Source: an uncultured Fusobacteriaceae bacterium (GTDB lineage: Bacteria > Fusobacteriota > Fusobacteriia > Fusobacteriales > Fusobacteriaceae). Taken from it: a stretch of DNA of 64,000 nt. The DNA lies in contig CAMQWJ010000003.1 in the NCBI GenBank assembly GCA_947038515.1, forward strand, positions 62,001 through 126,000, written 5' to 3'. Shown piece by piece: positions 1 through 64,000 of this stretch. A program made the translations under genes and the position numbers. The notes below the pieces were generated by a model. It saw nothing but the letters and a program-made list of their open reading frames with translations, did not search any database and had not been told where the DNA came from. How positions within the stretch are numbered: position 1 is the stretch's first letter; each line of letters begins with the position of its first letter.

Positions 1-1
1 A

Positions 2-2439
<2,438 letters not shown>

Positions 2440-2449
2440 ATAAAAAAAG

Positions 2450-2485
2450 CTCTAGCAACTAATTAATGGTGCTAGAGTTATTTTT
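2450..2485 (+). terminator. Rho-independent terminator after lysS
   Basis: A perfect 8-bp stem (CTCTAGCA at 2450-2457 with TGCTAGAG at 2470-2477) is followed by a T-rich tail, 11 bp after the lysS stop codon. Confidence 0.85.
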
Positions 2486-2523
2486 AACTTATAATAATAA
2501 AATTTAACACAGGAGTAATAAAT

Positions 2524-4551
2524 ATGGAAAAAATAAAAATAAAAGATAGAATAATAGTACTCCGTGAATTGATTGATAAATATAATTATTATTATTATTC
2601 TAAGAACAGTAGTATTATATCTGATTCTGAATATGATATTTTAATGAAAGAATTAGAGGAGTTGGAAAGGAAATATTTAAAAGAAGAAAAAGATAATTTC
2701 CTATCTTTAAAAGTAGGATCGACTTTAAAGAATACTAAATTTACAAAAGCTATCCACAAATCTCCCATGCTAAGCCTTTCTAACTCTTATAATATTGGTG
2801 AGGTTTTAGATTTTATAAAAAAAGTAGAAAAGAATATTATAGCCCCTAAAATAAGTCTTTCATATGATCTTGAGTTGAAACTTGATGGAATTTCCATTAG
2901 TCTTATTTATGAAGATGGGGAATTAGTAAAAGGAATAACTAGAGGAGATGGAAAAGTAGGGGAAGATGTGACAGAGAATATTATGTCAATCGAGTCTATA
3001 CCTAAAAAATTAAAAGAAAAAATTTCTTTAGAAGTAAGAGGGGAAATAATACTTCCTATTTCTAAATTCAATACACTTAATATAGAAAGATTAGAAAATG
3101 GAGAAGAAATATTTGCAAATCCAAGAAATGCAGCAGCAGGAACTTTGAGACAACTTGATTCTGAAATAGTTAAGAAACGAGGGTTAGATGGATATTTTTA
3201 TTTTTTATTAAATGCAGAATTTTTTGGCTTTACTTCACATTTAAAATCAATTGAATATTTAGAAAAACTTGGTTTTAAAACAACAGGTATATGTGAAAAA
3301 TTAATAGAAATTTCAAGCATTGAAGAGCGAATAAAATATTGGGAAAAAGAAAAAGAAAAATTAAATTATGAAACAGATGGTCTTGTGTTGAAAGTGGATA
3401 ATTTAGAGGTTTGGGATGAACTAGGAAACACAACAAAGGCACCTAGATGGGCAATTGCATACAAATTTCCAGCAAAGCAAGTGACAACCAAACTCTTAGG
3501 AATAACTTGGCAAGTTGGTAGAACAGGGAAAATAACTCCAGTTGCAGAACTAGAGAAAGTAACTCTTTCAGGAAGTAGTGTAAAACGAGCAAGCTTACAT
3601 AATTATGATGAAATAGTACGGAAAGACATAAAAATAGGGGATACTATCTTTATAGAAAAAGCTGCTGAAATTATTCCACAAGTTGTAAGTGTTGTAAAAG
3701 AAGTAAGGACAGGGGAAGAGATTGAGATCCCCATAGTAACTAATTGCCCAAGTTGTGATTCCATATTAATAAAAGAGGAAGATACTGTAGACTTGAAATG
3801 TAATAATTTAGAATGTATAGGAAAAAAAATAGGTAGAATAAAGTATTTTGTGTCACGTGATGGTATGAATGTTACTGGTTTTGGAGATAAGCTGGTGGAA
3901 AAATTTATTGAACTGGGATACTTAAATGATTGTGCTGATATTTATAATTTAAAAAATTTAAAAAAAGAATTACTTGAGATAGAAAAATTAGGTGAAAAGA
4001 GTATAGAAAAGTTATTAGAAGCAATAGAAAATTCAAAAAAGGCTAGTTTTGAAAAAGTATTGTATTCTTTAGGGATATCTCATATTGGAAAATATGCCAG
4101 TAAAATATTGGCAGAAAAATTTAAAAATATCGATAATTTGATTTCCATGGAACTAGAAGATATTCGAGAGATTGAGGGGATAGGAAAAAAAGGTTCAGAA
4201 TCTATATATTACTTTTTTAGAAATGAAGAAAATTTAAAAATTATAGAAAAATTGAAAGGGTTTGGAGTTGGATTTTCTATTTTGGATGAAGAAAAAAACA
4301 CAGAAAATTTTTTAGAGTTTTTTGTGGGAAAAACATTTTTAATTACTGGGAAATTATCTCTTGGGACAAGAAATCAAGTTCAAGATTTAATAAAAGAATT
4401 GGGTGGAACAAATAGTGTTTCAATTAACAAAAAATTGGATTATTTAATAGTTGGAGAAGATGCAGGTTCAAAATTAAAAAAAGCAGAAAAAATTGAGAGT
4501 ATAAAAATTTTGACAGAACAAGAATTTTTTAATATTGTTGAAACCAAATAA
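2524..4551 (+). CDS. ligA: NAD-dependent DNA ligase
   Basis: Seals nicks in duplex DNA with NAD+ as cofactor, in replication and repair. The 675 residues show the full LigA layout: adenylation domain with the active-site lysine in KLDG (Lys119), then OB fold, a four-cysteine zinc finger (CPSC ... CNNLEC, about residues 410-440), tandem helix-hairpin-helix motifs (about 450-590), and a C-terminal BRCT domain (about 600-670, with FLITGKL and LDYLIVGEDAGSK). AGGAG lies 8 nt before the ATG. It is transcribed after the lysS terminator and ends in a bidirectional terminator shared with the convergent autotransporter gene. Confidence 0.97.
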   Translation: MEKIKIKDRIIVLRELIDKYNYYYYSKNSSIISDSEYDILMKELEELERKYLKEEKDNFLSLKVGSTLKNTKFTKAIHKSPMLSLSNSYNIGEVLDFIKKVEKNIIAPKISLSYDLELKLDGISISLIYEDGELVKGITRGDGKVGEDVTENIMSIESIPKKLKEKISLEVRGEIILPISKFNTLNIERLENGEEIFANPRNAAAGTLRQLDSEIVKKRGLDGYFYFLLNAEFFGFTSHLKSIEYLEKLGFKTTGICEKLIEISSIEERIKYWEKEKEKLNYETDGLVLKVDNLEVWDELGNTTKAPRWAIAYKFPAKQVTTKLLGITWQVGRTGKITPVAELEKVTLSGSSVKRASLHNYDEIVRKDIKIGDTIFIEKAAEIIPQVVSVVKEVRTGEEIEIPIVTNCPSCDSILIKEEDTVDLKCNNLECIGKKIGRIKYFVSRDGMNVTGFGDKLVEKFIELGYLNDCADIYNLKNLKKELLEIEKLGEKSIEKLLEAIENSKKASFEKVLYSLGISHIGKYASKILAEKFKNIDNLISMELEDIREIEGIGKKGSESIYYFFRNEENLKIIEKLKGFGVGFSILDEEKNTENFLEFFVGKTFLITGKLSLGTRNQVQDLIKELGGTNSVSINKKLDYLIVGEDAGSKLKKAEKIESIKILTEQEFFNIVETK

Positions 4552-4554
4552 TAA

Positions 4555-4609
4555 AACAAATAAAAAAAACACTAGAATATATACTAAACTAGTGTTTTTT
4601 TTATTTGTT
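4555..4609. terminator. Bidirectional terminator between ligA and the autotransporter
   Basis: A perfect 21-bp inverted repeat (4555-4575 with 4589-4609) has A-runs and T-runs built into the two arms, so it offers a hairpin plus U-tract on both strands. It sits exactly between two convergent stop codons. Confidence 0.9.
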
Positions 4610-4611
4610 AT

Positions 4612-6567
4612 TTAAAATTTATAAGAAAATCCTGCATTAATAAATTCTTTATCTCTTTTTCCAAAAGTTTTACCAAGATTGATATTAAAACCAATATTTT
4701 TATAGTTAATAGATGTTCCGATTTTTAACTCTGTACTGCTACCTTTTAAGTGGTCGCCAAGGGCTTGGAATTCACCGTTGAAATTTTCAAAAGACATTTG
4801 TCTATTTTTATCAATATTTCCTAATTCATAAAAATATTTACTGCTAGCATAAAAAGTTATATTATCGAATTTTTTTCCAACTTCAAGTCCAATACTAGGT
4901 TTAATAGAAGTATAGTCCTCTTTTCCAACGTTTAAATTAATAGCACCTGCTCCAGTTTCAGTAAAACTTTCTTGAGAGCTATATCCTGCATCTAGTCCAA
5001 TAGTAGGTTGGATGTATAGTGAGCTACCAAAAGTTTTAGACAATTCAGACTTTAAATTTATTGTGTAAGAATTAAAATCTGAATTAGCTTTTTTATCTAA
5101 AGAGTAAATATCACGTTCTGTTTTATGAAAATTATATTCTCCATTTAATCCAATTTTAAAATTCATTTCATTAATATCATAATATTTATACAGACCAGCA
5201 TGAATACTTTGAAGATTTCCATTACCTGAATAGTCATAGTTAATCTTATTGTAGCCATATCCAAATGTTCCGAATAAATTTTCTGAAAGTTTTGCAACTC
5301 CAATGAAACCAGTCATTTCACTTTTGTAACCTTCGATATCATATTTAGAAGTATTTTTAGTAATATCTCCAAGTACTGAGAAATTAACTTTTTCTTCCCC
5401 TAAATTTTCTATTAATTCAAGCTCTTTATTTGTAAATAGGTCGTTTGTTTCAAAAATCTGACGAGGAATATTTGAATAAATATTTCCTGATAAGTCATTT
5501 AAAGTTTTATTAATATTCTGGTTACTTTTAGTATTTTCAAAGATTTTATTAATAATATTTTTTTGATCTGTATCCAAAGTTAAAATTGCTTTTTTATCAA
5601 TATATTTATCAAAAATATTAGCAATTGAAACATAGTCTTTTTTTGCATATGTAGATAATGTACTATTATTACGAGTAAGGGTTGCATCTAACCCACCAGA
5701 AATATTAAGTGAAGAGTGAGCATCGTATAGTAAAGAACCTGAAGTAATATTATAGTTAGGTCCCATGGTAATATTTGTAGATTCAATTATATTAGATAAT
5801 AAATATTTATCTTGAAAATCTCCTTTAGCTAAGGTTGGATCAACTTTAATATTACCATCAATAGAAACAGAGTTAGCTTTTATTGTACCATAAGTACCAT
5901 CTTCTGAAGTTCCAACTACGTAAGAACTTAAGTTATCAGTTTTGATAGATAGAGGTTCAGAAGAACTTTTGATAGGATTATTAACTACTTCGATTGTTCC
6001 AACATTATGTAAATCAGATCCGAACATTAATAAGATATCAGCCCCCTCAGGATCAGGATGTGAAGCATCAATATAAATTCTTCCACTAGCAGTATTGTAT
6101 ATTTCAGAATGAATAGCTTTCATTGCATAACCTGCAATATTACCTACGTTTATAGTTCCGTGATTTATTATAGTACTTTCCCTTTGGGCAAGCATTCCAA
6201 TAGAGTGTTCACCAATAAGGTTAATAACTCCAGACTTTAAATTTATAGCTCTACTTCCATAGTCAGCGAGAATACCAATCATATCCTTCTCTAAAACATT
6301 AATAGTGCCACTGTTTGTTAAATCATCTTCATCAGTCCATAAAAGTGCCCAACCGCTGTCGGTATAATACCCTTCTGCAGGATCTACAGGATCTACAGGA
6401 GAAATGTCAGTTCCAGTTCCAGGGGTCATATCATTCGAAGTAACTCCAGCACCAGAACAACCTATAGTTGGAAGTAAAAATAATCCAATAACTAATATTT
6501 TTGCAAATCTAGAAGTGGTAATAACTGATTTTTCTTTTAGTAACTTTTTAAGTTTTTTAATGTTCAT
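4612..6567 (-). CDS. Autotransporter with lipoprotein-like signal
   Basis: A 651-residue type V secretion protein. The N-terminus has a long basic region, a hydrophobic stretch (about residues 22-36) and PTIGCSGAG, so Cys37 could be a lipidation site, although the -3/-1 residues are only a partial lipobox match. A short Pro/Asp linker leads to a passenger (about 65-370) of NSGTI, INHGTI and VGTIEV beta-helix modules. The C-terminal third (about 395-651) alternates amphipathic strands and ends in GFSYKF with a terminal Phe, as expected of an outer-membrane barrel recognised by BAM. AGGGGG precedes the ATG. It is divergent from secA and is not a close relative of the two larger autotransporters at 50-59 kb. 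The ligand or target is unknown. Confidence 0.85.
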   Translation of the reverse strand: MNIKKLKKLLKEKSVITTSRFAKILVIGLFLLPTIGCSGAGVTSNDMTPGTGTDISPVDPVDPAEGYYTDSGWALLWTDEDDLTNSGTINVLEKDMIGILADYGSRAINLKSGVINLIGEHSIGMLAQRESTIINHGTINVGNIAGYAMKAIHSEIYNTASGRIYIDASHPDPEGADILLMFGSDLHNVGTIEVVNNPIKSSSEPLSIKTDNLSSYVVGTSEDGTYGTIKANSVSIDGNIKVDPTLAKGDFQDKYLLSNIIESTNITMGPNYNITSGSLLYDAHSSLNISGGLDATLTRNNSTLSTYAKKDYVSIANIFDKYIDKKAILTLDTDQKNIINKIFENTKSNQNINKTLNDLSGNIYSNIPRQIFETNDLFTNKELELIENLGEEKVNFSVLGDITKNTSKYDIEGYKSEMTGFIGVAKLSENLFGTFGYGYNKINYDYSGNGNLQSIHAGLYKYYDINEMNFKIGLNGEYNFHKTERDIYSLDKKANSDFNSYTINLKSELSKTFGSSLYIQPTIGLDAGYSSQESFTETGAGAINLNVGKEDYTSIKPSIGLEVGKKFDNITFYASSKYFYELGNIDKNRQMSFENFNGEFQALGDHLKGSSTELKIGTSINYKNIGFNINLGKTFGKRDKEFINAGFSYKF

Positions 6568-6602
6568 GATTCCCCCTATTTTTATGTTGTATTTATTATA
6601 TA

Positions 6603-6632
6603 ATTATATATTTATTTCATAATAAAAGTCAA
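6603..6632 (-). promoter_or_regulatory. Promoter of the 4.6-6.6 kb autotransporter
   Basis: On the minus strand TTGACT (6632-6627) and TATAAT (6608-6603) are 18 bp apart, about 36 bp before the start codon. Confidence 0.65.
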
Positions 6633-6679
6633 GATAAAAATTGAGGAAAATAACGTTATAATTATATAAAGATAGAAGT

Positions 6680-6708
6680 TTGACGAAAATACTAAATTAT
6701 GCTAAAAT
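6680..6708 (+). promoter_or_regulatory. secA promoter
   Basis: TTGACG (6680-6685), a 17-bp spacer, then TAAAAT (6703-6708) preceded by TGC, giving an extended -10. It lies 38 bp before the secA start. Confidence 0.7.
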
Positions 6709-6745
6709 GTAGTAAGATTTTAAAAAAAATTAAAAAGGAAAAGTG

Positions 6746-9376
6746 ATGATAGAGAATATAATAAAAAAAATATTTGGAACAAAGAATGACAGAGAAATAA
6801 AAAGAATTAATATAATAGTTGAAAAAATTAATTCTTATGAATCAACATATTTAAAATATAGTGATGAAGAGCTTAAGAATAATACTCTTTTATTTAAAGA
6901 AAGATTAAAAAATGGGGAAACCCTAGAGGAATTATTACCAGAAGCATTTGCAACAGTACGAGAAACGTCTAAAAGAGTACTTGGCTTACGTCATTATGAT
7001 GTACAAATGATTGGTGGTGTCGTTTTACATGAAGGTAAAATTACAGAAATGAAGACAGGAGAAGGAAAAACATTGGTTGCTACTTGTCCTGTCTATTTGA
7101 ATGCTCTGACAGAAAAAGGTGTTCATCTAATAACGGTTAATGATTATCTTGCGAAAAGAGATAAGGAGACAATGGAAAAAATTTATTCTTTTCTGGGCTT
7201 AACTTCAGGGGTTATTTTGAATTCAATATCGGCAGAAGAGAGAAAAGAAGCCTATGATGCAGATATTACATATGGTACAAATTCAGAATTTGGTTTTGAC
7301 TATTTAAGAGATAATATGGTAACTCATGTTGATGAAAGAGTGCAACGTGAATTAAATTATTGTATTGTTGATGAAGTAGATTCTATTTTAATAGATGAGG
7401 CAAGAACACCTCTAATTATTTCAGGAGCTGCTGCTGAGGCGACAAAATGGTATAAAATATTTTATCAAATTGTTTCAAAATTAGAGAGAAGTTATAAAAC
7501 AGAAACAATAAAAGATATAAAATTAAAAAAAGAAATGAATATTCCTGATTCAGATTGGGGAGATTATGAAGTTGATGAGAAAGCTAAAAATATTCTTTTA
7601 ACAAAAAAAGGAATTAAGAATGTCGAGTTAGCACTTCAAATTGATAATCTATATTCTCCAGAATCTGTTGAACTTACTCATTATTTAAATCAAGCATTGA
7701 AGGCTAAAGAATTATTTAAAAAAGATCAAGAATATCTTATTAGAGATAAAAAAGTTTTAATAATAGATGAATTTACAGGCCGTGCTATGGAAGGAAGACG
7801 TTTTTCAGATGGTCTCCACCAAGCTTTAGAAGCTAAAGAAAATCTTGAAATTGCTGGTGAAAATCAAACTTTAGCAAGTGTGACGTTACAAAATTATTTT
7901 AGAATGTATGAAAAATTAGCTGGAATGACAGGAACTGCTGAAATAGAAGCTGCTGAATTTGTACATATTTATGGATTACAAGTTGTGATAATCCCAACAC
8001 ATGTACCGATTGCAAGAAAAGATAATGTGGACTTAGTTTACAAAAGTAAAGAAGAAAAAATAGAAGCTATTGTAGAAAAGATAGCAGAATTAAATAAAAA
8101 GGGACAACCTATTCTGGTTGGAACTATTTCAATTAAAAGCTCTGAAGAATTATCTGAACACCTTAAAAAGCAAGGAATAAAGCATAATGTGTTAAATGCA
8201 AAACAACATGAGAAAGAGGCAGAAATTGTTGCACAAGCGGGAAGATATGGAGCAGTAACTATTGCAACCAATATGGCTGGAAGAGGAACTGATATAATGC
8301 TTGGTGGAAATCCAGAATTCTTAGCTTTAGAAGAAGTAGAAAGTTTTGAAAATTCTAAATATTCAGAAGTTTTAAAAAAATATTCTGAACAGTGTAAAAT
8401 AGAAAAAACAAAAGTAAAAGAAATAGGTGGACTATTTATATTGGGAACAGAAAGACATGAATCGAGAAGAATAGATAATCAACTTCGTGGAAGAGCAGGA
8501 AGACAAGGAGATGAAGGGGAATCGCTATTTTATCTATCACTTGAAGATGATCTAATGAGACTTTTTGGTTCTGAAAGATTAATAGCGGTAATGGAAAAAT
8601 TAAATATTCCAAGAGGTGAAACAATTTCTCATGGGGCAGTAAGTCGAGCAATTGAAAATTCACAAAAAAAAATCGAGTCTAGAAACTTTGGAATTAGAAA
8701 AAATTTGTTAGAGTTTGATGATGTGATGAATCAACAGCGAACAATTATTTATAAAAGTAGAAATTCAACTTTAGAAAAAGATGAATTAAGAGAATCAATA
8801 GTTGAAATGTTAAAAAGTGTAGTGGAAAATAATATTATTGCAAGGTTTGTAGGGGAAGATAAAGAGTTGTGGGAAATAAAAGAATTAGCTAATTTTTTAG
8901 AAGAAAAATTTGAATATGAAATTGCTGACTTAGAAGACTACAAATCGTATACAATAGAAGATTATACTAAAAAAATATATGAAGAACTATATATGAAGTT
9001 TGAAAAAAAAGAACAGTTATATGGTGTTGATTTGATGCGAAGAATAGAAAAATATATTTTATTAGAAATTGTAGATTCAAGATGGCGAGAACATTTGAAA
9101 AATTTAGATGCATTAAGAGAAGGTATCTATTTAAGATCTTATGGACAAAAAGACCCTGTTGTAGAATATAAAATTCTTTCAAGTGGTATGTATGGTAGAA
9201 TGATTGAAACAATAAAAGAAGAAACAACATCTTTTATATTTAAAGTTGTCGTGAAAACAGAAGAGGAAGAAAAAAATATTGAAAAGCCTAAAAAAGTAAA
9301 GGCAGAACAATTAAATCCAGAGGAACTGTGTTCGTGTGGAAGTGGGAAAAAAAATAAAAAATGTTGTGGAAGATAA
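6746..9376 (+). CDS. secA: Preprotein translocase ATPase SecA
   Basis: The motor that drives unfolded precursors through SecYEG. The 876-residue protein shows Walker A ([11 protein letters not shown]), the DEAD-like [15 protein letters not shown], helicase domain 2 ([24 protein letters not shown]), the scaffold/wing regions, and a C-terminal zinc/SecB-binding tail [16 protein letters not shown] use ATG at 6746, six bases after AGGA, rather than the GTG just before it. It has its own promoter and begins a plus-strand run. Three autotransporters and several lipoproteins in this window would depend on it. Confidence 0.97.
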
Positions 9377-9395
9377 ATTTAAATTGGGAGGAAAT

Positions 9396-10151
9396 ATGAA
9401 AAAAATATTAAAAGTACTTATGATTTCTGCATTAGTAATTTCAACGGGGTGTAGCTCGTTAACTGAAATGTTTAAAAGTGGACCAAAAGATGTATTTACA
9501 AAAGAACAAGTAAAAAACTGGGAAAAAACATTAGAGGAAAATTTAGTAAAACATGCTCTTGTCCCTGAATGGTATGCAGAAGCAAATCCTGTTATTTATT
9601 TGAGACAAACTGGTACGATGACAGAAAAAGAAGTTTACTTTTTAACATCTTTGAATAAAAAAATAGATGGAAAAGAGAAAGAAATTACAGAAGAAGATAT
9701 TGAGGAGTTTACTGATATTGCAAAAAAATATAACAAAAAACTAAGAAGAAAATTCTATTTGAAAGATGAGAATATAAAAGATGGATTAGCACTTACAAAA
9801 AAAATGGTAGTAGAATCATATTTAAAAATGGAAACACCGTCAAGTCATATTTCTACTGAAGTGGCAACACCTAAAGAATGGGAAAAAATAGTTTCTTTTT
9901 CTAAAAAAAGTGATTTGACAGAAAAAGAAGTTACAGAATTAAGAAAAATTTTAAATAAGTTTATAAAAAGAAATGAAATTTTTAATGAAGAATTATGGTA
10001 TACTCGAGAGGTTTCACCAAGAGTTTTAAATATCGTTGCAATCTCAAAGAGAGAATTAAAAAGTTCTTTAGAGCAAAATAATATAAATGCAAAGGCACTA
10101 TATATAGCTTATTCACAATATTTTTCTGAAATGTATAAATGGGATAATTAA
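9396..10151 (+). CDS. Putative lipoprotein of unknown function
   Basis: A 251-residue protein whose start is the ATG at 9396 behind GGGAGG; the frame is open further upstream into secA, but that part only shadows secA. The N-terminus is a lipoprotein signal with Cys19 in STGCSS. The mature part is highly charged and mostly helical, with no recognised enzyme motif. It starts 19 bp after secA, so it probably shares its transcript. Attachment to a membrane through N-terminal lipid is inferred from the lipobox; whether inner or outer membrane cannot be told. No function is assigned. Confidence 0.8.
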   Translation: MKKILKVLMISALVISTGCSSLTEMFKSGPKDVFTKEQVKNWEKTLEENLVKHALVPEWYAEANPVIYLRQTGTMTEKEVYFLTSLNKKIDGKEKEITEEDIEEFTDIAKKYNKKLRRKFYLKDENIKDGLALTKKMVVESYLKMETPSSHISTEVATPKEWEKIVSFSKKSDLTEKEVTELRKILNKFIKRNEIFNEELWYTREVSPRVLNIVAISKRELKSSLEQNNINAKALYIAYSQYFSEMYKWDN

Positions 10152-10186
10152 GTAATAATAACTTTAAATAACCACATGGAGGGAAA

Positions 10187-11227
10187 ATGTTAAAAGAGAT
10201 TTGCCCAATTTGTGGCAAAAAAAATAATTGTTTAATGAAAAACAATGAATTTCCAGAAAATTGTTGGTGTCATAATGTTGAGGTAGACCAAGAACTAGTG
10301 GAGTATATTCCTTTAGAGTATCAAAATATTTCTTGTGTCTGTCAAAATTGTGTGGAGTTATATAACAAAGATAAGATACTATTAAAAAAATATGATTTAC
10401 ATAATCATTCGATATTTTCTGATGGAACTTATACACCAGAAGAATTAGTTGATAGGGCTATTAAAAATGGATTAAAAGGAATTGCGATTACTGACCATGA
10501 TACAATAGATGGATTAGAACGTGCTCTTAAAGCAGGAGTAGAGAACAATTTTGAAGTAATACCTGGAATTGAGTTATCTACTAATATATTAGGAAAAGAA
10601 GTACATATTTTAGGTTATTTTATTGATACTGAAAAACAAATTTTTTTAGAGAATATAAAAAAAATAGGATTGATACGAGAAAATAGAAATAAGAAAATTT
10701 TAGAAAAACTTTCAAAATATAATATAAATTTAACAATGGAAGAATTGAAAAAAGAGGCCACTGGAAATATTATTAGTAAGGTTCATATAGCAAATTTACT
10801 TTTAAAAAAAGGTATAGTCTATTCAAAAGAAGAAGCATTTAGAAGCTATTTAGGAATGAATGGTGTAGCTTATGTGGAAAAAAATAATTTTACTCCAAAG
10901 ATGGCTGTTGAAATGTTGAAAGAGAATGGGGCAATAGCCTCACTTGCTCATCCTTTACTGTATTCAAAAAAAATAAGTGAGATTGAAAAACTTATTTTAG
11001 AACTTATTCCTTTAGGTTTAACAGGAATAGAGAGTGAATATTCAAAATGTTCTAATAAAGAAAAAAAAGAAATACGAGAATTAGGAAAAAAATATAATCT
11101 TATTTCTACAGGTGGTTCTGATTTTCATGGTGGAAATCGTCCAGGAATAGATATAGGGGCAGAAGGGATTACTTATTCTGAATTTCTATTTATGAAAAAT
11201 AGAGCAAAATTAATAAAAAATAGATGA
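10187..11227 (+). CDS. Cysteine-rich CWC module fused to PHP-domain phosphoesterase
   Basis: A 346-residue two-part protein. Residues 1-65 hold seven cysteines in a CPICGKKNNC ... CWC ... CVCQNC pattern like the Cysteine-rich CWC family and probably bind a metal. From about residue 68 a PHP domain begins with DLHNHSIFSDGTYTPEEL and ITDHDTIDG, later GIELS, AHPL and SDFHGG; these His/Asp residues form the multi-metal site of the YciV/RNase AM (TrpH) group, which hydrolyses 3',5'-nucleoside bisphosphates and trims RNA 5' ends. Substrate assignment is from family resemblance. GGAGGG precedes the ATG. The gene lies between the lipoprotein and hldD on the same strand. Confidence 0.85.
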   Translation: MLKEICPICGKKNNCLMKNNEFPENCWCHNVEVDQELVEYIPLEYQNISCVCQNCVELYNKDKILLKKYDLHNHSIFSDGTYTPEELVDRAIKNGLKGIAITDHDTIDGLERALKAGVENNFEVIPGIELSTNILGKEVHILGYFIDTEKQIFLENIKKIGLIRENRNKKILEKLSKYNINLTMEELKKEATGNIISKVHIANLLLKKGIVYSKEEAFRSYLGMNGVAYVEKNNFTPKMAVEMLKENGAIASLAHPLLYSKKISEIEKLILELIPLGLTGIESEYSKCSNKEKKEIRELGKKYNLISTGGSDFHGGNRPGIDIGAEGITYSEFLFMKNRAKLIKNR

Positions 11228-11230
11228 AAA

Positions 11231-11270
11231 AGGAGGAAATGATAATTTTTTATTATCATAAAAAAGAATG
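11231..11270 (+). promoter_or_regulatory. hldD translation start with hairpin between Shine-Dalgarno and ATG
   Basis: AGGAGG at 11231-11236 is 31 nt from the hldD ATG at 11268, too far for direct use. Between them lies a perfect 8-bp hairpin, ATGATAAT (11239-11246) with ATTATCAT (11252-11259) and a 5-nt loop. Folding it leaves 2 + 8 = 10 nt between SD and ATG. The hairpin's ATG also opens a 10-codon frame whose TGA overlaps the hldD ATG, but that ATG is only 2 nt from the SD. Confidence 0.55.
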
Positions 11271-12263
11271 ATTATAGTAACTGGTGCTGCAGGATTTATA
11301 GGAAGTGCATTTATTTGGAAGCTTAACTGTATGGGTATAACAGATATTTTAGCTGTGGATAAGCTTAGAGATGGAGATAAATGGCTTAATTTGAGAAAAA
11401 GAAAATATTCAGATTGGATGGATAAAGAATTGTTGTTTTCATGGCTTGAAAAAGAGGAAAATGCAAAAAAAATAAGCGGGGTCGTTCATGTAGGGGCTTG
11501 CTCAGCAACAACTGAAAAGAACGGAGATTTTTTAATGTCAAATAACTATGAGTATACAAAGACTCTTTGGCTATTTTGTGCAGAAAGAAACATTAATTTT
11601 GTTAATGCTTCTTCAGCAGCTACTTATGGTCTTGGAGAGTTAGGATATAACGATGATATGAGTATAGATGATTATCAAAAATTAATGCCTCTTAATAAAT
11701 ATGGATATTCTAAGAAGTTTCTTGATGATTGGGCATTTAAACAAGAAAAAACTCCTAACCAATGGATTCATGTTAAATTTTTTAATGTTTATGGTCCTCA
11801 AGAATACCATAAAGAGAGAATGGCTTCAATGGTATACCATACTTTTAATCAATATAGTGAAAATGGAAAAGTTAAATTATTTAAATCTCATAAAGAGGGT
11901 TATAAAGATGGAGAACAGTTAAGAGATTTTATTTATATAAAAGATGTTGTAGATATATTATATTTTTATTTGTTTGAAAAAATAGAATCTGGAATTTATA
12001 ATCTAGGTACTGGAAAAGCTAGAAGTTTCTATGATTTAGCTTTAAATACAATAAGAGCTAAAGAAAATAATCTTAATATAAATGGTGAAGACGTTATAGA
12101 GTTTGTTCCTATGCCAGAAGATTTAAGAGGGAAATATCAGTATTTTACAGAAGCAACAATGCAAAAATTAAACCGTGCAGGTTATAGTAAGCCTTTTTAT
12201 ACTTTAGAAGAAGGAATAAAGGATTATGTGAAATATTTGAGTGCTGAAGACTCTTATTTATAA
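11268..12263 (+). CDS. hldD: ADP-L-glycero-D-manno-heptose 6-epimerase
   Basis: Epimerises ADP-D,D-heptose to ADP-L,D-heptose, the precursor of the inner core of lipopolysaccharide, in the cytoplasm. The 331-residue SDR-type protein begins with the nucleotide-binding GAAGFIGS, has the family KLRDGDKW motif, SSAATYG, and the catalytic YGYSKK (about residues 145-150). Length is typical. The start is fixed by the fold: MIIVTGAAGFIG must be near the N-terminus, yet no Shine-Dalgarno lies close to it (see the hairpin entry). Its presence supports an outer membrane with LPS. Confidence 0.95.
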   Translation: MIIVTGAAGFIGSAFIWKLNCMGITDILAVDKLRDGDKWLNLRKRKYSDWMDKELLFSWLEKEENAKKISGVVHVGACSATTEKNGDFLMSNNYEYTKTLWLFCAERNINFVNASSAATYGLGELGYNDDMSIDDYQKLMPLNKYGYSKKFLDDWAFKQEKTPNQWIHVKFFNVYGPQEYHKERMASMVYHTFNQYSENGKVKLFKSHKEGYKDGEQLRDFIYIKDVVDILYFYLFEKIESGIYNLGTGKARSFYDLALNTIRAKENNLNINGEDVIEFVPMPEDLRGKYQYFTEATMQKLNRAGYSKPFYTLEEGIKDYVKYLSAEDSYL

Positions 12264-12281
12264 ATATAATTGGAGATGGAA

Positions 12282-13103
12282 ATGATTGAATTTTTAGTAG
12301 TAATAATACTGTCTATTGTGGAAGGGTTAACAGAATTCTTACCAATAAGCAGTACTGGACACCTTATTTTAACAGAAAATTTATTAAAAGAATTTATACC
12401 AAATTATACTCTTAGTAAAAGTTTTATGGATACTTTCATGATAGTTATACAATTTGGAGCAATAATAGCAGTGGTTGTATGCTTTTGGAATGATATCTCT
12501 CCATTTACATTAGATCACAAAAAGTTTAAAAGTAAAATGATTTTATGGAGTAAAATTATAGTAGGAGTGATTCCTGCTGGTGTCATAGGGATATTAGGTG
12601 AAGAAATTATTTCAGAGTTTTTTATGGACAATATATATATTATAGCAACTACACTTATTTTTTATGGAATTATATTTATTATTATTGATAAAAAATTTAA
12701 AAGGAATGTAATAGTATCTAGTCTTTCTGAAATAACTTATAAATTAGCATTTATAATCGGTATTTTTCAGTGTTTAGCAATGATACCAGGGACTTCAAGG
12801 TCTGGTGCAACTATAATAGGAGCTCTATTATTAGGATTCTCACGACCTATTAGTGCAGAGTTTTCATTTTTTTTAGCAATCCCAACCATGGCTGGGGCAA
12901 CACTTTTAAAGCTTATGAAAAATGGAATGACTTTTAATAGACATGAGTTACTTCTTATTGTAACAGGAACAGTGGTATCTTTTTTAGTTGCTTATGCAGT
13001 TATAAAATGGTTTATGGGATATATAAAAAGCAAAGATTTTACTGCTTTTGGAATTTATAGAATTATATTAGGGATAATTATATTTTTAACACTAATTTTT
13101 TAA
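12282..13103 (+). CDS. uppP: Undecaprenyl-diphosphatase
   Basis: Recycles undecaprenyl diphosphate to the monophosphate lipid carrier for peptidoglycan and O-antigen synthesis; overproduction is known to give bacitracin resistance. The ~273-residue polytopic membrane protein has the BacA/UppP signatures EGLTEFLPISSTGH near the N-terminus and PGTSRSGATI in the middle. I choose ATG 12282, six bases after GGAG, over the in-frame codons at 12270 and 12276. It follows hldD by 18 bp, forming an envelope-biogenesis pair. Confidence 0.95.
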   Translation: MIEFLVVIILSIVEGLTEFLPISSTGHLILTENLLKEFIPNYTLSKSFMDTFMIVIQFGAIIAVVVCFWNDISPFTLDHKKFKSKMILWSKIIVGVIPAGVIGILGEEIISEFFMDNIYIIATTLIFYGIIFIIIDKKFKRNVIVSSLSEITYKLAFIIGIFQCLAMIPGTSRSGATIIGALLLGFSRPISAEFSFFLAIPTMAGATLLKLMKNGMTFNRHELLLIVTGTVVSFLVAYAVIKWFMGYIKSKDFTAFGIYRIILGIIIFLTLIF

Positions 13104-13104
13104 A

Positions 13105-13146
13105 TATAGAAAGGGTGAACTAAATACTTAGTTCACCCTTTCTATA
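13105..13146 (+). terminator. Long perfect hairpin after uppP, likely terminator
   Basis: A 19-bp perfect inverted repeat (13105-13123 with 13128-13146) with a 4-nt loop begins 1 bp after the uppP stop. There is no clear T-run after it on the plus strand, so efficient termination is inferred mainly from stem stability. Confidence 0.65.
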
Positions 13147-13199
13147 AATAAAAAAGATAAAATATGAATTTTATCATATTATCAAATGAGGAGGATACA

Positions 13200-15101
13200 T
13201 TGAAAATAATTTCAAATTATAATATATCTGAAAATAGTCTTAATGAATTTTTAAGGGTATTAATTCCAGAAGCAGAAAATAATATTTTTAAAGTTGAATT
13301 TTCTGAAGATGAAAAAAAATTATACCTTAAAATTGAATGTGATAATTTAATTGAGAAATATGAAATAAAAAATTATCAAGAAAAAATAGAAGATCAAAAG
13401 AAAATATTTTTAAAAACGTCTTTATTAAAATTTTATAATAAAAGTTATTCTTGGGGTGGACTTATAGGAGTTCGTCCGACTAAAGTTGTAAAAAAATTGT
13501 TTGCATTGAAATTTTCTGAAAACGAAATAAAAGAGATTTTAAAGGACTTATATTTAGTAAATAGTGAAAAGAGTAGATTACTTATGGATGTTTTAGAAAA
13601 AGAAAAGAAGATTATGAATAAAAATGGAACTAATATATATATTGGAATTCCTTTTTGTTCAACTAAATGTAAATTTTGCTCATTTGCATCTTATGAAATT
13701 AATAGTCCTGTTGGAAAATATTATGATAATTTTTTAAATTCACTTTTGGAAGAAATCACTCTTACAGGTGAATTAATAAAGAATAATAAAATTATGATAG
13801 AATCAATATATGTTGGTGGTGGAACTCCAAGTATTTTAAGAGAAAAAGATTTAGAGAAAGTGTTGATAAAAATTCAGCAAGAGATACCGAAAATAGAGTT
13901 AAAAGAATTTACTTTTGAAGCTGGTAGAGAAGATAGTATTACAGATGAAAAACTTGAATTGTGCAAAAAATATGGAGTTAATAGAATTAGTCTTAATCCT
14001 CAAACATTTAATGAAATAACTCTTAAAAATATGAATAGAAAATTCGATAGATTACATTTTAATAAATGTTATTTGAAGATAAAAGAATTAGGTCTAATAT
14101 TGAATATGGATTTAATATTAGGATTACCTGGTGAAAATGAGGAAGATATGCTAGCAACATTAGAAGAGATTCGGAAGTTTGATATTGAAAATTTAACTAT
14201 CCATAATTTAGCGTTGAAAAAAGCTTCTGTTCTCTCAAAAGAGTTAAAAGAGGAAAATATTGAAATTAAATATGAAATAGTAGAGCAAAAAATAAAAGAG
14301 ATAATTGAAGAAAAAAAAATGTTTCCTTATTATATGTATAGACAGAAAAACAGTGCTGATTGGGGAGAAAATATTGGATATTCCATTGAAGGAAAAGAAT
14401 CAATTTTTAATATTGAAATGATAGAAGAAAATCAATCTACTTTGGGAATAGGTGGAGGAGCAATTACAAAAAAAATAAAGTACATTGATGAAATTAAATA
14501 TGATATAATAAGAGTTATAAATCCAAAAGAACCAGCGACTTATATTAGAGAAATGAAAGATAGATTTTTAGGAAAAATAAAAATTTTTCAAAAAATATTA
14601 TCAATTACTCTAATGGTACTTAATTTATCTTTGTTGGTTGGACCTTTGTCTACTGATTTATATGGGAAAGGAGAACTGATCTTTGGCAGTAACACTATTA
14701 CTAATAGAGATCTTCGCCTAGATTTAAATGAAACAAATCTAGAGGAATTATTAAATAGTGGTATTACCATGAAGATTAGTAAAAAAATAATTGAATATAG
14801 AGATATAACTGGAGGATTCACTTCTGTAAATGAACTAAAAAGAATTTCAGGGATAGGAGATGCAACATTAAAAAAACTTCTTCTTAAATTAAAAATCGAA
14901 AAAGATTTTCAAAAGAAAACTTTAAATATAAATACAAAAAATGATATTGAACTTAAATATTTTGGATTTACAAAAAAAGAGATTAAAAAAATACGAAAAT
15001 ATCAAAAAGAACATATTAAAATAGAAAATAACTTAATATTAATGGAATTATTAACAGAGAAAAGATATAATATTTATCGTGATATTGTAGATTATAACTA
15101 A
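13200..15101 (+). CDS. hemZ: HemZ-like radical SAM protein fused to ComEA-like helix-hairpin-helix tail
   Basis: About 633 residues from the TTG at 13200, which has GAGGAGG five bases upstream; the upstream ATG 13164 has no Shine-Dalgarno. The first ~455 residues match HemZ-type coproporphyrinogen dehydrogenase-like enzymes: CSTKCKFC is the CX3CX2C cluster of radical SAM proteins, followed by VGGGTPS, SLNPQTF and LGLPGE. The frame then continues into a basic plus hydrophobic stretch resembling a signal peptide (FQKILSITLMVLNLSLLVG), then LDLNETNLEELL ... SVNELKRISGIG, a ComEA-type HhH DNA-binding domain, and a degenerate second copy. ComEA domains act outside the cytoplasm in DNA uptake, so the fusion is odd; internal initiation (for example ATG 14553) is possible. 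The true porphyrin activity is not certain. Confidence 0.8.
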   Translation: MKIISNYNISENSLNEFLRVLIPEAENNIFKVEFSEDEKKLYLKIECDNLIEKYEIKNYQEKIEDQKKIFLKTSLLKFYNKSYSWGGLIGVRPTKVVKKLFALKFSENEIKEILKDLYLVNSEKSRLLMDVLEKEKKIMNKNGTNIYIGIPFCSTKCKFCSFASYEINSPVGKYYDNFLNSLLEEITLTGELIKNNKIMIESIYVGGGTPSILREKDLEKVLIKIQQEIPKIELKEFTFEAGREDSITDEKLELCKKYGVNRISLNPQTFNEITLKNMNRKFDRLHFNKCYLKIKELGLILNMDLILGLPGENEEDMLATLEEIRKFDIENLTIHNLALKKASVLSKELKEENIEIKYEIVEQKIKEIIEEKKMFPYYMYRQKNSADWGENIGYSIEGKESIFNIEMIEENQSTLGIGGGAITKKIKYIDEIKYDIIRVINPKEPATYIREMKDRFLGKIKIFQKILSITLMVLNLSLLVGPLSTDLYGKGELIFGSNTITNRDLRLDLNETNLEELLNSGITMKISKKIIEYRDITGGFTSVNELKRISGIGDATLKKLLLKLKIEKDFQKKTLNINTKNDIELKYFGFTKKEIKKIRKYQKEHIKIENNLILMELLTEKRYNIYRDIVDYN

Positions 15102-15118
15102 AAATAGAGAGGTGAAAA

Positions 15119-15994
15119 ATGGATAGAATGATAAGAGGAGTCAGTAAAAATGCTAGATTTATTCTGGTTGATTCAACTGATCTTGTGAGAGAAGCGAATA
15201 AAATACATAACTGTACCCCTGGAGCAATAACTACTTTTGGAAGATTTTTAACAGCAGGAATATTAATTGGTGCAACTGTAAAGGGTGATGATTTACTAAC
15301 ACTTAGAACGGAAACAGATGGATTGGTAGGACAAATGCTTCTAACTGTTAATAGCAAAGGAGATATAAAAGGGTATTTAGAGTCACCAGGAGCTGGGATA
15401 GAAAATTCAGATGTGAAAATTTCTGAATTTCTTGGAACTGGAATACTAAGAGTAATAAAGGACATGGGTTTAAAAGAACCATATATAGGAATGTCTGAAA
15501 TGAATAGTGGTGATTTAGCTCAAGATTTAGCATATTATTATTATACTTCTGAACAGACTCCAAGTGTAGTTATATTAGGGGTAAGCTTTGACGAAACTGG
15601 TGATATAGAATATGCTGGTGGATACATGATACAATTACTACCAGATTGTGATGATTTTTTTATAGATAAATTAGAAGAAAAAATAAAAGCAATTAGAACA
15701 TTTACAGAGCTAAGAAAAGGTGGAATGGATTTAGAACGGATTATAAAATTAATATATGAAGACATGGATATAGAAGATGGAGAGGGTGAACTTTTAGTAG
15801 AGGAATATAAAATTTTAGAAGAAAAATCTATTCAATATTCTTGTAACTGTTCAAGAGAGAAAATGTTTGATAAAGTTATAGTTATTGGAAAGGAAGAGAT
15901 TGAAAATATAACATCTGAAAAAGGTTCTTTAGATGTTGAGTGCCATTTTTGTGGAGAAAAATATAAATTTATAGAAGAAGATTTTAATTTTTAA
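15119..15994 (+). CDS. hslO: Redox-regulated chaperone Hsp33
   Basis: A 291-residue cytoplasmic holdase activated by oxidation. The N-terminal chaperone domain shows TPGAITTFGRFLTA-like and EMNSGDLAQDLAYYY segments. The C-terminal redox switch has the four zinc cysteines as CNC (about residue 242) and CHFC (about 277), spaced as in the family. GAGAGGTG precedes the ATG. It starts 17 bp after the HemZ-like gene. An oxidative-stress chaperone suits an anaerobe. Confidence 0.95.
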   Translation: MDRMIRGVSKNARFILVDSTDLVREANKIHNCTPGAITTFGRFLTAGILIGATVKGDDLLTLRTETDGLVGQMLLTVNSKGDIKGYLESPGAGIENSDVKISEFLGTGILRVIKDMGLKEPYIGMSEMNSGDLAQDLAYYYYTSEQTPSVVILGVSFDETGDIEYAGGYMIQLLPDCDDFFIDKLEEKIKAIRTFTELRKGGMDLERIIKLIYEDMDIEDGEGELLVEEYKILEEKSIQYSCNCSREKMFDKVIVIGKEEIENITSEKGSLDVECHFCGEKYKFIEEDFNF

Positions 15995-16007
15995 AAAGGA
16001 GCCCCTA

Positions 16008-16775
16008 ATGAAATTAATAGATACTCATTGCCATTTAGATAATGAAAAATATGATATAGATAGAAAGGAAATTATAGAAAAAATATCAAAAACAATGGAG
16101 TTTGTAGTAAATATTGGATATGATTTTGAAAGCTCGAAACGTTCAATTGAATTAGCTCAAAAAAATTCTAATATATATGCTACAGTTGGAGTACATCCAA
16201 CTGAGATTGGAGATAATTTTTCAAATGAAAATTATATGGAACTAAAAGAAATGTTGTTAAATGAAAAAGTGGTTGCATTAGGAGAAATTGGTTTAGACTA
16301 TCATTGGATGACAAAAACTAAAGAAATCCAAAAAAATTGGTTTAGAAAGCAAATGGAACTTGCAAGAGAATTAAAAAAACCAGTAGTGATTCATACAAGA
16401 GAAGCAATAAAAGACACCATTGATATTTTAAAAGAATTTAAGGATATATATGGAGTCATTCACTGTTATCCAGGTTCTTATGAAAGTGCTACTGAAATAA
16501 TAGATAATTATTATTTTGGTGTAGGTGGAGTATCAACATTTAAAAATTCTAAAACAACTGTTGAGTTTATAAGACAAATTCCTCTTGAAAGAATAGTTAT
16601 TGAAACAGATAGTCCTTATCTTACACCAGAACCCTTTAGAGGGAAAAGAAACTTACCAGAATATGTGGAGTATGTAGTAGAAAAAATTGCTTCAATAAAA
16701 GAAATAGATGTAGAAACAGTTATAGCAATTACCAATGAAAATGCTAAAAAATTATATAAAATAGGTGAAAAATGA
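16008..16775 (+). CDS. TatD-family metal-dependent hydrolase
   Basis: A 255-residue TIM-barrel nuclease of the YcfH/TatD family, members of which show 3'-5' DNA exonuclease activity. Metal ligands are visible as DTHCHL at residue 4, GEIGLDYHW, VIHTREA, IHCYPGS and ETDSPYLTPEP. Length is normal. AGGAG precedes the ATG 13 bp after hslO, and its stop overlaps the acpS start by 4 bp (ATGA), implying translational coupling. The exact paralogue (TatD, YcfH or YjjV) cannot be told from sequence alone; YcfH is the most similar by length. Confidence 0.9.
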   Translation: MKLIDTHCHLDNEKYDIDRKEIIEKISKTMEFVVNIGYDFESSKRSIELAQKNSNIYATVGVHPTEIGDNFSNENYMELKEMLLNEKVVALGEIGLDYHWMTKTKEIQKNWFRKQMELARELKKPVVIHTREAIKDTIDILKEFKDIYGVIHCYPGSYESATEIIDNYYFGVGGVSTFKNSKTTVEFIRQIPLERIVIETDSPYLTPEPFRGKRNLPEYVEYVVEKIASIKEIDVETVIAITNENAKKLYKIGEK

Positions 16776-17131
16776 TATTTGGATTAGGTAATGATATTAT
16801 AGAAATTAATAGAATTGAAAAAGCTATTAGCAAAGAGGGTTTTAAAGAAAAAGTATTTACAGGAAAAGAATTAAAATTAATTATTTCAAAAGGAAATAAA
16901 GCAGAAACTTATGCTGGAAGATTTTCAGCAAAAGAAGCAATTTCAAAAGCTTTTGGAACAGGTGTTAGAGGTTTTAAATTATTAGATATAGAAATATTAG
17001 AAGATGAATTGGGAAAGCCAATTGTTTTTCTTAAAAATAATTTATTATTAAAATATAAAGATTTTAATTTAAGTGTATCAATTTCACACTCTAAAGAGTA
17101 TGCTACAGCCGTGGCTATAGTTGAAAAATAA
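16772..17131 (+). CDS. acpS: Holo-[acyl-carrier-protein] synthase
   Basis: Transfers 4'-phosphopantetheine from CoA to acyl carrier protein. The 119-residue protein carries the AcpS signatures GNDIIEINRIEKAI (N-terminal magnesium site) and FSAKEAISKAFGTG, plus SISHSKEYATA near the end. Its ATG overlaps the tatD stop by 4 bp. It is the last gene before the prfB leader hairpin. Confidence 0.95.
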   Translation: MIFGLGNDIIEINRIEKAISKEGFKEKVFTGKELKLIISKGNKAETYAGRFSAKEAISKAFGTGVRGFKLLDIEILEDELGKPIVFLKNNLLLKYKDFNLSVSISHSKEYATAVAIVEK

Positions 17132-17137
17132 AATTAA

Positions 17138-17185
17138 AAGGGGGATAATATAACTTTAAGATAGTAAAGTTATATATAGAAAATG
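17138..17185 (+). promoter_or_regulatory. prfB translation start with hairpin between Shine-Dalgarno and ATG
   Basis: AAGGGGG at 17138-17144 is 38 nt from the prfB ATG at 17183. Between them is a perfect 11-bp hairpin, ATATAACTTTA (17148-17158) with TAAAGTTATAT (17165-17175) and a 6-nt loop. Folding leaves 3 + 7 = 10 nt between SD and ATG, the same effective spacing as at hldD. No other SD lies near the ATG. Confidence 0.5.
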
Positions 17186-18284
17186 GATATATTAGAAATA
17201 AAAAGAGGGTTTTCAAAGTTAGAAGAAAAATTAAAAGATATAAAGGAGTCTCTTTGACTTAGAGATTAAGCTTGAACGAATAAAAACAATAGAAAATTTA
17301 ACTATGGAAGATGGATTTTGGAATGATAAAAAGCAAAGTCAAAAACTTATAAAAGAAGCTAGTGAATTAAAAGACATCACAGGAATATATCTTGAAATTA
17401 TAAAACATCATGATGATGTGGAGTTATTAATTGAATTTGCAGAATCTGGAGATGAAGAATCAGCAGAAGAATTAGAAAACTCTTATAATAAATTAATTGT
17501 AGAAATTGATATTTTTGATACTCAGTTGCTATTAGATAATGAGTATGATTTTAATAATGCTATAGTAACAGTACATTCAGGAGCTGGAGGAACCGAATCT
17601 TGTGATTGGGCTGAGATGCTATATAGAATGTATTCACGATGGTGTGATATGAGAAAATATAAAATTGTTGAATTAGATTATATGTCTGGTGATTCTGTAG
17701 GTGTGAAATCAGTTACATTTTTAGTTCAAGGTCCCCGAGCTTATGGTTATTTAAAAACAGAAAAAGGAGTTCATCGGCTAGTAAGAATTTCACCTTTTGA
17801 TGCAGCTAAGAAACGTCATACTTCATTTGCCTCTTTAGATGTAATTCCAGAAGTAGATGATACAATAGAAGTTAATATAGATACTAGTGATTTAAGAATT
17901 GACACTTATCGAGCTGGTGGTGCTGGTGGGCAACATGTCAACATGACTGATTCAGCAGTAAGAATTACTCATATTCCAACAAATGTAGTGGTTACTTGTC
18001 AGAAAGAAAGGTCTCAAATTGCAAATAGAGAAACTGCCATGAAAATGTTACGTTCTAAACTAGTTGAAATAGAAATTAAAAGAAAAGAGATGGAGATGAA
18101 GGCAATTCAGGGTGAGCAAAGTGAAATTGGTTGGGGAAATCAAATTCGTTCATATGTTTTTCAGCCTTATACCCTTGTAAAAGACCATAGAACAAATTAT
18201 GAGAGTGGAAATATCAAAGCAATTATGGATGGTGAAATAGACGGTTTTATAGACGCTATGTTGAGAAACGCTAAAATAAAATAA
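17183..18284 (+). CDS. prfB: Peptide chain release factor 2 (programmed +1 frameshift)
   Basis: Terminates translation at UGA and UAA. The gene is in two frames: 24 codons from ATG 17183 to CTT at 17252-17254, in-frame TGA at 17255-17257, then the +1 frame from GAC at 17256 to the stop at 18284, giving 366 residues, the usual RF2 length. The catalytic GGQ is visible in RAGGAGGQHVN and the stop-codon-reading tripeptide as SPF in RISPFD. An annotation beginning at ATG 17304 would lack the first ~40 residues. The upstream SD arrangement is unusual. A decayed copy of part of this gene lies at 18857-18975. Confidence 0.96.
17243..17258 (+). other. prfB programmed +1 frameshift site
   Basis: AAGGAG (17243-17248), then TCT, CTT and TGA followed by C. 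This is the conserved autoregulatory site: an internal SD close behind CUU UGA C. Low RF2 slows reading of UGA and the ribosome slips +1 on CUU. Confidence 0.95.
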
Positions 18285-18304
18285 ATATAAGATGAAATTA
18301 TAAT

Positions 18305-18348
18305 ATATATTATAATAAGAATCAAGAAAAGAAATTTATTAGGAGGGG
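18305..18348 (+). repeat. 44-bp direct repeat, copy 1 (prfB downstream flank and SD)
   Basis: Identical to 19021-19064. It contains an AT-rich segment and the TTATTAGGAGGGG Shine-Dalgarno, and both copies lead into an ATGAAAAAA start. The two copies flank the 145-residue orphan gene and the prfB fragment. Confidence 0.9.
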
Positions 18349-18351
18349 TAT

Positions 18352-18789
18352 ATGAAAAAATTAAAATATTTTAGCCTGTTTACTTTGATAGGTGTATCCA
18401 TGCTTACTTTGATAGGTATATCCCTAGTTCTTATCTCTATTTTTTCAAAAGGAGACTTAAGTGGTTCTGGAACCGCTTATTTTGAAGTATCCCCAGATTC
18501 AAAATATATCGTTATGTGCGTATATCCCGATAAAGATAGTTATCAGATGTTAATGACACCAGAAAAAAAGGTGCTGTTTGCTAAAAAGGTCGGTAGAAAC
18601 GAATACGCTATGAGTGGTGCAATCTGGATGAATAGAGATAAAGATGATGTCGATAACGACTATGTTGCAACTTATTATGATAGTGAAATCATATTACCTC
18701 CTTCAAGATTCCAGCAGATTTATGCATGGCTATTTGTGAGTATTACCAGATTTAATATCAATAATATGGTAATGAAACCTTTGAGGTAA
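18352..18789 (+). CDS. Orphan membrane-anchored protein, probable recent insertion
   Basis: A 145-residue protein with no recognised family. Residues 1-33 are a basic start and one long hydrophobic segment containing a tandem echo, LTLIGVSM then LTLIGISL, which would make it a single-pass or signal-anchored protein; the rest (about 34-145) looks globular, with aromatic strands and an acidic NRDKDDVDNDYV patch. Codon use differs from its neighbours, with more G/C-ending codons (GTC, CCC, GCG, AAC). It uses the duplicated AGGAGGGG Shine-Dalgarno. It is bracketed by a 44-bp direct repeat and followed by a broken prfB copy, so I infer it was inserted between prfB and the oligopeptide-binding gene. 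Confidence 0.65.
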   Translation: MKKLKYFSLFTLIGVSMLTLIGISLVLISIFSKGDLSGSGTAYFEVSPDSKYIVMCVYPDKDSYQMLMTPEKKVLFAKKVGRNEYAMSGAIWMNRDKDDVDNDYVATYYDSEIILPPSRFQQIYAWLFVSITRFNINNMVMKPLR

Positions 18790-18856
18790 ATATATAACAT
18801 TCAACTTATGGGCAACAAGAGAGTCGACAATTGGTGACCTTTTATTTTAGGTTAAA

Positions 18857-18975
18857 TAATTCCAGAAGTAGATGATACAATAGAAGTTAATATAGAGACT
18901 AGTGATTTAAGAATTGACACTTATGGAGCTGGTAGGCAATATGTCAACATGACTGATTCAGCAGTAAGAATTACT
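18857..18975 (+). pseudogene. prfB: Decayed internal fragment of prfB
   Basis: This 119-bp stretch copies prfB 17842-17969 with a few substitutions and a 9-bp deletion that turns the GGAGGQ region into GAGRQ, destroying the catalytic motif. It ends in TAA just after the homology. It has no start codon of its own and cannot be functional. Together with the second 44-bp repeat it looks like the right-hand remnant of a duplicated prfB end. Confidence 0.9.
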
Positions 18976-19020
18976 TAAATATTAAATAAAATTATAATAT
19001 ATATTGTTATATAGAGATAA

Positions 19021-19064
19021 ATATATTATAATAAGAATCAAGAAAAGAAATTTATTAGGAGGGG
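19021..19064 (+). repeat. 44-bp direct repeat, copy 2
   Basis: Identical to 18305-18348. It provides the AGGAGGGGG Shine-Dalgarno of the oligopeptide-binding lipoprotein gene. Confidence 0.9.
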
Positions 19065-19068
19065 GAAT

Positions 19069-20565
19069 ATGAAAAAAATATTTTTAATTTTTATAGTTTT
19101 ATTTTCATTTTTAGGCTGTGAAAAAGAAAGAGAGAACAATTCATTAATTATAGCTCAAAATGGAGGTCCTAAAACATTAGATCCACAGATGTATAACGAG
19201 ATACCAGCTCTATTTATAACAAAACAAATTTTTAATACACTTTTAACTACTAGTGAAAAAGGAGAAATAATTCCAGAATTAGCAGAATCTTTTGAATATG
19301 TTAATGATAAAGAAATTATTTTTAAGTTAAGAAAAGGAGTGAAATTTCACAATAATGAAGAACTTACAGTTAAAGATGTCATCTTTAGTTTTAAGAGAAT
19401 GACTACTAAACCTGGAAGTAAAATTATGGTAGAGGACATAAAAAAGATAGAAGAAATAGATAAATATACTTTTAAGATCCTTCTAAAAAAACCTTCAGCA
19501 CCTTTATTATATTCTTTGACATATCCCTTAACAGCTATTTTGAATGAAAAGGATACAATGGAAAAAAATGATGAAGTTGCAATAACTCCTATTGGAACAG
19601 GTCCATTTATATTTTCTGATTGGGGAAATGGGGAGAAAATTGTTTTGCTTTCTAACAAAGATTATTTTTTAGGGAAATCAAAACTTGATAAATTAACTTT
19701 TAGATCTATTCCTGAAGGAAGTAGTCGACTTGCTGCATTGGAATCTGGAGAGGTTGATATAGCTACTTCAGTATCTTCAATAGATAAAGGTATTATTGAA
19801 AATAATCCTTTATTAAATCTAGTTTCAGAGTCTACTACAAGTACAGAAATACTATATTTAAATTTAAAAGATAAAAATTTTGAAAGTAAAGAAGTTAGAC
19901 AAGCAATAAACTATGCTATTGATAAACAAAGTATAATTGATTCATTATATTTAGGTGTAGGTAAAGTTGCAGATACAATAATAAATCCTAAAGTTTTTGG
20001 TTCATATCAAGAAGGAAAAAAATATGAATATAATCCTGAAAAGGCAAAAGAATTATTAAAAAGTGTTGGAAAAGAAAAAGGTTTATCATTGACTATTTGG
20101 ACAAATGATAACGTTACAAGAACACAAATTGCTCAAATAATCCAAGCTAATTTAAAAGAGGTAGGAATAGATCTTAAAATAGAGGTCTTAGAGTGGGGAT
20201 CTTATCTTCAAAGGTCTGCATTAGGGGAACATTCAATACTATTAGGTGGTTGGGTAGCAGGAACCTCAGATGCTGATATAGTACTATATCCACTTGTTCA
20301 TTCAGCGTCAGCTGGTGGTGGAGGAAATAAATCTTTTTATAGTAATAAAATAGTAGACGAGTATATTGAAGAAGGAAGAAAAATTTCAAAAATAGAAGAT
20401 AGAAAAAAAGCATATAAAGAGGTTCAAACTATAATTGCAGAAGACCTTCCAATAATACCATTATTTTATAAAAGTGATATTATAGGAGTTAGTAAAAAAG
20501 TTAAGAATTTTAAATTTGCTCCCTCAACAATCCATAATTTTTACAAGGTAGAAAAAGAACTTTAA
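19069..20565 (+). CDS. ABC transporter oligopeptide-binding lipoprotein (SBP family 5)
   Basis: A 498-residue solute-binding protein of the DppA/OppA type that captures peptides (or nickel or other small solutes) for an ABC importer. A short signal ends at the lipobox cysteine 17 in FSFLGCEKE. The family 5 signature is visible as PELAESFEY ... FKLRKGVKFHN, followed by VRQAINYAIDK and the C-terminal AEDLPIIPLFY. No permease or ATPase gene is adjacent, so it works with a transporter encoded elsewhere. The start follows AGGAGGGGG. It precedes the M42 aminopeptidase by 17 bp, so peptide uptake and hydrolysis are probably co-expressed. Confidence 0.9.
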   Translation: MKKIFLIFIVLFSFLGCEKERENNSLIIAQNGGPKTLDPQMYNEIPALFITKQIFNTLLTTSEKGEIIPELAESFEYVNDKEIIFKLRKGVKFHNNEELTVKDVIFSFKRMTTKPGSKIMVEDIKKIEEIDKYTFKILLKKPSAPLLYSLTYPLTAILNEKDTMEKNDEVAITPIGTGPFIFSDWGNGEKIVLLSNKDYFLGKSKLDKLTFRSIPEGSSRLAALESGEVDIATSVSSIDKGIIENNPLLNLVSESTTSTEILYLNLKDKNFESKEVRQAINYAIDKQSIIDSLYLGVGKVADTIINPKVFGSYQEGKKYEYNPEKAKELLKSVGKEKGLSLTIWTNDNVTRTQIAQIIQANLKEVGIDLKIEVLEWGSYLQRSALGEHSILLGGWVAGTSDADIVLYPLVHSASAGGGGNKSFYSNKIVDEYIEEGRKISKIEDRKKAYKEVQTIIAEDLPIIPLFYKSDIIGVSKKVKNFKFAPSTIHNFYKVEKEL

Positions 20566-20582
20566 AATTTTAGGAGGATAAA

Positions 20583-21614
20583 ATGAAAAAAATTGATCTG
20601 GATTATGTTTTAAAAATTTCTAAAGAACTGATAGATATACCCAGTGTTGTTGGATTTACAGATGAAGTTACTAAAAGAGTAGAAAAAGAAATAAAAAAAT
20701 ATGGACTTAAATCTTTTTATACTAAAAAAGGAGCATTGATTGCAACTGTAGATGGAGAAGATAATAAAGAAGCTAAAATGATTTCTGCTCATGTTGATAC
20801 TATAGGTGGAATAGTAAAAAGACTTAAAGAAAATGGAAGATTAGAACTTACAAATTTGGGTGGAATTATCTGGGCAGGTGTAGAGGGTGAAAATGTTACT
20901 ATCCATGCCTTTAATGGAAAAAAATATACTGGAACTTTAATGCCGATAAAGTCTTCTGCACATGCTTATGGAGACGAGGCAAGAGAGACTATTAGAACCT
21001 CTGAAACTGTAGAAGTACGTTTAGATGAAATTTCTAATTCAAAAGATGATTTAGAAAAATTAGGAATAAAAATAGGAGATTGTGCTTCTTTTGAGCCAAG
21101 AACAGTTATTACAGAAAGTGGTTATATAAAATCAAGATATTTAGATGATAAGCTATGTATTGGTCAGGTTTTCGGATATTTAAAATACTTAAAAGAAAAT
21201 AAGTTAAAGCCAAAAAATAAATTATATATTTATTTTTCAAATTATGAGGAAATAGGACATGGAATTTCTATTATTCCTGAAGATGTTACAGAGTTTATTG
21301 CGTTAGATATAGGAATTGTTTCTCCCATTTCAATGGGGGATGAAAGAAAAGTTTCAATTGCAATGAAAGATAATAAAACTATTTATGATACTCAAGTAAA
21401 TAGAAAGTTAATTAATTGTGCAGAAAAAAATAAAATTGGTTATACATTAGATTTATACAATAGATATGGTTCAGATGCTAGTGGAGTAGTACTTCAGATG
21501 GCTGATGTGAGAATTGCTTGTATTGGACCAAGTGTTGATGGTTCACATCATTATGAAAGAACTCATATTGATGGAGTAAAAGCAACAATAGAATTAATGG
21601 TAGCCTATCTATAA
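20583..21614 (+). CDS. M42 family metallo-aminopeptidase
   Basis: A 343-residue cytoplasmic enzyme of the M42 (glutamyl aminopeptidase/deblocking aminopeptidase) group, usually a large tetrahedral complex with two zinc or cobalt ions. Ligand regions are visible as SAHVDTIG (His about 69), SRYLDDKLC, YFSNYEEIGHG with the catalytic Glu pair, LDIG, and SHHYERTHIDG near the end. It probably degrades imported peptides, given the oligopeptide-binding lipoprotein just upstream. Start ATG follows TTAGGAGG. Precise substrate preference is unknown. Confidence 0.9.
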   Translation: MKKIDLDYVLKISKELIDIPSVVGFTDEVTKRVEKEIKKYGLKSFYTKKGALIATVDGEDNKEAKMISAHVDTIGGIVKRLKENGRLELTNLGGIIWAGVEGENVTIHAFNGKKYTGTLMPIKSSAHAYGDEARETIRTSETVEVRLDEISNSKDDLEKLGIKIGDCASFEPRTVITESGYIKSRYLDDKLCIGQVFGYLKYLKENKLKPKNKLYIYFSNYEEIGHGISIIPEDVTEFIALDIGIVSPISMGDERKVSIAMKDNKTIYDTQVNRKLINCAEKNKIGYTLDLYNRYGSDASGVVLQMADVRIACIGPSVDGSHHYERTHIDGVKATIELMVAYL

Positions 21615-21655
21615 AAGAAAGTGCCAGTAGCTATGCTACTGGCACTTTCTTTTAT
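21611..21655. terminator. Bidirectional terminator, M42 gene and acylase-family gene
   Basis: A perfect 21-bp inverted repeat (21611-21631 with 21635-21655), 3-nt loop, T-run on the plus strand and A-rich left arm serving the minus strand. It lies between convergent stop codons. Confidence 0.92.
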
Positions 21656-21656
21656 A

Positions 21657-22724
21657 TTATTTTATATTAATTTCAACAAATGGTTGCTTATTTCCCTTAT
21701 CTAAAGGAATAATCTGCTCTTTAACAGTAGCAAAATTTATTTTTTTTAAGTCTATTTTTCTAATGGTATTATTATACATAGTGTGGTAATAAAACTCTTT
21801 ATTGTTTAAATCAATAACAGAAGTCCATTGAGTTGCACTAGGTAAGTTTTCAGGGATATATTTTTTATCTGGAAATTCAATACCAATAGGAATATCAAAA
21901 TTATTTAAAAGATGAAACCCTTGTACAACAGCATTATATCCTGTTTTAGGAATATAATCATTTTTAAGATGGAAAAATGCTCTTACAAATCTTGATGGTG
22001 GTGTAATATCACCAGGTAATCCAAGAAAACCAGAACCTGTACCAAATTGTGATAGAGTAATACCATTTATTTCAAGACTTTTAGTAGAGCCTGGACGTAA
22101 ATTAACATAATTATTTAAATTTTTAAGTTGCCACTGGTAATCAGGAGAATTAGTTAAAACACCTACTTTATTTTCAAAAATATTTACTTTACCATTTTCA
22201 ACGATTTCAATAACAATATTGCCACCTTTACTATCTGCTATTCTCCAGTGACCAGTAGGTTCAGGAGTACCGTCAGATTTATATGCAACAGGTGTCACAG
22301 TAATTTTCTTTAGACCTTCTTTAACTTCTTCAACAGTAGAAAAATTTGAAAGAGCCCATCTTACTAATTCCATGTCAATTATTGAATTTTTAACATTTTT
22401 AGCATCGTATGGAGCTAAACTACCGTGTCCAGGAAAAAAGAAAATTCCAGCACTTAATCCTGCTTCGTTAACTCCTTCTCCAATAAAAGTATTGTCAACA
22501 AGTGAAATTCCAACAAAACCATATTTACCAGTCCATGCATGTCCTTTTCCACCTTTGGAAGTTGGAGATTGATATTGCTTCTTTTGAGGTGATATAATAA
22601 GATTACTTAGTAATATACTTTCTCCCCATTCAATTGTTCTAGCTTGGATATGTTTTTTATCTTCACTAACTATTGAAATACCTGTACAACTATAGATAGG
22701 TGTAGTTAAAAAATAAGTTCCCAT
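21657..22724 (-). CDS. Linear amide C-N hydrolase (choloylglycine hydrolase / penicillin V acylase family)
   Basis: An N-terminal-nucleophile hydrolase, about 355 residues from the first ATG. The nucleophile is Cys13 in IYSCTG, which would be exposed by signal peptidase cleavage, so the enzyme is probably periplasmic. Family residues follow at the expected offsets: Arg 16 after the Cys (ARTIEW), Glu 19 after it where bile salt hydrolases have Asp, Asn in LTNSPDYQWQL, and Arg in SRFVRA. Substrates in the family are N-acyl amides (bile salts, penicillin V, acyl-homoserine lactones); which applies here is unknown. The signal peptide seems cut short: the SD and a basic KK run lie upstream, implying a non-AUG start (see 22749-22763). 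Confidence 0.88.
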   Translation of the reverse strand: MGTYFLTTPIYSCTGISIVSEDKKHIQARTIEWGESILLSNLIISPQKKQYQSPTSKGGKGHAWTGKYGFVGISLVDNTFIGEGVNEAGLSAGIFFFPGHGSLAPYDAKNVKNSIIDMELVRWALSNFSTVEEVKEGLKKITVTPVAYKSDGTPEPTGHWRIADSKGGNIVIEIVENGKVNIFENKVGVLTNSPDYQWQLKNLNNYVNLRPGSTKSLEINGITLSQFGTGSGFLGLPGDITPPSRFVRAFFHLKNDYIPKTGYNAVVQGFHLLNNFDIPIGIEFPDKKYIPENLPSATQWTSVIDLNNKEFYYHTMYNNTIRKIDLKKINFATVKEQIIPLDKGNKQPFVEINIK

Positions 22725-22748
22725 TGTAATTAAAAAAAGTATTTTTTT

Positions 22749-22763
22749 GATAATTTTACCTCC
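22749..22763 (-). promoter_or_regulatory. Shine-Dalgarno and apparent ATC/ATT start codon of the acylase-family gene
   Basis: On the minus strand GGAGG (22763-22759) is followed in the same frame by AAA ATT ATC AAA AAA ATA. There is no ATG, GTG or TTG between the upstream stop TAA (22769-22767) and ATG 22724. Starting at ATC (22751, 7 nt from the SD) gives MKKILFLITMGTYFLT, a normal signal peptide; ATT (22754) is 4 nt from the SD. Confidence 0.5.
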
Positions 22764-22805
22764 GATTTAGTATTATATTATAAATGAAGAAAAAGAAAAT
22801 TAGAA

Positions 22806-23102
22806 TTAATCTTCCCCATCAAAATAAGTTATTTCAGCTGTAGCTTCATACCATGCCCCTTCCTCATCTTCTCCATTTTCTAGGAAGAACTCAACTTGTA
22901 CATCATCTAGAGTAAAGCCGATAGAGCCGGTTTCAGGAACAGTAAAAATTTCAATTTTATTAAATTTTATTTTTTCAATTTTTGTTGCTAAATTCTCTGC
23001 AGTTTCAAAAAGCTCATCTAAATCTTCTTTCAGATAGAAACCTTTGTCAGAAAAAACTCTATTTAATTTTTCTATTTGTGATAAAACTTTTTCACTTAAC
23101 AA
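22806..23102 (-). CDS. Small acidic protein of unknown function
   Basis: About 98 residues from TTG 23102, placed 9 nt after AGGAG; the TTG at 23111 abuts that SD and is rejected. The N-terminal half is helical and charged; the C-terminal half looks like beta strands (EIFTVPETGSIGFTLDDVQVEFFLENGED ... YEATAEITYFDGED is the general region) and is strongly acidic. No family is recognised. Its SD overlaps the stop of the 48-codon gene upstream, and the acylase-family gene follows 42 bp downstream, so the three may form one transcript. Confidence 0.65.
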   Translation of the reverse strand: MLSEKVLSQIEKLNRVFSDKGFYLKEDLDELFETAENLATKIEKIKFNKIEIFTVPETGSIGFTLDDVQVEFFLENGEDEEGAWYEATAEITYFDGED

Positions 23103-23114
23103 AATAATCAACTC

Positions 23115-23261
23115 CTATTTTATAATATTTTTTAATTTATTAATTTTTTTAGCAAACCATAAAAACAATCTAATTTTTTTCATTTCAAATTCAATTTTAT
23201 CTAAAGATTGTATCATTTGCTCTTCAATTTCAAGATCAGATCTATTAATTTTATTTATCAT
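23115..23261 (-). CDS. 48-residue small basic/helical protein
   Basis: ATG at 23261 with AAGGA eight bases upstream, ending in TAG at 23117-23115. The product starts MINKINRSDLEIEEQ and continues as one amphipathic, coiled-coil-like helix with a WF-containing hydrophobic patch and a lysine-rich end. Its stop codon is fused to the SD of the next gene (TAGGAG), the usual sign of coupling. Not recognised; could be a structural partner of the 98-residue protein. Confidence 0.45.
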   Translation of the reverse strand: MINKINRSDLEIEEQMIQSLDKIEFEMKKIRLFLWFAKKINKLKNIIK

Positions 23262-23480
23262 ATTTTGATTCCTTTTGAATTTTTTAAGTTAGTTATATAA
23301 TAAAAAGTAATATTATCAAGAATATTTTCATTTTTTATTATTATAAATAGAAAAAAATATTTTTATATATAATTATAGATAGTACTTTCTTTTAATTCTA
23401 TTGTCAACATTTAATTTCAGAGAAGGAATTTCTATGGTGTATTGTAGAAGAATTTAGATATTATTAAAAAGATAAATAAT

Positions 23481-23509
23481 TTGATATTTTTCATCATATA
23501 AGTTATAAT
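23481..23509 (+). promoter_or_regulatory. udk promoter
   Basis: TTGATA (23481-23486), 17-bp spacer, TATAAT (23504-23509), 39 bp before the udk ATG. The rest of the 23262-23547 gap is AT-rich and I see no gene in it. Confidence 0.75.
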
Positions 23510-23547
23510 AGTAGTAGATATAATCATATTTTGTTTAAGGAGTCTAG

Positions 23548-24168
23548 ATGGTTGACTGTATTTTAATTGGAGTTGCAGGTGGGAGTGGAAGTGGAAAAAC
23601 TACAATAGCCCATAATTTAGTAAAGGTATTTTCTGATGAAGAGGCAGTTTTAGTAGAGCAAGATGCCTATTATAGAGAATTAGAAGATTTAAGTCTTGAG
23701 GAAAGAGCAAAGGTGAATTTTGATCATCCTTCTTCAATTGAATTTTCTTTAATGAAAAAGCATTTGGAGAACTTAAAAAATAGTATTGCAATTGAAAGAC
23801 CGATATATAATTTTAAAACCCATTCAAGAGATGATAAGAAATTAAAAATAAATCCATCAAAAATAATAATTGTAGAAGGAATTTTAATTTTTTCAATAAA
23901 AGAAATAAGAGATCTTTTCGATATTAAAATATTTGTTGATACAGATGCTGATGAGATGTTACTTAGGAGAATAGAGCGTGATATTTCTGAAAGAGGAAGA
24001 AGTTTTCAAACTGTGAAAGAACAATATTTGAAAACTGTAAAACCTATGTATTTAGAATTTTGTGAACCGACTAAAAGATATGCCGATATAATTATACCCA
24101 GAGGTGGGGAAAATACAGTGGCAATTAACATGGTTATTTCAAATTTAAAAGGGCACCTAAAAAAATAA
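23548..24168 (+). CDS. udk: Uridine kinase
   Basis: Phosphorylates uridine (and cytidine) in pyrimidine salvage, cytoplasmic. The 206-residue P-loop protein shows Walker A as GVAGGSGSGKTTIA, EQDAYYR, FDHPSSIEF, PIYNFKTHSR (base recognition), VEGILIF and RRIERDISERGRS, all as in Udk. Length is normal. Own promoter upstream; AAGGAG-type SD. It is followed at 12 bp by the exporter gene and then mnmA, probably one transcript. Confidence 0.95.
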   Translation: MVDCILIGVAGGSGSGKTTIAHNLVKVFSDEEAVLVEQDAYYRELEDLSLEERAKVNFDHPSSIEFSLMKKHLENLKNSIAIERPIYNFKTHSRDDKKLKINPSKIIIVEGILIFSIKEIRDLFDIKIFVDTDADEMLLRRIERDISERGRSFQTVKEQYLKTVKPMYLEFCEPTKRYADIIIPRGGENTVAINMVISNLKGHLKK

Positions 24169-24179
24169 TAGGAGTAAAT

Positions 24180-24788
24180 ATGATATTATTAAAAGGGATA
24201 ATTACAGGAGTTATATTATCATTACCATTTGGTCCAATGGGGATATATTGTATGGAAAAAACCTTATCTGAGGGAGAAAAAGAAGGTTATGCTTCAGCCT
24301 TGGGTCTTATTACAGCCGATATGCTTTATGGGTCATTAGCCTTTATTTTTATTCTTACTGCAAGAGAACATATTGAAAAATATGAACTTGCTATAAAAAT
24401 TATTACAATAATATTTTTATTAATATTAGGTTATAAAAAAATGAAAGGTACTATAGTCCTTTCTGATACTGGTGATAGAGGAAATTCACATTTTCAAAAT
24501 TATTTTACTGCCTTTTTTTTAGCAATAATAAATATAACCAGTACTTTGGTATTGCTAGGGATATTTGCATTTTTAAATGTACATAATGGAAATATAGTTA
24601 AGCTTATTCTTGGGATTTTTATAGGTGGTTTTTCCACGTGGTCATTGACGATATATTTATTATCACATTTTAGAAGAAAAATTAACAATGTGACAATAAC
24701 AAGAATTTCAAAGGCGACAGGTGCCATATTTGTAGCTTTTGCTTTTGCAACAACTATTGAAGTTTTTATTAAGCAGCTGAATAATTGA
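24180..24788 (+). CDS. LysE/RhtB-type amino-acid exporter family membrane protein
   Basis: A 202-residue integral membrane protein with about six hydrophobic segments. The N-terminal ITGVILSLPFGPMGIYCMEKTLSEGEKEGYASALGLITAD follows the pattern of LysE-superfamily exporters (the P-x-GP motif, then a conserved glycine-rich G-x-x-x-A-D helix); the second half repeats FFLAIINITSTLVLLGIFA. Members export amino acids or related metabolites across the inner membrane; the substrate here is not predictable. It is sandwiched between udk and mnmA without a clear functional link. Confidence 0.75.
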   Translation: MILLKGIITGVILSLPFGPMGIYCMEKTLSEGEKEGYASALGLITADMLYGSLAFIFILTAREHIEKYELAIKIITIIFLLILGYKKMKGTIVLSDTGDRGNSHFQNYFTAFFLAIINITSTLVLLGIFAFLNVHNGNIVKLILGIFIGGFSTWSLTIYLLSHFRRKINNVTITRISKATGAIFVAFAFATTIEVFIKQLNN

Positions 24789-24809
24789 AAGTGAAAAAGA
24801 GGAGTAAAA

Positions 24810-25856
24810 TTGGAACAATATAATAAAAAAAATAAAATTGCTGTTGCCATTAGTGGTGGGGTAGATAGTTCAACAGTTGCATATTTACTAAAAAAAGAAG
24901 GGTATGATATTTTTGGTGTTACAATGAAAACTTATAAAGACATCGATGAAGATGCTGAAAAAGTTTGTAAAGCATTAGGAATTCCACACTATATCTATGA
25001 TGCAACAGCTAGTTTTAAAGAAAAAGTGATAGAGCCTTTTGTAAAAAATTATACGGAAGGATTAACTCCTAATCCTTGTCTTGTTTGTAATAGATATATA
25101 AAATTTGATACTCTTTTAGAGTTTGCCCAGTCAAAAGGAGCAGATTTTATGGCAACAGGACATTATGCAAGAATTGAAGATGGAACACTCTGTGTTGGAA
25201 AAGATACTCAAAAAGATCAAGTATATTTCCTAGCAGGAATTAAAAAAGAAAATTTGAAAAAAATAATTTTTCCAATAGGAAAACTAGAAAAAAATGAAGT
25301 TAGAAAACTGGCAGAAGAATTAGGAATAAAAACATATGCAAAAAAAGATTCTCAAGAAATTTGTTTTGTTGATGATGGAAAATTAACAGAATTTTTAATT
25401 GAAAAGAGTAAAGATAAAATAAATGTAAAGGGAAAAATTGTAGATACAAATGGAAAGTTTTTAGGTTTTCATAAAGGAATAGGATTTTATACAATTGGAC
25501 AGAGAAAGGGATTAGGAATCTCTTCAGAAGCCCCTCTATATGTTGTGAAATTAGATGCTAAAAACAATCAAATTATTCTTGGTACAAATGAAGAACTTTT
25601 TACTGATAAAATAATTGCTAAAAATTTTAATTTGTTATATTTGAATGACTGGAAGCAATTAGAGGAAAAAAATTATTATATTAAAGTTCGTTCAAGAGAT
25701 AGCTTACATTTATGCAAAATTAAAATTATAGAAGAAGAAAAATTTGAGGTTCAAGTTTTAAATGATAAAGTTAGAGCTGTTACACCAGGGCAAGGAATTG
25801 TTATTTATGATGAGGATAGTAAAATAATTGCAAGTGGAATAATAGTTAATGAATAA
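24810..25856 (+). CDS. mnmA: tRNA-specific 2-thiouridylase
   Basis: Makes 2-thiouridine at the wobble position of tRNA-Glu, Gln and Lys. The 348-residue protein has the PP-loop SGGVDSSTVAYLL (about residue 15), the first catalytic cysteine in NPCLVCNRYIKF, ATGHYARI, and the second cysteine in SQEICFVDD. The start is TTG 24810, preceded by GAGGAG at 7 nt; several genes in the window begin with TTG. 22 bp after the exporter gene. Confidence 0.96.
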   Translation: MEQYNKKNKIAVAISGGVDSSTVAYLLKKEGYDIFGVTMKTYKDIDEDAEKVCKALGIPHYIYDATASFKEKVIEPFVKNYTEGLTPNPCLVCNRYIKFDTLLEFAQSKGADFMATGHYARIEDGTLCVGKDTQKDQVYFLAGIKKENLKKIIFPIGKLEKNEVRKLAEELGIKTYAKKDSQEICFVDDGKLTEFLIEKSKDKINVKGKIVDTNGKFLGFHKGIGFYTIGQRKGLGISSEAPLYVVKLDAKNNQIILGTNEELFTDKIIAKNFNLLYLNDWKQLEEKNYYIKVRSRDSLHLCKIKIIEEEKFEVQVLNDKVRAVTPGQGIVIYDEDSKIIASGIIVNE

Positions 25857-26131
25857 TTATTAAATAAAGAGTAATAATTAAGTAAGAACAGTAATCATTT
25901 ATATTATAAAAATAAAGAAATTATGAAGTTTTTATGTTAAACATTGGAAATAGATTTATTGAAAAGAGAATTAGAGATAATGAAAAGTGTCAGTGTAAAC
26001 TTTATAAAAAGATTTGATGATAATTTAATTATTTACTATTAATTTCTATTGTATCCCTCATTTATTAATTTTTATAATGAGGGGTATTGTGATTAAAGGA
26101 ATATTTAATAGGTTAGGAGAGTGAAAATAAA
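25857..26131. other. Intergenic region with hairpin and possible gene remnant
   Basis: Holds a hairpin (CCCTCATT at 26055-26062 with AATGAGGG at 26076-26083, extended by weak pairs) that lacks a good T-run; it may end mnmA or form part of the ptb leader. A frame from TTG 25943 to TAA 26042 reads LEIDLLKRELEIMKSVSVNF and on, protein-like but without a Shine-Dalgarno; I read it as a possible remnant and do not call a gene. Confidence 0.4.
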
Positions 26132-27025
26132 GTGAAATTTTTTGAAAAATTATTAGAGAAAGCTAAAAATAAAAAAATAAAAACAATTGTAGTTGCAGCA
26201 GCTGGAGATGAAGATGTTATATTAGCAGTTGAAAAAGCGAGAAATGTAGGAATAATAAAGGCTATATTAGTTGGAGATGAAAAAAAAATTCTTGAAATTT
26301 TTTATAAATATAAAATTCTTGTTTCAGATTATGAAATTTTAGATTATTCAGATGTTGAGATTGCAAGTAAGATTGCAACTACAATTATTCATGATGGGAA
26401 AGGCGATATTTTAATGAAAGGTTTTGTGGATACTTCAATAATACTGAAAGCTGTGTTGAGTGGAGAATCTAATCTTCGAATAGAAGGAAATTTATTGTCA
26501 CATGTTGCAATATTTGATATAGTGAATCAGCCTAAAATTAGATTAGTAACAGATGCAGCTATGAATATTGCACCTACATTAGAAGAAAAAAAGAAAATTC
26601 TTGAAAATACAGTACAAGTAGCACATTTATTAGAAATTCCAACTCCAAAAGTTGCAGTACTTTGTGCAAAAGAAAAAGTATCTCCTAAAATGCAAGCTAC
26701 TATTGATGCTGAAAAATTACAAAAAATGAACGAAAATAAAGAAATAGAAAATTGTATCGTTGTAGGTCCCATTGCTTTAGATGGTGCTATATCAAAAGAG
26801 TCAGCACTTCATAAAAATATGAAAGGGGCTATAATGGGAGATGCAGATATTTTATTAGTACCTAATATTGAAAGTGGGAATATTTTATATAAGGCTTTAA
26901 CTTACTTCTGTGAAAGTGAAAATGCAGGTCTAATCATCGGGGCAAAAGTACCTATTGTTTTGACGTCTAGATCAGATTCAGATGAGACAAAATTTAATTC
27001 GATTCTGCTATCAACAATTTTTTAA
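26132..27025 (+). CDS. ptb: Phosphate butyryltransferase
   Basis: Converts butyryl-CoA (or branched-chain acyl-CoA) and phosphate to the acyl phosphate, the step before ATP formation by Buk. The 297-residue protein belongs to the phosphate acetyl/butyryltransferase fold; conserved stretches include ILMKGFVDTS, RLVTDAAMNIAPT, and the C-terminal GAIMGDADILLVPNIESGN. The start GTG 26132 is 12 nt from AGGAG, rather far; a GTG at 26121 begins only a four-codon frame whose TGA overlaps the true start. It is followed closely by buk, the classical pair. Confidence 0.92.
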   Translation: MKFFEKLLEKAKNKKIKTIVVAAAGDEDVILAVEKARNVGIIKAILVGDEKKILEIFYKYKILVSDYEILDYSDVEIASKIATTIIHDGKGDILMKGFVDTSIILKAVLSGESNLRIEGNLLSHVAIFDIVNQPKIRLVTDAAMNIAPTLEEKKKILENTVQVAHLLEIPTPKVAVLCAKEKVSPKMQATIDAEKLQKMNENKEIENCIVVGPIALDGAISKESALHKNMKGAIMGDADILLVPNIESGNILYKALTYFCESENAGLIIGAKVPIVLTSRSDSDETKFNSILLSTIF

Positions 27026-27035
27026 GGAGGTTATT

Positions 27036-28109
27036 TTGAAAAAAAATAAAATTTTAGCTATTAATCCAGGTTCAACAACAACAAAAATAGCAGTTTATGA
27101 AGATGAAAAGGAACTTTTTGAAACAACTTTACATCACAGTAATGAAATTATTGGACAATATTCTAATATTTATTCTCAGAAAAACTTTAGAAAAGAACTT
27201 ATACTAGATGTTTTGCGAGAAAATAAAATTGAAATAAATTCTTTAGAAATAATTATGGGACGTGGTGGGCTTTTAAAACCAATTTCAGGTGGAATATATC
27301 TAGTTAATAGTAGAATGCTTGAGGATTTAAAAAGTGGTATTTTTGGTGAACATGCATCTAATTTAGGAGGAATAATAGCTTTTGAGATAGCTACTGAAAT
27401 TGGAAAAAAAGCTTATATTATTGATCCTGTTGTAGTGGATGAAATGTCAAATGTTGCAAAAGTAACAGGTCATAAATTATTAGAACGTAAATCTATTTTT
27501 CATGCTTTGAATCAAAAAGCAGTAGCAAGAAAATATTGTGATGAAAATAAGGTGAATTATTCAAATTCTAATTTGATTGTTGCCCATCTAGGGGGAGGAG
27601 TCTCAGTAGGTATGCATAGTAATGGACGAGTTATTGATGTCAATAATGCCCTTGATGGTTGTGGTCCTTTTTCACCAGAAAGGACAGGTTCTTTACCAGT
27701 GGGAGATTTGATAAAAATATGTTTTTCAGGTAAGTATTCAGAAAATGAAATGAAGAAAATGATTGTAGGGAATGGAGGAATAGTTAGTTACTTAAATACT
27801 AATAATACTAGAGAAGTGATAGCGATGTCTGAAAATGGAAATAAAGAAGCTAAATTAATTATAGAAGCTTTTATCTATCAAGTTGCTAAAGAAATTGGCT
27901 CATTGGCAACAATTGTGGACGGGAAAATTGATCAGATTCTACTTACTGGCGGCATTGCATATTCAGATTTAATTATTAATAATATTAGAAAAAAAATTGA
28001 ATTCATATCCAATGTATCAGTTTATCCAGGAGAAAATGAGATGTCAGCATTGGCTTTGGGAGGATTTCGTATAGTGACAGAAGAAGAAAAGAGCAAAGAG
28101 TATAAATAA
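27036..28109 (+). CDS. buk: Butyrate kinase
   Basis: Transfers phosphate from butyryl or branched-chain acyl phosphate to ADP, yielding ATP and the fatty acid. The 357-residue acetokinase-family protein starts ILAINPGSTTTKIAVYED, then has GRGGLLKP, VAHLGGGVSVGMHSNGR, DGCGPFSPERTGSLP and LTGGIAYS, all diagnostic. I use TTG 27036, 6 nt after AAGGAGG; an earlier in-frame start would lie inside ptb. It follows ptb by 10 bp. An AT-rich weak hairpin with T-run follows at about 28109-28131. Confidence 0.95.
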   Translation: MKKNKILAINPGSTTTKIAVYEDEKELFETTLHHSNEIIGQYSNIYSQKNFRKELILDVLRENKIEINSLEIIMGRGGLLKPISGGIYLVNSRMLEDLKSGIFGEHASNLGGIIAFEIATEIGKKAYIIDPVVVDEMSNVAKVTGHKLLERKSIFHALNQKAVARKYCDENKVNYSNSNLIVAHLGGGVSVGMHSNGRVIDVNNALDGCGPFSPERTGSLPVGDLIKICFSGKYSENEMKKMIVGNGGIVSYLNTNNTREVIAMSENGNKEAKLIIEAFIYQVAKEIGSLATIVDGKIDQILLTGGIAYSDLIINNIRKKIEFISNVSVYPGENEMSALALGGFRIVTEEEKSKEYK

Positions 28110-28170
28110 AAAATAATATTTATTATTTTTAGTGCTCTCCCATATAACAAATAAATATATATATATACTA

Positions 28171-28222
28171 TTGATTTTATTTATTTATGTTGTATGATTA
28201 TAGTAACAAGGAAGTTACTATA
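28171..28222 (+). promoter_or_regulatory. Leucine dehydrogenase promoter with adjacent palindrome
   Basis: TTGATT (28171-28176), 16-bp spacer, TATGAT (28193-28198). Directly after the -10 lies a perfect 9-bp inverted repeat, TATAGTAAC (28199-28207) with GTTACTATA (28214-28222), where transcription would start; it could be an operator or a 5' leader hairpin. Confidence 0.55.
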
Positions 28223-28238
28223 GTTTTAGGAGGGGAAA

Positions 28239-29342
28239 ATGAAAAAATTTGATTACATGGAAGAGTTTAAACATGAACAATTAATTTATTTTTACGACAA
28301 AACAACTGGACTAAAAGGAATAACTTGTATTCACGATACTTCTCTTGGACCTGCACTAGGTGGAACAAGACTTTGGGAGTATGAAGATGAGGAAGAAGCT
28401 GTTTTGGATGTTTTACGTCTCTCAAAAGGAATGACTTATAAAGCTGCTTGTGCTGGTTTAAATTTAGGTGGTGGAAAAACTGTTCTTATTGGCGATTCAA
28501 AAAAAGTGAAAAGTGAAGGATATTTTAGAGGACTAGGAAGATATGTTCAATCACTTAATGGAAGATATATAACTGCTGAAGATGTAAATACTTCAACAAC
28601 TGATATGATGTATGTTGCAATGGAAACAGACTATGTAGTTGGTCTTCCTGGGAAATCAGGGAATCCATCCCCAGTCACTGCTTGGGGAGCATTTATGGGG
28701 ATTAGAGCTAGTTTAAAAGAAGTTTTTGGAAGTGAAAGTTTTCAAGGGAAAAGTTTTGCAGTTCAAGGAGCAGGACAAACTGGATATTACCTAATTAAAT
28801 TTCTTTTGGGCGACTATTCAGATGTTAATAATTGGAAAAAATATAATGAAAAACCTAAAAAAATATATTTTACAGAAATAAATGAAGCACATATAGAAAG
28901 ATTAAAGAAAGAGTATCCAGAGGTTGAATTTGTAAAACCAGAGGATATTTATGGATTAGATGTTGATGTTTTTGTTCCCTGTGCATTGGGAGGAGTGATT
29001 AACGATACAACTATTTCTAAATTAAAAGCTAAGATAGTTGCAGGAACTGCAAATAATGTATTGAAAGAAGCAAAACATGGTGAGCTATTAAAAGAAAAAG
29101 GAATTCTTTATGGGCCTGACTATATAATGAATGCAGGTGGCTTAATAAATGTTGCTCATGAACTTCAAGGATACAATTTTGAAACAGCTATGAGTGATGT
29201 GGATAAAATTTATGGTAGACTTCTTGAAATTTATGCAATAGCAAAGGCAGAAAATATTTCTGTTTCATCTGCTGGAGATAAATTTGCTGAAAAACGAATA
29301 GAAATAATGAGAAATGTAAGAGCGAATTTTATAAAAAGATAA
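28239..29342 (+). CDS. Leucine dehydrogenase (branched-chain amino acid dehydrogenase)
   Basis: Oxidatively deaminates leucine, valine or isoleucine with NAD+, cytoplasmic. The 367-residue Glu/Leu/Phe/Val dehydrogenase-family protein has GGTRLWEY, the catalytic lysines at 68 (KGMTYK) and 80 (LNLGGGK) as in characterised leucine dehydrogenases, the TAEDVNTS motif, and the NAD-binding VQGAGQTGYYLIKFL. AGGAGGGG precedes the ATG. It lies downstream of ptb-buk, with its own promoter, a context resembling branched-chain amino acid catabolic clusters of Firmicutes. Phenylalanine or valine preference cannot be excluded. Confidence 0.9.
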   Translation: MKKFDYMEEFKHEQLIYFYDKTTGLKGITCIHDTSLGPALGGTRLWEYEDEEEAVLDVLRLSKGMTYKAACAGLNLGGGKTVLIGDSKKVKSEGYFRGLGRYVQSLNGRYITAEDVNTSTTDMMYVAMETDYVVGLPGKSGNPSPVTAWGAFMGIRASLKEVFGSESFQGKSFAVQGAGQTGYYLIKFLLGDYSDVNNWKKYNEKPKKIYFTEINEAHIERLKKEYPEVEFVKPEDIYGLDVDVFVPCALGGVINDTTISKLKAKIVAGTANNVLKEAKHGELLKEKGILYGPDYIMNAGGLINVAHELQGYNFETAMSDVDKIYGRLLEIYAIAKAENISVSSAGDKFAEKRIEIMRNVRANFIKR

Positions 29343-29402
29343 ATATTAAGATTATTTTTTATTTTATATAAACACTAAAAATTAGTATAAAATTTATATT
29401 TG

Positions 29403-29442
29403 AAAATGGATAAAATTTAATTTAAATTTATCCATTTTTTTT
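29403..29442 (+). terminator. Rho-independent terminator after leucine dehydrogenase
   Basis: A 12-bp stem (AAAATGGATAAA at 29403-29414 with TTTATCCATTTT at 29427-29438) followed by a T-run to 29442. Confidence 0.9.
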
Positions 29443-29695
29443 TAAAATTTATTTTTTCAAAATATTAAATTGATTATTTGTAGTGTAAATAATTAAGAGG
29501 TGCATCCTAATAGAAAATTAACTACTAGAGTTCTTTTGATTTTAATAATCTTTAGGACCGACCTTATTATTGTATTTTTTTTAAAAATAGAGTATAATAT
29601 TTAAAATTAAAAAACAAAGGAATGTAATATACTATTCTTTGAGTAATAATTTTTGAATCTATAATTGAGTAAAATAAATTTTAAGGGTGGATTTA
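29443..29695 (+). other. Intergenic region before the transporter gene
   Basis: Mostly AT-rich. A less AT-rich patch at about 29500-29565 reads as an open frame (starting at the GTG in AGAGGTGCATCC) and contains a bulged stem (AATAA ... AGG ACCGA CCT ... TTATT, about 29547-29572) followed by eight Ts at about 29578-29585, which may be a second terminator or an attenuator. AAGGGTGG at 29683-29690 is the SD of the next gene. No gene is supported. Confidence 0.4.
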
Positions 29696-30913
29696 ATGGA
29701 TGGAATCAAATTATTTATTGAAAACAATCAGTTAGTTGCATTTGTTATTATAGTAGGGGTTTATGCAATGGGGGATATAATTGGAACAGCATCAAAGGCA
29801 TGGATACCATCAACTTTTGTTATTGCATGCTTATTTTTACTAGGGTATTGGACAATTTTTCCAAAAGAAATTATAGCAATAGCTGGATTAAAGAAGCCCC
29901 TTATTGGAACCTTAAGTATATTTTTATTAGTTACTCATATGGGGACAACAATTAGTTTGAAAGAGCTTAAGAAACAGTGGAAAATTATAATTGTGACTCT
30001 TACTGGACTTGTAGGGATGATAGTCTTTGCTTGGGGAATATGTAATTTATTTATAGAACAATCTTATATAATTGCAGGGTTACCATCGTTAGCAGGTGGA
30101 ATTATCGCAGCTGTTACAATGCAAGAAGCTGCAGCAGCAAAAGGAATGGAAGTTGCTGCTGTACTGGCCATTGCAATGTATTCGATACAAGGATTTGTAG
30201 GATATCCATTAACTGCTATAATATTGAAGAAAGAGGGGAATAGACTTATTAAAGATTATAGAGAGGGAAATCCAATTGAATCAGAGGTTGAGTTAATAGA
30301 AAAAAAATCTGAAAGAAAAAAAATAATAAAGCCAACACCAGATAAATATTTTTCTACAGCAGTGGCATTGACAAAACTTGCAATTATAGCAACATTAGCC
30401 ATGTTTATTGGACAGTGGACTGGTGGTTGGGGTTACTTTAAAATAAATGGAACTGTTGCGGCACTTATAATGGGGGTAGTATTTACAGAAATAGGTTTTT
30501 TAGAAAAAGATATTTTAAAAAAATGTGGTTGTTTTAACTTAATTGCACTTTTTGTTATGTTATATATTTTTGATGGATTGAAAGGGGCAAGTATAGAAAT
30601 TTTGAGTAGTGCAATTTTTCCTATGGTATCACTTATAGTGTTTGGCGTTTCAGGGATGGTGATAGTTTCAATTTTTGTAAGTAGAGGACTTAAAATTAGT
30701 CCATTAATAGGAATTGGAGCAAGTTTAACTGCACTTTATGGTTTTCCCCCTAATTTTGTATTAACAAATGAAGCATGTAATGCTATTGCAAAGGATGAAG
30801 AGGAAAAAGAGTATTTGATGAAACACATGCTACCTCAAATGATAGTTGGTGGATTTGTAACAGTTACGATTACCTCTGTAATTATTGCAGGTATATTTGC
30901 AAACTTACTTTAG
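29696..30913 (+). CDS. Polytopic membrane transporter, ESS/GltS-like
   Basis: About 405 residues from ATG 29696 (5 nt after AAGGGTGG) with ten or more hydrophobic segments and one polar loop around residue 180-210 rich in Glu/Lys. Glycine-rich re-entrant-like motifs (GLPSLAGGIIAAVTMQEAAAAKG; GIGASLTALYGFPPNFVLTNEAC) occur once in each half, as in two-fold inverted sodium-coupled carboxylate carriers such as GltS. I infer a transporter for an acidic or N-acylated substrate but do not recognise the family firmly. It is followed at 110 bp by an M20 amidohydrolase, suggesting uptake of its substrate. Confidence 0.65.
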   Translation: MDGIKLFIENNQLVAFVIIVGVYAMGDIIGTASKAWIPSTFVIACLFLLGYWTIFPKEIIAIAGLKKPLIGTLSIFLLVTHMGTTISLKELKKQWKIIIVTLTGLVGMIVFAWGICNLFIEQSYIIAGLPSLAGGIIAAVTMQEAAAAKGMEVAAVLAIAMYSIQGFVGYPLTAIILKKEGNRLIKDYREGNPIESEVELIEKKSERKKIIKPTPDKYFSTAVALTKLAIIATLAMFIGQWTGGWGYFKINGTVAALIMGVVFTEIGFLEKDILKKCGCFNLIALFVMLYIFDGLKGASIEILSSAIFPMVSLIVFGVSGMVIVSIFVSRGLKISPLIGIGASLTALYGFPPNFVLTNEACNAIAKDEEEKEYLMKHMLPQMIVGGFVTVTITSVIIAGIFANLL

Positions 30914-30930
30914 GAATTTAAAAGGAAAAT

Positions 30931-30963
30931 ATGAATAGAAGAAGAGATAAGTTTTTATTTTAA
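30931..30963 (+). CDS. Possible 10-residue leader peptide
   Basis: AAAGGA stands 5 nt before an ATG opening MNRRRDKFLF and a TAA stop, between the transporter and the M20 amidohydrolase genes. Three consecutive AGA codons are notable in such a short frame. It may be a leader peptide or chance; there is no clear attenuator hairpin with a T-run downstream. Confidence 0.25.
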   Translation: MNRRRDKFLF

Positions 30964-31022
30964 AATACTATTTTTAAGAAAAGCCTTTATTTATTAAAAG
31001 AAGCGAGGAGGAGATAGAGTTT

Positions 31023-32198
31023 ATGAATATAAGAGAAATGGTAGAAAAAATTGAACCCTATATTATTGAAAGACGTCGTTATTATCACGAATATCCAGAA
31101 GAATCTTTTAAAGAGATAAAAACAATTAAGGAACTAAAAAAAGATTTAGAGAAAATAGGGATTAATGATATTACTTTATGTAAAAGTTGTCATGGATTGT
31201 GGGCAATGATAAAAGGTGGAAAACCAGGAAAAACAATAGCACTTCGCTCTGATATTGATGCTCTTAAAGTGGAAGAGGAAACAGGGTTGCCATTCGCAAG
31301 TAAAAATGGATATATGCATGCTTGTGGACATGATAATCATATGGCAATGTTACTTGGTGCAGCAAAAATATTAAATGAAATAAAAGATGAACTAAAAGGT
31401 AATGTAAAAATTATTTTTCAACCTGCTGAAGAGGCAGCATCAGGTGCAGAAATGATGATAAAAGAAGGGGTTATGGATGGTGTAGATGCTATTTATGGAG
31501 CGCATATCTGGGGAAACTTTGATGCTCCATTAATAGATGTTACTCCAGGGAATAGAATGGCTGGTTGCCATACTTTTACTATTAAAGTTGAAGGTACAGC
31601 CGCACATGGTTCAGCCCCTAATCTTGGGAATGATGCGATTGTTGCAGCAGCATCTATAATAACAAATTTACAGAGTGTTGTTTCTCGAATAAATGATCCA
31701 CTGATTCCTTTAGTTTTAACTATTGGAGAAATACATGGGGGGCAACGTTTCAATATTATTGCTAATCATGTTGAGATGGAGGGAACGGTACGGACTTTTT
31801 CACGTGATACAAAAATTGAAGAGAGCATTAGAAATATAATAGAGAGTACAGGGAAGGCAATGAATGTTACTGCAACTCTAGATTATAGATATTTGCCAAA
31901 ACCAGTTATTAATGAGAATAAAGAGCTTAATACTCTTGCATATAATGCAGTTGTAAAACTTTATGGGAAAGAGGGAATAGGTCATCTTACTACATTAATG
32001 GGAAGTGAAGATTTTTCTGCATTTGGGACAAAAGCACCTTATATTTTTGCTTTTATAGGTTCACGTAATGTGAAAAAAGGTTGTATTTACACAAATCATC
32101 ATAGTAAATATGATGTTGATGAAGATGTTTTAAAACGGGGTGCAGGAGTAATGGTACAATTTGCATATGATTATTTAGAGAACACACATAAAGAATAA
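31023..32198 (+). CDS. M20 family amidohydrolase (N-acyl amino acid hydrolase type)
   Basis: A 391-residue cytoplasmic zinc hydrolase of the HipO/IAA-amino-acid-hydrolase branch, which releases amino acids from N-acyl or N-aroyl conjugates. Metal and catalytic residues are visible as MHACGHDNHMAMLLG, QPAEEAASGAEMMI, GAHIWG and TTLMGSEDFSAF near the end; the dimerisation lid holds GTAAHGSAPNLGNDAI. GAGGAGGAG lies upstream of the ATG. It probably works with the transporter encoded just upstream. The exact acyl group is unknown. Confidence 0.88.
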   Translation: MNIREMVEKIEPYIIERRRYYHEYPEESFKEIKTIKELKKDLEKIGINDITLCKSCHGLWAMIKGGKPGKTIALRSDIDALKVEEETGLPFASKNGYMHACGHDNHMAMLLGAAKILNEIKDELKGNVKIIFQPAEEAASGAEMMIKEGVMDGVDAIYGAHIWGNFDAPLIDVTPGNRMAGCHTFTIKVEGTAAHGSAPNLGNDAIVAAASIITNLQSVVSRINDPLIPLVLTIGEIHGGQRFNIIANHVEMEGTVRTFSRDTKIEESIRNIIESTGKAMNVTATLDYRYLPKPVINENKELNTLAYNAVVKLYGKEGIGHLTTLMGSEDFSAFGTKAPYIFAFIGSRNVKKGCIYTNHHSKYDVDEDVLKRGAGVMVQFAYDYLENTHKE

Positions 32199-32225
32199 AA
32201 ATATAGTTTAAAATAGTAATATATT

Positions 32226-32256
32226 AAAAAAGAGGTTTTAAAACCTCTTTTTTTGA
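32226..32256. terminator. Terminator between M20 gene and addA
   Basis: A self-complementary sequence with 14-bp arms (32226-32239 with 32240-32253) centred on GAGGTTTTAAAACCTC and flanked by A and T runs; usable on both strands between convergent genes. Confidence 0.85.
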
Positions 32257-32337
32257 TATATTGAATTTCTACTCCTAAAATAAATCTGAAATTATTAATT
32301 TTTTATATTTTTTCTAATAAAATTTTTTAATAAAAAA

Positions 32338-35300
32338 CTATAAATTAATAATTAAAAAGGCACTTTCAACGATATAATTATCATATTCTTTTTGTAAAAG
32401 TAGTAATTCTTCAATAGCTTTTACATAACTACTTAATTGTTCTTTATCATCTTTACCAGTTTTGTAATCTAAAATAAATATTTTACCTTTGGAACTAATG
32501 GTATGATGTTTTATCATTATTCTATCTATTCTATAGAGAGTCCCTTCTATTTTAAATTCAAACTCTGGAATAACAATATCCCAATCTTTGGAAAAATAAT
32601 ATTCATTTTGAAATAATTGATTTTTTAATTCATCACTATTTAAAATTGTTTTTAAATTTTCTTGACCTAATATAGTACCAAATTGTGAGATAGTCTTTAT
32701 TTTTGCAGTTTCAATTTCTTGAGTTTCTAAATAAATTATATTTTCAAGATAAAAGTGAATAGCAGTTCCTAAAATTCTTTTTATTTCAGAAGTAGAACCA
32801 AAAAACTCTAATTTATTTTTTAGGTTAAGAGAGTTTTCTTCAAAAAATTCTTCTGAACTTACAATTGTAGAAAAATCTAAGAAAGAAATTTTAGGCTCAA
32901 TAATAGGTTTTTCTGATTGCAAATCTTCAATAAGAAGTTTTCTTTCTGGAAGCTCAACAAAATCAAGAGAATTTTTAAAGAGATCTGGCGAACTCTTATT
33001 ATAACTATTAAGAACAATAAAAAGATTTGTTTTAGCACGTGTTAAAGCAACATAATGTACATTTATTTGTTCTTGAATCTCTTTGAAGTCTGAAAATTCA
33101 ATAAAAGAATAAAGACCTAATGAAGGTAAAATCTTTTTATAATTTTTATTAAGGAGTAAAAAATTAGTTAAATTAATATATTTATCATCAAGTTCCACAG
33201 CAAACTCAAGTTTTAAATCACCACTTCGGTTAGTAGGTTTTTTATAGATATAAAAAACAGTATCATATTCTAGTCCTTTAGATTTATGAGTTGTAATAAG
33301 AGTTACAGCATTTGAAACTTCTAATCCAATCTGCTTAAAAAGAGGACTACTAGGATTATTTTCATAAGTTTCTAAAAAATTAAATAGAGTAGGAAATTCT
33401 TTAGATAATTCTATAAACCTATAAATATTTTTTATATCTCTAGGAGTATTGTGGGTAGAAATAATATCAAATTGTTTAATAAATTCAACTAAAAAATTTT
33501 TTTCATTTTGTAAATATAAATTGACTAAATTTTTAATTTTCATTAAAAAAGTTAGATTTGAAAATTCCTCTTTATTAAGTTGTCCTTTAAAAAATAAATC
33601 TAGTTCAAATTGATTTTCAAGAATATATTTTAAAGATTTCATATCTAATCCAATAATATCACTTCTTAAAGACTCAATTAAAGAGAATATATCATTTTGA
33701 ACTAAATATTTTAAGAATTTAAAAGTTGTATAATTTGCTTTATGTTCAAATAGTGTATCGTTGGATTCCAGAATATAGGGAATATTATTTTCTGAAAGTT
33801 TCAATGATAGAGAAGAAAGTTGAGAGTTTGACCTTCCAATAACAGCAATACTTCTATAATTATTTTTAAATCTTTGTAAAAGTATATTAACGATTTGGTC
33901 ATTAGAATCATTTTCTTCACGATCATTATTTGTTTTATCAACTTTATCAATAATTTCAATATATCCAGGATTATTATTTATAGCATTAATTTTAGAAAAA
34001 TACCAACTGGAATTGAACTTTTCATCAAGGTTTTTGTAAGATAATGACATATTTGTAAATAAAGAATTTGTAAATTCAATAAGATCTTTTTTACTTCTAT
34101 ATGAAGTAGTGAGCTCCTCTTTCTTTCCATTCATTATTGAGGGAAGTTTTTCAAAAAGTCCTTTTTCTCCCCCTCTCCAACCATAAATACTTTGCTTTTC
34201 ATCTCCAACAGCAATAAAATTTTTAGAAGATTCAGCAATTCCTTTAAGAAGTTTCCACTGTAGAATACTAGTATCTTGAAATTCATCAATAAAGAGAGTA
34301 TCCATATTACTATCAAAAATATCTTTAAAATAATCTGTTATTTGTCCATTTTTAAAAAGATTTAAATTAGGGTCAAGATAGTGTTTAAAAGTATAGTTAC
34401 TTATATCACTGTGTGTTAATTTTTTTTCTTTCATTTTAATATTGTCGTAGTTACTATACAGCTCTTCAATAAAAGTAAGAACATCTCGCTCATAGGGTAA
34501 AACTTTACTATTATAGAGTTCAGTACTAATATTTTTCTTTAATCTTTCAAAATAAAAGTTAATTTTTTCCATTTCAGAAGAAATATCAACAGCTTTTGTA
34601 GATTTTGTTTTCATTCCATTCCAAATAACCTTTCCATTACCAAAGAAAAGAGTCCATTTTTTCATAATAAAGTCTAATTTATCAATTTCTTTTAAGTCTA
34701 AATAAGGTGAAAACTCACTTTTTAGATATCCTTTTAGACTATCTTCAGATTTACCTTTGAGTATTCTAATCTCATCTAAAATTTCAATGATAGAATCTAG
34801 ATTTTCAATTATAGAACCATCTAATTCTATATTAAGAGGAATATCAGGTTTTATTTTGCTAAGTGTTGATTCTTCTAAAAGTAAAAATTTCCAACGAGAA
34901 TTAATAAGAGAACTAATTGTAGATAGATAAATTTCTAAGTTCTTTTCAACATTACTTTCAAGAAAATTTTTAAATATTTTAAATGATTTTTTATTTTTAA
35001 ATATTTTTTCAAAAAGAGAGAGTAAAATCTCTTTTTGAATGTCATCATCAATAATTTCATATCCTTTGAATCCCATACCAGGAGCAATACTATTTTTAAA
35101 AATAGTATTGATAAAACCATCAATTGTAAAGATTTTTAAATCTTTTGAGTTCTTCTGAAGTTCAGAGTTAACATATGAAATATTTTTTAAAGATAGATTA
35201 AGTTTAGGACTACATAATAAAGGGTTAGTATTGCTTTCTTCAGATGTGTGTGTACCATAAACTTCTAATAAATTTTTTATTAGTTCCTCTCTTGAAGCTT

Positions 35301-35502
35301 GAAGTTCAGGATCATCACTGTTTAAAATTGTTGAAAATTCTAAAATACGGTCTTTTATTTCAGAACAAGCTTTTTTTGTAAAAGTCATAACAATAATATC
35401 TTTATAATTTTTTCCTAAAAAAAGAGTGATTAGATATTCTAGAGATAATCGATAAGTCTTTCCAGTACCAGCACTAGCAGAAAGTATTTTAAATTTTTTC
35501 AT
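32338..35502 (-). CDS. addA: AddA-type helicase-nuclease subunit
   Basis: Motor and one nuclease of the AddAB double-strand-break repair complex, the counterpart of RecBCD. About 1054 residues from ATG 35502, which follows AAGGAG by 10 nt; the earlier ATG at 35532 lies inside addB. UvrD/Rep helicase motifs are in order: ASAGTGKTYRLS (Walker A, residue ~8), VMTFTKKAC, LFIDEFQDTS (Walker B), GDEKQSIYGWRGG, TTHKSKGLEYDTVF and YVALTRAKTN. A RecB-like PD-(D/E)XK nuclease lies at the C-terminus (RIDRIM ... FILDYKTGK). It starts 1 bp after the addB stop. Divergence is high, as usual for AddA in this phylum. Confidence 0.92.
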   Translation of the reverse strand: MKKFKILSASAGTGKTYRLSLEYLITLFLGKNYKDIIVMTFTKKACSEIKDRILEFSTILNSDDPELQASREELIKNLLEVYGTHTSEESNTNPLLCSPKLNLSLKNISYVNSELQKNSKDLKIFTIDGFINTIFKNSIAPGMGFKGYEIIDDDIQKEILLSLFEKIFKNKKSFKIFKNFLESNVEKNLEIYLSTISSLINSRWKFLLLEESTLSKIKPDIPLNIELDGSIIENLDSIIEILDEIRILKGKSEDSLKGYLKSEFSPYLDLKEIDKLDFIMKKWTLFFGNGKVIWNGMKTKSTKAVDISSEMEKINFYFERLKKNISTELYNSKVLPYERDVLTFIEELYSNYDNIKMKEKKLTHSDISNYTFKHYLDPNLNLFKNGQITDYFKDIFDSNMDTLFIDEFQDTSILQWKLLKGIAESSKNFIAVGDEKQSIYGWRGGEKGLFEKLPSIMNGKKEELTTSYRSKKDLIEFTNSLFTNMSLSYKNLDEKFNSSWYFSKINAINNNPGYIEIIDKVDKTNNDREENDSNDQIVNILLQRFKNNYRSIAVIGRSNSQLSSLSLKLSENNIPYILESNDTLFEHKANYTTFKFLKYLVQNDIFSLIESLRSDIIGLDMKSLKYILENQFELDLFFKGQLNKEEFSNLTFLMKIKNLVNLYLQNEKNFLVEFIKQFDIISTHNTPRDIKNIYRFIELSKEFPTLFNFLETYENNPSSPLFKQIGLEVSNAVTLITTHKSKGLEYDTVFYIYKKPTNRSGDLKLEFAVELDDKYINLTNFLLLNKNYKKILPSLGLYSFIEFSDFKEIQEQINVHYVALTRAKTNLFIVLNSYNKSSPDLFKNSLDFVELPERKLLIEDLQSEKPIIEPKISFLDFSTIVSSEEFFEENSLNLKNKLEFFGSTSEIKRILGTAIHFYLENIIYLETQEIETAKIKTISQFGTILGQENLKTILNSDELKNQLFQNEYYFSKDWDIVIPEFEFKIEGTLYRIDRIMIKHHTISSKGKIFILDYKTGKDDKEQLSSYVKAIEELLLLQKEYDNYIVESAFLIINL

Positions 35503-35503
35503 T

Positions 35504-38149
35504 TTATTTAATCTCCTTTTTGCAAATTTCATGGTAATGACAGTAGGTACAGCTACTATTTTTTTCAGATAAATTATATTTTTTATCCACTATAAAATTA
35601 TTTAAGATTTCTTTTAAAGAATCTTTTGTAAGAAAAATTTTCTCTGAGAGAATAAGCTCTCCTTTCATTAAGTTAAAAATCTCTTTTTGAGTATTAGTTT
35701 CATCTCCAAATAACATTATAGAATAGAAATCTAATTGTAAATCATTATTACTACCTGTTTTATGATCGATAATATAGTTACCTTTTTCTGTTTCAATCAG
35801 AAGGTCTACACGTCCAGAGAGAATGAAATTAAAGGAATCATTTTCCAAAGGGATTTTAATTGTTAAAGAACCATTTTTTTCACTAAAAAAATTCTTAATC
35901 TTGATGTTATCAAACCGTTTTTCAAGAGTAGAATAGAAAAATTTGATGTTTTCGACAAAAATAGGGAAAAAAATTTCTTTGAAAAAATTATCTAAATAAG
36001 TTGAAATTTTATATCTATTTAGATTAAAAAGATGATCAAGCTCATCTTGAATTTCTTTGTTTGTAATAGAAAAATCATTTGAAAGAACAATTCTTTTATA
36101 TGTTTTTTTTGTTAGGTTTTCAAGGAGAGCATGTGCAAAAATTCCTAAAAAACGAGGTGTGAAACCACTGCTTATACTTCTTTCCATATATGATAAAGTA
36201 GAAACTTTATCAAGAAAAAATTTAAAGGGACACTCAGTTAAAGTTTTAAAATCATAAGCTCCTATTTTTAAAGACTTATCTTTAAACTCATTAATATTAA
36301 AAGTTAAAAAATCTTTAGTATGATTCTCTTTGTTTATGAGAGGAAATTTTTTAAAATCATTTATCTCATTGGACTTAAGAGCAACTTTTAAAAATATAAG
36401 ACACTCTTCACTTTCAATGGGTAATGGTGAGAGTTGCAATTTAAAAGCAGAAACTAGTTCATTTAAAAAAGGAGAAATATCTTGTGTAGAGTTTTTAACA
36501 TAAAAAATTTTACAGCTATTACAAGTACTTACGGCTTGTAAAAAACGATATTTTTCTAGAAGCTGAGATTTATCTCTAGTAAGGATATTATTATCTCTTT
36601 TCTGTTTTTCAGTTAAAAAAGAAAAGAAATTCTCATTTTTAGGTAAAGAGTTGCTATCAAAATTTATAAAAAATATATCTCTCGTTTGGTTTTCTTTTGC
36701 AAGTTCAAGAGGCTTAATAACACTTGATACAAGGTTATTAATTTGTTGAGTAGAGAGCTCTATATTTTCAAGATATTTAATAATTAAACGATAAATATTA
36801 GAGGATACATTCGTTTTAAAAATATCAGTTAATGTATTTTCTCCATTTAAAAACTCTGAGCTAATAGCAAGAGAAAAAGCTTCTAATAATTTTTCTCCAA
36901 TATCACTATATTTTTTTTCTAAAATATCAAAAAGATTAATTTTATCTTTAAAAAACACTATAAATTCTTTAACAGATTTGAATTCAGATATTTCTAAAAG
37001 GTCACTATGAATTTTTAAAAGTTTGTCAAAAAAATTATTTTTACAATGAGATAAAAAAAAGTTATCTTTACTAAGTTCGGAAGAAAAATATTTATATTCT
37101 TGATTTAAAAGAGTATAAAAACTAAGAATATCTTCCTCAGTAAGATTATAGTTTATAATAAATCCTTTGTTTTCAATATGTTTTTTTAAAATTAAAAGAG
37201 ATAATGGAGAACCTTTTAATGAGAGTTCTAAACTAGAAAGTAGTTCCTGCTGTCCTTTAAAAAAATTGAAAATATTAGTATCATTGAGAATATCCAATTG
37301 ATTTGAAGTAAAGTATTTAGGGAAAAGTTTATGGAAATTACAATTTTTAATATCTGGAAGAAAAATATCATTACCTAAATTATGATTATTTTCATTTTTT
37401 AAAAAATTTATCATATTTACTAATATTTCAATATCTTCTTTAGCTTCAAAGAGTTCTATTTTAGAATTTTTCTTACTAGTATCAAAAGAAACTTGAAAAA
37501 GTTCAAGATTTTCTTCATCAAAATCTTGAGGTGGACATTGAAGAAGAAATTCAATGTCATGTGTTTTTTCTAATGTTCTAAGAACTCTCTTTTCTAAAGG
37601 GGTAAAATAAGGAATATCCACAAAAATTATTTTTTTATATTTAGATAAAGATTCAAAATTTAAAGCTGAATAATTTTTTATCCAATCTTCAGGAATAAGA
37701 TTGTTCTTTAGAAGATACTGATCATAACCAATTTTCATTTTAGTAAAAAGAGCTATTTTATTCTTTTGCCAAGGTTCTAAAGAAATTAAAGAATCAAAAA
37801 GATAAGTATTTTTAAGAGTGTAGTATCTAAAAAATTCATCTCCAATATCAATAAAATCATAATAATTTTCTATATTTAAATCATTAATTAAAGAAGTAGT
37901 TAAAGAAGAGTAAAGTGAAAGTATTCTTTTACTCTCTCTTATAATAACTTTATCAGTTGAAAAAATAATGTTTTGAAAATCTTTAAAAGTAATAAAGGTT
38001 TCTTGTGTTTGGAGAATATTTATAGTTTTCATTTTTTTATCACGATATATATTTTTAAGTAAGTAATCAGAAAAAACAACTAGAGTATCACTTTTAGCCT
38101 CTAAATTATCAATGATTTTAGTTTTGAAATCAAGATACTTAAAATTCAT
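35504..38149 (-). CDS. addB: AddB-type nuclease subunit with iron-sulfur cluster
   Basis: Second subunit of AddAB; 881 residues. The N-terminal region is a degenerate helicase fold with no intact Walker A, as in AddB. The C-terminal third has the RecB-like nuclease (GRVDLLIETEKGNYIIDHKTGS) framed by the cysteines of a 4Fe-4S cluster: one in LTECPFKFF and three in CTYCHYHEIC at the very end, the iron-staple arrangement known for AddB. GGAGG is 5 nt before the ATG. First gene of a two-gene operon with addA, and divergent from polA. Confidence 0.88.
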   Translation of the reverse strand: MNFKYLDFKTKIIDNLEAKSDTLVVFSDYLLKNIYRDKKMKTINILQTQETFITFKDFQNIIFSTDKVIIRESKRILSLYSSLTTSLINDLNIENYYDFIDIGDEFFRYYTLKNTYLFDSLISLEPWQKNKIALFTKMKIGYDQYLLKNNLIPEDWIKNYSALNFESLSKYKKIIFVDIPYFTPLEKRVLRTLEKTHDIEFLLQCPPQDFDEENLELFQVSFDTSKKNSKIELFEAKEDIEILVNMINFLKNENNHNLGNDIFLPDIKNCNFHKLFPKYFTSNQLDILNDTNIFNFFKGQQELLSSLELSLKGSPLSLLILKKHIENKGFIINYNLTEEDILSFYTLLNQEYKYFSSELSKDNFFLSHCKNNFFDKLLKIHSDLLEISEFKSVKEFIVFFKDKINLFDILEKKYSDIGEKLLEAFSLAISSEFLNGENTLTDIFKTNVSSNIYRLIIKYLENIELSTQQINNLVSSVIKPLELAKENQTRDIFFINFDSNSLPKNENFFSFLTEKQKRDNNILTRDKSQLLEKYRFLQAVSTCNSCKIFYVKNSTQDISPFLNELVSAFKLQLSPLPIESEECLIFLKVALKSNEINDFKKFPLINKENHTKDFLTFNINEFKDKSLKIGAYDFKTLTECPFKFFLDKVSTLSYMERSISSGFTPRFLGIFAHALLENLTKKTYKRIVLSNDFSITNKEIQDELDHLFNLNRYKISTYLDNFFKEIFFPIFVENIKFFYSTLEKRFDNIKIKNFFSEKNGSLTIKIPLENDSFNFILSGRVDLLIETEKGNYIIDHKTGSNNDLQLDFYSIMLFGDETNTQKEIFNLMKGELILSEKIFLTKDSLKEILNNFIVDKKYNLSEKNSSCTYCHYHEICKKEIK

Positions 38150-38185
38150 TTAAACCTCCAATTTTTCTAATTATTTTATGTTAAA

Positions 38186-38194
38186 ATTATAGCA
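38186..38194 (-). promoter_or_regulatory. Extended -10 promoter of addB-addA
   Basis: TGCTATAAT on the minus strand (38194-38186), 37 bp before the addB start. No good -35 is seen. The remaining 38195-38386 of the 305-bp divergent gap is AT-rich and I see no gene in it. Confidence 0.5.
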
Positions 38195-38386
38195 TAAAAA
38201 TTAAGAATTAGTAATTAGATATATGTTTTAAAAAGTAAAAAAAACTGTATTTACATTCTTTTCAATTTTAATTTTTATTATATAGAAAATATATTAGATA
38301 AAAATATTAAGAGAAAATTATAGACTTAAAATTATAAAAAATGCCTATACTAATATGAAAAAAGAGAGGAAAAAGAGAAATAAGTG

Positions 38387-38395
38387 TGATATAAT
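38387..38395 (+). promoter_or_regulatory. Extended -10 promoter of polA
   Basis: TGATATAAT (38387-38395), an extended -10 element, 59 bp before the polA ATG; no convincing -35 box. Confidence 0.5.
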
Positions 38396-38454
38396 TAAAG
38401 AAGAAATAAAGAATAGGGTCAAATATGGAATAAAAAATGAAATAGGAGTTTAGA

Positions 38455-41169
38455 ATGAAAACAGTAGTACTTTTAGATACAAGTGCCATCATATATAGAG
38501 CTTTTTTTGCTAATCCAAATTTTAGAACCAAAACAGAACCTACAGGGGCAGTTTATGGTTTTATAGGAACACTTTTTAAAATTATAAAAGAATTAAAACC
38601 AGACTTAATGTGTGCAGCTTTTGATGTATCAAGAAGTACATTAAAAAGAACAGAGCTATATAGTGGTTATAAAGCTAAAAGAGAGGCTGCACCGGAAGAT
38701 TTAATTTTACAAATTTCAAGAATAGAAGAAGTGCTAGATGGGTTTAATATAAAAAGGGTTAAAATACCAAGATGTGAAGCAGATGATGTTTTGGGAACTA
38801 TTGCTAGTAGACTTAGTAAACAAAATTATAAAGTTATTGTAGTAACAGGGGATAAAGATTTAACACAAATTGTAGATGAGAATATCAGTATAGCCCTATT
38901 AGGAAAAGGGGAAGGGAAAGAAGGATTTAAAATCATATCTACTCAAGAAGATGTAGTTGACTATATAGGGGTTCATCCACACAGGATTCCAGATTTATTT
39001 GGTCTTATTGGAGACACTAGTGATGGAATACCAGGAGTTAGAAAAATAGGTCCTAAAAAAGCTTTGTTAATGTTAGAAAAATATTCAGATTTAGAAGAGA
39101 TTTATGAAAATTTAGATTCTTTAGTAGAACTTCCAGGAATAGGAAAATCTTTAGTGGATAATATAAGAGAAGATAGAGAATTAGCTTTTTTAAGCCGAGA
39201 ACTAGCTACTATTGATAAAGATATAGAAGAAATAAAAATTCTTCCTGAGGATTTAGAGTTTGGAGAAAATTTTGAAAAACTACAGGAATTATTTACTATT
39301 CTTGAGTTTAAAGCATATTTAAAAAGAATAGGAGAAAACTCAACAGTTATAAAAAAAATAGAGAGCGATAGTTTAGTTAATGAAGAAAATGGTATTGTAA
39401 ATGAAAAAAAACTCTCTGTTACGGGAAATGCTTCAACACTACCAGTAACCTTAATAGATAACGAAAATTTAATTTTAGAAATAAAAGAAATTTTAGAACA
39501 AGAAAAAGAGCTATTTTTATATGCAAATGAAGTTGGGTTAGGAATAAGTACGCAGAATAGAAATTTTTATATTCCACTTTTCCATAAACCTTTATTTTTT
39601 AAGAATTTAGAGATAGAAAAATTAGATTTTCTTTTTAAGAACAATTATAAAATTTCTGCTTTTGATGTAAAAAATCTATTTATTATGGGATTCCTTATAA
39701 AGCTTTCAGATATAATTTTGGATACTATGATTGGAATGCACCTTTTAACTTCTAAAACAAAAGTAACTATTGAAACTATTGGAAGAGAAATTTTAGATAT
39801 GGATGATATTCCAAATGGTGAAGAGTTCAAAAAAATAGAACTATCAGATGTAGAGCCTGAAAAAATAGCAAATTTCATTGGAAAATATAGTGAAATTATA
39901 AAAGAATCAACACCTATAATCTTGGAACAATTGGAAGAAAATGAACTTAAATCAGTTTGGGAAAAAATAGAGCTCCCTTTAATAGAGGTTCTATATAATA
40001 TGGAGACTAATGGTATAAAGATAGATACTGATTATTTTAAAAATTTTGAGATAGAATTAAATGGAAAGTTAGAAAATATAAGAACTAAAATATATGAAAT
40101 ATCAAAGAAAGAATTTAATTTAAATTCTCCAAAACAATTAGCTGAAATACTATTTGTCGATTTAGAAATGCCAGTTTTAAAAAAGAATAAAACTGGACCT
40201 TCAACTGATGTAGATGTATTAGAAGGGCTAGAAAATATGGGGTTTGAAATAGCAACTTTGCTTTTAGAACATCGAAAATTATCAAAATTAGTTCAAACCT
40301 ATGTGGAACCACTTCCAAAAATGATTGATGGATATTCACGATTACATTCTTCATTTAATCAAATTGGGACAGCAACAGGAAGATTATCTTCATCAAATCC
40401 TAATTTACAAAATATACCTTCACGTTCTGAAGAGGGAATGAAAATAAGAGCTGGATTTATAGCAGATGAGGGAAATATTCTTTTAGGAATAGATTATTCT
40501 CAAATAGAACTTAGAGTGCTTGGAGATTTTACAGAAGATCCAAGTCTAATAAGAGCATATAATAATGATGTTGACTTACATGAGATGACTGCAAGAAAAA
40601 TTTTTAAGATAGAATCTGAAACTGAAGTAAGTAGAGAGCAAAGAAATGTTGCAAAAATTGTTAATTTTAGTTTAATATATGGGAAAACAGCTTTTGGATT
40701 AAGTAAAGAATTGAAAATACCAGTAAAGGAAGCAACTGCATATATTGAAGCCTACTTTGAACAATATCCTAAAGTTAAAGAGTTTGAAAAAAATACTATT
40801 CTAGAAGCAGAACAGAATGGTTTTGTTAGAACTTATTTTGGACGAAAAAGAGATATTTCTGATATAAATTCAAAAAATAAAAATTTGAAGTCACAGGGTG
40901 AAAGAATGGCTGTAAACTCAATTATTCAAGGTACAGCTTCTGAAATAATAAAAGTTGCAATGATAGATATTTATAATATGATAAAAAATGATTTGGATAT
41001 TAAGCTATTATTACAAGTTCATGATGAACTAATATTTGAGGTTAAAAAAGATAAGGCAGAGGAATATAGAGTAAAAATAGAAAAGCTTATGATTGAAGGG
41101 ACTATTTTTAAAAATGTTAAATTAGAAGTTAATAGTCATATGGGTAATTCTTGGGCTGAAACAAAATAA
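38455..41169 (+). CDS. polA: DNA polymerase I
   Basis: Fills gaps and removes RNA primers. The 904 residues contain a complete 5'-3' exonuclease domain (LLDTSAIIYRAFF, AFDVSRSTLKR, RCEADDVLGT, VTGDKDLTQI; about 1-290), a middle domain in which the proofreading acidic motifs are not preserved (LYANEVGLGIST where FDTET would be), and a family A polymerase domain with DYSQIELRVLG, RNVAKIVNFSLIYGKT and VHDELIFE (motifs A, B and C). It is therefore probably a polymerase without proofreading. AGGAG precedes the ATG. First gene of a long plus-strand run. Confidence 0.97.
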   Translation: MKTVVLLDTSAIIYRAFFANPNFRTKTEPTGAVYGFIGTLFKIIKELKPDLMCAAFDVSRSTLKRTELYSGYKAKREAAPEDLILQISRIEEVLDGFNIKRVKIPRCEADDVLGTIASRLSKQNYKVIVVTGDKDLTQIVDENISIALLGKGEGKEGFKIISTQEDVVDYIGVHPHRIPDLFGLIGDTSDGIPGVRKIGPKKALLMLEKYSDLEEIYENLDSLVELPGIGKSLVDNIREDRELAFLSRELATIDKDIEEIKILPEDLEFGENFEKLQELFTILEFKAYLKRIGENSTVIKKIESDSLVNEENGIVNEKKLSVTGNASTLPVTLIDNENLILEIKEILEQEKELFLYANEVGLGISTQNRNFYIPLFHKPLFFKNLEIEKLDFLFKNNYKISAFDVKNLFIMGFLIKLSDIILDTMIGMHLLTSKTKVTIETIGREILDMDDIPNGEEFKKIELSDVEPEKIANFIGKYSEIIKESTPIILEQLEENELKSVWEKIELPLIEVLYNMETNGIKIDTDYFKNFEIELNGKLENIRTKIYEISKKEFNLNSPKQLAEILFVDLEMPVLKKNKTGPSTDVDVLEGLENMGFEIATLLLEHRKLSKLVQTYVEPLPKMIDGYSRLHSSFNQIGTATGRLSSSNPNLQNIPSRSEEGMKIRAGFIADEGNILLGIDYSQIELRVLGDFTEDPSLIRAYNNDVDLHEMTARKIFKIESETEVSREQRNVAKIVNFSLIYGKTAFGLSKELKIPVKEATAYIEAYFEQYPKVKEFEKNTILEAEQNGFVRTYFGRKRDISDINSKNKNLKSQGERMAVNSIIQGTASEIIKVAMIDIYNMIKNDLDIKLLLQVHDELIFEVKKDKAEEYRVKIEKLMIEGTIFKNVKLEVNSHMGNSWAETK

Positions 41170-41187
41170 GTAGTGAGGTGATTGTAA

Positions 41188-42087
41188 TTGTCTTATACCC
41201 AAAAAGTAAAAAAAGAAATTATGAAGAATGAAGAGTTAACTTCTTTAGAGATATTAGGTGAAATTTGTTCAGTAATTAAAAGTAAAAATGCTATATTTTC
41301 TGATAAAATAGAAATAAAAATGGAAAATATAACTTTGGCTAGTCGATTTTATGGGTTACTACAAGAAGCAACCTCGCTTAGAATATTAATAAAATATTCC
41401 ATTAGTAAAAAATTTGGAGAGCATAAAGTCTATACAATAACAGTGCCTAAGCAAAAAGGATTTAAAGAATTTATAGGACAAATTAAAAGTATTACCAATA
41501 GCATAATAGTTACTCAAGAGGAACTTTTGTGTGGGAATATAAGAGGGTATTTTATATATTCAGGATATGTGAAAGATCCAACTAAAGAATATGCAATGGA
41601 TTTTTTCATTGATTCACAAGAGGGAGCAGATGACTTTTATTCTTTACTTTTAGCATTGGATAAAAAAGTTTTTCAAACAATAAAAAAATCTAAATTTTTA
41701 GTATATCTTAGAAATTCAGAAGATATAATGGACCTTTTGGTAAATATGGGATCAATGAAAGAATTTTTTAAGTATGAAGAAACAACTATGATGAAAGATT
41801 TGAAGAATAAAACTATTAGAGAAATGAATTGGGAAGTTGCAAATGAGACAAAAACATTGGATTCTGCAAATAAGCAGATAAGAATGATAGATTATATAGA
41901 TAAAGTTTGTGGATTAGGAGCTCTAACTTCTGTTATAGAAGAAGTGGCTCAAATAAGGTTGAAATATACAGAAAGTTCTTTACAAGAGATTGCTGACATA
42001 ATTGGTATTTCAAAATCAGGAGTAAAAAATAGATTTAGGCGTCTTGAAGATTTTTATAAAGAACTTATAGAAGAGGAGATGGAGTAG
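41188..42087 (+). CDS. whiA: DNA-binding regulator WhiA
   Basis: A 299-residue protein: N-terminal LAGLIDADG-derived domain (about 1-200) and C-terminal helix-turn-helix (about 215-299, with RLKYTESSLQEIADIIGISKSGVKNRFRRL). WhiA influences cell division, chromosome segregation and sporulation genes in Gram-positive bacteria; its role in Fusobacteria is unknown. Start is TTG 41188, 7 nt from GTGAGGTG, giving the typical N-terminus MSYTQKVKKEI. In Firmicutes whiA sits beside yvcK and rapZ, but here it lies between polA and ribF. Confidence 0.93.
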   Translation: MSYTQKVKKEIMKNEELTSLEILGEICSVIKSKNAIFSDKIEIKMENITLASRFYGLLQEATSLRILIKYSISKKFGEHKVYTITVPKQKGFKEFIGQIKSITNSIIVTQEELLCGNIRGYFIYSGYVKDPTKEYAMDFFIDSQEGADDFYSLLLALDKKVFQTIKKSKFLVYLRNSEDIMDLLVNMGSMKEFFKYEETTMMKDLKNKTIREMNWEVANETKTLDSANKQIRMIDYIDKVCGLGALTSVIEEVAQIRLKYTESSLQEIADIIGISKSGVKNRFRRLEDFYKELIEEEME

Positions 42088-42095
42088 AAAAAATT

Positions 42096-43055
42096 ATGAA
42101 AATAATTTATGATATATTTAATTATGAAGAAAAAATAAATAATGCTTATGTATCTATAGGAAATTTTGATGGTGTTCATAGAGGTCATAAGGCACTCATA
42201 AATAGTTGTATAGATGAAGCTAGAAAAAACAATGGTGTATCTGTTGTTTTTACATTCTATAATCACACTAAAGAGACTGTAGGAAAAGGAATAGTTCCTA
42301 AATTTATAAATACACTAGAAGAAAAAATTTATTCTTTAGAATTATTGGGGATAGACTATCTTATATTACAACCATTTACTAAAGAGTTCTCTGAACTAAC
42401 AGGGGAAGAATTTATAGAAAAAATTATATTGAATAAACTTAATACTCGTGAGATTTTTGTAGGATTTGACTTTCACTTTGGAAAAAATCGTTGTTATGAT
42501 GTAAAAGATTTGAAAGATATTGGAGAAAAAAAACATATAAAAATAAGAGAAGTATCAGAAATCAGAATAGAAGATAAAGTAGTGAGTTCAACAGCTATTA
42601 GAAATCACATTTTAAATGGAGATTTAACAACAGTTAATCACTTATTAGATTCACCACTTATACTCATAGGTGAAGTTATTCATGGTAGAAAAATAGGAAG
42701 AGTAATGGGGTTTCCTACTGCAAATTTAGAACGAGTTAATAAAGCATATTTACCTTATGGTATTTATGGGGGTGCTTGCAAAATACTAGGCTCAGACATT
42801 GAATATGATTGTGTTGTAAATATTGGTAAAAATCCAACTTTAAAGCCAAATGAAAAGAGCGTAGAAGTACATATCTTAAACTTTGATAAAGATATATATG
42901 GTAAAAAATTAGTTGTTCAACTAATTAAACACTTAAGAAAAGAAATTAAATTTTCTGGAATAGAAGAATTAAAAAAACAAATTTTTTTAGATATAGATAA
43001 TTGGAAAGAATATTTAGAGACACTTAAAGGGAGTGAGAATGGAATTAATTCTTAA
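42096..43055 (+). CDS. ribF: Bifunctional riboflavin kinase / FAD synthetase
   Basis: Makes FMN then FAD. Of the 319 residues, the N-terminal half is the nucleotidyltransferase with GNFDGVHRGHKALI (HxGH motif) and FVGFDFHFGKNR, then SSTAIRNHI; the C-terminal half is the kinase with GRKIGRVMGFPTANL and VNIGKNPT. Length is normal. The SD lies in the end of whiA, whose stop is 8 bp upstream. Its last 17 bases overlap scpA. Confidence 0.96.
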   Translation: MKIIYDIFNYEEKINNAYVSIGNFDGVHRGHKALINSCIDEARKNNGVSVVFTFYNHTKETVGKGIVPKFINTLEEKIYSLELLGIDYLILQPFTKEFSELTGEEFIEKIILNKLNTREIFVGFDFHFGKNRCYDVKDLKDIGEKKHIKIREVSEIRIEDKVVSSTAIRNHILNGDLTTVNHLLDSPLILIGEVIHGRKIGRVMGFPTANLERVNKAYLPYGIYGGACKILGSDIEYDCVVNIGKNPTLKPNEKSVEVHILNFDKDIYGKKLVVQLIKHLRKEIKFSGIEELKKQIFLDIDNWKEYLETLKGSENGINS

Positions 43056-43719
43056 TATAGACAATTTTCAAGGACCACTTGACCTTCTTTTATTTATGGT
43101 AGAAAAAAAAAAAATAAAGATTGAAGATATAAATATATCTCAATTAATAGAAGAATATTTAGAGGTAATAAGAGCATACAGAGAAGATAACTTCGAATTA
43201 AAAGTTGAGTTTGTTTTAGTGGCAAGTGAACTTTTAGAAATTAAAACATTGGAGTTAATAAAATCAGAATTAAAACATGAAAAGGAACAAGAACTGAGAA
43301 GAAGAATAGAAGAATATAAAATGATAAAAGAGTTATCAGAAGAAGTGTCAAAGCTTCAAAATGAAAACAATATATCTTATTCTAAAGCAGAAGGATTGAA
43401 AATATTAAAGACTCGTTCAAAAGAGATTCTTTTAAAAGATTTAAAGCAAATGGATTTATTTGTTTATTATAAAAACTACTTGGCTACGGCAGAAGTGGAG
43501 TATATGGAGCTTGATATGGAGAAAGAATATTCTATTGAAATAGAGAGTGAAAAACTTTATATGTATATTTTGGAAAAAGAGAGAAGCTTAAAAGAAATTT
43601 TTGAACGTTCTAAAACAAAATTACATTTGATTTATCTGTTTTTATCTATATTAGAATTATATAAAGAAGGACTAATTTTAATATCTGGAGATATTTTGAG
43701 TAAAGTAAAAAAAAATTAA
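43039..43719 (+). CDS. scpA: Segregation and condensation protein A
   Basis: Kleisin subunit of the SMC-ScpAB condensin. About 226 residues from ATG 43039, which is 5 nt after AAGGGAG; the GTG at 43033 overlaps the SD. The N-terminal FQGPLDLLLFMVEKKKIKIEDI is the family signature that binds the SMC neck, followed by a charged linker and a winged-helix end. It overlaps ribF by 17 bp. No scpB follows; it must lie elsewhere. Confidence 0.93.
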   Translation: MELILNIDNFQGPLDLLLFMVEKKKIKIEDINISQLIEEYLEVIRAYREDNFELKVEFVLVASELLEIKTLELIKSELKHEKEQELRRRIEEYKMIKELSEEVSKLQNENNISYSKAEGLKILKTRSKEILLKDLKQMDLFVYYKNYLATAEVEYMELDMEKEYSIEIESEKLYMYILEKERSLKEIFERSKTKLHLIYLFLSILELYKEGLILISGDILSKVKKN

Positions 43720-43793
43720 AACTTTTGATGTATTTAGAGGTTTAATTGATTAGGTAGGTAGTATAACAGGGACAGGAAGTCAAAGGATAAAAA

Positions 43794-45254
43794 ATGTTTA
43801 AAAATGGATTTTTAATGATGATTATAATTTTAATAAGTAGGGTTTTAGGACTCTTTCGTTCAGTTGTCTTAGCTTATTATTTTGGAGCAGGAGCCATAAC
43901 AGATGCTTACTATAGTGCTTTTAAAATAAGTAATTTTTTTAGACAATTGTTGGGAGAAGGAGCATTAGGAAATTCTTTTATTCCTCTCTATAATGATAAA
44001 TTAGTTGAGGATGGGGAAGAAGAATCGAAAAAATTTATTTTTTCAGTTTTAAATTTAGTATTCCTATTCTCAACAACAGTAACAATTTTAACTATTGTAT
44101 TTTCAGATACAATTATTCAATTTACTGTTAGGGGATTTAATGAAGAGACAAAAGCACTTGCCTCAACTCTTTTAAAAATAATGTCCTCATATTTTATTTT
44201 TATTAGTATGTCAGGAATGATATGTGCTATTTTAAATAATTTTAAAAAATTCTTAATTCCAGCTAGTACAGGAATATTTTTTAATCTAGTACTAATATGC
44301 TCAGCTTCAATAGCAGGAAAAGAAAATGGAATTAAAATATTAGGATATGGAGTTGTTGTTGCAGGTTTAGTACAACTCTTAATCGTACTACCATCTTTTT
44401 TTAATATAGTTAAATCATACAGTTTTAAAATAAATTTTAAAGATAAATACTTGCTTAAAATTTTTATTATGTTAGGACCAATGCTTATAGGTATTTTTGC
44501 AAAACAAGTGAACACTATTATTGATCAATATTTTGCCTCATATCTTAATATTGGGGGAGTATCTGCCCTTGAAAATGCTACAAGAATCTATAATCTTCCA
44601 ATAGGTGTATTTGGAATAACAATTTCAACTTTAATTTTTCCAGTTTTAGCAAAAGCAATTTCAAATAATGAAATGCAGGTAGTTGAAAAAAATATGGTGA
44701 AAGGACTCAATATATTATTATTTTTTATTATTCCTTCAATTTTTGTATTAACAGTATACTCTAAAGATATAATAAGATTGATATTGTCTTATGGAAGTTT
44801 TAATGAAAAAAATGTTTTGATAACAGCAGATGCACTTTGTTATTACTCTCTAGGTTTATATTTTTATACTGCAATTCATATTATGACAAAGGGATTTTAT
44901 GGGATGAAAAATACAAAAGACCCTGTAAAATTTTCTATAGTTTCAATAGTAATAAATATATTATTAAATTGGTTATTAATAGATAAAATGCAATATAAAG
45001 GTCTTGCTTTAAGTACTGCAATAGCATCAGGTGTAAATTTTCTTTGTTTGATGTATGTATTTAATAAAAAATATATAGTTTTTAACTATAAGAAAATATT
45101 TCTATTTTTTTCTATGACTTTAATAACTGCAACAATAAGTCTTGTCTGCAGCTATAGTATAGAAAATACTTTGTTGAAATTATTAATTTTTGCAATAGTA
45201 TATCTATTAATGTGGATAATTCCTTTTTATAAAAAAAGAATGGAAATATTTTAA
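43794..45254 (+). CDS. murJ: Lipid II flippase MurJ
   Basis: Flips the peptidoglycan precursor lipid II across the inner membrane. The 486-residue MOP-superfamily protein has about 13-14 membrane segments and the conserved start SRVLGLFRSVVLAYYFGAGAITDAYYSAFKI region with GEGALGNSFIPLY, where the charged and Gly residues are functionally important in MurJ. AAAGGA precedes the ATG. It follows scpA by 74 bp. Length is slightly shorter than the E. coli protein, as in other MurJ lacking extra C-terminal helices. Confidence 0.94.
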   Translation: MFKNGFLMMIIILISRVLGLFRSVVLAYYFGAGAITDAYYSAFKISNFFRQLLGEGALGNSFIPLYNDKLVEDGEEESKKFIFSVLNLVFLFSTTVTILTIVFSDTIIQFTVRGFNEETKALASTLLKIMSSYFIFISMSGMICAILNNFKKFLIPASTGIFFNLVLICSASIAGKENGIKILGYGVVVAGLVQLLIVLPSFFNIVKSYSFKINFKDKYLLKIFIMLGPMLIGIFAKQVNTIIDQYFASYLNIGGVSALENATRIYNLPIGVFGITISTLIFPVLAKAISNNEMQVVEKNMVKGLNILLFFIIPSIFVLTVYSKDIIRLILSYGSFNEKNVLITADALCYYSLGLYFYTAIHIMTKGFYGMKNTKDPVKFSIVSIVINILLNWLLIDKMQYKGLALSTAIASGVNFLCLMYVFNKKYIVFNYKKIFLFFSMTLITATISLVCSYSIENTLLKLLIFAIVYLLMWIIPFYKKRMEIF

Positions 45255-45405
45255 GAAAACAAACAAATAATTTAATTTAAATTGAATTATATGGTATTAT
45301 AATAGTGAGTAAGAGTTATTCTTATAATTAAAAATAATAAGTTATAAAATAAAAGTTTATAGCTTTAGAAATATAAATGATAATAAAATGGGGGGATAGA
45401 GGGAA

Positions 45406-46146
45406 ATGTTTGGAAAATGGTTTTCTAAAAAGAAAGATAAAGAAAATGAAAATGAAGAAGAAAATAAAAAAATAATTTTAGAGTTGGAAACTCAGTTAAA
45501 AGAAGCAAATTTAAAATTAAATACTTTTCATAGAGAGATTTTGGAAGTGAAAACTAAAAAAATTAATCCAGTATCAATAAAATCCGAAGAAAAACATCAA
45601 CTGTTTAATCAAAAACAAATTGAATTATTTGAAAAGAATTTAAGAGAAATAAAAAGAGAAAATGAAGTTTGGAAAGAAATGCTAGAAAAAGCAAAGATGG
45701 AAAAAATAGATTCGTTATTGACTCCAAAAGGACATAAATATAGATTACCACTTGAAAAATTATATAGTGGTCTTAAATATAAAGAAATATTAGAATTTTT
45801 AGAAGGATTTGGAATAAAATTTATAGATCAATTAAAAGAAGAAATGTTTAAAAGTGATGATACTATAAAGCTAATTTCAGAAGCTCATAAAATATATGTA
45901 GACTTACAAGAAGGTAAAATTTCTTTTGATATTAAAGTTTATTTATTAAAAGGTGAACGTATAAATAAATTATATCCAAAAAGTAGAAAACTTTGTACAT
46001 ACTTAAATGATAATTATTATGAATTTGCAGATGACATTATAAACTTTGATTTTGATACTCTTCTAAGAATCGGGTTTGATGGGAATCAAATTAATGAGTT
46101 TACTCAAAAAAAAGATGAATATCTTGAAGAGTTTAAGGTGAAATAA
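45406..46146 (+). CDS. Coiled-coil protein of unknown function
   Basis: 246 residues. The N-terminus is basic and probably membrane-peripheral (MFGKWFSKKKDKENENEEEN), followed by a predicted coiled coil (about 22-105) rich in Glu/Lys heptads, then a compact helical domain (about 108-246) with YRLPLEKLYSGLKYKEILEFLEG-type helices. No enzymatic motif is seen and I do not recognise the family. A GGGGGG and GAGGG lie just before the ATG. It ends 9 bp before coaBC, so the two are probably co-transcribed. Confidence 0.75.
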   Translation: MFGKWFSKKKDKENENEEENKKIILELETQLKEANLKLNTFHREILEVKTKKINPVSIKSEEKHQLFNQKQIELFEKNLREIKRENEVWKEMLEKAKMEKIDSLLTPKGHKYRLPLEKLYSGLKYKEILEFLEGFGIKFIDQLKEEMFKSDDTIKLISEAHKIYVDLQEGKISFDIKVYLLKGERINKLYPKSRKLCTYLNDNYYEFADDIINFDFDTLLRIGFDGNQINEFTQKKDEYLEEFKVK

Positions 46147-46155
46147 GGAGTGTAT

Positions 46156-47598
46156 GTGAAAAATATATTACTTGGCATTACAGGTGGAATCTCTGCTTAC
46201 AAGAGTGCCAATATCGTATCTCAATTAAAGAAAAAAGGATATAGTGTTAAAGTTATAATGACTAAAAATGCCACAAAAATAATAACTCCTCTCACTTTTG
46301 AGACACTTTCTAGAAATAAAGTATATGTAGATATGTGGGATGAGAGCAAAGGATATGAGGTGGAACATATTTCTTTAGCTGAATGGGCAGATTTAGTTTT
46401 GGTAGCTCCTACAACATATAATGTTATTGGAAAGATAGCAAATGGAATTGCAGACGATATGTTAACAACTGTAATTTCTGCAACTAAAGTTCCTGTTTTT
46501 TTTGCATTAGCAATGAATGAAAATATGTATAATAATCCTATTTTATCAGATAATGTGGACAAATTAAAAGGATATGGGTACCGTTTTATTGAAGCTGATG
46601 AAGGGTTTCTTGCTTGCAATACAAATGGAAAAGGGCGGTTAAAAAAAGAGGAAGAAATAATAGAAATAATAGAGGAATATTTTATAAAAAAAGATTATCC
46701 ACAAGTATTACAAGGGAAAACAGTAGTTATTACTGCTGGTCCAACAGAAGAACCTCTTGATCCTGTTCGGTTTATAACAAATTTATCAAGCGGGAAAATG
46801 GGATACTCTCTAGCAGAGGCCTGTGCAAAATTAGGAGCTCAAGTTACTCTGATTTCAGGTCCTACAAAATTAGAGCCCCCTATGGGTCTTAAAAAATTTA
46901 TTTCTGTTAGAACAGCTCTTCAAATGGAGAAGGAAACATTAAAATATTATGAAAATATAGATATAGCAATTGCATGTGCTGCTGTGGGAGATTATAGACC
47001 CAAAATATATTACAAGGAAAAAATAAAAAAATCTGATTCGGATTTTAGTGTTGAACTAATACGAAATCCAGATATTTTATATCAAATGGGGTTATTAAAG
47101 AAAAATCAATTTCTTATGGGTTTTGCTGCAGAAACAGAAAATATTTTAGAAAATGCGACATTAAAATTAAATAAGAAAAATTTAGATGTAATAGTAGCGA
47201 ATGATGCTTCAAATATGGGAAATGGAAACAATACGGTTACTCTTGTAGAGAAAAATGGAAAAATAACTCCATTGAAAAGAGAAAAAAAATCTGAATTGGC
47301 ATATACAATTTTATTAAAATTATTTTCAAAAGTAACTATGGTATCTTTGATGGGAATATTAATTCTTACAGGTTGTTCGTCTATTATAAGTAATAGTACA
47401 GGAAAAGAAAAATATTCTGATTTGGAAAAAAAATATTCTGTTATTTTAAAAAAACCAAGATTAAAAAGTAAAGAAATAGACTCTTTAAAAAATAAGTATA
47501 TAAAATTAAATTCGAGATTAGAGAGAAATGAAGAAAATAAAAAATTAAAAAAAGAAATTTTAAAAAAAGTTGTTATTTTAGAAGATTTATCAAGTTAA
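46156..47598 (+). CDS. coaBC: CoaBC (PPC synthetase/decarboxylase) with in-frame lipoprotein-like tail
   Basis: Two steps of coenzyme A synthesis: 4'-phosphopantothenate to phosphopantothenoylcysteine (CoaB) and its decarboxylation (CoaC). About 480 residues from GTG 46156 (5 nt after AAGGAG). The flavoprotein CoaC part (about 1-175) shows GITGGISAYKSANI, HISLAEWADLVLVAPTTYN and ACNTNGKGRL; CoaB (about 185-390) has TAGPTEEPLDPVRFITNLSSGKMG and the CTP-binding lysine near IKKSDSDFSVELIRNPDIL. The usual end is passed: the frame runs on into VSLMGILILTGCSS, a lipobox-like segment, and about 70 Lys/Glu-rich residues. A cytosolic enzyme ending in a lipoprotein-like segment is unexpected; a lost stop, frameshift or nested gene are alternatives. 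Confidence 0.88.
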   Translation: MKNILLGITGGISAYKSANIVSQLKKKGYSVKVIMTKNATKIITPLTFETLSRNKVYVDMWDESKGYEVEHISLAEWADLVLVAPTTYNVIGKIANGIADDMLTTVISATKVPVFFALAMNENMYNNPILSDNVDKLKGYGYRFIEADEGFLACNTNGKGRLKKEEEIIEIIEEYFIKKDYPQVLQGKTVVITAGPTEEPLDPVRFITNLSSGKMGYSLAEACAKLGAQVTLISGPTKLEPPMGLKKFISVRTALQMEKETLKYYENIDIAIACAAVGDYRPKIYYKEKIKKSDSDFSVELIRNPDILYQMGLLKKNQFLMGFAAETENILENATLKLNKKNLDVIVANDASNMGNGNNTVTLVEKNGKITPLKREKKSELAYTILLKLFSKVTMVSLMGILILTGCSSIISNSTGKEKYSDLEKKYSVILKKPRLKSKEIDSLKNKYIKLNSRLERNEENKKLKKEILKKVVILEDLSS

Positions 47599-47676
47599 AA
47601 TCAAGTTAAAATTTTTAGAAAATTAATGATATAGAAAGCATATATAAAAAATTATTTACTTACTAGGAGATTAAAT

Positions 47677-48534
47677 TTGGAAGGAATTATTTGTGTAAAT
47701 AAGCCTAAAGGAGTGACATCCTTTGATATTATCAGAAAGTTAAGAAAAGTTTTAAATGAAAAAAAAATAGGACATACTGGAACATTAGACCCTTTAGCAA
47801 CAGGAGTAATAATTATATGTTTGGGTAGAGCAACAAAACTTGTTTCAGATATTGAAGCATGTGAAAAAGAATACAAAGCAAAATTTGAGCTTGGTTATAA
47901 AACAGACACCTACGATATAGAGGGAAAAACAATTGATAAAATAGAGAATTTTGATATTAGTAGAGAAAGTTTAGAACAAGTCTTGGAGAAATTTAAAGGT
48001 AAAATTTTACAAGTTCCACCAATGTATTCTGCAATAAAAATGCAAGGAAAAAAATTATATGAATTAGCTCGTTTAGGAATTACAGTAGAAAGGGTACCTA
48101 GACCTGTTGAGATAAAAAAAATAGATGTTTTATCCTTTGATGGTAAAAAAGGTGAAATAGATTGTGTTGTTTCCAAGGGAACTTACATAAGATCTTTAAT
48201 CTTTGATACAGGAGAAGTTTTAGGAACTTTTGCAACTATGAGTGGATTAATTAGAACAAGAGTAGGGAAAACAACTCTTGAATCATGTTATTCCTTAGAG
48301 GAAATAGAAAATATGGCTTCAGAAGAAAATTTTGAATTTTTAAATTCTGTAGAACAATTTTTTAAATATCCAAGAATAGATTTAAAAAGAGAAGAAACAA
48401 TAACATATTTTGAAAATGGAAATAGCTTTAGCTATGAATTTGAAGATGGAACTTTTTCTGTATATAATAAAAATGAATTTATAGGATTAGGAATAATAAA
48501 AGAAAAACGTTTAAAGCCATATAAATTTTTTTAA
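47677..48534 (+). CDS. truB: tRNA pseudouridine-55 synthase
   Basis: Converts U55 in the T-loop of tRNAs to pseudouridine. The 285-residue protein carries GIICVNKPKGVTSFDI at the N-terminus, the catalytic Asp in GHTGTLDPLATGV, YKAKFELGYKTDTYD, QVPPMYSAIKMQGKKLYELAR and GTYIRSLIFD. The start is TTG 47677, 6 nt after AGGAGA. The C-terminal domain is short and PUA-like similarity is weak. Separated from coaBC by 78 bp. Confidence 0.95.
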   Translation: MEGIICVNKPKGVTSFDIIRKLRKVLNEKKIGHTGTLDPLATGVIIICLGRATKLVSDIEACEKEYKAKFELGYKTDTYDIEGKTIDKIENFDISRESLEQVLEKFKGKILQVPPMYSAIKMQGKKLYELARLGITVERVPRPVEIKKIDVLSFDGKKGEIDCVVSKGTYIRSLIFDTGEVLGTFATMSGLIRTRVGKTTLESCYSLEEIENMASEENFEFLNSVEQFFKYPRIDLKREETITYFENGNSFSYEFEDGTFSVYNKNEFIGLGIIKEKRLKPYKFF

Positions 48535-48567
48535 GAAAATAGTCCAAAATATTCGAATAATAAAAAA

Positions 48568-48599
48568 AGATATCAAAAAAATGATATCTATGGTATAAT
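48568..48599 (+). promoter_or_regulatory. typA promoter with operator-like palindrome
   Basis: TGGTATAAT (48591-48599) is an extended -10 element. Immediately upstream AGATATC (48568-48574) and GATATCT (48583-48589) form a perfect 7-bp inverted repeat across the spacer and -35 region, consistent with a repressor site; a weak terminator for truB is the alternative. Confidence 0.5.
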
Positions 48600-48630
48600 T
48601 ATCAGTAAATAATAATAAAAGGATGTGTAT

Positions 48631-50439
48631 ATGAAAATCAAAAATATAGCAATAATTGCTCACGTTGACCATGGTAAGACAACTTTAGTTGACTGTCTTT
48701 TAAGACAAGCTGGTGCTTTTGGAGAACATGAGTTAGAAAGTGTTTCTGAAAGAATAATGGATTCAAATGATATAGAAAAAGAAAGAGGTATTACAATTTT
48801 TTCTAAAAATGCTTCTGTTCAATATAATGGTGTGAAAATTAATATTGTTGATACTCCAGGCCATGCTGATTTTGGTGGAGAAGTTCAAAGAATAATGAAA
48901 ATGGTTGACTGTGTTGTTTTACTTGTAGATGCATTTGAAGGAACAATGCCACAGACAAAATATGTTCTGAAAAAAGCTTTAGAGCAGGGGCATAGACCAA
49001 TAGTAGTTGTTAATAAGATTGATAGACCTGGTGCAAGACCTGAAGAGGTTCTTTATATGGTTTATGACTTATTCTTAGATTTAAATGCTAATGAATTCCA
49101 ATTAGAGTTCCCGGTAGTATATGCTTCTGGAAAAGGTGGATTTGCTAAATTAGAATTAGAAGATACTAGTGATAATATGATTCCTTTATTTGATACTATA
49201 TTAAAACATGTTCCAGAACCTGAAGGGGATAGTTCAGCAGAGTTACAGTTCTTAGTATCAAATATAGAGCATGATAACTATGTAGGAAAATTGGCAGTAG
49301 GTAGACTTTATAATGGAAAAATCAAGAAAAATCAAGAAATTATATTGATAAAGAGAGATGGAAAGCAAGTTAAAGGTAAAGTTTCTGTACTTTATGGATA
49401 TCAAGGATTGAAAAGAGTTGAAATTGAAGAAGCATTCTGTGGAGATATCATATCAGTAGCTGGAATAGCAGATGCAGATATAGGAGAAACAATAGCAGAT
49501 GTATTAAATCCAGTAGCTCTACCATTAATAGATATTGATGAGCCTACTCTTGCAATGACATTTATTGTTAATGATTCACCATTTGCAGGAAAAGATGGAA
49601 AAAAGATTACATCAAGAAATATATGGGATAGATTACAAAATGAATTAAAAGGTAATGTAAGTATGAGAGTAGAAGCAACAGATTCTCCAGACTCATTTAT
49701 AGTTAAAGGAAGAGGGGAACTTCAACTTTCTATATTACTAGAAAATATGAGAAGAGAGGGACATGAAGTTCAAGTTTCAAAACCAAGAGTTCTTTTTAAA
49801 ACTATTGATGGAGTACTATTTGAGCCTGTGGAACTTGCTGTTGTTGATGTTGATGATAACTTTACAGGTATAGTTATTGAAAAATTGGGTGTTAGAAAGG
49901 GAGAAATGACTTCTATGATTCCTGGTACAGATGGATATACTCGTTTAGAGTTTAAAGTACCTTCAAGAGGTCTTATTGGATTTAGAAATGAATTCCTTAC
50001 TGATACAAAAGGAACTGGAATTTTGAATCACTCTTTCTATGATTTTGAAATTCATAAAGGAGCAATTGCTTCAAAAAATAAAGGAGCTCTAATAGCTTTA
50101 GAAGCAGGAAAAACAAATGCTTATGCACTTGGTGGATTACAAGATAGAGGAACATTATTTGTAGATGTGGGAGTAGAAGTATATCCTGGAATGATAGTTG
50201 GGGAACATAACAGAGAGAATGATCTTGTTGTTAATGTAACAAAAACAAAAAAACTTACAAATATGAGAGCTTCTGGAACTGATGATACAGTTAAATTAGC
50301 AACTCCAAAGAATATGACTTTAGAGCAAGCATTAGACTATATTCAAGATGATGAATTAGTAGAAATTACTCCTAATTTTATCAGAATTAGAAAAAGAATT
50401 TTAAATGAAAGTGACAGAAAAAAATCTGAAAAGAAATAA
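48631..50439 (+). CDS. typA: Ribosome-associated GTPase TypA/BipA
   Basis: An EF-G-like translational GTPase involved in ribosome assembly and stress adaptation. About 602 residues, with G1 AHVDHGKTT, G2 ERGITIFSKN, G3 DTPGHADFGGE and G4 NKIDRPGARPEEV, then domain II, and the BipA-specific C-terminus including SRGLIGFRNEFLTDTKGTG. ATG 48631 lies 7 nt after AAAAGGA; GTG 48625 overlaps the SD region. It has its own promoter and a strong terminator, so it is probably monocistronic. Confidence 0.97.
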   Translation: MKIKNIAIIAHVDHGKTTLVDCLLRQAGAFGEHELESVSERIMDSNDIEKERGITIFSKNASVQYNGVKINIVDTPGHADFGGEVQRIMKMVDCVVLLVDAFEGTMPQTKYVLKKALEQGHRPIVVVNKIDRPGARPEEVLYMVYDLFLDLNANEFQLEFPVVYASGKGGFAKLELEDTSDNMIPLFDTILKHVPEPEGDSSAELQFLVSNIEHDNYVGKLAVGRLYNGKIKKNQEIILIKRDGKQVKGKVSVLYGYQGLKRVEIEEAFCGDIISVAGIADADIGETIADVLNPVALPLIDIDEPTLAMTFIVNDSPFAGKDGKKITSRNIWDRLQNELKGNVSMRVEATDSPDSFIVKGRGELQLSILLENMRREGHEVQVSKPRVLFKTIDGVLFEPVELAVVDVDDNFTGIVIEKLGVRKGEMTSMIPGTDGYTRLEFKVPSRGLIGFRNEFLTDTKGTGILNHSFYDFEIHKGAIASKNKGALIALEAGKTNAYALGGLQDRGTLFVDVGVEVYPGMIVGEHNRENDLVVNVTKTKKLTNMRASGTDDTVKLATPKNMTLEQALDYIQDDELVEITPNFIRIRKRILNESDRKKSEKK

Positions 50440-50460
50440 GTCATTGCTACAGTAGATAAA

Positions 50461-50507
50461 AAGCTTAGAGCTAGAAAATATAAAATTTTCTAGCTCTAAG
50501 CTTTTTT
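50461..50507 (+). terminator. Rho-independent terminator of typA
   Basis: A perfect 19-bp stem (50461-50479 with 50485-50503) followed by Ts. Confidence 0.93.
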
Positions 50508-50521
50508 CTATAAAAAAGAAG

Positions 50522-50564
50522 AAAAGGACCTTAATCCTGTATTTAACAGATTTAAGATCCTTTT
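50522..50564 (-). terminator. Terminator of the 1087-residue autotransporter
   Basis: On the minus strand AAAAGGATCTTAAATCTGT pairs with the ACAGGATTAAGGTCCTTTT arm; the mismatches are G-U pairs only in minus-strand RNA, and a T-rich run follows. It lies back to back with the typA terminator. Confidence 0.8.
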
Positions 50565-50575
50565 TGATTTATATC

Positions 50576-51928
50576 TCCTTAGAAACTAAAACTTATACCA
50601 GCACTAGTCTTCCAACCTTTATTATGTGCTCCCACTTCATATCCACTATCAGCAAAGATAGAGACTCCTGAATTAGATATATATTTAGCTCCTAATAAAA
50701 CATCTCCATAACTATTGTTTCCTTTATAACCTTTAATAGTTGCATTACCATCAAGAACAGAAAGTTTACCATTTAAATCTTTATATGGTTTTCCAAGTTC
50801 TAAGTATCCAGTTGCTCCTATTTCTAAATTTAACTTTCCTTTTTTAGTATAGATATCTTTTCCTAAAGCCACTCCTAATCCAGTCTCTATAGATAAAGAA
50901 TTACTTTTGTCAATATCTAAAGCATATTTACCACTTTCAGAAATATTCCCTTGCATTAAGTAAGTAAAGTTCAATTCTGCTTTAGGTTTTAAATAAGTAT
51001 TATTTCCTGAAGTAGAGAAATATTTTTTAGACATACTATTATGTAATCCTAAATAGTAATTTTCACTATTAGATTCCATTTGTTCATGTAGAGAAGTGAA
51101 AGCAAGAGTTCTTTCAGTTTCCATAGTTGTCATACCAGCAAAGAACATACTTGTATATTCAACATTAGATGCACTCTTATATTTCATATAAGTGTTTGCT
51201 TGATACTGCATATCATTTCTTGTTCCATTTTCATCATAATCGATATCAAGTTTACCTACAGTAGCAACAACACCTACTTTCATATTTTTAGTGAGTTGTT
51301 TTTCCCCACCAAAATATACTCCACTTAAATCTAAATTATATTTTTGTAATGTATCATCATTATCTTCTTCTAATTGACTATAGTTTGCTCCACCAATAAA
51401 GATTGCATCACCAGGAGCTAAAACTACATCACTTTCTAAAACATTTTTTCTTATTACTCTGTTTGAAGATTTAATCATATCAAATGTTTGTTTTCCTGTT
51501 ACAGAATAGAACTCTCCATATGTTTGATCAACTGCATTTCCTAAAGTTTCAGAACTAGTAATAAGTTTTAAGGCTCCGTACAAATCTTCTTTTGCACTGG
51601 TAGCTTTTGATGTAGAAGAAGAAGTTGTATTTTGTTCTTTAACATAATTATTTTCTAATATAGCTGCTAATTCTTGATTATCTAAAATTTCTGCAAAGTT
51701 TTTTCTTTCCATTTCAACACCATAATAACCATATTTATCTTTGCCTGTTAAATTGGCATCAAACATTGTAGAATTAGAAATAATATTTCCTTCTATTTTA
51801 TCAGTTTTAAACATCTTATAAGTATCATATTTATCATCAAATCCACTCATTGTAAGGGCTCCACTTGCATAAATATCCCCTTTTATAGATTCAGCTTCAA
51901 TTGTACCACCTGAACCCATAACTAATTT
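50576..51928 (-). repeat. 1353-bp near-identical block, copy 1 (autotransporter 3' end)
   Basis: Matches 54095-55447 without indels. By eye I see about five differences, four within the first ~75 bp next to the stop codon and one near 51890; the ~1.2 kb between appears identical. It encodes the last ~449 residues of both autotransporters: the passenger end and the whole barrel. Confidence 0.93.
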
Positions 51929-53842
51929 ACCTCCTGATGTCTGTTCTGAAGTATTAAAAACACCATTAGTTGACTGAATTGTTCCACTGTTTTCTATAAT
52001 CACTCCACCCTTCTCTACAAAAACTGCTTTATTACTTGCATCTCCAAGAACAATCACACTACCTTTTTCAGTTTTAATAGTTGAGTCTGTTCCTGTAGCA
52101 TACATTCCATATTGATTTTTTCCTAAAAGTTTAATTGTTCCCCTGTTAATGATCTGTCCACCGTTAGTAGCTCCCATTCCATAATTGGGTTTTGATGGAG
52201 TTCCATCTTTTGTTACATTGATAGTTGCACCTACTTCATTAACCGCTGTTGACAATGCTCTAGTAGCCGTCATACCATAAAGACCTCCATTTTCAATAGT
52301 TCCAAGATTTATTATAGTTCCACCATGATTAGCATACATTCCATGGTCTTTAGTGTTAGAGATTGTTCCATGATTTATTGCCTTCGCTTTACTTAAAAAA
52401 GCTTCCATTCCATAACTGCCAGTATTTGAAATTGTTCCATAATTTAATGCATCTGTGTCATTAGCCCTCATTCCATGGTCTTTAGTGTTAGAAATTGTTC
52501 CTTTTTTCTCATTGATAATTACTCCACTAATATGAGCAAACATTCCATTAATACCCTTATTCGAAATTATCCCATAGTTGATAGCTTGTGCTCCAAGACC
52601 ACTAGCTATCATTCCATTTTGATTTTTATTCGAAACTGTTCCGTAATTGTATGCTTTTGACTCATTTCCATTAGTAAACATCCCACTCTCGCCATCATTA
52701 GAAATTATACCCTTTTCTCCATTGGTTATTACTCCACCATTCTTAGCATACATTCCATGTTGACCTGTATTTGAAATAGTTCCATTATTGATTGCTACTG
52801 AATTAACTCCGTCAGAGTTCATTCCAAAGCTACTTGTATTAATAATTATACCCTTTTCTCCATTGGTTATTACTCCACCATTCTCAGCATCCATTCCAAG
52901 TACGCCTGTATTTGAGATAGTTCCATTATTGATTGCTACTGAATTAACTCCATCAGAACTCATTCCACCGTTACCTGTATTTGAGATAGTTCCATTATTA
53001 AGTACTCGTGACCCAGCTCCAAGAGAATACATTCCACGATCATTTGTGTTTGAAATTATAGCACCCTTGTCATTAATCGCTAGTGCACCGTTTTGAGCAT
53101 ACATTCCATGGAATCCATTATTTGTAATCTTTCTATTATTGATTACTGTCGATTCAGCTCCAGAAGCATACATTCCCCAATGACCATTATTTGTAATCTC
53201 TCCATAATTATATGCTGAGGTATGACTTCCTACAGCACTCATTCCATAATAACCTGTGTTCGTGATTGTACCCTTATTTATAATAGTTCCATGAGTTGCG
53301 AGCATTCCAAATCCTGAACCTGTAATCGTTCCATTATTTATTCCTGTACTTACATCTAGAGTAATTCCTTCAGGAGCATTTACTATCATTCCATAATTAT
53401 TTCCTGATAAAGTTATTATGTGATTGTTGATTATTTCGCCACCTTTTGTCATAAGACCATCTGAACCAGTTGTTAATATATCTGCTCCAGTTGTATAACT
53501 TATTCCTTCTATGGCAACTCCATTTTCCCATATAATTATAGGAGTTGAAGGTTCCAATGGGATTAGTGGTTCAGTTGGTATTGAAGGTACTGTTGTACCC
53601 TCTACTTCTATTTTATTTTTATTTCTACTGTTTTTAGTTGTACCTAAAAAATAATTAAAAAAGAAAAGTCCTGTCTTGTTTGATATAACTTCCTCTTCAA
53701 CTTTAGTTCCGACTTCTTCTGGAAGAGTGATTGTACTACCATAGCCTACACTACTCATCAATAGCATAATTAAAGTTCCTGATGTAATTGATATTGATTT
53801 ACAATATTTTCTTCTAATCCAATCTTTTAATGTTTTTTTCAT
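50579..53842 (-). CDS. Type V autotransporter adhesin-like protein (1087 residues)
   Basis: Surface protein with an unusually long signal region (MKKTLKDWIRRKY then a hydrophobic stretch to about residue 35), a conserved FFNYFL-xxx-K-x-R-x-K segment (63-80), a proline linker, and a passenger (about 115-640) of ~22-residue beta-helix rungs such as INNGTISNTG and GVITNGEKGI. The last ~449 residues contain the barrel, ending ISFSF with terminal Phe. Passenger rungs with N-x-G-x-I are typical of large fusobacterial autotransporters; adhesion is inferred, not shown. It lies downstream of a longer paralogue with a nearly identical 3' end. TATAAT-like sequence at 53890-53885 (minus) may be its promoter. 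Confidence 0.9.
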   Translation of the reverse strand: MKKTLKDWIRRKYCKSISITSGTLIMLLMSSVGYGSTITLPEEVGTKVEEEVISNKTGLFFFNYFLGTTKNSRNKNKIEVEGTTVPSIPTEPLIPLEPSTPIIIWENGVAIEGISYTTGADILTTGSDGLMTKGGEIINNHIITLSGNNYGMIVNAPEGITLDVSTGINNGTITGSGFGMLATHGTIINKGTITNTGYYGMSAVGSHTSAYNYGEITNNGHWGMYASGAESTVINNRKITNNGFHGMYAQNGALAINDKGAIISNTNDRGMYSLGAGSRVLNNGTISNTGNGGMSSDGVNSVAINNGTISNTGVLGMDAENGGVITNGEKGIIINTSSFGMNSDGVNSVAINNGTISNTGQHGMYAKNGGVITNGEKGIISNDGESGMFTNGNESKAYNYGTVSNKNQNGMIASGLGAQAINYGIISNKGINGMFAHISGVIINEKKGTISNTKDHGMRANDTDALNYGTISNTGSYGMEAFLSKAKAINHGTISNTKDHGMYANHGGTIINLGTIENGGLYGMTATRALSTAVNEVGATINVTKDGTPSKPNYGMGATNGGQIINRGTIKLLGKNQYGMYATGTDSTIKTEKGSVIVLGDASNKAVFVEKGGVIIENSGTIQSTNGVFNTSEQTSGGKLVMGSGGTIEAESIKGDIYASGALTMSGFDDKYDTYKMFKTDKIEGNIISNSTMFDANLTGKDKYGYYGVEMERKNFAEILDNQELAAILENNYVKEQNTTSSSTSKATSAKEDLYGALKLITSSETLGNAVDQTYGEFYSVTGKQTFDMIKSSNRVIRKNVLESDVVLAPGDAIFIGGANYSQLEEDNDDTLQKYNLDLSGVYFGGEKQLTKNMKVGVVATVGKLDIDYDENGTRNDMQYQANTYMKYKSASNVEYTSMFFAGMTTMETERTLAFTSLHEQMESNSENYYLGLHNSMSKKYFSTSGNNTYLKPKAELNFTYLMQGNISESGKYALDIDKSNSLSIETGLGVALGKDIYTKKGKLNLEIGATGYLELGKPYKDLNGKLSVLDGNATIKGYKGNNSYGDVLLGAKYISNSGVSIFADSGYEVGAHNKGWKTSAGISFSF

Positions 53843-54002
53843 TTAAATCCCCCTATAAAATTATTAATATTATTGATATTTCTCATTATACACCATTAAT
53901 ACAAGCGTGACTTCCGTTAGTGAACTGTTTCTGAACAATGATCTCTTTTAGCCTTTATATTACTCAATAAATAGATAAAAAAAATGAATAATAAATAAAA
54001 AA

Positions 54003-54030
54003 GGTGTCAGTACTTTACAGTACCAACACC
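54003..54030 (-). terminator. Terminator of the 1527-residue autotransporter
   Basis: On the minus strand GGTGTTGGTACT, GTAA, AGTACTGACACC forms a 12-bp stem with an internal T-G/T-G mismatch, followed by TTTTTT. It separates the two autotransporter genes, so each is its own transcription unit. Confidence 0.85.
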
Positions 54031-54094
54031 AGAAAATATAAAAAAATATAAGGAGAATTGTTTTCATATTTTTAATTTAGTTATTTTGCTTATA

Positions 54095-55447
54095 TCCTTA
54101 GAAACTAAAGCTTACACCAGCACTAGTTTTCCAACCTTTATTATGTGCTCCCACTTCATATCCACCATCAGCAAAGATAGAGACTCCTGAATTAGATATA
54201 TATTTAGCTCCTAATAAAACATCTCCATAACTATTGTTTCCTTTATAACCTTTAATAGTTGCATTACCATCAAGAACAGAAAGTTTACCATTTAAATCTT
54301 TATATGGTTTTCCAAGTTCTAAGTATCCAGTTGCTCCTATTTCTAAATTTAACTTTCCTTTTTTAGTATAGATATCTTTTCCTAAAGCCACTCCTAATCC
54401 AGTCTCTATAGATAAAGAATTACTTTTGTCAATATCTAAAGCATATTTACCACTTTCAGAAATATTCCCTTGCATTAAGTAAGTAAAGTTCAATTCTGCT
54501 TTAGGTTTTAAATAAGTATTATTTCCTGAAGTAGAGAAATATTTTTTAGACATACTATTATGTAATCCTAAATAGTAATTTTCACTATTAGATTCCATTT
54601 GTTCATGTAGAGAAGTGAAAGCAAGAGTTCTTTCAGTTTCCATAGTTGTCATACCAGCAAAGAACATACTTGTATATTCAACATTAGATGCACTCTTATA
54701 TTTCATATAAGTGTTTGCTTGATACTGCATATCATTTCTTGTTCCATTTTCATCATAATCGATATCAAGTTTACCTACAGTAGCAACAACACCTACTTTC
54801 ATATTTTTAGTGAGTTGTTTTTCCCCACCAAAATATACTCCACTTAAATCTAAATTATATTTTTGTAATGTATCATCATTATCTTCTTCTAATTGACTAT
54901 AGTTTGCTCCACCAATAAAGATTGCATCACCAGGAGCTAAAACTACATCACTTTCTAAAACATTTTTTCTTATTACTCTGTTTGAAGATTTAATCATATC
55001 AAATGTTTGTTTTCCTGTTACAGAATAGAACTCTCCATATGTTTGATCAACTGCATTTCCTAAAGTTTCAGAACTAGTAATAAGTTTTAAGGCTCCGTAC
55101 AAATCTTCTTTTGCACTGGTAGCTTTTGATGTAGAAGAAGAAGTTGTATTTTGTTCTTTAACATAATTATTTTCTAATATAGCTGCTAATTCTTGATTAT
55201 CTAAAATTTCTGCAAAGTTTTTTCTTTCCATTTCAACACCATAATAACCATATTTATCTTTGCCTGTTAAATTGGCATCAAACATTGTAGAATTAGAAAT
55301 AATATTTCCTTCTATTTTATCAGTTTTAAACATCTTATAAGTATCATATTTATCATCAAATCCACTCATTGTAAGGGCTCCACTTGCATAAATATCCCCT
55401 TTTATAGATTCCGCTTCAATTGTACCACCTGAACCCATAACTAATTT
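54095..55447 (-). repeat. 1353-bp near-identical block, copy 2 (autotransporter 3' end)
   Basis: Partner of 50576-51928; constant offset of 3519 bp throughout. Homology stops abruptly just upstream of the codons for GGKLVMGSGGT, where the passengers diverge. Confidence 0.93.
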
Positions 55448-58400
55448 TCCACCCTCAACAGAGGTGGCTGTATTAAATTCACCTTCAGATGTGATTGCTC
55501 CTGTGTTATAAAGAGTAATATCTGTTGCTCCATCTATCAAATGAACTGCAACATTATCTGGTCCAGAACCAATATTAATTGTACCTTCATTTTTTAGTGT
55601 TGAACCAGTACCAGCAGCATACATTCCATATTGATAATTTCCTAAAAGATTTATTGTTCCTGTATTAGTAATAGTTGCCCCATCAAAAGCTCCCATTCCA
55701 TAATTAAATTCTGATTGAGTTCCATCTTTTGTAACATTGATAGTACCATTATTTGTTGCTGTTGCCAATGATCCAATAGCCTGCATACCATATAATCCTT
55801 TATTATCAATAGTTCCATTATTGATAGCTGTAGTTGACTTGAACAAGTTATCGATTCTAGAATCTACCTTCATTCCATAATTATCTTTATTGGCTATAAT
55901 TGCTTTTTCTTCATTTAATATAGTTCCACCAGAATTTGCTTGCATTCCATAAGAACCTTTATTAGTGATAGTACCTTTATTGGTTCCACTTGAATTTTCT
56001 CCATCTGCATACATTCCATAACTACCATTATTTTTTATTGATGCACCAGTGTCGTTTACTACTATACCAAGATATCCATATATTCCGTAATCAGATTTGT
56101 TAGCAATTATTCCTTTATTAAATGCAGTTGTAGATTCACCGTATGCTAGCATTCCAACAGTACCCTTATTTTTTATCAAACCATCAATGTCATTTGTTAT
56201 AGATAATCCCTTACTATTAACCATCCCAAAATCACCTCTATTAGCGATGGTTCCACTATTTATTGCAATAGTATTTTCTCCTTCTATATACATTCCATCA
56301 TTTCCAATATTTCTTATAAGAGCCCCTTTTTCATTTTTTATAATTGCTCCATTACGTGCATACATTCCAAAATTACCTTTGTTACTAATAAGTCCTTTAT
56401 TTACTCCTTTAGAATCGGTATCAAGTGCATACATTCCAATATGTCCTTTATTTTTGATTATTCCATTTGTATCATTAATTAGGAGTCCACCATTGTTTAC
56501 GTGTGTACCATAATCACTTTTATTTCTAATGATTCCATTATTTATCCCAGTTGCCCCTTCTCCAATTACTAACATTCCAATTTGTCCCTTATTAGCAATA
56601 ATTCCTTTGTTGATTCCATTTGATAAATTACCACTAATACTCATCCCATAGTGACCTTTATTTTTTATTGAGGCCTTAAGTTCATTTGTTATTGTTCCAG
56701 AATTAATAGTAGCAAGACCATAGCTACCATTATTTAAAATTTTGCCTTTGTTAGTTCCCGTAGATCCCTCATCACTAATTTTTATTCCATAGTTACCAAT
56801 ATTTTTGATTATTCCATCAACTTCATTAGTAATAGATCCAGAATTAGTAGCGAACATCCCAAAATCAAATATATTAGCGATAGTCCCCTTGTTGATACCG
56901 GTTGAACCTATACCATCAACACTGATACCAAAATTTCCATTGTTTTGAATAAGAGCCCCAGTATCATTAGTAGCAGTTCCAGAATTGGTGACAGAAATAC
57001 CATAATCTTTTAGATTCATGATATTTCCTTTATTAATTCCAGTGGAATCTGTCCCATGTACTGATATTCCAAAATTCCCATTATTCTCAATAAAAGCACC
57101 TACATCGTTAATAGTGGTCCCAGAATTAGTGACTGCAATTCCATGGTCATTTAAATTAGCGATATTCCCTTTGTTGATTCCAGTGGAACCAATCCCATCA
57201 ACACTCATACCAAATTTTCCATTATTTTTAATAAAAGCCCCGTTATCATTGATAATATTACCCATATTTATAGCTGTAAAACCATAATCTTTAAAATTAG
57301 CGATAATCCCTTTGTTGATTCCAGTGGAGTTATTTCCGTCAACTTTCATTCCAAAATCCCCATTATTTTGAATAAAGCCTTTCACATCATTAGTAATATT
57401 TCCAGAATTAATAGCTGTAAACCCATGGTTATTTAAATTAGCAATAATCCCTTTGTTAATCCCAGTAGAATTATTCCCATCAACGCTCATACCAAAGTTT
57501 CCACTGTTTTTAATGTAACCACCAACATCATTAGTGACAGTAGCAGAGTCAGTAGCCTTAATTCCATGATCTACTAAATTAGCAATAGTTCCTTTATTAA
57601 TCCCAGTAGAATTATTTCCGTTAACACTCATACCAAAGTTTCCACTGTTTTTAATAGAACCGCCAACATCATTAGTGACAGTAGCAGAATTAGTAGCATT
57701 AATTCCATGGTCTACTAAATTAGCAATAGTTCCTTTATTAATTCCAGTAGAATTATTTCCATCAACACTCATACCAAAGTTCCCACTGTTTTTAATAGAA
57801 CCGCCAATTTCATTAGTAATAGTTCCGGAGTTATGTGTATACATTCCATGGTCATTTGTATTTCTAATGATTCCTTTATTGATCCCAATGGAGTCTATAC
57901 CATTTACACGAATTCCACTAGTACCTGTATTTTTTATTGAACCGTTTATGTCATTAACTATAGTCCCTCCATTATGTGCTATCATTCCACCAGTACCCTT
58001 ATTTTCAATAGCTCCTCTATTTATAGCAATTGCCTTAATACCAGGGGCTTTAGTTAATGAACCAACTGCAATCATTCCATAATCTCCGCTATTACTAACT
58101 GTTCCATTGCTTTCATTGATAATAACACCGTGGTTTGCTAACATTCCACTTCCATGACCTATTATCACTCCATTGTTTACTCCTGTACTCACATCGACAG
58201 TATCACCTTCTGGAGGGTTAACTATAATACCAATATTATTACTAGATAAAGTTATGGTATGGTTGTTTATGATCTCTCCACCTTTTGTCATTAAACCAGA
58301 ATCTATTCCATTTGTAACTACGTGATTATCTGTTGTATGTGTTAAACCTGATATTTCTATACCATTTTTCCAAATAATTATTTTTTCTGTAGGTGGTACT

Positions 58401-58681
58401 ACTGGATCGGTTGGTCCAATGGGTTGTATTTCTATTTGTCTTTTACTTCTATCATTTTTATTTGAACTTAAAAAATAGTTGAAAAATAATAAAGCATTTT
58501 TTTGGGGGATACTTCTCTCTTGGATTTCTTTTGTAACTATAATCTCTTCAGTTTCATTAGGGTTAATAATGGTATTTCCAAAACCTAGGTTGTTCATCAA
58601 TAACATTATTAATGTTCCCATAGTTATTGTCATTGCTTTATGATATCTTCTTCGCATCCAATCTTTTAACGTTTTTTCCAT
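54098..58681 (-). CDS. Type V autotransporter adhesin-like protein (1527 residues)
   Basis: Longer paralogue of the neighbouring gene. Signal region MEKTLKDWMRRRYHK plus hydrophobic stretch to about residue 36; the shared FFNYFL-xxx-K-x-R-x-K segment at 67-80; then a passenger (about 130-1075) built of N-x-G-x-I beta-helix rungs. Residues 266-688 form nine consecutive 47-residue units that begin GINKG (see repeat entry). The final ~449 residues are almost identical to the neighbour and end VSFSF. AGGAGG precedes the ATG. A surface adhesin or shield function is inferred from architecture. The gene is AT-rich like its surroundings, with no sign of foreign origin. Confidence 0.9.
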   Translation of the reverse strand: MEKTLKDWMRRRYHKAMTITMGTLIMLLMNNLGFGNTIINPNETEEIIVTKEIQERSIPQKNALLFFNYFLSSNKNDRSKRQIEIQPIGPTDPVVPPTEKIIIWKNGIEISGLTHTTDNHVVTNGIDSGLMTKGGEIINNHTITLSSNNIGIIVNPPEGDTVDVSTGVNNGVIIGHGSGMLANHGVIINESNGTVSNSGDYGMIAVGSLTKAPGIKAIAINRGAIENKGTGGMIAHNGGTIVNDINGSIKNTGTSGIRVNGIDSIGINKGIIRNTNDHGMYTHNSGTITNEIGGSIKNSGNFGMSVDGNNSTGINKGTIANLVDHGINATNSATVTNDVGGSIKNSGNFGMSVNGNNSTGINKGTIANLVDHGIKATDSATVTNDVGGYIKNSGNFGMSVDGNNSTGINKGIIANLNNHGFTAINSGNITNDVKGFIQNNGDFGMKVDGNNSTGINKGIIANFKDYGFTAINMGNIINDNGAFIKNNGKFGMSVDGIGSTGINKGNIANLNDHGIAVTNSGTTINDVGAFIENNGNFGISVHGTDSTGINKGNIMNLKDYGISVTNSGTATNDTGALIQNNGNFGISVDGIGSTGINKGTIANIFDFGMFATNSGSITNEVDGIIKNIGNYGIKISDEGSTGTNKGKILNNGSYGLATINSGTITNELKASIKNKGHYGMSISGNLSNGINKGIIANKGQIGMLVIGEGATGINNGIIRNKSDYGTHVNNGGLLINDTNGIIKNKGHIGMYALDTDSKGVNKGLISNKGNFGMYARNGAIIKNEKGALIRNIGNDGMYIEGENTIAINSGTIANRGDFGMVNSKGLSITNDIDGLIKNKGTVGMLAYGESTTAFNKGIIANKSDYGIYGYLGIVVNDTGASIKNNGSYGMYADGENSSGTNKGTITNKGSYGMQANSGGTILNEEKAIIANKDNYGMKVDSRIDNLFKSTTAINNGTIDNKGLYGMQAIGSLATATNNGTINVTKDGTQSEFNYGMGAFDGATITNTGTINLLGNYQYGMYAAGTGSTLKNEGTINIGSGPDNVAVHLIDGATDITLYNTGAITSEGEFNTATSVEGGKLVMGSGGTIEAESIKGDIYASGALTMSGFDDKYDTYKMFKTDKIEGNIISNSTMFDANLTGKDKYGYYGVEMERKNFAEILDNQELAAILENNYVKEQNTTSSSTSKATSAKEDLYGALKLITSSETLGNAVDQTYGEFYSVTGKQTFDMIKSSNRVIRKNVLESDVVLAPGDAIFIGGANYSQLEEDNDDTLQKYNLDLSGVYFGGEKQLTKNMKVGVVATVGKLDIDYDENGTRNDMQYQANTYMKYKSASNVEYTSMFFAGMTTMETERTLAFTSLHEQMESNSENYYLGLHNSMSKKYFSTSGNNTYLKPKAELNFTYLMQGNISESGKYALDIDKSNSLSIETGLGVALGKDIYTKKGKLNLEIGATGYLELGKPYKDLNGKLSVLDGNATIKGYKGNNSYGDVLLGAKYISNSGVSIFADGGYEVGAHNKGWKTSAGVSFSF
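56618..57886 (-). repeat. Nine tandem 141-bp (47-residue) passenger repeats
   Basis: Units start at residues 266, 313, 360, 407, 454, 501, 548, 595 and 642 of the 1527-residue autotransporter. Consensus: GINKG-x-IAN, then DHG, TNSGT-x-TND, I-KN-x-GNFGMSV, DG-x-x-ST. Units 2 and 3 (residues 313-406) are nearly identical in DNA and look recently duplicated; later units have drifted. Confidence 0.9.
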
Positions 58682-58815
58682 TCTTACTTCCTCCTATAAA
58701 AGTTATCAATTTTTAAAGGTGATGGGAGAATAACACTGTTAGTTGAGTAAAAATCACTTTTAATTTGATCGATAATTTTATATTCGGTAAATTATTTTAA
58801 ATCCTTTTATAAGAA

Positions 58816-58863
58816 TATAAAAAAATGGTGAAGAAAATTATAAATAAATTTTCTTCACCATTT
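58816..58863 (-). terminator. Terminator of gltS-murI, overlapping the murI 3' end
   Basis: A 17-bp perfect stem (58823-58839 with 58847-58863) followed on the minus strand by TTTTTTATATT. One whole arm lies inside the last codons of murI and the stop codon lies in the stem-loop. Confidence 0.9.
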
Positions 58864-59635
58864 GTATATTCATATTTAATATTTTTTCTCCAATAGTTTT
58901 AAAAATATCAGATTCACCACTTACAAAAAATTCTATTTTTCCGTTTTCATGAGAAGGATTTAAAAGATTTTTTTCTTTAAGAATTTTTACAATTTCTTGA
59001 GAACTTCCAAAAGCTGGATCTATAATTGTTCCTAAAAAATATTTTTTGATATCTTCTAATATAATAGGATAATGAGTACATCCTAATATTAAAGTATCAA
59101 TATCTTTAGGTAAAAGAGAAATATAATGTTCTAAAAGAATAAATCGATTTTCGTTATTTGTCCATCCTGTCTCAATCATAGTACAAAATTCTTTACAAGC
59201 AACTTGGGCAACAGTAACATTTTTACTTAACTGAGAAAGCTCTTTTTGATAGCCATTCATAGCAATAGTTAATGGCGTTGCAATTACACCAATTTTAGAA
59301 TTTTGAGTGGAGGCTATTGCAGTAATAGCCCCAGAATGAATGACTCCTACTACAGGAATTTCAGGAAAAGTCTTTTTTATACTTTCTAAAGAAGCAACGG
59401 TAGCAGTATTACAAGCAATCATAATTAACTTACAATTTTTTTTAGCAAGAAAATTAGCAATTTTAAGACATAAAGCCTCAATTTCACATGTCTGCTTATC
59501 ACCATAAGGTGAATTATTGTTATCTGCAAAATAAATTAAATGTTCTTTTGGAAGAAGTTTTTTTATTTGCTTTAATACTGTAAGACCACCAACTCCTGAA
59601 TCAAAAATACCAATACATGATTTATTTGATATCAT
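58838..59635 (-). CDS. murI: Glutamate racemase
   Basis: Makes D-glutamate for peptidoglycan from L-glutamate. The 265-residue enzyme has GIFDSGVGGLTVL at the N-terminus, FADNNNSPYGDK, the first catalytic cysteine in ACNTATVAS (about residue 75), and the second in LGCTHYPI (about 187). AAGGAG precedes the ATG. It lies 56 bp downstream of gltS on the same strand with no terminator between, so glutamate uptake and racemisation are probably co-expressed. Confidence 0.96.
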   Translation of the reverse strand: MISNKSCIGIFDSGVGGLTVLKQIKKLLPKEHLIYFADNNNSPYGDKQTCEIEALCLKIANFLAKKNCKLIMIACNTATVASLESIKKTFPEIPVVGVIHSGAITAIASTQNSKIGVIATPLTIAMNGYQKELSQLSKNVTVAQVACKEFCTMIETGWTNNENRFILLEHYISLLPKDIDTLILGCTHYPIILEDIKKYFLGTIIDPAFGSSQEIVKILKEKNLLNPSHENGKIEFFVSGESDIFKTIGEKILNMNIQMVKKIYL

Positions 59636-59691
59636 TATATCTCCTTATAAAAAAATGATAATAAAATTTCATTCTTCGTATTTTAATATAA

Positions 59692-60876
59692 CTATTTAAA
59701 AATGTTTATAAACATTGTAATAATTGAAACATTTACAAAATCTATAAATAAAGCTCCTACTAGTGGAACAACGAAAAATGCTCTTATAGAGGGACCATTA
59801 GCAACGGTAAAGGCTTCCATATTAGCCATTGCATTAGGAGTAGCACCCATTCCAAAACCACAGTGTCCACAAGCAATTGTAGCAGCATCATAGTCTCTAC
59901 CCATTAGATAGAAAGTAACAAAATAAGCATATAAAGCCATTAATACTGTTTGTGCTAAAAGAATACTGATTAAAGGAACAGCAAGTGCAGAAAGTTCCCA
60001 TAGTTTCATACCCATAAGTGCCATTGCTAAGAATAGAGATAAAGAAATATTTCCAACAGTTGTAATTTCATTAAGTGGCATCTCTTTTTTAGCAGAATCA
60101 AGAATATTTCTTAATATTGCTGCAATTAGCATAGGCATGATGTATGCAGGTAATCCAAGAAATTTTATAAATGGATTGATAAGAGTTCCGATTCCCATTG
60201 CAATAGCTACATAAAATATAGCATGAAATAAATTTTCTTCTGTTATTTTAGATTCAGCCACATGAGAAGAAATAGTTTCATTACTATTTTCTGTATTTTT
60301 AGATGTTAATTTATACTTTTGTAATAATCTTTTACCAACTGGTCCACCAATAAGACAACCAGCAACCAATCCAAATGTTGCAGCAGCAATGGCAACAGTC
60401 ATTCCACCTTGAACTCCAGCATGTTCAAGAATTCCACCTATTGAACCAGCAGTTCCATGTCCTCCTGTAAGGGCTACAGATCCTGCAGCGACTCCTAATA
60501 GAGGATGGATATTAAAGATTTTTGCTAAACTAATTCCAAGAATATTTTGTAAAAATATCAATCCTGTGGCAGCACCTAGAAAAATCATTACTTGTATTCC
60601 ACCTTTTTTTAGAATACTAAGACTTGCACTAAATCCAATTGTTGTGAAAAATCCAATCATTAACATGTCTTTTAAGTTAGAATCAAATAATAAACTAAAG
60701 AGTCCAGTCTCATGACCAATCAGTGAGAAGATTGAGAATAAAACACCACCAATAACTGGTGCAGGGATAAAAAACTTTTCAAAAAAATAAACTTTACTTT
60801 TTATCCCCCTTCCGATAAGTAGTACAATAACTGCCATAAATAAAGTTTCTGTCATTCCAATTTTAATTACTTCCAT
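59692..60876 (-). CDS. gltS: Sodium/glutamate symporter
   Basis: Imports glutamate with sodium across the inner membrane. The 394-residue ESS-family protein has about ten membrane segments and the GltS features GGHGTAGSIGGILEHAG (pore loop of the first half) and CGHCGFGMGATPNAMANM (second half), plus FFVVPLVGALFIDFVN near the end. GGGAGG precedes the ATG. First gene of gltS-murI and divergent from the glutamate mutase genes, which supports glutamate as substrate. Confidence 0.95.
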   Translation of the reverse strand: MEVIKIGMTETLFMAVIVLLIGRGIKSKVYFFEKFFIPAPVIGGVLFSIFSLIGHETGLFSLLFDSNLKDMLMIGFFTTIGFSASLSILKKGGIQVMIFLGAATGLIFLQNILGISLAKIFNIHPLLGVAAGSVALTGGHGTAGSIGGILEHAGVQGGMTVAIAAATFGLVAGCLIGGPVGKRLLQKYKLTSKNTENSNETISSHVAESKITEENLFHAIFYVAIAMGIGTLINPFIKFLGLPAYIMPMLIAAILRNILDSAKKEMPLNEITTVGNISLSLFLAMALMGMKLWELSALAVPLISILLAQTVLMALYAYFVTFYLMGRDYDAATIACGHCGFGMGATPNAMANMEAFTVANGPSIRAFFVVPLVGALFIDFVNVSIITMFINIFK

Positions 60877-60915
60877 AAATTAAATTTCCTCCCTAAATAT
60901 AGTTGTGTTAAAAGC

Positions 60916-61018
60916 ATTATAAAAAATAATAGTAAAACCTTGAATCCCGAGGACTCAATACGAAATATACAATATTTTTATCTGTTTGTCAATAGCAAGG
61001 AAAAATAAGGGGATTCAA
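60916..61018. promoter_or_regulatory. gltS / glm divergent control region with palindromic operator candidate
   Basis: On the minus strand TTCAAG (60944-60939), 17 bp, TATAAT (60921-60916) is a gltS promoter. Its -35 overlaps an interrupted palindrome, TTGAATCC (60940-60947), CGA, GGACTCAA (60951-60958), with one mismatch. An exact third half-site, GGATTCAA, lies at 61011-61018. The rest of the 281-bp gap is very AT-rich with alternating TA; I cannot fix the glm promoter. Confidence 0.5.
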
Positions 61019-61157
61019 GAAACAATATATTGTATATATTATACGTATTTATTATATATATATATATAATAAAGGTTGATTTTAAAAAAAGAATATTGTA
61101 TAAAGAATGTATCGACAAAATAAATATTAATTATATATTAAAAGCAGGAGGGTAATG

Positions 61158-61574
61158 ATGGAAAAAAATGGAAAAAAGATTGTAATAGGAGTTATTGGTT
61201 CTGATTGTCATGCAGTTGGAAATAAAATAATTCATCATGTGTTAGAAAGTAATGGTTTTGAAGTAATTAATATAGGGGTACTTTCACCGCAAAGTGACTT
61301 TATTAATGCTGCAAAAGAAACAAATGCAGATGCAATAATAGTTTCTTCTTTATATGGTCATGGTGAATTAGACTGTGAAGGAATGAGAAACAAATGTAAA
61401 GAAGCAGGATTAGGAGATATTTTCTTATATGTAGGAGGAAATATAGTAGTAGGAAAGCAAGAATGGGAAGCTGTTGAAAGTAGATTTAAAGAGATGGGAT
61501 TCAATAGAGTTTACAAGCCAGGAACTAGTATTGAAACAACTTTGAAAGATATTAAAATTGATTTAGGTATGTAA
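61158..61574 (+). CDS. glmS: Glutamate mutase sigma subunit (methylaspartate mutase S)
   Basis: Cobalamin-binding small subunit of adenosylcobalamin-dependent glutamate mutase, which interconverts L-glutamate and threo-3-methylaspartate. 138 residues from ATG 61158, 5 nt after GGAGGG (the ATG at 61155 is only 2 nt away). The B12 signature DxHxxG is visible as [10 protein letters not shown], followed by [14 protein letters not shown] and YVGGNIVVG. First gene of glmS-glmL-glmE. Not to be confused with the glucosamine synthase also named GlmS. Confidence 0.95.
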
Positions 61575-61577
61575 AAT

Positions 61578-62993
61578 ATGAAAAAAATTTATTTGACAAT
61601 CGATTTTGGAAGTACTTACACAAAACTTACTGCAATTGATTTAGAGAGAGAAACAATTTTAGGAACCTCTAAAGCAATAACCACTGTAGAAACAGGGATA
61701 ATGCTAGGGTTTTATGAAGCTTTTGAAACATTAAAAAAGGATATATCAAAGAAATTAAATATAGAAGAAAGTAAAATAGAATTCATAAAAAAAACTGCTT
61801 GTTCTTCAGCAGCTGGTGGATTAAAAATGATTGCTATTGGACTTGTGCCAGAACTAACAACAGATGCTGCTAAAAAAGCTGCGTTAGGGGCAGGGGCTAG
61901 AGTTATTAAAACTTATGCTTTTGAACTTAATAGTCATGAAATGGAAGAAATAAAAAATTCTAATCTTGACATCATTCTTTTGGCAGGGGGAACAGATGGT
62001 GGTAATCATGAATGTATAATTCATAATGCTAAAATGATAGTAGAACATAAAATAGAAGTTCCTATTGTTGTAGCAGGAAATAAAAGTGCTGTTGATGTAA
62101 TTGAAAAATTATTTAATGAAGCTGGCATATATTATAAAATTAGTGAAAATGTTATGCCAATTTTAAATAAATTGAATGTAGAACCAACTCGTGAAGCAAT
62201 TAGGCAGGTCTTTATGCAAAAAATTGTTGAAGCGAAAGGAATGGGAGAAGCTGAAGAGTTTACTTCTGGAATTCTTATGCCAACGCCAGCAGCAGTGCTT
62301 AAAGCTGCAGAAATTCTTTCGGTTGGAAGTGATGTTGAAGATGGTATTGGAGATATTTTAGTTGTTGACATAGGTGGAGCCACTACGGATATTCATTCGA
62401 TTTCAAAAGGATTACCTACAAAACCAGCAGTTGTTCTTAAAGGGTTAGAAGAACCTTTTGTTAAAAGGACTGTTGAAGGGGATTTAGGAATGCGGTATTC
62501 TTCACTGGCACTTTTAGAAGCTGGAACAAGTAAAAGAATAACCTCTCTATTAGAAGATAAATATAAACATTTAAATCCTAAAGAGATGTGTGAGTATAGA
62601 TACAATAATATAAAAATGGTACCTATGACTGACGAAGATTTGGCTTTTGATGAAGCTATGGCAAAAGTAGCTACAGATATTGCAATGGAAAGACACTGTG
62701 GAGTGTTGGAAGTTATTTATACCCCGATGGGAAGTATGTTTAGCCAGTTGGGTAAAGATTTACTAGAAACGCCATTGATAATAGGAACTGGAGGCGTAAT
62801 TGTTCACAGTAAAAATCCAAACAAGATATTAGAAGCAGGAATTTTCAATCCTGAAAAGCCAATAAATTTAAAACCAATAAAACCTAAATATTGGATAGAT
62901 AAGACTTATATACTTTCTAGTATGGGGTTATTGGCAGAAGATTATCCTGATTTATCTATTAGACTAATGAAAAAGTATTTGTTAGAGGTTTAG
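61578..62993 (+). CDS. glmL: Glutamate mutase accessory protein GlmL (MutL)
   Basis: A 471-residue ASKHA-fold ATPase encoded between the two glutamate mutase subunits in glutamate-fermenting bacteria, probably a reactivase or chaperone of the B12 enzyme. ATPase motifs: IDFGSTYTKLTAID at the N-terminus, ILLAGGTDGGNHE, and VVDIGGATTDIHS in the middle. It starts 3 bp after the glmS stop with only a weak SD, so translation is probably coupled. Confidence 0.95.
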   Translation: MKKIYLTIDFGSTYTKLTAIDLERETILGTSKAITTVETGIMLGFYEAFETLKKDISKKLNIEESKIEFIKKTACSSAAGGLKMIAIGLVPELTTDAAKKAALGAGARVIKTYAFELNSHEMEEIKNSNLDIILLAGGTDGGNHECIIHNAKMIVEHKIEVPIVVAGNKSAVDVIEKLFNEAGIYYKISENVMPILNKLNVEPTREAIRQVFMQKIVEAKGMGEAEEFTSGILMPTPAAVLKAAEILSVGSDVEDGIGDILVVDIGGATTDIHSISKGLPTKPAVVLKGLEEPFVKRTVEGDLGMRYSSLALLEAGTSKRITSLLEDKYKHLNPKEMCEYRYNNIKMVPMTDEDLAFDEAMAKVATDIAMERHCGVLEVIYTPMGSMFSQLGKDLLETPLIIGTGGVIVHSKNPNKILEAGIFNPEKPINLKPIKPKYWIDKTYILSSMGLLAEDYPDLSIRLMKKYLLEV

Positions 62994-63069
62994 AAATAAA
63001 ATAAAAAATATTTTAAGTCAGTTATAAAAATGAAAATTCAACGGACTTAACAATAGAATAGGAGGAAAA

Positions 63070-64000
63070 ATGAAATTAAAATTTAAAAAATGGACAGAAG
63101 AAGAATTCTTTAGTATTAGAGAAGAAGTTTTAAAGCAATGGCCTACAGGAAAAGAGGTTGATTTAGAGGAAGCTATCAGATACCATAAAGCACTTCCAGA
63201 TCATAAAAGTTTTTCTAAAAAGCTTATAGATGCTAAAAAGAAAGGAATAACTTTAGCTCAACCACGTGCTGGAGTTGCACTAATAAGCGAGCATATTGAG
63301 TTATTAAACTTTCTTGATACAGAGGGTGGAGCAGATTTATTACCTTCAACTATTGATGCTTATACAAGACAAAACAAATATGAGAATTGTCAACATGGAA
63401 TAGAAGAATCAGAAAAAGCAGGAAGATCTCTTCTTAATGGATTCCCAGGTGTAAATCATGGTGTTAAAGGATGTAGAGAAGTTGTAGAGGCTGTAAATTT
63501 ACCACTTCAAATGAGACATGGAACACCAGATGCTAGATTACTTTCAGAAATTATGATGGCTGCTGGATTTACTTCTAATGAAGGTGGAGGAATAACTTAT
63601 AACATTCCTTACGCTAAAGATGTTTCAATAGAGCAAACATTAATTGACTGGCAGTATATAGATAGATTAGTTGGATATTATGAAGAAAAAGGGGTTTCTA
63701 TTAATAGAGAACCGTTTGGACCATTAACTGGAACACTTGTTCCACCTAGTATGTCAAATGTTGTTCAAATTTTAGAGTGTTTATTAGCTGCTGAACAAGG
63801 AGTTAAAAATTTAACATTAGGATACGGACAATGTGGAAATTTAGTACAAGACGTTGCTGCTGTTAGAGCATTAGAAGAGCAAGCTACTGAATATTGTAAA
63901 GAGTATGGATATAATGATGTTGTAATCACTACAGTTTTCCACCAATGGATGGGAGGATTCCCTGCAGATGAGGCAAAAGCATTTGGAGTAATTTCTAATG
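63070..64000 (+). CDS. glmE: Glutamate mutase epsilon subunit, partial (cut by right edge)
   Basis: Catalytic large subunit of glutamate mutase. The first 310 residues are present, beginning [20 protein letters not shown] behind GGAGG at 63061-63065, and including [31 protein letters not shown] and [13 protein letters not shown], which contain substrate-binding arginines of the family. The frame is open to the last base; the full protein is about 480 residues. With glmS and glmL it starts glutamate fermentation through methylaspartate and mesaconate. Confidence 0.95.

What the first reader, a model, noticed from the sequence alone, without database searches (positions are those of the whole stretch)
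50576..55447. Barrel ends of two autotransporters are homogenised over 1.35 kb
Seen: 1353 bp at constant offset with about five differences, nearly all at the very 3' edge, and an abrupt end where passengers diverge. The two N-termini are clearly paralogous but much more different. Inference: gene conversion keeps the export domain uniform while passengers diversify, making a two-locus system in which crossover in the block can swap passengers.
Basis: partly seen in the sequence, partly recalled or inferred. Interest (0 to 1): 0.66.

Follow-up and report, generated by a model that had tools for sequence, protein, structure and literature searches.

The report
Shared barrel ends of surface adhesins
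Two neighbouring genes for surface proteins have different outer parts but nearly letter-for-letter the same export end, most likely because the cell copies that end from one gene to another; the same copying marks other adhesin genes in this genome and its relatives, and a similar process was already known from Helicobacter pylori.

Summary
50576-51928 and 54095-55447 (1353 bp, offset 3519) differ at 5 sites, with 1245 bp identical. The genes are two tandem type Va autotransporters. Synonymous divergence is 0.011 inside the block and 0.75-1.15 elsewhere in the same genes, so protein constraint cannot explain the identity. Gene conversion of the translocation unit, i.e. concerted evolution, is the best explanation.

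The finding is wider than reported. In this genome four giant autotransporters on four contigs also share homogenised 3' ends: 407 identical bp in all four, and a mosaic of tracts among the three complete ones (permutation p about 1e-4). Single-contig genomes of three other genera in the same order show the same pattern. Barrels of the giants are 95-100% identical within a genome but 37-45% between genera.

"Crossover swaps passengers" is wrong here. The blocks are direct tandem repeats at gene 3' ends, so crossover deletes gene B or duplicates it. Caveat: all five differences lie within 72 bp of a block edge in a 23-contig draft, so interior differences could be hidden by repeat collapse; the block and its boundary stand.

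Closest precedent: Helicobacter pylori babA/babB and homA/homB 3' ends. Known mechanism, new family and phylum; modest interest.

The parts
50579..53842 (-). Autotransporter gene B, 1087 aa: signal/N-terminal region, repetitive passenger, C-terminal barrel
   Evidence: ORF; PF03797 at residues 819-1065, E 3.8e-24
54098..58681 (-). Autotransporter gene A, 1527 aa, tandem upstream paralogue of B in the same orientation
   Evidence: ORF; PF03797 at residues 1259-1506, E 5.3e-24
50576..51928 (-). Homogenised block, copy in B: last 449 codons, stop codon and 3 bp
   Evidence: 5 mismatches in 1353, 1245 exact; dS 0.011
54095..55447 (-). Homogenised block, copy in A
50648..51388 (-). Pfam autotransporter beta-barrel within the B block; the block extends about 180 aa upstream of it
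   Evidence: converted from residues 819-1065
54164..54907 (-). Pfam autotransporter beta-barrel within the A block
   Evidence: converted from residues 1259-1506
51929..53285 (-). B passenger, not homogenised, built of about 23/24-aa repeats (69-bp units)
55448..58043 (-). A passenger, not homogenised, repeats with 141-bp period (10 copies of a 300-nt reference at 60-71%)
53276..53843 (-). B N-terminal region, paralogous to A at 74-75% DNA in its best stretches
   Evidence: families D6 and D8
58115..58682 (-). A N-terminal region, paralogous to B
   Evidence: families D6 and D8
54003..54030 (-). Terminator-like imperfect palindrome followed by a T-run (minus strand) between A and B; suggests separate transcription units
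   Evidence: read from sequence; not tested

Best explanation
A and B are tandem type Va autotransporter genes that arose by an old duplication. Their 3' ends, which encode the translocation unit (end of the passenger stalk, linker and barrel), have been overwritten by homologous, non-reciprocal recombination (gene conversion) recently, and probably repeatedly. The tract stops at the passenger junction because upstream sequence (about 60-68% identical) is presumably too different to pair. Selection probably tolerates or favours exchange of the interchangeable export module and not of the passengers. The same process acts on dispersed giant autotransporters of the genome and on autotransporters of related genera. 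Shown: the tract, its edges, synonymous identity, mosaic structure in the giants, and the within- versus between-genome contrast. Inferred: RecA-type gene conversion as the molecular route, repetition over time for this pair, and the selective reason.
For: dS 0.011 in the block against 0.75-1.15 outside in the same pair. Abrupt edges. Giant autotransporters on contigs C1, C3, C5 and C14: block dS 0.07-0.11 against 0.68-1.02 upstream for the three complete ones, 407 bp identical at all four loci, and mosaic site patterns (-986 to -712 groups L046 with L048; -709 to -516 groups mostly L046 with L047), 19 switches observed against 31.8 expected, permutation p about 1e-4. Another genus (G018, one contig): L136/L137 have dS 0.00 over 340 codons and dS 1.09 upstream. 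Giants' barrels are 95-100% identical within a genome and 37-45% between genera, with long between-genus branches (about 1.9 subs/site in the barrel, about 1.15 in the passenger), so the barrel is not slow-evolving. Many pairs with homogenised ends of about 1.0-1.5 kb in G018, G027, G059.
Against: All five differences of the window pair lie within 72 bp of a block edge (p about 1.4e-5 if uniform), which conversion-tract edges explain but so does collapse of the interior in a draft assembly. No second strain was available, so repetition and direction of conversion for this pair are not shown. Passenger trees also group mostly by genome, so passenger lineages older than the split of the genera were not demonstrated.
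Confidence: 0.85

Rival explanations
1. A single recent event: B (or A) received its 3' end once, by one recombination or by fusion of a passenger to a duplicated barrel end, with no continuing concerted evolution.
For: One event suffices for this pair taken alone: uniform near-identity. Full-length recent autotransporter duplications do occur in relatives, e.g. L168/L169 100% and L092/L093 99% over at least 4.4 kb.
Against: Mosaic tracts and graded identities among the giants of the same genome require several events there. A fusion to an unrelated passenger is unlikely because the N-terminal and pre-block parts of A and B are themselves paralogous at dS 0.75-1.15.
Confidence: 0.25
2. Assembly artefact: the blocks are similar but not identical, and a short-read assembler placed one consensus in both copies; real differences survive only near the unique flanks.
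For: The genome is a 23-contig draft, contig C14 ends inside a giant barrel repeat, and all five differences lie within 72 bp of an edge.
Against: Differences of 1 in about 100 bp and 4 in about 100 bp next to the two edges already contrast with about 40% outside. Copies would have to be very similar to be collapsed. The giants keep dozens of resolved interior differences, and single-contig genomes show the same pattern. It would lower the identity figure, not remove the homogenisation.
Confidence: 0.2
3. Purifying selection alone: the export domain is conserved because the protein must work, and no DNA exchange occurs.
For: Such a case exists: the homologous pair L140/L141 in genus g12 (G071) has a conserved block ending at the same junction, with dN 0.11 but dS 0.96, close to the dS of 1.06 upstream.
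Against: In the window pair synonymous sites are identical too (3 of 274 differ). The giants' barrels differ by 55-63% between genera and the A/B barrel by about 53% from G071's, so the domain is not under extreme constraint.
Confidence: 0.02
4. The blocks are a recombination device: crossover within them exchanges or fuses passengers to vary the surface.
For: More than 1.2 kb of perfect direct repeat 3.5 kb apart is ample homology, and in-frame products are intact. Copy number of type Va adhesins varies between Fusobacterium strains (PMC10995627).
Against: In direct tandem orientation with the block at the 3' end, crossover removes B or duplicates it; passengers are not swapped. Nothing here shows programmed or frequent switching.
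Confidence: 0.08

Closest known systems
Helicobacter pylori babA/babB and homA/homB 3' segments (concerted evolution by intragenomic gene conversion; PMC3960876 and PMC2795765)
   Same: Paralogous outer-membrane adhesin genes; 3' end homogenised within a genome while the 5' or middle part diverges; attributed to intragenomic recombination.
   Different: Hop/Hom proteins, not type Va autotransporters; different phylum; shown there with many strains and chimeric genes, here with one genome per species.
Fusobacterium nucleatum type Va adhesins fap2, radD, cmpA: recombination-derived mosaicism between lineages (PMC10995627)
   Same: Same class of giant autotransporters in the same group; autotransporter loci appear as recombination hotspots, the 3' end included.
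   Different: Exchange between subspecies at orthologous loci; homogenisation among paralogues within one genome is not reported in the passages read.
Escherichia coli Ag43 paralogues (PMC10058404)
   Same: Autotransporter family with one conserved translocator group and diverse, shuffled passengers; several copies per genome.
   Different: Described as domain shuffling and translocator conservation at protein level; no synonymous-site test of gene conversion in the passages read.
Neisseria meningitidis tpsA/tpsC 3' end exchange (PMC3848433)
   Same: Recombination replaces the 3' part of a type V secretion gene with material from related cassettes.
   Different: Two-partner secretion; there the 3' end is the part exchanged for different versions, whereas here the 3' end is the uniform part.

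Membership tests
Type Va (classical) autotransporter | C-terminal autotransporter beta-barrel domain | tested here: met
   PF03797, E 3.8e-24 and 5.3e-24, 86 bits against a cut-off of 26
Type Va (classical) autotransporter | C-terminal aromatic residue of the last strand | tested here: met
   both proteins end in SFSF
Type Va (classical) autotransporter | N-terminal signal peptide | tested here: inconclusive
   both begin with a basic stretch followed by a hydrophobic run (TLIMLLM...), read by eye; no predictor was run
Type Va (classical) autotransporter | beta-helical repetitive passenger | tested here: inconclusive
   23/24-aa repeats; a low-quality two-sequence model gives short strands at pLDDT about 70-79 for the passenger end only
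Concerted evolution by gene conversion (as in H. pylori bab/hom) | paralogues more alike within a genome than to homologues elsewhere, at synonymous sites, in one segment only | tested here: met
Concerted evolution by gene conversion (as in H. pylori bab/hom) | mosaic tracts inconsistent with one tree | tested here: met
   for the giant family of the genome, p about 1e-4; not testable for a two-copy pair
Concerted evolution by gene conversion (as in H. pylori bab/hom) | within-strain clustering across several strains of one species | not testable with these tools
   one genome per species held; genome contigs returned no close relative
Concerted evolution by gene conversion (as in H. pylori bab/hom) | RecA-dependent intragenomic recombination | not testable with these tools
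   needs an experiment

The most novel reading that the evidence does not exclude
Across the Fusobacteriota a large family of adhesin autotransporters shares a small pool of genome-specific export modules, continuously homogenised by gene conversion, so that new passengers can be gained, lost or expanded on a standard 3' end, and the homology tracts also drive copy-number change of adhesins within a strain.
Probability: 0.3. Interest if true: 0.6.

Novelty: new member of a known kind. Interest (0 to 1): 0.45.

Why it matters
Fusobacterial adhesins of this class decide what the cell binds. If their export ends are exchanged between genes, orthology assignments and trees based on the barrel domain will be misleading, short-read assemblies will break or collapse there, and adhesin copy number can change by recombination between the shared ends. 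It extends a mechanism known from Helicobacter pylori adhesins to another phylum and to very large autotransporters, and it can be tested with existing long-read strain collections.

Tried and rejected
Naming the organism: genome-contig scans with the barrel and with MurI found no close relative, probably because near-own records are left out. Plasmid records with the nearest barrels are from Fusobacterium, Cetobacterium and Sebaldella, which supports Fusobacteriota only. Structure of the block: the model from a two-sequence alignment was poor (mean pLDDT 38, barrel not formed) and was not used. Passenger lineages shared across genera as proof of old paralogy: rejected, because passenger trees group mostly by genome; only columns 900-1500 place G018's L136 with the G000 giants, at 95/96 support. 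The G071 pair first looked like an independent homogenised pair with the same boundary, but its block dS is saturated, so it shows selection only and serves as a control. No solved structure matched the block by sequence. Neither protein hit any NCBIfam model.

Full report
WHAT IS THERE. The window lies on contig C3 of a 1.78-Mb draft genome in 23 contigs. No name was available. The nearest named plasmid-record homologues of its autotransporters are in Cetobacterium, Fusobacterium and Sebaldella, so I take it to be a member of the Fusobacteriota (inference). Between typA (48625-50439, +) and murI (58838-59635, -) lie two tandem minus-strand genes: A (54098-58681, 1527 aa) and B (50579-53842, 1087 aa) (the names typA and murI are mine from the sequences). 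Both carry the autotransporter barrel PF03797 at the C-terminus. In the genus mate in which the region could be followed (G001), typA and murI are separated by other genes and no homologue of A or B, so the pair is not a fixed feature of the locus.

THE OBSERVATION. The last 1353 bp of the two genes match at constant offset 3519 with five differences; 1245 bp in a row are identical. The block spans the last 449 codons, the stop codon and 3 bp. Upstream the identity drops within a few bases. Synonymous divergence (Nei-Gojobori, Jukes-Cantor) is 0.011 in the block, 0.75 in the 104 codons just before it, 1.12 in the middle and 1.15 in the N-terminal 204 codons. The N-termini are paralogous (59% amino-acid identity).

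WHY IT IS NOT CONSTRAINT. Synonymous sites are identical, and the same domain differs by about 53% in amino acids from its nearest homologues in genus g12. In that genus a homologous pair (L140/L141) gives a natural control: its block is conserved over the same length with the same junction peptide, but its dS (0.96) is close to that of the upstream region (1.06). Selection can thus produce the domain boundary, but not the synonymous identity seen in the window.

IT IS NOT A TWO-LOCUS SYSTEM. The genome has 14 autotransporter barrels, 13 of them over the Pfam cut-off. A second family, giants of about 3400-3540 aa on contigs C1, C3 and C5 with a fourth, truncated by the contig end, on C14, shows the same thing at dispersed places: about 65-70% identity in the passengers jumps to 92-100% about 1.0 kb before the stop codon, and 407 bp are identical at all four loci. 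Informative sites among the three complete copies form runs with different partners (L046 with L048, then L046 with L047); 19 switches against 31.8 expected in shuffles, p about 1e-4. That is a direct sign of repeated tract exchange. Their 5' ends (about 450 bp) are also 91-93% identical between L048 and the other two.

OTHER GENOMES. I compared 3' ends of autotransporter genes within single-contig genomes G018 and G059 (family f1, genera g5 and g13) and G027 (family f4, genus g17), and in the two-contig genome G028 (family f4, genus g18). Pairs with a 3' block at or above 85% identity involve 16 of 24 genes in G018, 17 of 20 in G059, 9 of 17 in G027 and 2 of 15 in G028 (the 20 genes of G059 were chosen mostly for being giants, so that fraction is not a random sample). 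Many blocks start 0.97 to 1.5 kb before the stop codon with nothing alike upstream; some are longer, and some pairs are plain recent whole-gene duplicates. For giants in G018, L136 and L137 have dS 0.00 over 340 codons and 1.09 further upstream. Between the giants of G000 and G018 the barrels are 37-45% identical while within each genome they are 95-100%, and the between-genus branch is longer for the barrel (about 1.9) than for the passenger (about 1.15). A domain that evolves fast between genera but is uniform within each genome is the signature of concerted evolution. Passenger trees also group largely by genome, so I do not claim passenger lineages older than the genera.

MECHANISM. Homologous, non-reciprocal recombination between paralogous 3' ends is the simplest route. 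The tract ends where passengers have diverged to about 60-68% identity, which would be expected to stop pairing (inference). Whether conversion of the A/B pair happened once or repeatedly cannot be told from two copies.

CAVEAT. All five differences lie within 72 bp of an edge. Conversion edges would do this; so would a short-read assembler that placed one consensus in both copies. The draft status and the contig end inside a giant barrel show that repeats limited the assembly. The boundary, anchored in unique sequence on both sides, and the parallel cases in single-contig genomes make homogenisation safe, but the exact number of differences is not.

KNOWN OR NEW. The mechanism is known: in H. 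pylori the 3' segments of babA/babB and homA/homB show within-strain similarity attributed to gene conversion (PMC3960876, PMC2795765). For fusobacterial type Va adhesins, recombination between lineages and copy-number variation are published (PMC10995627). My searches of the open-access library found no report of barrel homogenisation among paralogues within one fusobacterial genome; subscription papers were not searchable, so this is weak evidence of novelty. I file it as a new member of a known kind.

Noticed in passing
G000 contigs C3:18-29 kb (L046), C1:162-172 kb (L047), C5:101-111 kb (L048), C14 end (L049): Four giant autotransporters at dispersed loci share homogenised 3' ends, and the three complete ones also share about 450 bp at the 5' end, at 91-93% in the pairs with L048.
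   Followed up: yes
G000:C14:46414-47051 (L049): The contig ends inside a giant-family barrel, so the assembly is limited by these repeats; the passenger of this fourth giant must lie on another contig end.
   Followed up: partly
window 46150-47598 (+): CoaBC (matches residues 4-389) is followed in frame, without a stop, by about 90 aa that begin like a lipoprotein signal (LMGILILTGCS); a fusion, an overlapping start of a second gene, or a lost stop.
   Followed up: partly
window about 4612-6567 (-): A third autotransporter in the window (651 aa) starts with a lipoprotein-like signal (GLFLLPTIGCSGA). Homologues of A/B in G071 and G024 (L140, L142) have similar LxxC motifs that A and B lack.
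   Followed up: no
window 55777-58043 and 52264-53285: The passengers differ in repeat organisation: a 141-bp period in A, 69-bp units in B; a loose repeat motif occurs 45 times in A and 19 times in B, so length seems to change by repeat expansion.
   Followed up: no
L136/L137 and L138/L139 (G018:C1:212-269 kb): Giant autotransporters in another genus stand as convergent pairs with 3' ends facing each other and (L136/L137) identical barrels at dS 0.00; crossover there would invert the short stretch between them.
   Followed up: partly
L140/L141 (G071 contig C3): A homologous pair with a conserved block ending at the same junction peptide but saturated synonymous sites: constraint without recent conversion, useful as a control.
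   Followed up: yes
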